Source of the DNA: Chloroflexota bacterium
GTDB lineage: Bacteria; Chloroflexota; Anaerolineae; B4-G1; SLSP01
Direction of reading: 5' to 3'
Length of the DNA: 32,358 nt
NCBI GenBank assembly: GCA_029555965.1
Contig: JAKQHY010000038.1
Location: forward strand, 1 to 32,358
The position numbers and the translations under genes were made by a program. Below, piece by piece: positions 1-32,358 of this stretch. The notes beneath the pieces were generated by a model that was not told the origin of the DNA, did no database searches, and worked only from the letters and a program-made list of their open reading frames with translations. Within the stretch, counting starts at the first letter, position 1. The number at the start of each line of letters is the position of its first letter.

Positions 1-255
1 CCCGGCCAAAACAGACAATAACAACACGACACCGGGGGTCATCCCATAGAGGTTGCGATACGCGGGGATACGCAGCGTGCGGAAAATCTCCCGGCCCGGT
101 CCGGTGCGATACAGATGGGGATCGGCCTGGTACAAGTACGCTTTGAGCGCGGTCGGACGGAAATAGACCCAATAGGCCAGCAGGAAATAATGCCGCAAGT
201 TCAGTGGGTTGAGGCGGGGCGGCAATTCACCATAATACTTCGGGAAGGTAGGCAT
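1..255 (-). CDS. N-terminal part of a membrane protein next to the STAND-like ATPase (cut by window edge)
   Basis: The minus strand reads openly from an ATG at 253-255 to the window edge, giving 85 residues of a longer protein. A GGAG lies about 7 bases before the ATG. The start (MPTFPKYYGELPPRLNPLN) is rich in Pro, Tyr and Arg. A basic, aromatic stretch follows, and the visible part ends in GMTPGVVLLLSVLAG, which looks like the first transmembrane helix. The gene begins 44 bases after the ATPase stop on the same strand, so the two are probably co-transcribed. From memory, similar cytosolic N-termini before a membrane helix occur beside EAD/NACHT-type ATPases in Chloroflexota. The function and the C-terminal domain cannot be seen, so no role is assigned. 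Confidence 0.7.
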   Translation of the reverse strand, partial: MPTFPKYYGELPPRLNPLNLRHYFLLAYWVYFRPTALKAYLYQADPHLYRTGPGREIFRTLRIPAYRNLYGMTPGVVLLLSVLAG

Positions 256-299
256 AAAAACTCCATCGAACGCAATTCGTAATTCGCAGTTCGCAATGT

Positions 300-1352
300 C
301 TAACTGGGACGTTTGGCGGCAAACAGATCAGCGGCGGCGCGCTGGAGGCGGGCGGGGTGACCGCCGGTCTGGTGAATGAGGGCGGTGATTTCAGCGTCGG
401 AGAAGGTCACGCCGGTGGCTTGTAGCCGCATTGTCAGGAAAGCGCGCGCCACGTCCGGCGGGAAAGGGCCGAGATCCAGTTGGTGACAAATGCCGGCCAA
501 CGGAGAATCCAGTTCGGGAGCATCGGGGAACAGACGGGCCAGGGGAGAGCGGCTGGCAATGACCAATTTGAGCGGCGCCTCGGAGCCATCGGCCAGGCCG
601 CGCAGTTGGCTGCGCAAGTTTGCGGTGAAACCCTGCCATGCCATCTTTTCCATCTCGTCCAGGCAAAGCACGATCCGTTTCCCCTGAAGCGCGCGCACCA
701 GTTTATATCCCCGGCAGGCCCCCACTTGTAGTCCTTCGCAGAGCGCCGTGTAGAATTCCTCTTCATTCTCGACCCATTCCAGGCTCAGGTAGGCGCACGT
801 CATACCCGGCAGCCGCGTTGGGACCGTCGCGCCGATCATTGTCAACAGGGAAGACTTGCCGACCTGCGATTCTCCCACCAATGAGAGGTTGACGCCCTTT
901 CCTAATTCCTCAAAGCACCGGCGCAATACCTCTTCCCGGTCGAAAAAGCGCGCCAAGTCGGTGATGCGGCCCACATCGCCAAAGGGGTTGGCGGCAGAAG
1001 GGAGAGGTAGGAGGGAAGGTTGGGGGGGCGCAGTTGCCAGCAATGTTTCGATTTCACCGGCCAACGCCTCCAATTCATCCCGCAGCGCGTTGCCGGGTTC
1101 GTAGAGATCGCGCAAAGCGTACAGGAAAAAGGGCAGCACCGGGCGAGCATCGCCGGCCTGTTGCGCCAGCAGATAATCCAACGTTGTGGCCACCCGCTCG
1201 GCCTTACTGCCAGCGGAAGGGAGGCGGTCGCGGAAAGGCCACAGGAGCGGGGAGATAAAGAGTGAACGTACCATGGCGTCGCTGTCGAATTCCTGGCAAC
1301 GCAGAAGACTCGCGCGACAACGCTGTTGTAATTCAGGCGGTAGTCCGACCAT
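300..1352 (-). CDS. STAND-like AAA ATPase with an N-terminal effector-associated-type domain
   Basis: A 350-residue protein. The ATG at 1350-1352 was chosen over upstream in-frame starts because GAGGAGATCCT directly precedes it. Residues 1-105 form an all-helical domain with the pattern LLRCQEFDSDAMVRSLF, then WPFRDRLP, then LPFFLYALRDLYEPGNALRDEL. This resembles the death-fold-like effector-associated domains (EADs) that tether NTPases to effectors in bacterial conflict systems. After a Pro-rich linker comes the NTPase: Walker A GESQVGKS at 160-167, Walker B-like LCLDEMEKM with D232/E233, a sensor-like VIASRSPL near 264-271, and a C-terminal helical or winged segment. No WD40 or TPR sensor is fused; the partial membrane protein downstream may supply partner domains. 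The ATPase is clear. The EAD call is by pattern and less sure. Confidence 0.82.
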   Translation of the reverse strand: MVGLPPELQQRCRASLLRCQEFDSDAMVRSLFISPLLWPFRDRLPSAGSKAERVATTLDYLLAQQAGDARPVLPFFLYALRDLYEPGNALRDELEALAGEIETLLATAPPQPSLLPLPSAANPFGDVGRITDLARFFDREEVLRRCFEELGKGVNLSLVGESQVGKSSLLTMIGATVPTRLPGMTCAYLSLEWVENEEEFYTALCEGLQVGACRGYKLVRALQGKRIVLCLDEMEKMAWQGFTANLRSQLRGLADGSEAPLKLVIASRSPLARLFPDAPELDSPLAGICHQLDLGPFPPDVARAFLTMRLQATGVTFSDAEITALIHQTGGHPARLQRAAADLFAAKRPS

Positions 1353-1409
1353 AGGATCTCCTCGAAAACAGTCACGGGTGATGGGTATATGGACAAGGAT
1401 ACGGCAATA

Positions 1410-1437
1410 AGTATAGGGGATTTGCACAGGAGTCAAA
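1410..1437 (-). promoter_or_regulatory. Sigma70-type promoter for the STAND-like ATPase
   Basis: Read on the minus strand, TTGACT (1431-1436) is followed 15 bases later by TATACT (1410-1415). Shifting the -35 by one base to TTTGAC (1432-1437) gives a 16-base spacer. It lies about 60 bases upstream of the ATPase ATG. The bases just before the -10 (CAAATCCCC) closely match those of the promoter at 23753-23780. Inferred from sequence only. Confidence 0.5.
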
Positions 1438-1495
1438 CGCGACACTGCACAGGGCTTTATCATTCTCGTCAGACCACGCTTACCGGGCAGATTTT

Positions 1496-1586
1496 GCGGC
1501 TGAAGCCGCCGAAAAAAGGAGGTTTTGTGGTGACGGGCTACCGCCCGTCACCACAAAACCTCCTTAAAAATCACGGCTTTAGCCGT
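1496..1586. repeat. Tripartite palindrome element: 14-nt palindrome, long perfect hairpin, 14-nt palindrome
   Basis: Three palindromes sit in about 91 bases: GCGGCTGAAGCCGC (1496-1509), a perfect 23-bp stem with a TACC loop (1516-1565), and ACGGCTTTAGCCGT (1573-1586). The spacers are 6 and 7 bases. The same order and spacing recur at 25006-25095 with an unrelated central stem sequence. Both flanking palindromes have a CGGCT-NN-AGCCG form. It lies between the divergent ATPase and MinD-like genes, so it is unlikely to be a simple terminator. It is most like a REP/BIME-type or hairpin mobile element. Confidence 0.75.
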
Positions 1587-1701
1587 CTTCTGTGTTGCGG
1601 CGCACCACCTGGCGGGAGAATGATAAGGCCCTGGTTACCGAGACTTCTTGACTTTTCTGATGAGCCATTATACGATGCGATTGGCTCTCACAACTAATAA
1701 T

Positions 1702-1825
1702 CAGGACTTACGCGAACAAGTGAGAATTTACCGCAGAGTACGCAGAGATCGCAGAGATTTTTATAGGGTCTCAGCAGTCTCAGCGTACTCTGCGGTGCAA
1801 AAGCGCCATCCTTGCGTAAGCCCTA
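1702..1825 (+). mobile_element. MITE-like element, copy 1 (124 bp), directly upstream of the operon
   Basis: The element begins CAGGACTTACGC and ends with the near-inverted GCGTAAGCCCTA. Inside is a second inverted pair, ACCGCAGAGTACGC against GCGTACTCTGCGGT, and a run of CGCAGAG-like units. It matches 22273-22395 in inverted orientation over its full length, with roughly nine in ten bases the same by eye. It has no coding capacity and no clear target duplication. Its end is only 20 bases before the MinD-like ATG, so it makes up the upstream region of the nine-gene operon and may carry or have displaced its promoter. Confidence 0.75.
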
Positions 1826-1845
1826 GTAAAGAAAGGAGACGTGTT

Positions 1846-2619
1846 ATGGCGAAGATCATCTCGGTTCATTCTTTCCGCGGCGGCACGGGGAAATCCAACT
1901 TAACGGCGAACCTCACCTCGTTGGTCGCCCAACAAGGGTATCGGGTCGGCGTGGTGGATACGGACATTCAATCGCCTGGCATCCATGTCATCTTTGGAAT
2001 GGATGAAGAAAAGATGGACAAGGCGCTCAACGACTATTTGTGGGGGCGCTGCGCCATTGAAGACACCGCGTACGATGTCAGCCCGGTGTTGAAGGTGGAC
2101 GGAGGGGAGGTGGCCGTCATGGGTGGGGGGATTTACCTGATCCCTTCCAGTATCAAGGTGGGTGAAATCGCGCGCATCCTCCGCGAGGGGTATGATGTCA
2201 GCCTGCTTAACGATGGGTTTCAGGACCTCATCAATCGTCTCAATCTGGATTATCTATTTATTGATACACACCCTGGCTTGAATGAGGAAACGCTGCTCTC
2301 AATTGCCATCTCCGACATCTTCTTACTTATCCTGCGCCCCGATCAGCAAGATTTCCAGGGCACCGCCGTCACCGTCGAGGTGGCGCGCAAACTGGACGTG
2401 CCCAAAATGCTGCTCGTGGTCAACAAGGCGTTGCCCTCCTTCGATTTTACCGCGCTCAAAAAGCAAGTGGAGAGCACCTATCAAGCGCCCGTCGCCGCCA
2501 TCCTGCCGCTGTCCGAAGATATGGTGCGACTTGCCAGCAAAAGCGTGTTTAGCCTCACCTATCCAGATCACCCCCTTACCCAACGCTATCGGGAGATTGC
2601 CAAGCAAGTGATGGCTTAA
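1846..2619 (+). CDS. MinD/ParA-family P-loop ATPase
   Basis: A 257-residue protein. The ATG at 1846 follows GAAAGGAG; longer in-frame readings run back through the MITE-like repeat and were rejected. The N-terminus HSFRGGTGKSNLTANL is a deviant Walker A (residues 8-23) in which the usual signature Lys of KGGxGKS/T is Arg11. The switch region DTDIQSPGIH and the Walker B-like FIDTHPGLNEETLLSIAISD fit MinD/ParA ATPases, which act as ATP-dependent dimers on membranes or DNA. No C-terminal amphipathic MinD targeting helix is obvious. It is the first gene of a tight operon with polyamine and cyclase genes. It is unlikely to be the chromosomal ParA or divisome MinD, because no ParB or MinC lies nearby. 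Its cargo is unknown. Confidence 0.9.
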   Translation: MAKIISVHSFRGGTGKSNLTANLTSLVAQQGYRVGVVDTDIQSPGIHVIFGMDEEKMDKALNDYLWGRCAIEDTAYDVSPVLKVDGGEVAVMGGGIYLIPSSIKVGEIARILREGYDVSLLNDGFQDLINRLNLDYLFIDTHPGLNEETLLSIAISDIFLLILRPDQQDFQGTAVTVEVARKLDVPKMLLVVNKALPSFDFTALKKQVESTYQAPVAAILPLSEDMVRLASKSVFSLTYPDHPLTQRYREIAKQVMA

Positions 2620-2630
2620 GGGGGCGTGGG

Positions 2631-2987
2631 GTGAATACAGGATTATTCGAGCAGTTGCAGCGGAAGCTGGATGAGCAGGAGGCTGCCGGCCTGACGATGA
2701 CCGAGGTTCTCACGATGGCCGCGCCTTTGCGGCGGTTGGTGAACTGGATGTTGCGTCAGCCGCCCGTCACGTTCACAGATGTTATGGCCTTCGTCGCAGA
2801 GGATGAGGGCGCCACGCGCGCTATGCTGAAGGCGTTGATGGAGAAAGGCATCGTACATTCTGTGAACGACGCTGAAGTCCTGCGCTATCGCGTGCAAATC
2901 GCCCCTCGCCGTGGGCGGCCTATCCCCCTGAATATCTGGCAATCCCTTGAAGAAAAAATCCAGAACGAACAGGAGTATCTACCATGA
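2631..2987 (+). CDS. Small protein with a winged-helix-like core
   Basis: A 118-residue protein with a GTG start at 2631, 11 bases after the MinD-like stop, preceded by a G-rich GGGGCGTGGG. Residues 20-90 read as a winged helix: helices around MTEVLTMAAPLRRLVNWML and TFTDVMAFVAEDEGATRAML, a recognition-like helix KALMEKGIVHSV, then a short wing EVLRYRVQIAPRRGR. The C-terminus is a charged helix. It ends in a 4-base overlap (ATGA) with the zinc-protein gene, which implies translational coupling. The fold could bind DNA or act as a protein adaptor for the ATPase. The exact family was not recognised. Confidence 0.72.
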   Translation: MNTGLFEQLQRKLDEQEAAGLTMTEVLTMAAPLRRLVNWMLRQPPVTFTDVMAFVAEDEGATRAMLKALMEKGIVHSVNDAEVLRYRVQIAPRRGRPIPLNIWQSLEEKIQNEQEYLP

Positions 2988-3196
2988 AATGTTTCTTTTG
3001 TGACCAACCTGCGCAAGGAGTCTGTCGCTTTTGCGGGCGGGCTATCTGCAAGGAGCATGCCAAAACTTCCCCCTACATCATCACCGTCTATATTGGCAAA
3101 GATAATACGCCTAAGTCCATTGTCGTGGCCGATGCGCTTTACTGTGGGACCTGCAAACCGCATCCCGAACCTGTGGAAATACCGGAGATCTATTGA
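2984..3196 (+). CDS. Small zinc-binding (B-box/zinc-ribbon-like) protein
   Basis: A 70-residue protein. The motif series CFFCDQPA, CRFCGRAICKEHA and finally CGTC gives three CxxC-type knuckles plus a His, like a B-box or treble-clef zinc finger. No signal peptide or membrane segment is present. The ATG overlaps the previous stop by 4 bases (ATGA). Its TGA overlaps a TTG start of the transporter gene in the same way. A small cytosolic zinc module between an ATPase and a transporter suggests an adaptor or assembly role, but this is inference. Confidence 0.8.
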   Translation: MKCFFCDQPAQGVCRFCGRAICKEHAKTSPYIITVYIGKDNTPKSIVVADALYCGTCKPHPEPVEIPEIY

Positions 3197-4551
3197 ATAT
3201 TAAAACGCGCATCCAACAGGCCCTCAACATTCGCACCGATGAATGGGGCCTGTTGTTAGTGTTGATCGCCCTTATTGCCCTCAATACAATGGCGCTGGAA
3301 AGCGCCGACGTGGTCGCTACTAGCAGTTATTTGGCGCAGTTGGGAATGAGCGCGCTGCCCTTGTTGTGGCTCGCCGATATGGCGGTGATTGGGCTGTCAT
3401 CGGCGCTTTACACCTTGATTGCGGACCGTTTCCCCCGCCGCACCCTGCTGCAAGGCTTAATGCTCGGTTTTGGGGGGACGTTGCTCGTCATTCGCGGGCT
3501 GATCGCCTATAGCTCGCCAGGAATCAGCTATACCCTGCTGTATATTTTGGTGGATCAGCAGCTTATTCTTTTCCCGCTAAGCTTCTGGGCCTTGGCGAAC
3601 GACCATTACAATGTAGCGGCCAGTAAGCGGCTATTTCCCATCATCGCGGCCGGGGGATTGATTGGAAATGTGCTCGGCAACGGGCTGGCCGGACAATCGG
3701 CCCTCCTGCTGCGCCGTTGGGGATGCTCCGGCGACGATCTGCTCTTCGTGTGCAGCGCCCTTTTCTTCTTGACGTGGAGCCTGGTGACGCTCGCCCTGCC
3801 CAAACGCCAACCCGCCCCGCCGCCGGCCGCCATCTCCGCAAATGTCCTCCGCGAAACTTGGGAGGTCGGGCGCGACTTTGTCAAAAACATCCCCCTGTTC
3901 CGCTACCTTTTTCTGGCGCTATTTCTGAGCGAAATTGCCCTGACCATCATCGAATATCATTTTCTGGCCCAAGCCACCGGCCGATTTGCCGACCTGCTCC
4001 AATTTCAGACTTTCTACGGCATTTACAAGGCCGCGCTCACTGTTCTCCCACTCTTGCTACAACTCTTCGTGACCGGGCGGCTGATGGAAAAGTTGGGATT
4101 AAAAAATGTGTTCTTCATCTACCCCGCCGTGCTTTTCCTCGGTTCGGCGACAGCAATGACCTTCCTTAACTTTGCGGCAGCCGTAGGCGCCAACCTTAGC
4201 GCGCGTATCGTCCTGAATGCCGTCGAAAGTCCGGCCCGAAAGTCCGTTCAAGGATTGATCCCGGACGCCAAACGTGGGCGCGTCGGCGCTTTTCTGGACA
4301 GCTACGTGTACGCCGTCGGCACCATGGCCGGTTGTCTGATCCTGGAAGGATGGATCCTCCTGGGAGAAAACGCCATCCTTAGTCCGCAAACTGTGATCAT
4401 CGGCTATAATATGCTCAGCGCCGTGGCCGCAACCGCCACCTTATTTCTGGTGTTCCGTTTGCATAAAACCTATGACGAGAGCCTGTGGCATCCGTGGTTG
4501 GCGCGGCGCAAACGACACAGTATGACAAGTAGCCTGTTGGAGAAATTATGA
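3193..4551 (+). CDS. Polytopic transporter of the NTT (ATP/ADP translocase-like) / MFS type
   Basis: A 452-residue membrane protein with about 12 hydrophobic helices. The TTG start at 3193 overlaps the previous stop (TTGA), with GGAG five bases upstream; the next in-frame ATG would remove part of the first helix. ALANDHYNVAASKRLFPII, followed by GGLIGNVLGNGLAG, resembles the conserved segment of bacterial NTT/Npt-like nucleotide transporters, and the rest looks MFS-like. The C-terminus is short, basic and cytosolic. The next two genes make aminopropylated polyamines, and the last makes a cyclic nucleotide. A nucleotide, AdoMet-related compound or polyamine is therefore the likely cargo, but the sequence does not say which. 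The gene overlaps speD by 4 bases. Confidence 0.85.
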   Translation: MNIKTRIQQALNIRTDEWGLLLVLIALIALNTMALESADVVATSSYLAQLGMSALPLLWLADMAVIGLSSALYTLIADRFPRRTLLQGLMLGFGGTLLVIRGLIAYSSPGISYTLLYILVDQQLILFPLSFWALANDHYNVAASKRLFPIIAAGGLIGNVLGNGLAGQSALLLRRWGCSGDDLLFVCSALFFLTWSLVTLALPKRQPAPPPAAISANVLRETWEVGRDFVKNIPLFRYLFLALFLSEIALTIIEYHFLAQATGRFADLLQFQTFYGIYKAALTVLPLLLQLFVTGRLMEKLGLKNVFFIYPAVLFLGSATAMTFLNFAAAVGANLSARIVLNAVESPARKSVQGLIPDAKRGRVGAFLDSYVYAVGTMAGCLILEGWILLGENAILSPQTVIIGYNMLSAVAATATLFLVFRLHKTYDESLWHPWLARRKRHSMTSSLLEKL

Positions 4552-4901
4552 TTGCCGGGATGCATTATGTGATTGACTTTCTGGAAATGGAGGATAGCAA
4601 AATCCTCAACGATCCTGAAAAACTGGTGGCCTATATGGAGCACACCATTCAGGTTGCCGGCCTTGAAATGATTGGGGAACCGCTTATCCACAAATTTGAG
4701 CCACATGGACTCACCTACCTGGTGTTGCTGGCGCAATCGCATCTCGCGGTCCACACCTGGCCTGAACATCACTATATGGCGGTAGATTTCTTTACCTGTG
4801 GCGATCCCGCTGAAGGGCAAAGAGCCTGCGAAGGGTTGAAGCACCTGATTCCTTGCGGCCACATCGTCGAACATGTTTTTGAAAGGCGCACTACCCTATG
4901 A
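4548..4901 (+). CDS. speD: S-adenosylmethionine decarboxylase proenzyme (SpeH/SpeD class 1b) or a derived pyruvoyl decarboxylase
   Basis: A 117-residue protein, the usual length for prokaryotic class 1b AdoMetDC. These proenzymes cleave themselves before a Ser to make a pyruvoyl cofactor, then decarboxylate AdoMet to supply aminopropyl groups. The core SHLAVHTWPE holds the pyruvoyl-forming Ser64 and the processing His69, and Cys84 sits in FFTCGDP. All three match the family positions. The residue before Ser64 is Gln (LLAQSH), where most enzymes have Glu (ESH). Divergent relatives of this family are known to use ornithine or arginine, so the substrate is not certain. The 4-base overlap with speE supports the AdoMet role. 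Confidence 0.9.
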   Translation: MIAGMHYVIDFLEMEDSKILNDPEKLVAYMEHTIQVAGLEMIGEPLIHKFEPHGLTYLVLLAQSHLAVHTWPEHHYMAVDFFTCGDPAEGQRACEGLKHLIPCGHIVEHVFERRTTL

Positions 4902-5716
4902 ACCAATACCGCGAACGCTTAGGCCAGGGTGAAGAACGTGTGTTCACCGTTGAAGAAACGCTCTACCAGGGGCAAACCGCCTTTCAGAATGTAGACATCA
5001 TCCGCGCCACAGGCTATGGGCGCGTGCTTTTTCTGAATGGCGAACGCCAGAGCAGCGAGGCCGACGAGTTCATTTACCACGAAATGCTCGTCCATCCCAC
5101 GCTGTTTCGACACCCGGCCCCCCGACGCATCTTCCTCGCCGGCGGCGGTGAAGGCGCCGTGAGCCGCGAGATACTCAAACACACGAGCGTGGAGACTATC
5201 ACGCAGGTGGACATTGACGGGCAACTCATCGAACTATGCCGCCAATATTTGCCCGCCTGGAGCCAGGGCGCTTATGAAGACCCACGCCTACACCTCATCA
5301 TCGGCGACGCGCTGGCGCACTTGCGCCAAACGGACGAGCGCTACGACATCATCTTCCTCGACCTCCCCGAATGGTCGCCGGATACGCCGGCGCGGGAATT
5401 GTACACCCCTGAATTCTATGCCCTGGTTCGCCAACGGTTGTCGCCCGGTGGGTTGATGGCCCTGCAAGTTGGTCCGGTGCATCCGGTTCACCTGGCCCCC
5501 TTCATCAACGTGGCGCAGCGCGTGCGCGCGGCATTTGCCCACGTGATCCTCTACCCGGTGACGGAACTGCGCTGGGGTTTCGGGATCTGCGCAGACGCGC
5601 CCCCGCCTGCCGGGCTGTTTGACGCGGCGCGCCTTGCCGCGCCGCTGCGCTACTACAATGCGCAACTCCACGCCGAGCTGGGCGCGCTCCCCACCTACAT
5701 CCAACAGGCGCTCTAA
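4898..5716 (+). CDS. speE: Spermidine synthase-like aminopropyltransferase
   Basis: A 272-residue protein that transfers an aminopropyl group from decarboxylated AdoMet to a diamine. It has the short N-terminal strand domain and the Rossmann core: AGGGEGAVSRE (81-91), the acidic pocket QVDIDGQL, and GDALAHL. The catalytic segment is FLDLPEWSPD with Asp155, where classic enzymes read DSTDP or DSSDP. The second conserved Asp is therefore Glu158 here, which may change amine preference, for example thermospermine or another amine in place of spermidine. The QSSEADEFIYHEML segment that positions the amine is intact. It shares an ATGA overlap with speD, so the pair is translationally coupled. Confidence 0.93.
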   Translation: MNQYRERLGQGEERVFTVEETLYQGQTAFQNVDIIRATGYGRVLFLNGERQSSEADEFIYHEMLVHPTLFRHPAPRRIFLAGGGEGAVSREILKHTSVETITQVDIDGQLIELCRQYLPAWSQGAYEDPRLHLIIGDALAHLRQTDERYDIIFLDLPEWSPDTPARELYTPEFYALVRQRLSPGGLMALQVGPVHPVHLAPFINVAQRVRAAFAHVILYPVTELRWGFGICADAPPPAGLFDAARLAAPLRYYNAQLHAELGALPTYIQQAL

Positions 5717-5718
5717 CC

Positions 5719-6258
5719 ATGTCACACGCAGCATTGCAGGCAGCGTGGTGGCAACGGCTGGAAAAGCTGCACCAACGCGCGGAGGGGGCGTCGGGATTGG
5801 CGTGCGCGGCGCGCTGCACGGCGCGCTGCTGCCCCCACGCGGCCATGGCGACGCAGCCGCCGGCGTACACCGTCAGCCATGTGATGATTATGCTGCCCTT
5901 TGAAATGGACTATATTCTGGCAAAGACAGCCCTAGACCCGGCGCGCCTCCGGAAAATTTCCGTTGAGATCGCGCCCGGCCTCGTTCACGAGATCGGCTTT
6001 GCGAACGTGGCGACCCCCTGCCCTTTCCTGACCGCCGACTTCCGCTGCGGCGCCTATCGCTTTCGCCCGCTGGATTGCCGCAGCTTTCCACTGACGCCGG
6101 TCTTTGGGATGGACGGCGCCCTGGATTTCCGCTTGACCACGACTTGCCCCTCGCTGGATACCTTCGCCCACGCCTATCAAGAGCAACTCAAGACCGTCTG
6201 GCGCGACCTTTTGCCGCACCTATCTATGGCATATCGTGAGGTCTATAATCAACTTTAA
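5719..6258 (+). CDS. YkgJ-type cysteine-cluster protein
   Basis: A 179-residue soluble protein whose ATG lies two bases after the speE stop. It has an N-terminal Cys set (CAARCTARCCPHAA), then CPFLTADFRCGAY, RPLDCRSFP and TTTCPSLD. This is the layout of the YkgJ/UPF0153 family, which is thought to bind zinc or an iron-sulfur centre. Catalysis is unproven in this family. RFRPLDCRSFPLTP is the most typical stretch. Its place between aminopropyltransferase and sensor genes suggests a metal-dependent accessory role in the operon, by context only. Confidence 0.8.
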   Translation: MSHAALQAAWWQRLEKLHQRAEGASGLACAARCTARCCPHAAMATQPPAYTVSHVMIMLPFEMDYILAKTALDPARLRKISVEIAPGLVHEIGFANVATPCPFLTADFRCGAYRFRPLDCRSFPLTPVFGMDGALDFRLTTTCPSLDTFAHAYQEQLKTVWRDLLPHLSMAYREVYNQL

Positions 6259-6269
6259 GGAAGTGCATT

Positions 6270-7250
6270 ATGTCTCGACTCAGCATCCGCATGAAATTGT
6301 TGATCGTTTTTACCCTGCTGTTCGCTGCCGCGTTCGCCTTGGTATTTGTATGGTTCTACAATTTCGGCACAGCGTTGGCGATGGATGACCTGCGCAGTGA
6401 TTTGATGGGCGCCGCCAAAACCGCCGCAGCGATGATGGACGTGGAGGCGCACACCCAGGTCGCCACGCAGGGCGTCGAGGATGATGCACTCTATACCCAT
6501 CTGGCGCAGCAGTTGCGGCAAGTGCGCGACGCCAACCCCAAGATCGAAGCGATTTACACGATGGTGCGCGCCGATAGTCCCAACGAGTTGCTCTTTGTCA
6601 TCTCCGCCGATGAAAACCCTGAAACGCGCGCCCACTTGCGCGAACCTTATTCGGTGGTGGAATTCCCCCAAATGCTCCGGGCATTTAACGCGGCCACCTC
6701 GGACAACCAGATTGAGCAGGATGAATTTGGCGCATGGTTCTCCGGTTATGCTCCCATCATAGATACCAACGGACAGGGCGTCGCCATCGTCGGCATTGAT
6801 ATGAAAGCGCAGGATGTCATTGACATCCAGCATCGCATCCGGCAAACCAGCCTCTTTACCTTTGTGCTGGTGTTGCTGGTGCTGTTGGGCGCCGTGTTTC
6901 TCATCTCGTTCACCATCACGACCCCCTTACGGCACGTCACCAATGCGGCGCGCAGCCTGGAAAGCGGCGAAAGATTTCAGGAAGGCCAACTCGCCTCCGT
7001 CATGAAAGGGAACGATGAGTTGGCGCACCTGGCGCGGGTCTTCAGCAGAATGGCAATGGAGATACAGGGCCGCGAGGAAAAACTCAAACGACAGGTCGAA
7101 GAACTGCGGATCGAGATTGACGAGGTCAAGAAAACGCGCCACGTCGAAGAGATTGTGGAAAGCGATTATTTCAAGCAGTTGCAGGCCAATGTGCAAACAC
7201 TGCGCCAACGCACCCGGCAAAGGAACGCGCCGCCGCCTGAAGAAGCGTAG
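6270..7250 (+). CDS. Membrane sensor protein: extracytoplasmic domain, HAMP, coiled coil, no output domain
   Basis: A 326-residue protein with TM1 at about 8-28 (LLIVFTLLFAAAFALVFVWF). An extracytoplasmic domain of some 160 residues follows, similar to a Cache/PAS-like sensor (IEAIYTMVRADSPNELLFVI and FSGYAPIIDTNGQGVAIVGI). TM2 lies at about 192-215, then a HAMP domain from ITTPLRHVTNAARSLESGE to DELAHLARVFSRMA, and a charged coiled coil (KLKRQVEELRIEIDEVKKT). There is no kinase, methyl-accepting or cyclase domain. The gene sits 11 bases before the large cyclase gene and 11 after the Cys-cluster gene. It most likely passes an external signal to that cyclase through the coiled coil. The ligand is unknown. 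Confidence 0.88.
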   Translation: MSRLSIRMKLLIVFTLLFAAAFALVFVWFYNFGTALAMDDLRSDLMGAAKTAAAMMDVEAHTQVATQGVEDDALYTHLAQQLRQVRDANPKIEAIYTMVRADSPNELLFVISADENPETRAHLREPYSVVEFPQMLRAFNAATSDNQIEQDEFGAWFSGYAPIIDTNGQGVAIVGIDMKAQDVIDIQHRIRQTSLFTFVLVLLVLLGAVFLISFTITTPLRHVTNAARSLESGERFQEGQLASVMKGNDELAHLARVFSRMAMEIQGREEKLKRQVEELRIEIDEVKKTRHVEEIVESDYFKQLQANVQTLRQRTRQRNAPPPEEA

Positions 7251-7261
7251 AGGGGGCTGCT

Positions 7262-10200
7262 ATGTCCGATACAGTCTCGCTAATCCCGAAAGCGCAACAA
7301 GTCCGCTTGCAACGCTTTTTGCCAGCGGAGTTAAAGTCCCGTCTGGAAGGCCGCCTCACCCTGCGCGACCTGCGCGAGATGTCCGAAGCCCTCGATTCTT
7401 TGCGGCACAACCTCAGCACGTATCTGACGCGCGAGCTGCATACCCCCAGGGAACCCGCCGCCATCCCCTACAGCCGGTGGATCGAGGGTACCACCCTGTT
7501 TGCCGATCTAACCGGGTTCACGCCCCTCACCGAACATCTGCGTGAGCTGGGTGACGAAGGCGCAGAACGCCTCAATACGATGCTCAACGATTTATTTGCG
7601 GCGATGCTGGAGCCGCTGACGTTTGCCAGGGGGGAACTGCTGGAATTTGCCGGGGATGCGATCCTGGCTTACTTCCCCGCCCAGGCGGGCGCGGAAGATG
7701 CCCTGTGGGCTACCCGCGCCGCGCTGCGAATGATGCGCGCGCTCTTGCGGACCGGCTACAGCGAAGGGCCGTATCCCCTCAAAATGAGCATCGGCCTGGC
7801 GCGAGGGCGCTTTTTCGCGGCGGAAATTGGCAACACGCAGCGCATGGAGTATGTGATCGTCGGCGGCACAATCCCCCAGGCCATGATCGCCGAAGGCCAG
7901 GCCGCGCCGGAAGAAGTCTGCGTTGCGCCCGGCATGACGGCCCTGCTGGCCGAAACCTTTCGCCTCCGCCCGGCCCCTAACAGTCATGCCATTGTCATAG
8001 ATGATTTCGGCGAGCGCCTGGATGCATACGAACTCGACATCCTCAGCAGCCGCCGGCGGCGGGGGCAACTCCTGGCGCTGGAGCAGGACGCCGCCGCCAT
8101 TCTCCAGGCCGTTGAGGAGAATGTCGCCACCGTGGAACGCCTGGCGCGTTTCTTTCCGCCCTACGTCCTCAACCTTATCGTGGCCCATCAGCGCGCGCGC
8201 CAATTCACCGGCGAGCATCGCGCGGTCTCGATCATCTTCGCCAACTTGCGTGGCTTCGAAACGCTGCTTGAAGCGTTGGGGCCGCCGGCGGAACCGCTGC
8301 TGACGGATTGGCTCAACCAATACTTCGTCGCGGCGCAAACCATTATTAGCGAAGCTGGCGGCTTTATCAGCAATGTCGTCTCCTACATCAAAGGGTTTAA
8401 CCTCCTCTGCTCTTTCGGCACGCCGCTCACCGATGAAGAAATGCCCGAGCGGGCCGTCGCCGCCGCCCTGCTGCTCAATCGCCGTCTGGCGGAGCTGGTC
8501 GAGTCGCTGAAAGAAAGGGTGGCGGGCGCGGTCTCCGACCTGTCGGAGAAACTGCCCCAGGGGCTTTCCCTCACCCAGCACATCGGCGTGACCTATGGCC
8601 CGATCTACACCGGCAGCGCGGGCTGGCAAGAGCGCCGGGAGTACGTGACCCTGGGGGATGATGTCAACCTCTCTGCCCGGTTGATGAGTGTGGCCGGGGC
8701 GGGGCAAATTCTTATCAGCCAGCCGATTTACGAGCGGGTATATCACACCTTCGACTGCGAGACGTTGCCGCCGATGCAAATCAAGGGCAAGGCCAAACCG
8801 GTGCCGATTTATGCGGTGCAGCGGCGCGCCCTGGACAGTATGGCGTGGCTCAGTGAAGCTGCCGCCGCTCCTCTCATTGGGCGCGAAGCTGACTTGACGC
8901 ACCTGATTGCGGCCATCAATGCCTTGCAGAGCGGCGCGCACCCGGCGCATGGCGCGGCCGTGACGCTGGTCGGAGAAACGGGGGTGGGCAAAACCCGCTT
9001 GATTGCTGAGGTCGTCCGGTACGCGCGCCGGCACGCGATCCCCCTGCTGGCCGGGCGCTGCCTCGCGTATGCCCAGACCATCCCGTACACCCCCTGGATC
9101 GAGGCGCTGTGGAATTGGTTCGGGTTGGAACGCCTTCCTGACGACGCCGCCCGACGCGCGCACATCTGCCAGACGCTCGAACAACACAATCTGGCCACGC
9201 TGGCTGAGCCGTTTATGACGCTCCTGACGCCCCTGCTGCCGAAGGCGGCCATCCCCTCCCTGGCTACGTCGCTGCCTCCAGCCTCAAAACTCTCCGGTCT
9301 ATACGCGCGCCTGAAGCTGCGTCTGGAGGCGCCGCCGACTGGGATGGTGAATTTGCCGGACATCCTGGCGCAGCGCGTCAATCGGCCGCGCGCCGCCGAT
9401 GCCAACAGACTCCCTGCCGAGGACGGGGATGCGCCGGAAGCCCGCTCGCTGTGGCGCGCGCTACAGGCGCGGGTGGACCCGGCCCAGGCCATTGTGAGGT
9501 TGGCGACAGCGTTGACCCCAACCGGACCGCTCGTCATCATCATTGAAGACCTGCAATGGGGCGATCAGGCTTCTTGGACGGTGCTGCGCGCCCTCGCAGA
9601 ACACACCGCCGAGCGCCCGCTGCTGTTGTTGACCACGATGCAGCCCGGAGAGGTCGCCACGACCTGGTGCGCCCAAGCCGGCTGCCAGTGTCAACTCCTG
9701 GGCGGGCTGAACGCCGCCGAGATCGCCAGGATCGCCGCCAGTCACCTGCAAGCCCCACCGGCTCCTGGCTTGGTCGAATGGCTGATCAAGCGCACTCAGG
9801 GCAACCCGTTGTTTATCGTGCAACTCCTGCACGCGCTGATTCATTCTGGGGCGCTGGTCAAAGACGCGGATACTGATGAGCTGCGCCTCAAAGACACGCA
9901 GATTGAACTGCCGCCCACCGTGCGGGAAATTATGCTCAGTCGAGTGGATCAGCTCCCCGAAGAGACCCGCACGGTGTTCAAACTGGCCGCGGTCATCGGA
10001 GAGACCGTCCCCTTCAATTTGCTCACGCGCGTCGCCGGCCTCAGTCGCCCGGCGTTGATGAGCCACATCACCGTATTGACCCGCCACGGTCTGCTGACGC
10101 CCCCGCCGCCTTCTTTTGAGTACACCTTCACCCACCCGTTGCTGCGCGAGGCGCTTTATAGTAGCCTCGCCTACACGCAACGGCGGGCCTGGCACCGCGC

Positions 10201-10477
10201 CATCGGGGATTGTCTGGCCGGCAATGCGCCGGAAACGTCCCAGCCCCACCTGGAGATGTTGGCCTATCACTACGCCCACAGCGACAAACCGGCGCTAGGC
10301 GCGCGGTACAACCGGCTTGCCGGGGATCGCGCCTGCGAGCAACAAACGTGGGACGCCGCGCGCGCTTACTACCGTCAGGCCCTCGCCATCGAAGGCGCCG
10401 ATTCCGCCCTCCAGGACGAACAACGCCGCGCGGCGGAAGCCTTACAGGCCCTGGAAGACCATCTGTCTTCTCACTGA
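7262..10477 (+). CDS. Tandem class III nucleotide cyclase with STAND-like ATPase and C-terminal helical repeats (soluble adenylyl cyclase-like)
   Basis: A 1071-residue protein with the domain order of soluble adenylyl cyclases: cyclase C1, cyclase C2, ATPase, helical repeats. C1 (about 70-250) has both metal Asps, D82 in FADLTGF and D132 in FAGDAILAYF. At the Asn/Arg positions it reads GGTIPQAMIA (Pro205, Ile209). C2 (about 315-520) has lost the metal Asps (N328 in FANLRGF, F379 in KGFNLLCSF) but keeps N469 and R473 in GDDVNLSARLM. One composite active site per C1/C2 pair is predicted. The ATPase has GREADL, Walker A GETGVGKT (571-578) and Walker B IIIEDLQWGD (about 758-767). TPR-like helices end the protein. 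As last gene of the operon after the HAMP sensor, it likely produces cAMP; GTP use is not excluded. Confidence 0.93.
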   Translation: MSDTVSLIPKAQQVRLQRFLPAELKSRLEGRLTLRDLREMSEALDSLRHNLSTYLTRELHTPREPAAIPYSRWIEGTTLFADLTGFTPLTEHLRELGDEGAERLNTMLNDLFAAMLEPLTFARGELLEFAGDAILAYFPAQAGAEDALWATRAALRMMRALLRTGYSEGPYPLKMSIGLARGRFFAAEIGNTQRMEYVIVGGTIPQAMIAEGQAAPEEVCVAPGMTALLAETFRLRPAPNSHAIVIDDFGERLDAYELDILSSRRRRGQLLALEQDAAAILQAVEENVATVERLARFFPPYVLNLIVAHQRARQFTGEHRAVSIIFANLRGFETLLEALGPPAEPLLTDWLNQYFVAAQTIISEAGGFISNVVSYIKGFNLLCSFGTPLTDEEMPERAVAAALLLNRRLAELVESLKERVAGAVSDLSEKLPQGLSLTQHIGVTYGPIYTGSAGWQERREYVTLGDDVNLSARLMSVAGAGQILISQPIYERVYHTFDCETLPPMQIKGKAKPVPIYAVQRRALDSMAWLSEAAAAPLIGREADLTHLIAAINALQSGAHPAHGAAVTLVGETGVGKTRLIAEVVRYARRHAIPLLAGRCLAYAQTIPYTPWIEALWNWFGLERLPDDAARRAHICQTLEQHNLATLAEPFMTLLTPLLPKAAIPSLATSLPPASKLSGLYARLKLRLEAPPTGMVNLPDILAQRVNRPRAADANRLPAEDGDAPEARSLWRALQARVDPAQAIVRLATALTPTGPLVIIIEDLQWGDQASWTVLRALAEHTAERPLLLLTTMQPGEVATTWCAQAGCQCQLLGGLNAAEIARIAASHLQAPPAPGLVEWLIKRTQGNPLFIVQLLHALIHSGALVKDADTDELRLKDTQIELPPTVREIMLSRVDQLPEETRTVFKLAAVIGETVPFNLLTRVAGLSRPALMSHITVLTRHGLLTPPPPSFEYTFTHPLLREALYSSLAYTQRRAWHRAIGDCLAGNAPETSQPHLEMLAYHYAHSDKPALGARYNRLAGDRACEQQTWDAARAYYRQALAIEGADSALQDEQRRAAEALQALEDHLSSH

Positions 10478-10590
10478 GCAAACGGCTTTAGGCCCCGCGG
10501 CAGGTCTGCCAGGCAAATACCCCGCCGTGTGAGTCCCTCGTTCCCAACAACCATACACCACTGCGCCCATCATGGGACAGATAACAAACA

Positions 10591-10614
10591 GGCGCGCGGG
10601 ATGTCCCGCGCGCC
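10591..10614. terminator. Hairpin between convergent genes
   Basis: GGCGCGCGGGA pairs perfectly with TCCCGCGCGCC around a TG loop (11 bp). It lies between the cyclase stop (10477) and the propeller stop (10653). There is no U-tract on either side, so it is a terminator-like or REP-like hairpin, not a classic intrinsic terminator. Confidence 0.45.
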
Positions 10615-10652
10615 AGAGAAGTGTACATAGAAAACAACGGGCCGCGCGCCGT

Positions 10653-12686
10653 CTACGGCACGTAACGCGCCAGGCCGCCCTCGCTGGCAGCGAACCAGGC
10701 CGTACCGGCGCTGTCTACCAGGACGCTTTGCCGTCCGTAAAACTGATTGGAAGGCAAGCCCTGGGCGCCGGTGAGGGTATACCACCGGTTGTCTTCGTAG
10801 AACGCAACGCCGCTACTATACAATCCTAACCAGAGTGTTCCATCTGGGGCAGCGAAGATGGTGTTAATCTCGCTATCGGCTTCGTAGATTTCCTCGAATT
10901 TTTCGGTTTTGACATCGTAGCGCACCAACTTCCGCCCCACACCCAGAAGGGGTGTGCCGTCCTGGGCCAGGGACATGGCGCTGCTTCCCGCCGAATATAA
11001 CGACGTAATCCCCGGCAGATCGTCAGTCCACATCGTCATCTCATCGTTTTCATCGAAGCGGAACAACGTATCATACGTGCCGACCCATACATTCTTTCCA
11101 TCGGACAGCAAGGCGTATACCGTGCGCGGCGAGTCTTCCTCGGCGCGTTCTTCGTCGGTGAGCAGGTCATAGTAGGTGAACTTGTCGTCATCCATCACGG
11201 ACAGGCCGTAGCCATTGCCAAACCAAACGCGACCTTTGCCGTCTACGGTGATGACGGTGGCGCCAGTGTTGTAGATACCCTCGCCGGGTTCTTCAACATA
11301 GTCGTAGTTGGTCCACTCCTCATCTGCATAGCTGTAGTAGCTGGCCCCGGCGCTATGCGCGATCCACCACCCCTCCTCAGTATGGAAAAAGCTGGAAACG
11401 CTGTGGCCGTCCATGTCATTGGTTTTCCATTCGCCATCGGCGTCGTAGGCGGAGAATATTTGCAGGCCAAACGAACCGCCAAGCCAGATGGCGCCGTCAG
11501 GCGTTTCGGTGATGGCTTCGTAATGGTTGCTCAGGGGTTTTTCGTCAAGGATGAAGGATTTCCACGATTTGCCGTCGAAGCCACTAATGCCCTCTCCATC
11601 ATCAGCGTAGAACAGATACCCTTTCTCGTCCATCACCATGGCGTTGAGTCCACCCACCATGCCATCCTCGTCTGAGTACAGTTCGACGCACGTTTCCTGG
11701 ACGGGATCAAAGCGGCAGATGTCGCCGAAGGTATTGCCGATCCACAGCGTGCCGTCATCGGCCACAATCACACTCTCAAAAGCATCCAGGAAGGGGAAAT
11801 TTTCTACATTGTCACTGTTGTAGAGCGTCCATTTGCCCCCGCTATATTTGAGCAAGCCGTCGAAAGCCGCCATCCAGATATTACCGGCAGCATCGCCGGC
11901 AACGGCGCTCACACTTTCATCCGGGATGTTCGCCAGGTCCTCATCGAAACCCTCGATTGTGCCGTCAGCGTGGATGACAGACGAGCCGAACGAGGATACA
12001 ACCCACAAGTCAGTGCCGATGAATTTGGCGTCGTCTACCCAATCGGTGATCAGTCCGTCATCCTCATCCAGGTAAAGCCATTCATCATCCGCGAAGTCGT
12101 AGATGTCCAGCCCGAATGTATAGCCAATGAAAAGCAATTCACGCTCGGTGTCGCAGGCGAGGTAATCCACGCTATCGCGGTGCATTCCGCTGTTTTCAGA
12201 GGTCATCACCTGCCAGGCGGCGTTTTCCTCGCCAGGGGCAAGGTAGGCCAGGCCTTCATCGGTGCCCACATAGATTTTTTCGGCGAAGGGGCAGATGGCG
12301 ACGGCCTCGGTGTCGTTGGTGGGCAGACCGTCGCGGGTGTCGTAGGCGATGATCTCCTCGGTATCTATATTCCAGATGACCACGCCGCCACCCGTCGCCG
12401 CAACGATCACATCTTCCAGCACGGCAATGTCGCGCACGTAGTTGCCGTTGGTGTATTGATACCACCCGGATTCCAGATCGAGTTCTGGGGCCGGGGTGGC
12501 CGTCGGAACTTTAGGGGTGTTGGTGGGTTTGGGCGTAGCCGTCGGCGCGGGAGTGTTAGTGGGCTTGGGCGTCGCGGTGGGCGCGGGGGTGTTGGTGGGC
12601 GGGATGGGCGTCTCTTTGGGAGCGCCGCAAGCCAGGGTCAACGCAAACAAAGCAAATACCAGCAGCCATGTGAATCGCGTCTTCAT
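10653..12686 (-). CDS. Secreted lipoprotein with two-component-regulator-type beta-propeller repeats
   Basis: A 677-residue protein whose ATG at 12686 follows AAAGGAG. The signal peptide ends in a lipobox (LTLAC, Cys20), so it is predicted to be lipid-anchored outside the membrane. A Pro/Thr linker follows with tandem PTNTPAPTATPK units; the matching DNA repeats every 36 bases or so. The rest is beta-propeller blades with recurring LYVGTDEGLAYL, IWMAAFDGLLKYSGG, LWIGNTFGD and VWFGNGYGLSVMDD motifs. These are like the Reg_prop repeats of hybrid sensor kinases, and at least 12 are visible. No kinase or enzymatic domain is attached. Binding of a surface ligand or partner protein is the likely role. 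The protein is strongly acidic. It reads convergently towards the cyclase operon. Confidence 0.88.
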   Translation of the reverse strand: MKTRFTWLLVFALFALTLACGAPKETPIPPTNTPAPTATPKPTNTPAPTATPKPTNTPKVPTATPAPELDLESGWYQYTNGNYVRDIAVLEDVIVAATGGGVVIWNIDTEEIIAYDTRDGLPTNDTEAVAICPFAEKIYVGTDEGLAYLAPGEENAAWQVMTSENSGMHRDSVDYLACDTERELLFIGYTFGLDIYDFADDEWLYLDEDDGLITDWVDDAKFIGTDLWVVSSFGSSVIHADGTIEGFDEDLANIPDESVSAVAGDAAGNIWMAAFDGLLKYSGGKWTLYNSDNVENFPFLDAFESVIVADDGTLWIGNTFGDICRFDPVQETCVELYSDEDGMVGGLNAMVMDEKGYLFYADDGEGISGFDGKSWKSFILDEKPLSNHYEAITETPDGAIWLGGSFGLQIFSAYDADGEWKTNDMDGHSVSSFFHTEEGWWIAHSAGASYYSYADEEWTNYDYVEEPGEGIYNTGATVITVDGKGRVWFGNGYGLSVMDDDKFTYYDLLTDEERAEEDSPRTVYALLSDGKNVWVGTYDTLFRFDENDEMTMWTDDLPGITSLYSAGSSAMSLAQDGTPLLGVGRKLVRYDVKTEKFEEIYEADSEINTIFAAPDGTLWLGLYSSGVAFYEDNRWYTLTGAQGLPSNQFYGRQSVLVDSAGTAWFAASEGGLARYVP

Positions 12687-12767
12687 CGGTTTTCTCCTTT
12701 ACTTGATTGAGTGATGAAATATGACTGAATCCTACCACCCAAACGTCAAAAAAACGTCAAAGGCGGC

Positions 12768-13469
12768 TTAGATTTTGACAAACCATTCCTCCTCGAATTG
12801 TTCGGCGAATCTTTCCATAAAGGCGTGGCGGCTCGCCGCCAGTTGCCGTCCGGTGGGGGTGTTCAACGTGTCCTTGAGTTTGAACAGTTTTTCGTACAGA
12901 TGGGCGTAGCTGCTGCTGCCCAACTGCCCATGCTCCCAATGTCCTGGCTGAACGTGCGGCTCCCACAGCGGACGCCGGTACGCGCCGCCAAACGCGAACA
13001 TCCGCGCCAGACCGACAGCCCCGATGGCGTCCAACCGATCCGCATCCTGGAAGCCCAGAATTTCGCCGCGGATGGCTTCCGGCAAGGGCCGGTGGCTCGT
13101 GGCCCAGGCGTACTCCTCGTGGTGAGCGATGCAGCCGACGACGGCGGCAATTTTGTGAGGCGGAAAGGCCACATCCGGCAACAGCTTTTCTGCCTGCGCC
13201 ACCCCAAATTCCACGTGATCGCCCTGCCCCTGGAACTCGCGCCCGCGCCCGATGTCGTGGAGGTAAGCCGTCGCCGTCATGATCTCCAGGTCCAGCCCTT
13301 CGCCCGCCGCAATGCGCAGCGCCAGATGTTTGACCCGCAGACAGTGGTAGAAGTCGTGGCCGGTGAAGTCCTGCGCCACCTGGGCGTAGACCGCCTCCGC
13401 CAGCGGCGGTTCCCAGGCCGCGATGATGGCCTCAAGGGTAATCAGTTTGTTGATCAGATAGTCAGACAT
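12768..13469 (-). CDS. HD-domain phosphohydrolase (YedJ-like)
   Basis: A 233-residue cytosolic protein. It carries the metal set of HD hydrolases: the first His in GHDFYHCLRVKHLA, the HD pair in AYLHDIGRG, His residues in CIAHHEEYAW, and the distal Asp in GFQDADRLDAIGAVGLAR. The arrangement and length match YedJ/YpgQ-type HD proteins, which cleave phosphate from small nucleotides. C-terminal helices complete the fold. The ATG at 13469 is the only good start and gives the full N-terminal helix. The propeller lipoprotein starts 81 bases downstream on the same strand but has its own leader. The substrate is unknown. Confidence 0.88.
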   Translation of the reverse strand: MSDYLINKLITLEAIIAAWEPPLAEAVYAQVAQDFTGHDFYHCLRVKHLALRIAAGEGLDLEIMTATAYLHDIGRGREFQGQGDHVEFGVAQAEKLLPDVAFPPHKIAAVVGCIAHHEEYAWATSHRPLPEAIRGEILGFQDADRLDAIGAVGLARMFAFGGAYRRPLWEPHVQPGHWEHGQLGSSSYAHLYEKLFKLKDTLNTPTGRQLAASRHAFMERFAEQFEEEWFVKI

Positions 13470-13601
13470 CCGTTTCTATCCCAGAGCCGCCGTCCGTTGA
13501 AACTGGCAATTAACACAATAATCTTCTTCATTATGGATGGAATAATGAAATTTGGCAACCCCTCGCAAAGAAAGGGGAAAGAACGGAAACCATCTTGGAT
13601 A

Positions 13602-13610
13602 TGGTATAAT
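13602..13610 (+). promoter_or_regulatory. Extended -10 promoter (TGGTATAAT) for the dedA leader
   Basis: TATAAT at 13605-13610 is preceded by TG at 13602-13603, a perfect extended -10. No good -35 is seen at the proper distance, which an extended -10 can tolerate. The predicted transcript begins near 13617, at the foot of the paired leader described next. Confidence 0.55.
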
Positions 13611-13617
13611 CCCCTTA

Positions 13618-13690
13618 ATCCGTTGAACTGCCTGGTAAGGTGTCATTAGGCACCGGACGCGCCGGCAATGACGAGAATTTGTCAACGGAT
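13618..13690 (+). other. Candidate structured RNA leader upstream of dedA
   Basis: ATCCGTTGA (13618-13626) pairs with TCAACGGAT (13682-13690), closing a region of about 73 bases that starts where transcription from the extended -10 should begin. Inside, TGCCT (13629-13633) pairs with AGGCA (13648-13652). GTCATT in that loop (13642-13647) can pair with AATGAC (13667-13672), and CCGG-ACGCG-CCGG forms a small hairpin, so a pseudoknotted fold is possible. It matches no riboswitch class I recognise. The following GAAACGGATT direct repeats suggest the closing stem could instead be part of a short-word repeat. Confidence 0.3.
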
Positions 13691-13765
13691 GAAACGGATT
13701 GAAACGGATTTCTCGATCCTGCCATTCCGTAAATCCTGTTATTTCTGTAGGAGAATGGATATTTT

Positions 13766-14440
13766 ATGCTAGTTAACCTTCTAAACGCGATTAACGAATG
13801 GGTGCAGGGACTCATCAGCACGATGGGCTACCCGGGGCTGGCGTTCGTGATGTTCCTGGAAAACGTTTTTCCGCCGATTCCCTCAGAGTTGGTGCTGCCG
13901 CTGGCCGGGTGGTTGACGTTGGGGGAGAACGCGAGCTTCTCGCTGTGGGGGGTGACGGTGGTGGGGTCGCTGGGCGCGTTGGCCGGCACCTACGTCTTCT
14001 ACGGCCTCGGGCGCTGGTTTGGCGAAGACCGGGTGCGCTATCTGCTCCGGCGTTTCGGCAAATGGCTGTTGCTCTCGGAGCAAGACCTGGACGTGGCGCT
14101 GGCCTGGTTTGCGAAGTACGGCGAGTACGTCATCTTCTTCGGGCGGATGGTGCCGATTGTGCGCAGCCTCATCTCCGTGCCGGCCGGGCTGGCCAAGATG
14201 AATCTGCCCCGCTACAGCCTCTACACCGTCATCGGCACCGCCCTGTGGAGCTTCCTGTTGGCCTTCGCCGGGCGGTTGCTGGGCGAAAGCTGGCCCGTCG
14301 TCTCCGAGATCATTGACCAGTACGAACACGTCGTCCTCGTCCTCGGCGTCCTTGTTGTTGTAGGCTTCTTCGGCTATCGCCTCTGGCAGATGCGCAAAGC
14401 GGCAGCCGATAAACAAAAAGTAGAAATGAGTAATGAGTAA
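13766..14440 (+). CDS. DedA-family (VTT domain) membrane protein
   Basis: A 224-residue integral membrane protein with the DedA hallmarks: FLENVFPPIPSELVLPLAG near the N-terminus, GTYVFYGLGRWFG, and the re-entrant signature FFGRMVPIVRSLISVPAGLAKM. Five or so hydrophobic segments and a basic tail are visible. DedA proteins are linked to lipid-carrier or phospholipid translocation (undecaprenyl phosphate flipping in some members) and to proton-motive-force homeostasis. The ATG at 13766 follows TAGGAGAATGG. The gene has its own extended -10 promoter and a long leader, and a strong hairpin lies at its 3' end. Confidence 0.92.
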   Translation: MLVNLLNAINEWVQGLISTMGYPGLAFVMFLENVFPPIPSELVLPLAGWLTLGENASFSLWGVTVVGSLGALAGTYVFYGLGRWFGEDRVRYLLRRFGKWLLLSEQDLDVALAWFAKYGEYVIFFGRMVPIVRSLISVPAGLAKMNLPRYSLYTVIGTALWSFLLAFAGRLLGESWPVVSEIIDQYEHVVLVLGVLVVVGFFGYRLWQMRKAAADKQKVEMSNE

Positions 14441-14441
14441 T

Positions 14442-14484
14442 GGGTAATGCGTAATGGGTATCGTTTACCCATTACGCATTACTC
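14442..14484. repeat. Short-word hairpin (GTAATG words) after dedA
   Basis: GTAATGCGTAATGGGTA (14444-14460) is perfectly inverted at 14466-14482, with a 5-base loop. Two further pairs (one G-U) extend it to 14442-14484. The dedA stop codon lies inside the preceding (GAGTAATG)n run. It may end dedA transcription, but it is built from the same words as the hairpin before thrS. Confidence 0.65.
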
Positions 14485-14487
14485 TTT

Positions 14488-14621
14488 ACAGTAGTTACGC
14501 GGTTAGCAACATGGGTAAAGGTTTTACCGCCGAGAACGCTGAGGTCGCTGAGTTTTTTATCTTTTCTCTGCATACTCTGCGTACTCTGCGGTGAGAAAAA
14601 CCGGAACTGTGTAACTACTGT
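14488..14621 (+). mobile_element. MITE-like element with different ends (134 bp)
   Basis: ACAGTAGTTAC (14488-14498) is perfectly inverted as GTAACTACTGT (14611-14621). The direct CTTT on both sides (14484-14487 and 14622-14625) may be a target duplication. The inner part, with ACCGCCGAGAACGCTGAG and TACTCTGCGGT, resembles the core of the 1702 and 22273 elements, while the terminal repeats differ. It has no coding capacity. It lies between dedA and asnS and ends 36 bases before the asnS start. Confidence 0.6.
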
Positions 14622-14657
14622 CTTTATTTCTTCCGCACACTCAATAAGGAGAATCCT

Positions 14658-15998
14658 ATGCCCCCCGTCATTCGCATTTCGCAAATCAGTGACTATGTGG
14701 ATCAAGAAATCACCCTCCAGGGTTGGGTGTACAACCGCACGCACAAGGGCAAGCTCGTCTTCCTGCTGGTGCGCGACGGGTATGGCTTCGCGCAGTGCGT
14801 GGCGTTCAAAAACGATCTGACGCCGGACCTGTTTGAAACTATCGTCCACCTGCCGCAGGAATCGTCGGTCATCATCACCGGCAAAGTGCGGAGCGATCCG
14901 CGCGCGCCCGGCGTCCCCGGCGGCTACGAAGTCGGCATCACCGGGCTGGACGTGGTGCAGGCAGCGGGGGAGTACCCCATCGCGCTCAAAGAGCACGGCG
15001 TGGACTACATGCTCGACAACCGCCACCTCTGGATTCGGATGCCGAGCCAGTGGGCGGTGCTGCGCGTGCGCGCCGTCGTCATCGCGGCCATTCACGAATG
15101 GCTGACCGACAACGGTTTCATCCACATGGACACGCCCATCCTCACGCCGGCGGCCTGCGAAGGGACGACGACCCTTTTTGGCACGAAGTATTTCGACGAG
15201 GGGATGGCCTATCTGGCGCAGAGTGGGCAGCTCTACAACGAGGCCAACATCTTCGCGTTCAGCAAGGTCTACTGCTTCGGGCCGACATTCCGCGCGGAGA
15301 AGTCCAAGACGCGCCGCCACCTCACCGAGTTCTGGATGGTCGAGCCGGAAGTCGCCTTCTGCGACCTCGACGGGCTGATGGAAATTGAAGAACAATTCGT
15401 CTCGCATATCGTGCAGCGCGCGATTGAGAAGTGCGGGCCGGAACTGCGCTCACTGGGCCGCGACCTGAGCGTGCTGGAGAAAATCAAGCCGCCGTTCCCG
15501 CGCATCTCCTACGACGAGGCCGTGGAACGCATCAACGCAGTCCAGGCGCAGACGGAAGACCCGGAACAGCGTAAGCTGTTGGAGATGCCGTGGGGCATTG
15601 ACTTCGGCGCGCCGCACGAGACGTGCCTGACGCAGCAATTCGAGAAACCCCTGTTCGTCTACGGCTACCCGACGGCGGTGAAAGCCTTCTACATGGAGCC
15701 GTGGCCGGGCCGCCCGGAGGTCTCCAAGAGCGTGGACTTACTCGCGCCGGAGGGCTACGGCGAAATCATCGGCGGCAGCGAACGCATCTCCGACCCCGAA
15801 CTGCTCTTGCAGCGCATCCACGATCACAGCTTGCCCGAAGAGGCGTACAAGTGGTACATTGACCTGCGCCGCTACGGCAGCGTCCCGCACAGCGGCTTCG
15901 GCCTGGGCGTCGAGCGCACCGTCACGTGGATCTGCGGCATTGACCACCTGCGCGAGGCGATTGCGTATCCACGCATGATCAACCGGATGTATCCGTAA
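14658..15998 (+). CDS. asnS: Asparaginyl-tRNA synthetase
   Basis: A 446-residue class IIb synthetase that charges tRNA-Asn with asparagine. The N-terminal OB-fold anticodon domain (ITLQGWVYNRTHKGKLVFLLVRDG) is followed by the catalytic core with motif 1 around IHEWLTDNGFIHMDTPILTP, motif 2 FRAEKSKTRRHLTEFWMVEPE, and motif 3 GFGLGVERTVTWICG near the end. The overall length and the EGTTTLF and KSVDLLAPEGYGEIIGGSER segments fit AsnRS better than AspRS, which normally has a long insertion. AATAAGGAGAATCCT precedes the ATG. The TA-like pair follows 24 bases after the stop. Having AsnRS means the cell need not rely on the transamidation route for Asn-tRNA. Confidence 0.96.
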   Translation: MPPVIRISQISDYVDQEITLQGWVYNRTHKGKLVFLLVRDGYGFAQCVAFKNDLTPDLFETIVHLPQESSVIITGKVRSDPRAPGVPGGYEVGITGLDVVQAAGEYPIALKEHGVDYMLDNRHLWIRMPSQWAVLRVRAVVIAAIHEWLTDNGFIHMDTPILTPAACEGTTTLFGTKYFDEGMAYLAQSGQLYNEANIFAFSKVYCFGPTFRAEKSKTRRHLTEFWMVEPEVAFCDLDGLMEIEEQFVSHIVQRAIEKCGPELRSLGRDLSVLEKIKPPFPRISYDEAVERINAVQAQTEDPEQRKLLEMPWGIDFGAPHETCLTQQFEKPLFVYGYPTAVKAFYMEPWPGRPEVSKSVDLLAPEGYGEIIGGSERISDPELLLQRIHDHSLPEEAYKWYIDLRRYGSVPHSGFGLGVERTVTWICGIDHLREAIAYPRMINRMYP

Positions 15999-16022
15999 GA
16001 AGTTCATAGCAGGAGGTTTACT

Positions 16023-16334
16023 ATGAGTGGGAAAATCATCACAGCCGAAAATCTTTTGAAAGATATTTTTGAGGCAGAGGCGTCTTTGCGTTGGTTCGAG
16101 CAAAAGTACAGCTTGTTATCCGAAACTTTTTATCGCATGTACCAACGCGGGCAATTGCGCGATGAAGACCCTGACGAAATCCAAGAATACATGGAATGGT
16201 CCGGCTGGTATGAAATCCACCAGGATCGCTGCCAACGCTATGAACAGGCGATTGAACAACGCCTGCGCGAGCTTACGACGCCGGCCTCATTGTTTGACTT
16301 GCATATCAGCCAATTGCACATACCCGTGTCGTAA
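16023..16334 (+). CDS. Probable antitoxin of a TumA/TumE-like pair
   Basis: A 103-residue helical, acidic protein with the pattern LRWFEQKYSLLSETFYRMY, then GQLRDEDPDEIQEYMEWSGWYE and a coiled C-terminal helix. Small proteins of this form (FEEKYGMSxEEFxxxxxxGEL then a WA/YE segment) often precede TumE/DUF6516-type toxins. GCAGGAGG precedes the ATG, and the stop overlaps the next start by one base (TAATG). No HTH is visible, so it would neutralise by binding the partner. It follows asnS closely and may be read from the same transcript. The role rests on the neighbour and on form. Confidence 0.65.
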   Translation: MSGKIITAENLLKDIFEAEASLRWFEQKYSLLSETFYRMYQRGQLRDEDPDEIQEYMEWSGWYEIHQDRCQRYEQAIEQRLRELTTPASLFDLHISQLHIPVS

Positions 16335-16777
16335 TGTCCAACGAATTGACCACTTACAGCGATTATGCGCGGCAAATATTCTTCTTGCTGGCGGATCACC
16401 CATCCATTGAAAGCCATACCGTCGCTGTGTACAGCACCAGTCAGACCGTAGGCCTGACGCGCGGCAAAGTGGTCTTTCATTCCGGCCATGTGCTGCGGGT
16501 GTTTGAGCAGATTGACTTTGTCGCCCAGCGTATGCTTCGGTATTTCTATGAGTTGACCTACAAGGATGAGCCGCAATGGTGGTATGACTCAATGCCGCAT
16601 CCTGACGCGCCGGAATTGCAGAGCACCCACCCGCATCATAAGCACGTTCCGCCAGACATTAAACATCATCGAATTCCTGCTGCCGGGCTGAGTTTCACCC
16701 ATCCCAATCTGCCGATGTTGATTGCGGAGATCGAGGAACACATAGAAGAAAGCCGGCGCGACGAGACTGCACATTAA
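16334..16777 (+). CDS. TumE/DUF6516-like protein, probable toxin
   Basis: A 147-residue protein. An N-terminal beta-rich half (TVAVYSTSQTVGLTRGKVVF, then LRVFEQIDFV and LRYFYELT) is followed by YDSMPHPDAPELQSTHPHHKHV, and a last helix that begins LPMLIAEIEEHI. The pattern of basic sheet, then (Y)Dxx-PH...HPHHKH, then a closing helix is that of the TumE (DUF6516) toxin family. The conserved HPHHKH is the best candidate for the active or metal site. Its start overlaps the antitoxin-like stop by one base. The target is unknown. It is a little longer than common members because of an insertion after the sheet. Confidence 0.65.
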   Translation: MSNELTTYSDYARQIFFLLADHPSIESHTVAVYSTSQTVGLTRGKVVFHSGHVLRVFEQIDFVAQRMLRYFYELTYKDEPQWWYDSMPHPDAPELQSTHPHHKHVPPDIKHHRIPAAGLSFTHPNLPMLIAEIEEHIEESRRDETAH

Positions 16778-16899
16778 GCACATTTGTCTCACCCATGCGC
16801 GTCGCGCAATAACAGTCAGTCATGATTCCCTGGCGCAAAAATCGTCAACTCGTCCACCTTCATCCCCCTGCACACGGCGAAAAATGCGCAATCCACATC

Positions 16900-16928
16900 A
16901 AGACATCTGACCTCCGGGCGGCTATACT
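16900..16928 (+). promoter_or_regulatory. Promoter candidate for the TrmO-like gene
   Basis: AAGACA (16900-16905) and TATACT (16923-16928) are spaced by 17 bases, and the TrmO-like ATG is about 57 bases downstream. The -35 matches TTGACA in four of six positions. The remaining intergenic DNA from 16778 shows nothing else clear. Confidence 0.45.
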
Positions 16929-16984
16929 GTGAGATGTGGTTGCCTGCAAAGCGACCAACATCAAGCAGACCAACGGAGGTCACA

Positions 16985-17467
16985 ATGGATACGAAAACGT
17001 TTACGGTGAATCCCATCGGCTACGTGCGCGCCGGGGAAGAGGGCTTTTACTTGGAGATCGCGCCGGAGTACCGGCCCGCGCTCAAGGGACTGGAGGGCTT
17101 TGGGCATCTCAACGTGTTGTGGTGGCTGCATCTCTACGACGAGTACCGCGAAGTCTTGGAGTGTGATCAGCCCTACCGACTCGCGCCGGCCAAGCTCGGC
17201 ATCTTTGCCACGCGGTCGCCGGTGCGCCCCAACCCCATCGCCCTGACGACGGTGGCGGTGTTGAGCATTGACCACGAGCGCGGGATCATTCGCATCCCCT
17301 ACACGGATGCGGAAGACGGTTCGCCCATCCTGGACCTCAAGCCCTACCACCCCTGCGAGGATCGCGTCCGCGACGTGGCGCTGCCGGACTGGTGCGCCCA
17401 CTGGCCGCAGTGGGTCGAAGATGCCGCCACGTTTGATTGGTCGGCAGAGTTCGTGAACGCGCAGTAA
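16985..17467 (+). CDS. trmO: TrmO-like (TsaA/YaeB family) AdoMet-dependent tRNA methyltransferase
   Basis: A 160-residue protein. The ATG at 16985 was preferred because GGAGG lies eight or so bases before it; the longer in-frame reading includes the promoter. It begins VNPIGYVRA and has FGHLNVLWWLHLYDE and the family signature FATRSPVRPNPIALTTVAVL, then DLKPYHPCEDR. This beta-barrel family uses AdoMet; E. coli TrmO N-methylates t6A37 in tRNA-Thr. The protein lacks the C-terminal domain of the E. coli enzyme and resembles the short single-domain members, some of which are not proven tRNA enzymes. Confidence 0.85.
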   Translation: MDTKTFTVNPIGYVRAGEEGFYLEIAPEYRPALKGLEGFGHLNVLWWLHLYDEYREVLECDQPYRLAPAKLGIFATRSPVRPNPIALTTVAVLSIDHERGIIRIPYTDAEDGSPILDLKPYHPCEDRVRDVALPDWCAHWPQWVEDAATFDWSAEFVNAQ

Positions 17468-17481
17468 TGCATCAAGGGATT

Positions 17482-17540
17482 AGGGAGTGGGGATTAGGGA
17501 GTGGGAATGCCCGTTCCCTACTCCCTAATCCCCACTCCCT
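17482..17540. repeat. 26-bp near-perfect hairpin of GGGATTAGGGAGTG words
   Basis: AGGGAGTGGGGATTAGGGAG starts at 17482. The arm runs to 17507 and is inverted at 17514-17540 with one bulged base and a 6-base TGCCCG loop. It lies between the TrmO-like stop and the GyrI-like start. It could end transcription of trmO, though it has no U-tract. It belongs to the class of short-word palindromes also seen at 14442 and 25472. Confidence 0.65.
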
Positions 17541-17554
17541 GTTTTGAGGAAACC

Positions 17555-18061
17555 ATGCAATCCAAACTTGTCGAAATACCCCCCTTGCGGTTAGTCGGCT
17601 TTGACTTCTTCGGCGATCCCTTCCGCAGTTACGGGGGGTGGACTGAGGAGAACGAAATTGGCCGGCTGTGGGTGCGCTGGATGACGTACATGGACGCCGT
17701 GCAGCCGCCTTTGCCATACCTCGTCCCCCAGCCGGTGTGGTACGAAGTCCACGTCTACCACCCCGAAACGCTCCAAACCGGCGAGTTTGAGGTGTTCGCC
17801 GGCGTCGAAGTCTCCACGTTGGGCGAGTTCCCGCCGGAAGTCGTCGTCAAGACGCTGCCGGGAGGCCGCTATGCCGTGTTCACCCTCGCCGGGCAGGAGA
17901 TCGTCTCCGATTGGACGTGGCAGCTCGATCACGAGTGGCTGCCGGCGTTGGGCGTGGAGCGCTGCACCACGTACAGCATCCAGCGGTACGACGCTCGCTT
18001 CAAGGGGATGCACGCCGTGGACGAGTCTGAGCTGGATGTCTACATCCCGCTCCTGCAGTGA
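17555..18061 (+). CDS. Stand-alone GyrI-like (small-molecule binding) protein
   Basis: A 168-residue protein. The start at 17555 (MQSKLVEIPPLRL) follows TGAGGAAACC; the longer reading begins in the hairpin. The sequence MQSKLVEIPPLRLVGFDFFG, then WVRWM, YEVHVYHPETLQTGEFEVFAG and LPGGRYAVFTLAG, then the closing LDVYIPLLQ, fits the GyrI-like / AraC_E_bind domain. These domains bind hydrophobic or cationic small molecules, as in BmrR and Rob, or act as hydrolases in some members. No HTH is present. The gene is followed after 9 bases by an AraC-GyrI fusion, which suggests a shared ligand. Confidence 0.82.
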   Translation: MQSKLVEIPPLRLVGFDFFGDPFRSYGGWTEENEIGRLWVRWMTYMDAVQPPLPYLVPQPVWYEVHVYHPETLQTGEFEVFAGVEVSTLGEFPPEVVVKTLPGGRYAVFTLAGQEIVSDWTWQLDHEWLPALGVERCTTYSIQRYDARFKGMHAVDESELDVYIPLLQ

Positions 18062-18070
18062 GGCCGCGTG

Positions 18071-18916
18071 ATGAGCGACCTGGCGAGCATGGCGCAGGCC
18101 GTGGACTTCATCGAAGCGCGCCTGCGCGACCCCATCGGCGTGGGCGACGTGGCGGCGGCGGTGGCGTATTCCCTCTATCACTTCTGCCGCACGTTTAAGG
18201 CCTGGACGCACTTCACCCCTTACGATTACCTGATGCGCCGCCGGGTATCCGAGGCCGCGCGGGAATTGCTGGACAGCGACCGCAAAATCATTGACATCGC
18301 GCTGGACTACCAGTTCAACGCCCCGGAGACGTTTTCCCGCGCTTTCAAGCGGGTGCTCGGGATGCAGCCGAATCAATGGCGCAAGCAGGGGCGAGCGGGC
18401 TACCGGCAACTCATGCCCCGGCTCACCGAAGCGCACCTGGAACATCTGCAACACGGCGCGCCGTGGCAGCCCGCCATTGTCGAGCATCCGGCTCTCAACC
18501 TGATCGGCGTGATGACGTTGGGGGATGATGCGCCCGCCGCGTGGGAAGCGTTGCGCCGCGAGTGGACGGCGTGCGGCCTGGCGGACGCGGGTGGGGAGTT
18601 TTACGGCTGGACGTGGTGCGCCGCCAATGGGACCGTCACGGCGGCGCTGGCAGCCCGCGTGGAGTCCGGCGCCAACGCCGAGGCGGGCGCGCTCGTCGCC
18701 AAAACCTTGCCCGCCCGCACTTACCTGCGCGTCCCCCACCGGGGCGCCGCGCGCAACCTCGCGTTAACCCTCGACTACGCCTATCACATCTGGCTGCCGC
18801 AGAGCGACTACCGCGCCGCGCTGCCGTGGTACGTGGAGCACTACGGCGCGCCGCCAAACCGATCCGCCGACAGCTTGTGGGACATCTATTTCCCGGTCGG
18901 CCGGGTTGAACTCTGA
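18071..18916 (+). CDS. AraC-family regulator with C-terminal GyrI-like domain
   Basis: A 281-residue protein. The ATG at 18071 is preferred over the adjacent GTG at 18068, as GAGG at 18060-18063 is then seven bases away. Residues 10-110 hold two HTHs (VGDVAAAVAYSLYHFCRTFKAWTHFTPYDYL and IIDIALDYQFNAPETFSRAF-KRVLGMQPNQWR) at the N-terminus. The C-terminal part, from HPALNLIGVMTLGDD to DIYFPVGRVEL, is a divergent GyrI-like ligand domain. This order (DNA-binding first, effector domain second) is that of Rob/SoxS-Rob type drug-responsive activators. It probably controls the preceding GyrI-like gene. Its last 31 bases overlap the convergent DUF952 gene. Confidence 0.85.
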   Translation: MSDLASMAQAVDFIEARLRDPIGVGDVAAAVAYSLYHFCRTFKAWTHFTPYDYLMRRRVSEAARELLDSDRKIIDIALDYQFNAPETFSRAFKRVLGMQPNQWRKQGRAGYRQLMPRLTEAHLEHLQHGAPWQPAIVEHPALNLIGVMTLGDDAPAAWEALRREWTACGLADAGGEFYGWTWCAANGTVTAALAARVESGANAEAGALVAKTLPARTYLRVPHRGAARNLALTLDYAYHIWLPQSDYRAALPWYVEHYGAPPNRSADSLWDIYFPVGRVEL

Positions 18917-19305
18917 CCGTCGAGAAAAGCCTGCCACACCTCAAACGCGCTCGGCCAGTGGTAGCCATCGGGCGTCACGCCGAGTACGCCGACTCGGACG
19001 ATCGCTTGGGTGTTGATCGGGCCGTAGACGTGGGGGAATAACGCGGCGTCAACGAGGTGAGAGGTCCCGGCTTCGGCGCTTGGCGCGGCGGCTTCGTAGC
19101 GGACCTCCGAGGTCAGCCGTTCCGGGTCAATCTCCAGCAGAAGCACCGGCTCGGCAGCCCCGGCGAAGTAGTCGTTGGCGACCGCGACGACCGACGCTTG
19201 CAGCGCGCAGTGGACGAAGCCGAAGTCCTTGAGACTTGCAGGGGTATACGTGTCGCCGCTCAGATGCGCTCGCAGGTCTGACTCCGTTACGATGTGGTAG
19301 ATCAT
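18886..19305 (-). CDS. DUF952-family protein
   Basis: A 139-residue cytosolic protein with the DUF952 features MIYHIVTESDL, then YTPASLKDFGFVHCALQASV, LLLEIDPERL, VRYE and FPHVYGPINTQAIV. The fold is related to ADP-ribosyltransferase-like or RNA 2'-phosphotransferase-like barrels; no activity is proven for the family, though His and Glu positions that could be catalytic are kept. CTGGAGGATAGCCC precedes the ATG. The 3' end overlaps the AraC-type gene on the other strand by 31 bases, which is unusual and may give antisense interference. Confidence 0.85.
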   Translation of the reverse strand: MIYHIVTESDLRAHLSGDTYTPASLKDFGFVHCALQASVVAVANDYFAGAAEPVLLLEIDPERLTSEVRYEAAAPSAEAGTSHLVDAALFPHVYGPINTQAIVRVGVLGVTPDGYHWPSAFEVWQAFLDGQSSTRPTGK

Positions 19306-19342
19306 GGGCTATCCTCCAGATGGGGGTGATTCGCTCACCGGT

Positions 19343-19453
19343 TCAGACAGAGATTCCGAGAAATACCTCCAAGAACAGGTCCGTACATTCGTCAATCATG
19401 GTCGGTAAAAATTCCGTCACACGAATGGCTTCGGTGGTGATGTCATCGTTCAT
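19343..19453 (-). pseudogene. 36-residue open frame, perhaps an N-terminal remnant of a GNAT acetyltransferase
   Basis: An ATG at 19451-19453 opens a frame ending at 19343. It reads MNDDITTEAIRVTEFLPTMI and then DECTDLFLEVF before a short LGISV tail. The opening IRVTEF-TPTMIDECxDLFLEVF is typical of the N-terminal strand and helix of GNAT acetyltransferases. Nothing of the rest of such a gene follows in any nearby frame I read. The RBS is weak (GAGG 13 bases away). It lies in the 165-base gap between the methyltransferase and DUF952 genes. It may be a decayed gene start or chance. Confidence 0.25.
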
Positions 19454-19470
19454 CGTTAATATAGCCTCAT

Positions 19471-21069
19471 TTAAAACAACTCCGGTTGCTCTCCCACGGG
19501 CTTTTCCTGCTTCGCCTTCTTGAAGCTCAACCCACCCTGCGATAGGTCAACGTATTTGGGCGCTTCGGTTCCGGCGAGCAGGCCCTCAATGGTCAAAATT
19601 TGGAGCCTGGGGAAGTTGCCGTGGTGCGGGGAGGTGTAAAAGCCCGCGCCGGCGGCCTCGGTCAGCATCGGTTTGGTCGGCGGCGCGAGGGTGACGAACA
19701 ACCCGATGGCCGCCTTCTCGCGCTCGACGACGTGGGCCAGCTCGCGGATCATGGCGACGGTGACGCGCTCGCCGCCTTTGACGGAGACGACGATTTTCTT
19801 GGCCGCGCTTTTGACGTCATCTTTGAAGTAGATCACGCCGTCAATGCCGGAATCCGCGCCCTTTTTCTTGCCCTGATACGGCTGCGCGCCCACCAACGCA
19901 CACGCCCACCACTGGAATTGGTATTTGTCGCGCGCGGCCAACTCCTGCGCGCCGGCTGCGTCTTTGGGCGTGCCGAGAACCTCGAACTGCAAGCCGGGGA
20001 ACGCATCTTTCAGCCGCTTTTCGATCAGGCCGATGGCGAGGTGCGTGATGTCAATGCCGATCCATTCCCGCTCCAGCTTTTGCGCGGCGTGGACGGCGGT
20101 GCCGCAGCCGCAGAACGGATCGAGCACCACGTCGCCGGGATGGCTGCTGGCCTGGATGATGCGCTCCAGGAGGGCCAGGGGTTTTTGGGTGGGGTAGCCG
20201 AGGCGTTCGGCGGCTTGGGAGTTGATGGGGGAAATATCGTCCCACACATCTTGAAGGGGCGTTCCTGGCATTTCATCCAAGTAGCGGATGTATTCCACGC
20301 TGCCCGATTTTGTATAATGCAAACGGCCATTGTCATGAAGCTCGCGCATTTTCTCCTGAGGGCAACGCCATATTTTTGTTACCCCATTCCATTCGTAGGT
20401 GTAACCTCCGCCAGACAGTCCCGTGGCTGTCAGATTATCGGTCCTATATCGGCGGCCCGCAACATCTACATACCGATAATGGCTTTTAATATAGCTGTCG
20501 TTGTAGGGTTGATATTGTTTATTCCAAACGCTCTCATCCGTCTTGGTGTATAAAAAAAGAATATCGTGAGCATTCCCCATTGTTTTCGAATCGCTATGCG
20601 CACTGGTGCGTTTCCAGGTAATTTCATTTTGAAAATTCTCTGGCCCAAACACCGCATCCAACACAATCTTGAGATAATGACTCGCGGTCGGATCGCAATG
20701 CAGATACAGACTCCCCGTCGGCTTGAGCACACGATGCAGTTCCAGCAGCCGGTTCGCCATCATCGTCAGGTAGGCCATCACGTCGTTCTCTCTCAAAAAA
20801 CGGCGCAGGGATTGGATCATCTCGGACACGTCGGTATTGGCCTGATGCACCAGCTCGTCGAACTCGCGCTCGGCCTGCTCGCCCCAGTGCCACGTATCCT
20901 CAAACGCCTGCACCTGCGCATCGGAGGCGTGGCCTTTGGGCGTCTTGAACAACACGCTATAGTCGCGTTTGCTGTTGAACGGCGGATCGAGGTAAATCAG
21001 GTCCACGCTTTCGTCTGGGATGTGCTCGCGCAGAATGTCCAGGTTATCGCCAAAATAAAGTCGGCCCAT
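19471..21069 (-). CDS. Beta-class DNA methyltransferase fused to a PD-(D/E)xK nuclease-like domain
   Basis: A 532-residue protein. The start follows GGGAGGCGACG. The N-terminal domain has the catalytic motif IV DPPF (D28-F31), a target-recognition region (about 150-270) with TWKRTSAHSDSKTMGNAHDI, and then motif I LDPFCGCGTAVHAA (316-329). DPPF before motif I is the beta-class order; these enzymes are N6-adenine or N4-cytosine methyltransferases. Residues about 385-500 look like an Mrr-type restriction fold: GADSGIDGVIYF (D406, D410) then KKIVVSVKGG (K431). A protein of this form could be a self-contained restriction-modification enzyme or a methyltransferase with a regulatory nuclease remnant. 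The TPR gene ends 10 bases upstream, so the two are co-transcribed. Confidence 0.88.
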   Translation of the reverse strand: MGRLYFGDNLDILREHIPDESVDLIYLDPPFNSKRDYSVLFKTPKGHASDAQVQAFEDTWHWGEQAEREFDELVHQANTDVSEMIQSLRRFLRENDVMAYLTMMANRLLELHRVLKPTGSLYLHCDPTASHYLKIVLDAVFGPENFQNEITWKRTSAHSDSKTMGNAHDILFLYTKTDESVWNKQYQPYNDSYIKSHYRYVDVAGRRYRTDNLTATGLSGGGYTYEWNGVTKIWRCPQEKMRELHDNGRLHYTKSGSVEYIRYLDEMPGTPLQDVWDDISPINSQAAERLGYPTQKPLALLERIIQASSHPGDVVLDPFCGCGTAVHAAQKLEREWIGIDITHLAIGLIEKRLKDAFPGLQFEVLGTPKDAAGAQELAARDKYQFQWWACALVGAQPYQGKKKGADSGIDGVIYFKDDVKSAAKKIVVSVKGGERVTVAMIRELAHVVEREKAAIGLFVTLAPPTKPMLTEAAGAGFYTSPHHGNFPRLQILTIEGLLAGTEAPKYVDLSQGGLSFKKAKQEKPVGEQPELF

Positions 21070-21079
21070 CGTCGCCTCC

Positions 21080-22210
21080 CTAACTTCCGACCCGCAGCTC
21101 GTAGGTCGCGCCCCTGACCCAGTTCAACCCCTCGAAGTACCGGGTATCGGCGTCCATAAAGAAGTCGCACGTGGCGTTGTTCAGCGCGAAGAGAAGCTGT
21201 CCCATGGTCACGGGGACGCCGGCCATGCCGATGTCGAGGTCGAGGGTGTCGTCTGCGTCTTTCCAGAAGGCTTCGTACACCACTTTGATGGGGGTGAGCG
21301 AAACAACCTGATCGGGGTCCCACCTGTGCTTTCCCGGCGCCATCGCGTGGTTGTATTCCGTGACGGCGTCAACGAAGGTTTGGTACGTCGTGTACTTCCT
21401 GTCGCCGAGCGCCCAATAGACCTCGGTCAACAGTTCTTTTCTTTGCGGGGTCTGCGTTCTTGGTTTCCGCTCGATATTCGTCCCACAATACGCGCAATCG
21501 GCCGTGTTGCGGCTGGTCCATACCACAGTCGCCGCGCTCACCGGCGCGCCGCAGCGCGGGCAGATGGCCGGGAGCCATTCCGTCCGGGGCGCTTTGGCGG
21601 TTTTTTCGCCCATCTGCTTCAGGGAGTCAATTTTTTCCTGGATGGTCTGCCAATCCTTGTATCCAAAGAGCACAGCCTGTTTGAGCGCCCGGTCCGCCTC
21701 CTCAAAGCGACCGACCATGGCATAGGCCTGGGCCAGATTGGAGTGCGCCACCGCCATGGTTGGCACAAGGGCAATCGCCTGCTCCGACACCTCTATTGCT
21801 TTTTCGGGGTGGTTTCTATTTATGTATAGCGCCCCCAAACTGGCGATGGCGAAGGCGTATTGGGGTTCAATGGCGAGGGCTTTCTGGTAGCAGCGCTCCG
21901 CCTCGGCGTAATTGTTGCGCGAGAAATGCACGATGCCGAGGTTGTTCCACGCCCGATAGCACTTGGGGTCAATTTTGATGGCCTGTTCGTGGGCGGCAAT
22001 CGCTTGATCGAACTGGCCGAGGTTCTTGTAGGTCTTCCCCAGGATCGTGTAAAGCTCCGCCAGGTTGTATTTTGCCACGCCGTCCTCAATGGCCTGCGTC
22101 AGTTCCCTGACGGCCAGATGATAATCCAGCCGGTCGAGGGCCTCCAGCGCCTGTTTGGCATGGGTGTCGCCGGATGCTGTTTTGCTGTTGCCGCCGGATT
22201 TCTTTGACAT
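21080..22210 (-). CDS. TPR protein with central zinc ribbon and C-terminal domain of unknown type
   Basis: A 376-residue cytosolic protein. The ATG at 22210 is preferred because TTAGGAGACACT precedes it; a longer reading enters intergenic DNA. After a polar start, about six TPR units (from LDRLDYHLAVRELTQAIEDG through RAWNNLGIVHFSRNNYAEAE to AQAYAMVGRFEEADRAL) fill residues 15-200. A zinc ribbon (CPRCGAPV, then CAYCGTNI) follows at about 225-260. The last 115 residues (TEVYWALGDRKYTTYQTFVD to YFEGLNWVRGATYELRVGS) match no family I recognise. The methyltransferase-nuclease starts 10 bases after its stop. It may be a partner or specificity protein of that enzyme, or an unrelated scaffold. Confidence 0.85.
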   Translation of the reverse strand: MSKKSGGNSKTASGDTHAKQALEALDRLDYHLAVRELTQAIEDGVAKYNLAELYTILGKTYKNLGQFDQAIAAHEQAIKIDPKCYRAWNNLGIVHFSRNNYAEAERCYQKALAIEPQYAFAIASLGALYINRNHPEKAIEVSEQAIALVPTMAVAHSNLAQAYAMVGRFEEADRALKQAVLFGYKDWQTIQEKIDSLKQMGEKTAKAPRTEWLPAICPRCGAPVSAATVVWTSRNTADCAYCGTNIERKPRTQTPQRKELLTEVYWALGDRKYTTYQTFVDAVTEYNHAMAPGKHRWDPDQVVSLTPIKVVYEAFWKDADDTLDLDIGMAGVPVTMGQLLFALNNATCDFFMDADTRYFEGLNWVRGATYELRVGS

Positions 22211-22272
22211 AGTGTCTCCTAATGGATTAGACTGACGCGCTGCCTCCCCCCACTGGCAGGCTACCATAAAAC

Positions 22273-22395
22273 CAGGACTTACGCAAGGCTGGCTCTTTTA
22301 ACCGCAGAGTACGCTGAGGCCGCTGAGACCCTATAAAAATCTCTGCGATCTCTGCGGTCTCTGCGGTAAATTTTCACTTGTTTGCGTCAGTCCTG
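22273..22395 (-). mobile_element. MITE-like element, copy 2 (123 bp) with AAAAC target duplication
   Basis: CAGGACTTACGC (from 22273) is inverted at the other end as GCGTCAGTCCTG (to 22395). AAAAC stands directly on both sides (22268-22272 and 22396-22400), as expected of a 5-bp target duplication. The element is the 1702-1825 sequence in the other orientation, with few differences. It lies just upstream of the TPR-methyltransferase operon and is non-coding. A 5-bp target site and short inverted ends suggest mobilisation by a DDE transposase that is not in this window. Confidence 0.8.
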
Positions 22396-22491
22396 AAAAC
22401 GTAAGCCATTGTATACCGGGCCGCCGGTTTTTCAATTTCACACTATCTCCAGCGTAACAAAGACGGGATGCCACGGTCAACGTTTCGCCAG

Positions 22492-22977
22492 TCATTTCCG
22501 CCCCAGCCACCGCCGCACGGTGGCGGTGTAGGCTGTGTACGCTTCGCCAAATTTGGCCGCGAGATAGGTCTCCTCAGGAACGATCAGCACGTAATGACAG
22601 AGAATCAGCGCAGCCAGCAGTGTCGCCAACGTCCAGAGGGTCTGCATCATCAGCGCGACGCCGCCCAACAGGAGCGCCGCGCCCAGATAGAGCGGATTCC
22701 GCGATAGGGCAAACACGCCGGTTGTGATCACCTGGCTTGTCGGCTGACCGGGATCCGTAGGCTGCCGGAATTGCGCAAACGCCCGGCGCGCCGAAACGAT
22801 AAACCCCGCGCCGATGAGGATAAGCACGACGCCCACCGGGATGAGGATGTGCCTGAGGATTCCCTGCGGCAAGGGAAGCGGAAGCAGCATGTGTAGGGCA
22901 ATCCCCACCAGAAAGGGAACGCCAAAAACGACTTCCCCAATCGCCCAACGGCTCTGATGCGCGGCATCGGCGTTCAC
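22492..22977 (-). CDS. ICMT/PEMT-type membrane methyltransferase family protein
   Basis: A 161-residue protein with four hydrophobic segments. The C-terminal part, QVITTGVFALSRNPLYLG then VPEETYLAAKFGEAYTAY and VRRWLG, is that of the isoprenylcysteine O-methyltransferase / phospholipid methyltransferase family, which uses AdoMet at the membrane. The substrate in bacteria is mostly unknown and this member has no clear lipid-head motif. The start is a GTG (22975-22977) that overlaps the DUF2721 stop by four bases, so the two are translationally coupled. The stop lies near 22492, with nothing notable in the next stretch up to the MITE-like element. Confidence 0.88.
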   Translation of the reverse strand: MNADAAHQSRWAIGEVVFGVPFLVGIALHMLLPLPLPQGILRHILIPVGVVLILIGAGFIVSARRAFAQFRQPTDPGQPTSQVITTGVFALSRNPLYLGAALLLGGVALMMQTLWTLATLLAALILCHYVLIVPEETYLAAKFGEAYTAYTATVRRWLGRK

Positions 22978-23372
22978 TGCGGCGGCTCCATATCCTGTAG
23001 TTGGAGCTTGAGCGCGTCCACGGAGATCAGGATCTCCCAGAACGACAGCGCCAACGAGGCCAGCATCAGCACCAGCGCCGCGCCGAACACCCCTTCACCG
23101 GCGAGCATCTGCCCGGCGAACAGCAGGAACATGCACAGCACACAGGCGAACAGACTGGCAATGCCCAACGCCTGCATATCGCGGATGATGTAGACGCGCT
23201 GCCGCAGGTTCGCCAACTGCCCTGCCACGCCGGGAGCCGGCTCGGTCTGGTAACGGCGGTGCAGCTCGCGGATCAAGTTGGCGAGGGTGAGGAAGCGATT
23301 GGTGTACGCCAGCAGCAACAGCGACAGCGCCGGGAACAACAAAGCGGGGGTGGTCAAGGTCAGCTCCATCAT
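22974..23372 (-). CDS. DUF2721 membrane protein
   Basis: A 132-residue protein. The ATG at 23372 was chosen; AGGAGGG lies five bases upstream, and the preceding in-frame TTG is less likely. Three hydrophobic segments are seen (LTTPALLFPALSLLLLAYTN, ALGIASLFACVLCMFLLFAG and GAALVLMLASLALSFWEILI), with the RFLTLANLIRELHRRY and RVYIIRDMQALG motifs between. This is the DUF2721 pattern. The function of that family is unknown. It is the first gene of a two-gene unit with the ICMT-like gene. Confidence 0.85.
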   Translation of the reverse strand: MMELTLTTPALLFPALSLLLLAYTNRFLTLANLIRELHRRYQTEPAPGVAGQLANLRQRVYIIRDMQALGIASLFACVLCMFLLFAGQMLAGEGVFGAALVLMLASLALSFWEILISVDALKLQLQDMEPPQ

Positions 23373-23445
23373 CAATCCCTCCTAAAGGTGCGCGCGTAGC
23401 ATGACGCGCCATTCTGATTTTCGCCATACGCCCGCACAGCCCCAA

Positions 23446-23480
23446 CAAAATTCCCCGTTCTTTTCGACCGGGGAATTTTG
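23446..23480. terminator. Hairpin downstream of the DUF5679 gene
   Basis: CAAAATTCCCCG (23446-23457) pairs with CGGGGAATTTTG (23469-23480), 12 bp with an 11-base loop. It lies 16 bases after the DUF5679 stop and before DUF2721. The A/T-rich outer part of the stem is terminator-like, but only a short T-run follows. Confidence 0.6.
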
Positions 23481-23496
23481 GGTGAAACTTTAGCGT

Positions 23497-23655
23497 TTAT
23501 TTTTCTTTTTCTTTGGGCAAGAAGCGTGTCACCTTTGTCCCACACTCTGGACAGGTACCCTGGGCCATCTGCCGGCCATTGGCCGCATCCTTGACCGCGC
23601 CATCCTTGACCGTTTGCTTCTTCCGACACTTGACGCAGTAACCTTCGAATTCCAT
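23497..23655 (-). CDS. DUF5679-like small zinc-ribbon protein
   Basis: A 52-residue protein missed by a length cut-off. It reads MEFEGYCVKCRKKQTV, then GRQMAQGTCPECGTKVTRF, and a Lys-rich tail. The CVKC and CPEC knuckles with GRxxxQGxCPxCGTK fit DUF5679, whose members are small zinc-ribbon proteins of unknown role found in Chloroflexota and Actinomycetota, often near or resembling C-terminal tails of topoisomerase I. AAGGAGG lies seven bases before the ATG at 23655. A good promoter at 23753-23780 and a hairpin at 23446-23480 make it a free-standing transcription unit. Confidence 0.85.
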   Translation of the reverse strand: MEFEGYCVKCRKKQTVKDGAVKDAANGRQMAQGTCPECGTKVTRFLPKEKEK

Positions 23656-23752
23656 CGTAAAGCCTCCTTATTATGATTGTGGTATGGATAGTACAATTCG
23701 ATCTTTCCCAAACGTCATAGGACGAGTGGGGTGTAGCCATGTCACTGTTTTC

Positions 23753-23780
23753 AGTATAGGGAATTTGTGGGATTAGTCAA
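23753..23780 (-). promoter_or_regulatory. Sigma70-type promoter for the DUF5679 gene
   Basis: On the minus strand TTGACT (23775-23780) and TATACT (23753-23758) are 16 bases apart. The -35 contains the TGA stop of the upstream acyltransferase gene. The expected leader is about 90 bases. The bases before the -10 (CAAATTCCC) match the promoter at 1410-1437. Confidence 0.6.
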
Positions 23781-24919
23781 TCGGTTCGACGGTAGGGCAG
23801 CCGAGCGCGCAGGACGCGAAGCCAATGACTTGCGCCCCAACTCATCGCCAGTCCGCCGGCGAAAACGGCGCAGAATTTCAGCCAGGCCGGCCAGGAAAGC
23901 GAGGTCAGTAGGTATTGCAGCCAGTGAACGATCGGATAGTGGAAAAGATAGATGCCAAAGGCGTTATCGTTCAGACTGTTGAGCATCGCAGACCGTTTCT
24001 GGACGAATTTTCGGAAGACGCCAAGCAGCCCCAGGCAGATTCCGGCGCAACTGATGGCAAAGGCCGTGCGGTTGACAACCTGGATTGCCAGCCCGGCAGC
24101 ATCTCCTCCGGTGAAACCATAGATGAGAAAGGATACCATTCCTCCAAGGCCCCAGTATCCCCAATGCTGCGGCCAACCCGCGCGGCGCCATTTCTGACCG
24201 CTGCCGAGCGCCATCCCCAGGAGAAAATAGGCGAAATACAGAGGAACCTTGCCAGGCTGCACGTCGAATGGCCCTAACCGGGTGACCCACCTATCGGGCG
24301 CTGTAAAAAGACCCATCGGCACAAACGCAACTATCGTCACAAGGCTTATCACGAGCGCCGTCGGCTCACGCCGCAGTTTTTCCAAAATGGCTGGGACGAC
24401 GTGATGAACCAGCGCGACGATCCCGTCAAACGCGAGCAAAACCCAGAGGAACCACGCCGCCCCGATCAGCCAACCGTCGGTCGTGAAGTACCGGATCCAG
24501 TAAGGCGTAGGCGAATCGTGCTTCGCCATGAGATACGAAGGCCAAAAAGCGAGGGGCGAGAGCAGGAACGCGGAGACGATGAACGGAACGCCCAACCGCC
24601 GCAGCCGCGATACAAAGAATCCGGCGCTTCCTTTGCGGTCCAGTCCGGGGAATACGAACAATCCAGAAATCAGGAACAGCAAGGGGATCGTAAACAAATA
24701 GGCGAGCGAGAACGGCCAATCCAGCGCCGGCCAGCGATGGGGATCAACCACCGGCACCATGGAATTAACGTAATCGTACGGATTGTATCTGCTGAAGGAT
24801 GTATAGGCCAACGCTGCGTGGATGAAGATCACCAAAATGACAGCAAACGAGCGGAGAGAATCCATGGCGATGTCGCGTTCTACGGGCAGGGGTGTTTGCT
24901 TTCCATGGTTCATGACCAT
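23777..24919 (-). CDS. Acyltransferase 3 family membrane protein
   Basis: A 380-residue integral membrane protein with about ten hydrophobic helices. The N-terminal signature RDIAMDSLRSFAVILVIFIH and the later LFLISGLFVFPGLDRKGSAGFFVSRLRRLGVPF, and near the C-terminus NDNAFGIYLFHYPIVHWLQY, place it in the acyltransferase 3 (OafA/glucan-biosynthesis-C-like) family. These move acyl groups, often acetyl or succinyl, to surface glycans. The conserved His of the first helix (FIH) and the SRLRRLGVP motif are present. No SGNH domain is fused. AAAGGAGG precedes the ATG at 24919. The acceptor is unknown and no glycan gene lies nearby. Confidence 0.9.
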   Translation of the reverse strand: MVMNHGKQTPLPVERDIAMDSLRSFAVILVIFIHAALAYTSFSRYNPYDYVNSMVPVVDPHRWPALDWPFSLAYLFTIPLLFLISGLFVFPGLDRKGSAGFFVSRLRRLGVPFIVSAFLLSPLAFWPSYLMAKHDSPTPYWIRYFTTDGWLIGAAWFLWVLLAFDGIVALVHHVVPAILEKLRREPTALVISLVTIVAFVPMGLFTAPDRWVTRLGPFDVQPGKVPLYFAYFLLGMALGSGQKWRRAGWPQHWGYWGLGGMVSFLIYGFTGGDAAGLAIQVVNRTAFAISCAGICLGLLGVFRKFVQKRSAMLNSLNDNAFGIYLFHYPIVHWLQYLLTSLSWPAWLKFCAVFAGGLAMSWGASHWLRVLRARLPYRRTD

Positions 24920-25005
24920 AAAGGGTGCCTCCTTTACCGGTTGGGTGATGTGTTGTGTGGGTGCGTTTCAGATTTAGGGTAGTGCGCCGCGCAGTGCGCT
25001 ACTGG

Positions 25006-25095
25006 CGGCCTAAAGGCCGGTAATGAGGGTGATTTTTCGTGACCGCGCTGCGCGCGGTCACGAAAAATCACCGCTCAAATCGCGGCTTCAGCCGC
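25006..25095. repeat. Tripartite palindrome element, second copy with a different central stem
   Basis: CGGCCTAAAGGCCG (25006-25019), a perfect 21-bp stem with a 3-base loop (25028-25072), and GCGGCTTCAGCCGC (25082-25095) are separated by 8 and 9 bases. The layout equals that of 1496-1586, but the central stem sequence is unrelated apart from a shared GTGAC. It lies between the acyltransferase start and the thrS promoter. The remaining DNA up to 25150 shows nothing else clear. Confidence 0.75.
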
Positions 25096-25156
25096 ACCTG
25101 ACAGGCGGTAGCCAGATTGCCCTTTTTGTGAAACGCCCCCCTGTTGTGTAATTGAT

Positions 25157-25185
25157 TTGCAGATTTTCGCAAACACGGTTATAAT
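25157..25185 (+). promoter_or_regulatory. Promoter of the thrS T-box transcript
   Basis: TATAAT (25180-25185) is a consensus -10. TTGCAG (25157-25162) stands 17 bases upstream as a weak -35. Transcription would start near 25192, about 20 bases before Stem I of the T-box leader. Confidence 0.65.
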
Positions 25186-25210
25186 ATCACCATAGTCGCA
25201 AAAGCGTCAA

Positions 25211-25458
25211 GCGGGACGAGTATCCGGCAGACAACGACAGAGAATGGCGGTCACTGACTGAGAGCCGCCTCCGTGGAAGCAGCCATCAGCTTCCCAAACC
25301 CGGCGAAAACCCCCCGCGAGCGAGGTCTGGAAAGGATTCTCCCAGTAAAGACCTTCGGGTAAGCCCGTTACAGCCGTCGAGTGCCGAATGACTTCATTCG
25401 GAACTTGGGTGGAACCACGCAACGCCCCGCGTCCCAAGAGATGCGGGGCGTTTTTGTT
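25211..25458 (+). promoter_or_regulatory. T-box leader with threonine (ACC) specifier upstream of thrS
   Basis: This leader lets uncharged tRNA-Thr turn on thrS. GCGGG (25211-25215) pairs with CCCGC (25313-25317) at the base of Stem I. The Specifier Loop has the typical 5' AGTA (25219-25222) and 3' GAA, and the codon is ACC (25309-25311), Thr. The CCGG arms (25224-25227 and 25300-25303) close it above. ACAGAGAATGGCGG fits the conserved part of Stem I. The T-box GGGTGGAACCACG has bulge TGGA (25410-25413), which would pair with a U discriminator base, as in tRNA-Thr of some Gram-positives. The terminator AACGCCCCGC / GCGGGGCGTT (25421-25452) ends in TTTTT. Confidence 0.93.
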
Positions 25459-25471
25459 TGTGGAGAAAGAA

Positions 25472-25531
25472 GAAATGAGTAATGAGTAATGAGTGACTAA
25501 CACTCAGCACTCGTTTCCAATTACTCATTTC
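25472..25531. repeat. Short-word hairpin between T-box terminator and thrS
   Basis: GAAATGAGTAAT (25472-25483) is inverted at 25520-25531; an inner GAGTG-ACTAA-CACTC hairpin lies between, and further TTTCTCATTACTC words follow to 25550. It is made of the same GAGTAATG words as the dedA hairpin at 14442. It sits in the leader after the terminator and so would be transcribed only on read-through. It leaves the AAGGAGG at 25561 free. Confidence 0.6.
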
Positions 25532-25574
25532 CCATTTCTCATTACTCTTTACCCTATTCTAAGGAGGTAACACC

Positions 25575-27368
25575 ATGAACGCTACAAGTTCCGCTGACTA
25601 TCACGACAGTCAATTGTACCGGATTCGCCACTCGGCGGCGCACATGATGGCCGCTGCCGTGTTGGAGATGTTTCCCGACGCCGGGATCGCCATTGGGCCG
25701 CCCATCGAAAACGGCTTCTACTACGACTTCGACCTGCCGCGCGCGCTCACCCTGGAAGACCTGGAGCAGATCGAGGCGCGGATGCGAGAATTGATCGCCG
25801 CTCGACACGACTTCGTCTACCAGGAGATCAACGCGGAGGACGCGCGCGCGCTATTCGCCCATCAGACCTACAAGCTGGAATTGATTGACGGCATCCTGGC
25901 CGGCGGCGTGGACGAGGACGGCAATCCCGTCAGCGAGGCGCCGAAGCTCTCCATCTACAAGAGCGGCCCGTTCACGGACCTGTGCCGGGGGCCGCACGTC
26001 GCCAACTCGCGGGAAATCAACCCGAAGGCCATCAAGCTGCTCAACGTCGCCGGGGCGTACTGGCGCGGCGACGAGAAGCGCCCGATGCTGCAACGCATCT
26101 ACGGCACGGCGTTTGAGTCGCCCCAGGAGTTGAAGGCGTACCTGGACTGGCTGGAAGAGGTGAAGAAGCGCGATCACCGGCGGCTGATCCGCGAACTCGA
26201 CCTGGTCTCCTTCCACGAGGAAGCCGGGCCGGGGCTGGCCTACTGGCATCCGCGCGGCGCGATCATGCGCAAGGAGATCGAGGACTTCTGGCGGGATCGC
26301 CACATTGAGGGCGGCTACGATTTTGTCTACACGCCGCATATCGGCAAGTCGTGGCTGTGGGAAACGTCCGGCCACCTCGACTTCTACAAGGAAAGTATGT
26401 ACTCCTCGATGGACGTGGACGGGCAGGATTACTACATCAAGCCGATGAACTGCCCCTTCCACATCCTGATCTACAAGACGCGGTTGCGCTCCTACCGCGA
26501 GCTGCCCCTGCGCTGGGCCGAACTCGGCACGGTCTACCGCTACGAGAAGAGCGGCGTGCTCCACGGGCTGATGCGCGTGCGCGGCTTCACGCAGGACGAC
26601 GCGCACATCATCTGCACGCCAGAACAAATCGAGGGGGAGGCGCTGCGCGTGCTGCGCTTCTCGCTGGCGCTCCTGCGCGCTTTCGGGTTCGAGCAGATCG
26701 AGGCCTATCTCTCGACGCGCCCGGAGAAAGCGGTGGGCGAACCGGCGCGGTGGGAACAGGCGCAGGAATCGCTGCTGCGCGCCATCAATGCTGAGGGGCT
26801 GGTCTACCAGATAGACGAGGGCGGCGGTGCGTTCTACGGCCCGAAGATTGACCTCAAGATCAAGGACGCGCTGGGCCGCGAGTGGCAGTTGACGACGATC
26901 CAGTTCGATTTCAACGAGCCGGAGCGATTCGATATGACGTATGTGGGCGAGGACGGCCTGGAGCACCGGCCTTACATGGTGCATCGCGCGCTGCTCGGCT
27001 CGCTGGAGCGCTTCTTCGGCATCCTGGTGGAGCACTACGCCGGCGCGTTCCCGGTGTGGATTGCGCCGGAGCAGATGCGCGTCATCCCCATTGCCGACCG
27101 GCACATCGAGTACGCGAAGCAGGTGGAAGATCGGCTGCGCCAGGCGCACTTCCGTGTCAGCACGGACGTGTCAACGTCACGGATGAACGCCAAAATCCGC
27201 GAGGCGCAGTTGATGAAGGTGCCGTACATGCTCGTCATCGGCGACAAAGAGGTGGAATCAGGCGCGGTCGCCGTGCGGCTGCGCAGCGGCAAAGACCTGG
27301 GCGCCATGCCGCTGGCCGACTTCGTGGCGTATGTGGAGAAGGCGGTGAGCGAGAAGGCGCTGGAGTAA
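25575..27368 (+). CDS. thrS: Threonyl-tRNA synthetase lacking the N-terminal TGS domain
   Basis: A 597-residue class IIa synthetase that charges tRNA-Thr. AAGGAGG precedes the ATG at 25575. The protein starts almost directly in the editing (SAD) domain: RIRHSAAHMMAAAV with the HxxxH metal site and IGPPIENGFYYDF, then TDLCRGPH. The TGS domain of about 60 residues seen in most ThrRS is missing. The catalytic core has HPRGAIMRKEIEDFW, the zinc Cys in MNCPFH, motif 2 FRYEKS-type VYRYEKSGVLHGL-MRVRGFTQDD, and motif 3 PYMVHRALLGSLERFFGIL. The HGTP anticodon-binding domain (PEQMRVIPIADRHIEYA) ends it. Expression is set by the T-box leader, and a strong intrinsic terminator follows. Confidence 0.97.
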   Translation: MNATSSADYHDSQLYRIRHSAAHMMAAAVLEMFPDAGIAIGPPIENGFYYDFDLPRALTLEDLEQIEARMRELIAARHDFVYQEINAEDARALFAHQTYKLELIDGILAGGVDEDGNPVSEAPKLSIYKSGPFTDLCRGPHVANSREINPKAIKLLNVAGAYWRGDEKRPMLQRIYGTAFESPQELKAYLDWLEEVKKRDHRRLIRELDLVSFHEEAGPGLAYWHPRGAIMRKEIEDFWRDRHIEGGYDFVYTPHIGKSWLWETSGHLDFYKESMYSSMDVDGQDYYIKPMNCPFHILIYKTRLRSYRELPLRWAELGTVYRYEKSGVLHGLMRVRGFTQDDAHIICTPEQIEGEALRVLRFSLALLRAFGFEQIEAYLSTRPEKAVGEPARWEQAQESLLRAINAEGLVYQIDEGGGAFYGPKIDLKIKDALGREWQLTTIQFDFNEPERFDMTYVGEDGLEHRPYMVHRALLGSLERFFGILVEHYAGAFPVWIAPEQMRVIPIADRHIEYAKQVEDRLRQAHFRVSTDVSTSRMNAKIREAQLMKVPYMLVIGDKEVESGAVAVRLRSGKDLGAMPLADFVAYVEKAVSEKALE

Positions 27369-27395
27369 GCGGATCAGCGGATCAGTGAATCAGCG

Positions 27396-27432
27396 AAAAA
27401 GCGAGTGGGGGATTGCCCTCACTCGCTTTTTT
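27396..27432 (+). terminator. Intrinsic terminator of thrS
   Basis: GCGAGTGGGGG pairs with the matching arm ending CACTCGC (27401-27411 with 27416-27426; one G-U pair), with an ATTG loop. AAAAA precedes and TTTTTT follows. This is the clearest intrinsic terminator in the window, 28 bases after the thrS stop. Confidence 0.9.
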
Positions 27433-27440
27433 GTTGGAAA

Positions 27441-27566
27441 CCTGCGAACGAATTCGCAGGCTGATACGGAAAACCCGTTGAAACGGGTTAAAAACTAATC
27501 CGGTGAAGGTAAGTTGAGTGCGTTTCTAACGCACTTTTCATAGCAGCCGATGGTTTCAACCATCGG
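27441..27566. repeat. Array of four unrelated short palindromes
   Basis: Four perfect hairpins lie in 126 bases: CCTGCGAACGAATTCGCAGG (27441-27460), AACCCGTTGAAACGGGTT (27472-27489), AGTGCGTTTCTAACGCACT (27517-27535) and CCGATGGTTTCAACCATCGG (27547-27566). Each has a stem of 8-9 bp and a loop of 2-4 bases, and most stems end in TT/AA at the loop. Spacers are 11-27 bases. The array fills the gap between the thrS terminator and the convergent beta-helix gene. Confidence 0.8.
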
Positions 27567-27571
27567 GGCGG

Positions 27572-30133
27572 TTAGCCGTTGCGTATCACCATCGGCAAAT
27601 AGACCTTTTGCCACTCACCCAGAGCTAACAAGGCGGTGTTGTTGGTCAGATCGGCTTCGGGGGCAGGGGTGTAAATTCTAGCAGTCAGAGCGAAGGCCTG
27701 TCCAGTCTGAACGGTAGACGTATACCTGGCCGTGACGGTAATTGTGCCCGTGCTTCCGGGGCCTAGGGCGCGAACGTCCCATACGAGGGGGACATCGGGC
27801 CGGGTGGTGACGCCTGCCAACGCGCCCGATGTCATCCAGGTAGGCGCCGTGATGAACGCCGGCAAGGTATTTGTGAGGACCACGGCGCGGGCCGGGGCGG
27901 TTCCATGGTTGGCGACGGTGAGAGTGTACGTCATGAGGGTGTTGGGGATGACCGCCGACGGGCTGTGCAACGCCATCGTCAAGACCAAATCAGGCATATC
28001 GCCAGAAAATACCAGGACGCGCGACGTGAACGGGGCGAGGGGCTGGTCAGCGACCACCTCCATGTGGCCAAGGTCGAAGTAGCGTCGGTAACCGAGATCA
28101 AGAATCTTGGCAGTGGGCGTGTCGTTGTAGAAAATGCGCGCCAACGGCGGCTCACCGGGCGCCTGCGTGTACCAGGTCTCGTGGGAATTTGCGTCCAGCC
28201 CGCTGTAACTTTGCCACTCGGTCAGCGTTTTGCTGCCATCCACGTTGATGGGGGCGGCCATGTAAGGTTGGAAGAAGTAGTTGTTGTCAGACGTGATGAG
28301 GTGGGCACGTTCCGCATCCAAAGTAAAAATGTTTTCTGCGCTTCCGACGACCACGTTGCTGCTCAGCTCCACGCGCGTGGAATTCCCGGAAAGCGCGATT
28401 TGAGATGACCAGGGGTATCCCAGGCCGTTGTGGAAGAGCGTGTTGTTAGCGGCGTTGCCGGTGGAGTTTTGGTAGAGGATACCGGCGGCCGTCGCACTGA
28501 CCACCGTATTCATCCCAATAGTAACATCCCGTGAATAGTTATCAATATAGAAGCCGAAGCCAAACAGCGGTTTGTAAGTCTCATGACACCCATCGGTATT
28601 CCCTCTCGTCTCGATAATCATGTTGTACCAGAAAGCCACCAAATACACCGGGGTGTCCCCCAAACTGTCGCGCCCGAAAGTGCGAATACCGCCACAGTCG
28701 CCTTTAGCATAACAGGCTTCATGGATGACATTCCGTTCAAAAACGTTCATAGAGCCGAATACATCTATGCCATTGTAGCCAATGCGCTCCAATCGGTTAT
28801 AGGCCACGAGGTTGTTGTTGCCGGAGTCGGCGCTCTCATCTACCTTGATGCGGATGCCGTCGCCATCTTCCGTGCAATTGCCGCCGTAACTCCAGGGCCC
28901 CTCCGCATCACACCCCATTCCCGCCGCGCCTAGATACTCGATTCGGCCCACGTCCCGGATGACGTTGCCCTGAATCGTGGAGTTTTTGGTATAGGAGTCA
29001 ATACCCCGGCTGTTGGCGCGCTCGATCACGTTGTTCTCCACTGTCATGTGATTGCCGCCGCGCCAACCGTCGGCGCCATCTTTGGGGGCGTACACCCACG
29101 TTGCCAGGTTGATGCCGATGCCGTCTACGTCGCTGATAGCGCAGTCGCGCACGGTCACGTTGCTGTTTTCGTAGTCACGCAGATTGGTGGGCGTCGTTAC
29201 GCCATGCCGGAACCACCGGCGGATGTCCAACTTTTCAACAATGACGTGAGCAATCTCATCGCCCAAATCCTCGCCCAGGATAACGCCGCCCCAGTCGCGA
29301 TCGTCGTTGCGCAGCACCACGGAGCCTTCCACCTGATTGTCAGCCGGCGCCGTAGCGGTGTAGAGATAGACCTGCTGCGTCGCCGCGTCGTAATACCATT
29401 CACCCTCGCGGTCAAGCGTCCCCAGATGGTTGTTGAGGAAGTAGCCCCAGCCGGTGCAACCGTCCCAACAGTCGTTGCTCTCACTGAAAGTGAGCGTCGT
29501 TCCCGACGTATTCGTCACCTTGCGGTTGAGGATGTACCAGCGCATCCCCCGGATGTGCGCCACCGCGCCGTTCCAATTCCGCGCGGGCAGTTCGTTGTCG
29601 CGGATTTGCGCCGATCCCGGCTGCGCGTCAATGGTGGCATATCCGGCGTCTCCCTCGTCGAGGTTGGGCCAGCGGCCCATCGGCAGGCGCGTGGCGTCGC
29701 GGAAAAGCTGGTTGACGCCGTAGGCAAACTTGCCCGCGTTGCCGCCCGCCGCCAGATTTGCCAGGTAGAGATTGGCGCCGGCCGAAGTCCAGCCGACGAT
29801 GGGCTGCGCGCCGGAAAGCACCGGTGGCGTCGCACACCCGGCAGGATACGCCCCAAACGTGATCGGCGCACTCGCCGTGCCGGAGCGGGCGATGACGAGC
29901 GAGTCGGCCCGCCACACGTCGCCGCACTTGAACAGGACGCTGTCGCCGGGTTGTAGCGCCATGCCGTTGACGTGGCCGATGGTCGCAAACGGCGTATCCG
30001 GCGAAAGGCCGTTGTTGGCGTCATTGCCGGACGTAGAGACGTAGTAAGTCTGCGCCTGCGGCGCGGCTTGCACCGGCCCGGCAATTGGTAGCAGCAAGGC
30101 TACGAGCAAAAAGAATGTGAGTCTGTGGTTCAT
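27572..30133 (-). CDS. Secreted right-handed beta-helix protein with a DUF11 domain and YLPMVIR-type tail
   Basis: An 853-residue exported protein. ACAGGAGGATACCC precedes the ATG. Signal peptide MNHRLTFFLLVALLLPIAGPVQA. The start of the mature part, YYVSTSGNDANNGLSPDTPF, is typical of parallel beta-helix surface proteins. Helical rungs follow, such as VTVRDCAISDVDGIGINL, NHMTVENNVIERANSRGIDS and STIQGNVIRDVG, to about residue 640. A DUF11-type immunoglobulin-like domain covers about 710-835 (MTYTLTVANHGTAPARAVVL and TITVTARY). The protein ends GEWQKVYLPMVIRNG. This fits pectate-lyase-like or glycan-binding proteins, but no catalytic motif was recognised. The C-terminal tail recalls a recurring end of secreted Chloroflexota proteins. 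Confidence 0.9.
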   Translation of the reverse strand: MNHRLTFFLLVALLLPIAGPVQAAPQAQTYYVSTSGNDANNGLSPDTPFATIGHVNGMALQPGDSVLFKCGDVWRADSLVIARSGTASAPITFGAYPAGCATPPVLSGAQPIVGWTSAGANLYLANLAAGGNAGKFAYGVNQLFRDATRLPMGRWPNLDEGDAGYATIDAQPGSAQIRDNELPARNWNGAVAHIRGMRWYILNRKVTNTSGTTLTFSESNDCWDGCTGWGYFLNNHLGTLDREGEWYYDAATQQVYLYTATAPADNQVEGSVVLRNDDRDWGGVILGEDLGDEIAHVIVEKLDIRRWFRHGVTTPTNLRDYENSNVTVRDCAISDVDGIGINLATWVYAPKDGADGWRGGNHMTVENNVIERANSRGIDSYTKNSTIQGNVIRDVGRIEYLGAAGMGCDAEGPWSYGGNCTEDGDGIRIKVDESADSGNNNLVAYNRLERIGYNGIDVFGSMNVFERNVIHEACYAKGDCGGIRTFGRDSLGDTPVYLVAFWYNMIIETRGNTDGCHETYKPLFGFGFYIDNYSRDVTIGMNTVVSATAAGILYQNSTGNAANNTLFHNGLGYPWSSQIALSGNSTRVELSSNVVVGSAENIFTLDAERAHLITSDNNYFFQPYMAAPINVDGSKTLTEWQSYSGLDANSHETWYTQAPGEPPLARIFYNDTPTAKILDLGYRRYFDLGHMEVVADQPLAPFTSRVLVFSGDMPDLVLTMALHSPSAVIPNTLMTYTLTVANHGTAPARAVVLTNTLPAFITAPTWMTSGALAGVTTRPDVPLVWDVRALGPGSTGTITVTARYTSTVQTGQAFALTARIYTPAPEADLTNNTALLALGEWQKVYLPMVIRNG

Positions 30134-30189
30134 GGGTATCCTCCTGTTGTATAGTTGTCAAACTGGAAAGCGAATCTGGCTCACCTGGT

Positions 30190-31356
30190 TTAATCCACCC
30201 TCGTTCGCCATTGGAAATCGGTAGCCCCTCCAAGCACGTCGCGTATGTCCCATAACACGGAACCATCCGTCAATCCCAGCAGGAGATTCGTTTGATCGGC
30301 AGTCTGCCAATCTTTTTCAAAGTACAAAAAGGCGGAGCCATCCGGCGCCCATTCGATTTGACCGGAACTCCGTACATCCCAGGTGCCATTTGAAAAATAA
30401 CATGCCGTGGCCGGCAGCGGTGAAATCAGACTCAAGCCACTGCCATCTCTCCCAATTGCGTAAATTCCTGAACATAGCGCCGGACTGTCCACACACTGCC
30501 GGTTGCTGAAACCAATCTGACCATCAGGCAAATCGTGAAGGTATGTCGGCCACACCGAGATGGGCCAGGTTTCAGAAAGGATCGTAGTTTCCTCAAGTGT
30601 GTTCTCTGTCAAAACCTGGCGTAAACGAGCGATTGCATACCTTGAATCGGGAACTGGGTTAATAAAACTCGACAACACATAATCGCCGTTTTGGCTCCAT
30701 CCATAGTCGCCATCAAAACCGCCATAGTAATTGGTGTCAGGAACAGGTTGTGTCTCTCCGGTAAAGGGATCCATCACCGCAGTGTAGCCACCCTCATAGC
30801 AACCAACTCCAATCATCAACCAGCGCCCGTTGGGTGACCAGTTTTCAACATTCCAGACACGGCACCATCCTCCCTTGCGTATGTAAGGGTGTTCGGCCAG
30901 CAAGCGCGCCGGGCCTTTGGCGGTGTCTGCCAGCCACACACCGCGCCCGTCGGAGAAGGCAAGGGTTTTACCATCGGGGGAAAGCGCGAAGCCACTACAT
31001 TCTATCCTGATGAGATCCATGTCGTTTGCGTAAATAGCACAATATCCCAGTTCCATTTCCAGGTTGAAGTTTTGCACATCCAGGGACATAAACATACCCT
31101 GTCCCATCTCGTCTGATTTTGGCGCGGCGATGGTTTGCGTCAGCCCCGGCGCTTTGCCGTCGGTCGTGGGCAACCGATTGGGGGCGAAGTAGACGACGTA
31201 GCGCCCATCCGCGGTGATGTCGAAGTTAAATCCGGTTGGCTCAACCCTTGTGCTTATGGGCAGGGTGATGGCGGTAGGTTGGGTTAAATCGCGGTATACC
31301 AGACTGGCAGGGGATTCCAGGGAATCAAAAAAACACGTAAACCAGATGCCGGCCAT
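30190..31356 (-). CDS. C-terminal, frame-shifted part of the propeller lipoprotein
   Basis: An open frame of 388 codons whose reading continues from the upstream lipoprotein frame if one T of the T7 run (A7 at 31327-31333 on the plus strand) is skipped. The junction would then read VYVFFDSLESPASLVYRDL. It contains WD40/TolB-like propeller repeats: FNFDITADGRYVVYFAPNR, GFALSPDGKTLAFSDGRGVW, ENWSPNGRWLMIGVG, DYGWSQNGDYVLSSF and IEWAPDGSAFLYFEKDW. There is no good ribosome site before its own ATG at 31354-31356, so independent translation is unlikely. Cys residues fit an exported protein. It ends 56 bases upstream of the beta-helix start. Confidence 0.75.
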   Translation of the reverse strand: MAGIWFTCFFDSLESPASLVYRDLTQPTAITLPISTRVEPTGFNFDITADGRYVVYFAPNRLPTTDGKAPGLTQTIAAPKSDEMGQGMFMSLDVQNFNLEMELGYCAIYANDMDLIRIECSGFALSPDGKTLAFSDGRGVWLADTAKGPARLLAEHPYIRKGGWCRVWNVENWSPNGRWLMIGVGCYEGGYTAVMDPFTGETQPVPDTNYYGGFDGDYGWSQNGDYVLSSFINPVPDSRYAIARLRQVLTENTLEETTILSETWPISVWPTYLHDLPDGQIGFSNRQCVDSPALCSGIYAIGRDGSGLSLISPLPATACYFSNGTWDVRSSGQIEWAPDGSAFLYFEKDWQTADQTNLLLGLTDGSVLWDIRDVLGGATDFQWRTRVD

Positions 31357-31816
31357 CCGGCGTCACCCGGTATTCGGTCACGCCAAATGGCGGAAATCCC
31401 CGCGTTGGACTGGAGAGCTTCCTGTGATTTCCACTCTTCTGTTCCGGCGCGGCCACGATGAGGTCGAAATCGCCGCCGGCCTGCGGCCACCGCCACAGGC
31501 TGCCCTCGCGGATGAAGTAGAGATCGGCGGGCAGGGCGGGGAGCGGCTGAGAGACCGGCGCCGCCTCGGCCGGAAAAGCCGGGGTGGGCCAGGGTGTAGG
31601 CGTCCAGGTGGGCGAAGGGGGAATGGAAGTGGACGGTGGGGCAGGGGTAAAAGTGGGTGGGGCTGTGAGCGTGGGGGGCAGCGCTGTCGGCGGCGGCGAG
31701 ACCGGCGTGGGCAAAGGGCTGGTCGCCGGAACCAAGGCGTCGCGCTCGACAATCCCCACTGTGCAGGCGGTCAGACATAGACAGAGCAACAAGATTAAGC
31801 CTAACGATTTTATCAT
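31325..31816 (-). CDS. N-terminal part of the propeller lipoprotein, ending at a T7 frameshift site
   Basis: A 163-residue frame. The ATG at 31816 is preferred over the adjacent TTG at 31819, as AAGGAG lies seven bases away. The signal peptide LGLILLLCLCLTAC ends in a lipobox Cys. A long Pro/Thr/Ser linker follows (from TSPLPTPVSPPP to PTWTPTPWPTPAF), then the first propeller blade (DLYFIREGSLWRWPQAGGDF, VTPDGRHLVYVFF). The frame stops at TGA right after the T7 run; skipping one base rejoins it to the downstream frame. The start is 11 bases after the uvrC stop, so uvrC and this gene share a transcript. Confidence 0.8.
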   Translation of the reverse strand: MIKSLGLILLLCLCLTACTVGIVERDALVPATSPLPTPVSPPPTALPPTLTAPPTFTPAPPSTSIPPSPTWTPTPWPTPAFPAEAAPVSQPLPALPADLYFIREGSLWRWPQAGGDFDLIVAAPEQKSGNHRKLSSPTRGFPPFGVTEYRVTPDGRHLVYVFF

Positions 31817-31827
31817 CAAGGAGCTCC

Positions 31828-32358
31828 TTATTGAGATTCTTCTGCTTGCTTTTCTTTCTCCAACTGCTCAAAGTACGCCCGAATCTGCGTCGCCAGCACC
31901 TTAGAAATGCCCTCGACTTCCATCAACTCCTCCACGCTTGCCTTCTGAATCCCGTCCAGCGAGCCGAAGTGCCGGAGCATGGCCTTACGCTTGACCGGGC
32001 CGATGCCGGGAATCGCGTCAATCTGCGAGGCGAGGCCGCGTTTGGCGCGGCGCTGGCGGTGGTAGGTGATGGCGAAACGGTGCGCCTCGTCGCGGATACG
32101 GCGCAGCAGCAGGATGGCCGGCGCCGCCGGGTCAAAGCGGATGGACAACGTGCGATCCGGCTTGAAAATCTCCTCGTGCTGCTTCGCCAGGCCGACGACC
32201 GGGACTTTGTCTTGCAGCTCGAAGGCTTTGAGCACCTCCACGGCCATCCCCAACTGGCCTTTGCCGCCGTCCACCACCAGCAAATCGGGGAGTTTGCTCC
32301 ATCCCTGGCTGCCGCGTGTCCCCTTGAGTTCGCCGCTGTTGATGCGCCGCCAGCGGTC
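31828..32358 (-). CDS. uvrC: Excinuclease ABC subunit C, C-terminal part (cut by window edge)
   Basis: 176 residues to the stop are visible; the 5' part lies beyond the window. The segment LPDLLVVDGGKGQLGMAVEVL and then VVGLAKQHEEIF is the RNase H-like 5'-incision domain of UvrC. RDEAHRFAITYHRQRRAK follows, and the end holds the tandem helix-hairpin-helix (IDAIPGIGPVKRKAMLRHFGSLDGI and VEGISKVLATQIRAYF) that binds DNA. UvrC makes both cuts in nucleotide excision repair with UvrA and UvrB. The frame is open to base 32358 (25 residues upstream of the first start-like codon). A 17-residue acidic/Lys tail ends it. Confidence 0.95.
   Translation of the reverse strand, partial: DRWRRINSGELKGTRGSQGWSKLPDLLVVDGGKGQLGMAVEVLKAFELQDKVPVVGLAKQHEEIFKPDRTLSIRFDPAAPAILLLRRIRDEAHRFAITYHRQRRAKRGLASQIDAIPGIGPVKRKAMLRHFGSLDGIQKASVEELMEVEGISKVLATQIRAYFEQLEKEKQAEESQ

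Follow-up and report, generated by a model that had tools for sequence, protein, structure and literature searches.

ParA/MinD-type proteins position chemoreceptors, flagella, and carboxysomes. FleN–FleQ complexes have been solved, so that a MinD-type ATPase is also known to be able to act on an AAA+ transcription regulator. In the portions of the respective accounts available to us, the signaling helix (S-helix) is described as a segment some 40 residues long that bears an ERT signature (PMC1592074), the Streptomyces conservons (Cvn) as comprising a sensor kinase-like CvnA, a roadblock protein CvnB, CvnC, and a Ras-like GTPase CvnD (PMC13343842), and characterized TLC/NTT proteins as transporters of nucleotides and NAD (PMC5381601).

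The operon analyzed here lies in a 32,358-nucleotide stretch of DNA from a Chloroflexota bacterium (the window). We consider it probable that the operon encodes a relay in which a predicted PAS/Cache-HAMP sensor acts, through a 54-residue tail, on a MinD-type ATPase; the contact, its direction, and the output are what we infer from the data below. A literature search returned no description of such a tail–MinD relay.

Layout of the Operon

The operon spans positions 1846–10477 and consists of nine genes, all on the plus strand, flanked by minus-strand open reading frames at 300–1463 and 10653–12686. Read from the sequence, the successive junctions are 11, −4 (ATGA), −4 (TTGA), −4 (ATGA), −4 (ATGA), 2, 11, and 11 bp, which confirms the nine plus-strand genes and four 4-bp overlaps described in an earlier note on this DNA, with remaining gaps of 2–11 bp. 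The features are as follows.

1846–2619, +, MinD-type ATPase, 257 aa; P-loop RGGTGKS, with Arg replacing the signature Lys of MinD/ParA
2631–2987, +, predicted winged-helix protein, 118 aa, GTG start; Pfam Penicillinase_R at E 0.021, below cut-off
2984–3196, +, zinc-type protein of 70 aa, small, Cys/His-rich, and B-box-like; its Pfam zinc-finger matches fall under the cut-off
3193–4551, +, TLC/NTT-type nucleotide-transporter-like membrane protein, TTG start; PF03219 at 26.6 bits (cut-off 21)
4548–4901, +, SpeD-like AdoMet decarboxylase; PF02675 and TIGR03330 over cut-off (TIGR03330 97.3 bits vs 75.65)
4898–5716, +, SpeE-like aminopropyltransferase, loop DLPEW; PF01564 over cut-off
5719–6258, +, CxxCxxCC putative metal-chelating protein; PF03692 at 23.5 bits (cut-off 23)
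6270–7250, +, membrane sensor P0008; predicted extracytoplasmic PAS/Cache, HAMP, C-terminal tail
7050–7211, +, shared 54-residue tail, supported by alignment A1, whole-genome searches, and fusions to MinD
7262–10477, +, class III cyclase of 1071 aa; two cyclase domains in tandem plus an AAA ATPase domain
7466–8026 (approximate), +, cyclase domain C1; both metal Asp kept, catalytic Asn and Arg missing
8213–8818 (approximate), +, cyclase domain C2; first metal position occupied by Asn, Asn/Arg pair kept
8870–9628, +, AAA_16 ATPase domain; Walker A and B present

At the Pfam level, the families that the earlier note had named were right (MinD/ParA-type ATPase, SpeD, SpeE, TLC/NTT transporter, HAMP sensor, class III cyclase). 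Both halves of its "sensor-cyclase" are present, but as two genes rather than one, and its title passes over the predicted winged-helix, zinc-type, and CxxCxxCC proteins. Rfam and tRNA scans of the whole window gave zero matches.

The Sensor Tail and Its Association with MinD

The sensor contains a HAMP domain by Pfam, and its AlphaFold model (pLDDT 87.3) matches the sensor domains of DctB, CitA, DcuS, and WalK; no catalytic domain was found in it. The tail is a coiled coil with the consensus REExLxxQVxxLRIEIDExKRxRQVxEITETDYFQxLxxxARxLR (alignment A1, 24 of 30 listed tails); its invariant residues include R8, E9, I35, F41, and R52 in A1 numbering. It had no convincing match in Pfam (best E 0.0013, to HAUS2, matched by 6 of the 24 members at 0.1) or in NCBIfam (best 0.033). 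Tails of the identical type end many unrelated kinds of sensor, both membrane-bound and cytoplasmic, among them PAS/Cache-HAMP, CHASE2, GAF, and cyclic-nucleotide-binding sensors; the window's own genome (assembly 84.7% complete) yielded one tail protein and none with the tail on a cNMP domain.

Tail and MinD-type ATPase occur together across genomes, in presence/absence counts that, for both groups below, are not independent of phylogeny. Among 99 relatives, 23 had both, one had the tail alone, and 75 had neither (MinD in 23, tail in 24; Fisher 1e-21); counted by genus (n = 75), 18 had both and 57 neither. Among 292 cyanobacteria, 40 had both, one had MinD alone, and 251 had neither (MinD in 41, tail in 40; Fisher 1e-48), the overlap being read by eye from the full lists of genomes matching each. 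Since A1 draws on the window plus relatives belonging to its own class, the cyanobacteria represent an out-of-sample test of the tail model. The exceptions were a cyanobacterium (G200) that has no tail and whose MinD match is weak, and a genome (G008) with tails in which no MinD was found.

For 56 of the 107 MinD copies (97 non-redundant loci once 10 second copies from genomes already included were dropped), a tail was located no more than 1 kb away, as opposed to 16% under random placement; for the other 51 copies, no recognized tail lay inside 1 kb. Of those 56 nearby tails, 55 were on the same strand as MinD and 54 upstream of it, at a median gap of 154 bp. The window itself falls outside the 56, because 4.4 kb separate MinD from its tail gene, which lies downstream within the same operon.

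The two parts also occur on a single chain, in 45 of 120 listed homologues (371 matched; these 45 make up alignment A3), with the tail N-terminal to MinD in all 45. The fusions are preceded by a receiver domain (30), a cNMP domain (8), or a Cache-type domain (6), the remaining one being a fragment that starts inside the tail. A further alignment, A4, comprises 59 of 106 matches plus the window protein. The model of a natural tail–MinD chain reached a pTM of 0.86, exceeding the value expected if the ATPase alone (254 of 318 residues) were placed; pLDDT was 90–94 at tail residues 21–40 and 56–62 over the first 20 tail residues.

Bacteria commonly have MinD-like proteins and HAMP sensors, and a generic member of each might have become co-transcribed by chance. 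This ordinary-neighborhood explanation is contradicted by the near one-to-one co-occurrence in two phyla, the directional adjacency, and the repeated fusions, and we regard it as extremely improbable.

The MinD-Type ATPase and Its Small Partners

The ATPase has the fold and P-loop of MinD/ParA proteins, and the signature Lys of the deviant Walker A motif (KGGxGK) is replaced by Arg in 16 of 16 rows of alignment A2 (16 of 30 MinD matches listed) and in 114 of 120 listed homologues. One search kept the best 80 of 587 MinD relatives. Its scores fall under the cut-offs for MinD proper, the cell-division protein (TIGR01968, 40.1 bits vs 212.9; TIGR01969, 90 vs 201.75). Solved folds that match it include MinD, FleN, FlhG, and McdA, in matches covering residues 64–318 of the tail–MinD model, i.e., without the tail's own fold.

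Within 1 kb of the 107 MinD copies, a winged-helix protein was found near 50 and a zinc-type protein near 26, both identities deriving from matches below cut-off; a further 40 proteins, hand-picked from mechanical open reading frame lists, were annotated with Pfam. A homologous winged-helix domain is fused to MinD-like domains in two loci (L071 and L103) and stands behind GAF-GAF-tail in a third (L054). In both MinD fusions the P-loop is altered, being absent in L071 and RAGTGQS in L103, and therefore these fusions may not be active ATPases.

The matches to MinD, FleN, FlhG, and McdA are also what one would expect if the ATPase served to position or cluster the tail-bearing sensors in the cell, rather than being itself the signal output. 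As a cargo handle, the tail would account equally well for the co-occurrence and the fusions. However, fusions with soluble cNMP and receiver-domain proteins need no membrane clustering, and the ATPase is encoded alongside a predicted DNA-binding domain, to which it is fused in two genomes; in addition, the Arg at the signature position may alter the dimer cycle. We thus consider positioning possible, yet rather unlikely, and continue with the relay as the preferred reading.

The Tandem Cyclase

In the cyclase, one active site is split between C1 and C2, and this arrangement was seen in 14 of 14 full-length family members, one of which keeps the Arg, without the Asn, in C1. Judged by this site layout, the protein is a tandem cyclase of the soluble-adenylyl-cyclase (sAC) type, and the best solved match spanning both domains is ADCY10. 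The bicarbonate-site Lys and Arg of C1, which we take to be K95 and R176 of human sAC, are missing in the window protein (Glu at the first aligned place, no Arg at the second); Lys occupies the first place in 7 of the 14 family members.

A cyclase in an operon could also point to cyclic-nucleotide anti-phage defense of the Pycsar kind. PADLOC PycC models did match the cyclase domains (best 6.6e-16), and the mad2 and PDC-M28B models matched SpeE and MinD, respectively. These look like general class III cyclase, methyltransferase-type, and MinD-type fold matches, however, and no Pycsar effector model was detected among the nine proteins at 1e-5. After this search of the nine proteins, we dropped the defense reading as highly unlikely.

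The Transporter and an Exchangeable Enzyme Block

TLC relatives (E 1e-20) were present in 14 of the 99 genomes, all 14 of which have MinD, and a tail lay within 3.5 kb of 12 of 16 TLC genes, on the same strand in 12 of 12. At other loci the transporter is accompanied by radical-SAM, ATP-grasp, GNAT, or methyltransferase genes. The CxxCxxCC protein, which is YkgJ-like, has relatives at L040 and at L057, where it is joined to GNAT.

The self-cleavage site of SpeD is Glu-Ser. It reads Gln-Ser both in the window and in a second genome (G002), whose copy also lacks the His of HTWPE; classic polyamine chemistry is therefore not certain. SpeE falls below the NCBIfam equivalog cut-offs (NF002010, 228.9 vs 260; TIGR00417, 205 vs 249.55), and its best solved relative is a polyamine aminopropyltransferase (1uir). 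Of the 24 genomes in the window's family, two carry the window's SpeE (E 1e-30), in each case within the operon, which weakens the view of SpeD and SpeE as a housekeeping pair; some SpeE match at 1e-30 exists in 15 of the 99 genomes.

The earlier note had read the operon as a dedicated unit for making and moving a polyamine, regulated by a cyclic nucleotide and a signal from outside. SpeD and SpeE do sit mid-operon with 4-bp overlaps, the assembly yielded no SpeD besides this one, and the block is retained in G002 (SpeE 77% identical). On the other hand, of the 107 mapped loci two contain SpeD and two contain SpeE, the transporter is adjoined by other enzymes elsewhere, and the TLC/NTT proteins characterized in the accessible part of PMC5381601 carry nucleotides and NAD. 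We accordingly judge a dedicated polyamine unit improbable.

What survives of that reading is an operon-like set with sensor, MinD-like ATPase, transporter, and cyclase that recurs elsewhere; polyamine synthesis as its point does not. Comparing gene order across Chloroflexota and cyanobacteria, as the note had proposed, we found a recurring core, namely the sensor tail, MinD, the zinc-type protein, the winged helix, and the tandem cyclase, while the enzymes adjoining the transporter vary. Conservation of the full nine-gene set was abandoned once the 107 loci had been mapped. The conserved element is the relay and not polyamine metabolism, and the polyamine-type enzymes look like an interchangeable add-on under the relay's putative control.

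Proposed Relay

In the relay that we favor, a shift in the sensor coiled coil would alter the nucleotide state or the dimerization of the MinD-type ATPase. The ATPase would in turn control the zinc-type and winged-helix proteins, and this control would probably be transcriptional. The tandem cyclase would make cAMP (or cGMP), and in other genomes the cNMP-binding versions of the tail would read the cyclase product. The transporter and its adjoining enzymes (here SpeD, SpeE, and the CxxCxxCC protein) may represent an exchangeable block that serves as output or makes a ligand.

HisKA and MCP tails couple sensors to kinases and to CheA, respectively. By analogy, one might speculate that the tail defines a receptor class of its own, connecting sensors of any kind (PAS/Cache-HAMP, CHASE2, GAF, cNMP, receiver) to a MinD-type ATPase switch, and that the enzyme block makes a small amine-type molecule that is exported by the transporter and read by the adjacent sensor, each operon being a swappable self-sensing channel. 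We put this forward tentatively and regard it as doubtful.

Membrane sensors without a catalytic output domain are hard to place in a pathway, and a recognizable tail would assign a set of them to one ATPase. The assignment spans at least two phyla, filamentous cyanobacteria included, and the natural fusions point to the protein that would receive the signal. A receptor-to-MinD pathway is directly testable in culturable cyanobacteria, carriers of this kind being Leptolyngbya sp. PCC 6406 and Fischerella sp. PCC 9431. In addition, a bacterial sAC-type cyclase gains a known genetic context, and unfused NTT carriers gain a setting.

Comparison with Known Systems

The tail resembles the S-helix, as presented in the available part of its description (PMC1592074), in being a conserved coiled coil that lies between a sensor and its output, but ERT is absent from all 24 rows of A1. 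The window transporter shares its transporter domain with the NTT-HEAT-cNBD fusions (PMC5381601, available portion), and among the TLC relatives examined here HEAT and cNMP domains occur in L034 and HEAT in L042; in contrast to those fusions, the window copy is unfused and lies inside a relay operon. The same portion of PMC5381601 makes no mention of MinD or the tail in its account of the NTT fusions.

Conservons, as far as the accessible portion of their description goes, likewise combine in one operon a membrane sensor with a P-loop NTPase switch and small partner proteins. The NTPase is of the MinD type here and of the Ras type in conservons, and no Pfam match to the roadblock, CvnC, or Ras-like GTPase families was obtained among the nine proteins at E 0.1. 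We know of no conservon counterpart for the shared tail or for direct sensor–ATPase fusions.

With ADCY10, the cyclase has in common the C1–C2 tandem with one active site split alike; the window protein continues with an AAA ATPase domain and differs in being bacterial and encoded in an operon with a membrane sensor. Finally, FleN–FleQ, FlhG, and McdA share the ATPase fold with the window's MinD-type protein. Unlike in those systems, a family of sensors would supply the input here by way of one tail, and the signature Lys is an Arg.

Organization of the operon

The window covers bases 1 to 32,358 of contig C125, from a 4.9-Mb assembly that is 84.7% complete. When we re-read its sequence with Pfam and NCBIfam scans, the nine plus-strand genes described in an earlier note (1846..10477) were all confirmed. 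Their order is MinD-type ATPase, predicted winged-helix protein, small zinc-type protein, TLC/NTT-type membrane protein, SpeD, SpeE, CxxCxxCC protein, membrane sensor and tandem cyclase with an AAA domain. The genes most relevant here are:

1846..2619 (+), MinD-type ATPase
3193..4551 (+), TLC/NTT-type transporter
6270..7250 (+), membrane sensor P0008, with a 54-residue C-terminal coiled-coil tail at 7050..7211
7262..10477 (+), P0009, tandem class III cyclase with AAA ATPase

The operon is preceded by a MITE-like element of ~184 bp (1450-1633), whose 18-nt inverted ends are 94% complementary and which contains a perfect 23-nt inner palindrome; the assembly has about 30 long copies. Between this element and the MinD start is an inverted repeat of CGCAGAG units (1730-1796; 28-nt arms, 86% complementary). 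Elsewhere, at 19471-21069, inspection of the translation by eye revealed a gene for a DNA methyltransferase that carries a restriction-like extension at its C-terminus.

A sensor tail that accompanies the MinD-type ATPase

Compared side by side, the sensors encoded near MinD have a common C-terminal stretch and differing upstream parts. The aligned tails gave the consensus REExLxxQVxxLRIEIDExKRxRQVxEITETDYFQxLxxxARxLR, for which Pfam and NCBIfam models provided no convincing match; a model of the tail found nothing in 19,838 shuffled ORFs. The tail is preceded by HAMP with PAS/Cache, 4HB/CHASE3 or GAF, by a cyclic-nucleotide-binding (cNMP) domain or, in cyanobacteria, by CHASE2 or Tll0287-HAMP.

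Among 99 relatives, several of them Chloroflexi or Anaerolineae, MinD homologues occurred in 23 (E 1e-20) and the tail in 24 (E 1e-4); 23 genomes had both and 75 neither (Fisher 1e-21, ignoring relatedness between genomes). At the genus level, both were present in 18 of 75 and absent from 57. In genera g11 and g39, where several assemblies are incomplete, some members have tail and MinD and others lack the two, a pattern that would fit joint gain or loss. One relative, G008, has the tail but no MinD match, and its cluster of cNMP-tail sensor and cyclase runs off the contig. Because in two relatives of the same genus (L043, L044) the cluster goes on towards MinD at that very point, the missing MinD may plausibly reflect a gap in the assembly. 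With a tail model built without any cyanobacterial row, 40 of 292 cyanobacteria had both, one (G200) MinD only and 251 neither (weakest tail match counted, 1.8e-5; Fisher 1e-48, again ignoring relatedness).

Adjacency and fusions

In the relatives, MinD was repeatedly preceded by a HAMP sensor and followed by a zinc-type protein, a winged-helix protein and a tandem cyclase. Across 97 loci, the tail lay within 1 kb of 56 of the 107 MinD copies, in 54 cases upstream on the same strand; the other 51 copies had no tail within that distance. The tail gene of the window lies 4.4 kb downstream of its MinD gene. Since tails also occur far from MinD within one genome (e.g., G073 and G038), several sensors may share one ATPase.

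A database search with the cNMP-tail-MinD protein of locus L038 matched 371 homologues. Among the 120 listed, 45 carried tail and MinD on one chain, always with the tail N-terminal; upstream of it was a receiver domain in 30, a cNMP domain in eight and a Cache-type domain in six, while P0141 is a fragment starting in the tail. In seven longer homologues among the 120, one with a PrsW protease domain, the tail was not recognized. The L054 protein reads GAF-GAF-tail-winged helix. In two cyanobacterial genomes (L071, L103) a winged-helix domain is fused to a MinD-like domain; as the P-loop is changed in both, these fusions may not be working ATPases.

Several neighbors and variants were also recorded. 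In P0148, P0149 and similar cyanobacterial proteins, a HisKA-like segment (with no listed kinase ATPase domain), a receiver and a HAMP-like coil share one chain with tail and MinD; a phosphorelay may be one input to this ATPase. Genes for a PrsW-type intramembrane protease are found repeatedly next to these loci (L033:4259-5422, L036:10144-11343 and others; a BLAST cluster of 14 ORFs, one scanned for domains), and P0228 fuses such a protease to MinD. In three genomes of one genus (L043, L044, L045), the proposed relay has NRPS genes and a gene for an extracellular solute-binding protein as neighbors, according to ORF clusters for all three and a domain scan of L043. L040, a G002 contig, has two consecutive MinD copies, each with its own zinc-type protein.

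An apparently exchangeable enzyme block

Relatives of the transporter (1e-20) occur in 14 genomes, every one of which belongs to the 23 that have MinD. The adjoining enzymes vary. SpeD and SpeE each occur in two of 107 loci, those of the window and G002; within the window's family, SpeE of this type (E 1e-30) was found in two of 24 genomes, in each case inside this operon, and no second SpeD copy was found in the window's assembly. G011 shares 81% identity with the window in MinD and 34% in the transporter; it has a methyltransferase gene before the transporter and, between transporter and sensor, a D-Ala-D-Ala-ligase-like ATP-grasp gene in place of SpeD-SpeE-CxxCxxCC. Other genes between transporter and tail sensor, or just after the sensor, encode a radical-SAM protein (three genomes of one genus and cyanobacterium L103), a CxxCxxCC-GNAT fusion (L057; GNAT over the Pfam cut-off, CxxCxxCC just under), ATP-grasp-type proteins (slightly above one Pfam cut-off in L050, below in L201 and L207), a GNAT-like protein (L201, below cut-off) and a methyltransferase (L205).

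The window SpeD has Gln-Ser where Glu-Ser is expected, and SpeE has DLPEW versus DLTDP in its best solved relative; given these differences, the enzymes may make something other than plain spermidine. SpeD of G002 lacks the His of HTWPE.

The tandem cyclase

The best solved match of P0009 is ADCY10, spanning both cyclase domains. In all 14 full-length relatives, the two metal Asp are retained in the first domain, where the Asn is missing in every case and the Arg in 13; in the second domain Asn occupies the first metal position and the Asn/Arg pair is intact. On these sequences, the tandem is predicted to form a single active site common to the two domains. The residues that we take to be those of the bicarbonate site are absent from P0009, so ADCY10-like regulation should not be assumed.

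A possible relay and its relation to known systems

We propose that a signal would start at the sensor, as its domain content suggests, and pass to the tail, whose sharing among sensors and linkage were observed. The tail would then contact the MinD-type ATPase, consistent with linkage and fusion, and the ATPase would act on the genetically linked winged-helix and zinc-type proteins, which may bind DNA. The cyclase would supply cNMP-type tail sensors; none was seen in the window's assembly. The transporter-enzyme block could be either regulated by the sensor or the source of its ligand, and the data fit both.

In full-text searches of open-licence PubMed Central, we found no account in which a MinD-type ATPase is coupled to a sensor tail. 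The nearest analogue in design that we found is the conservon, whose NTPase and partners differ from those described here.
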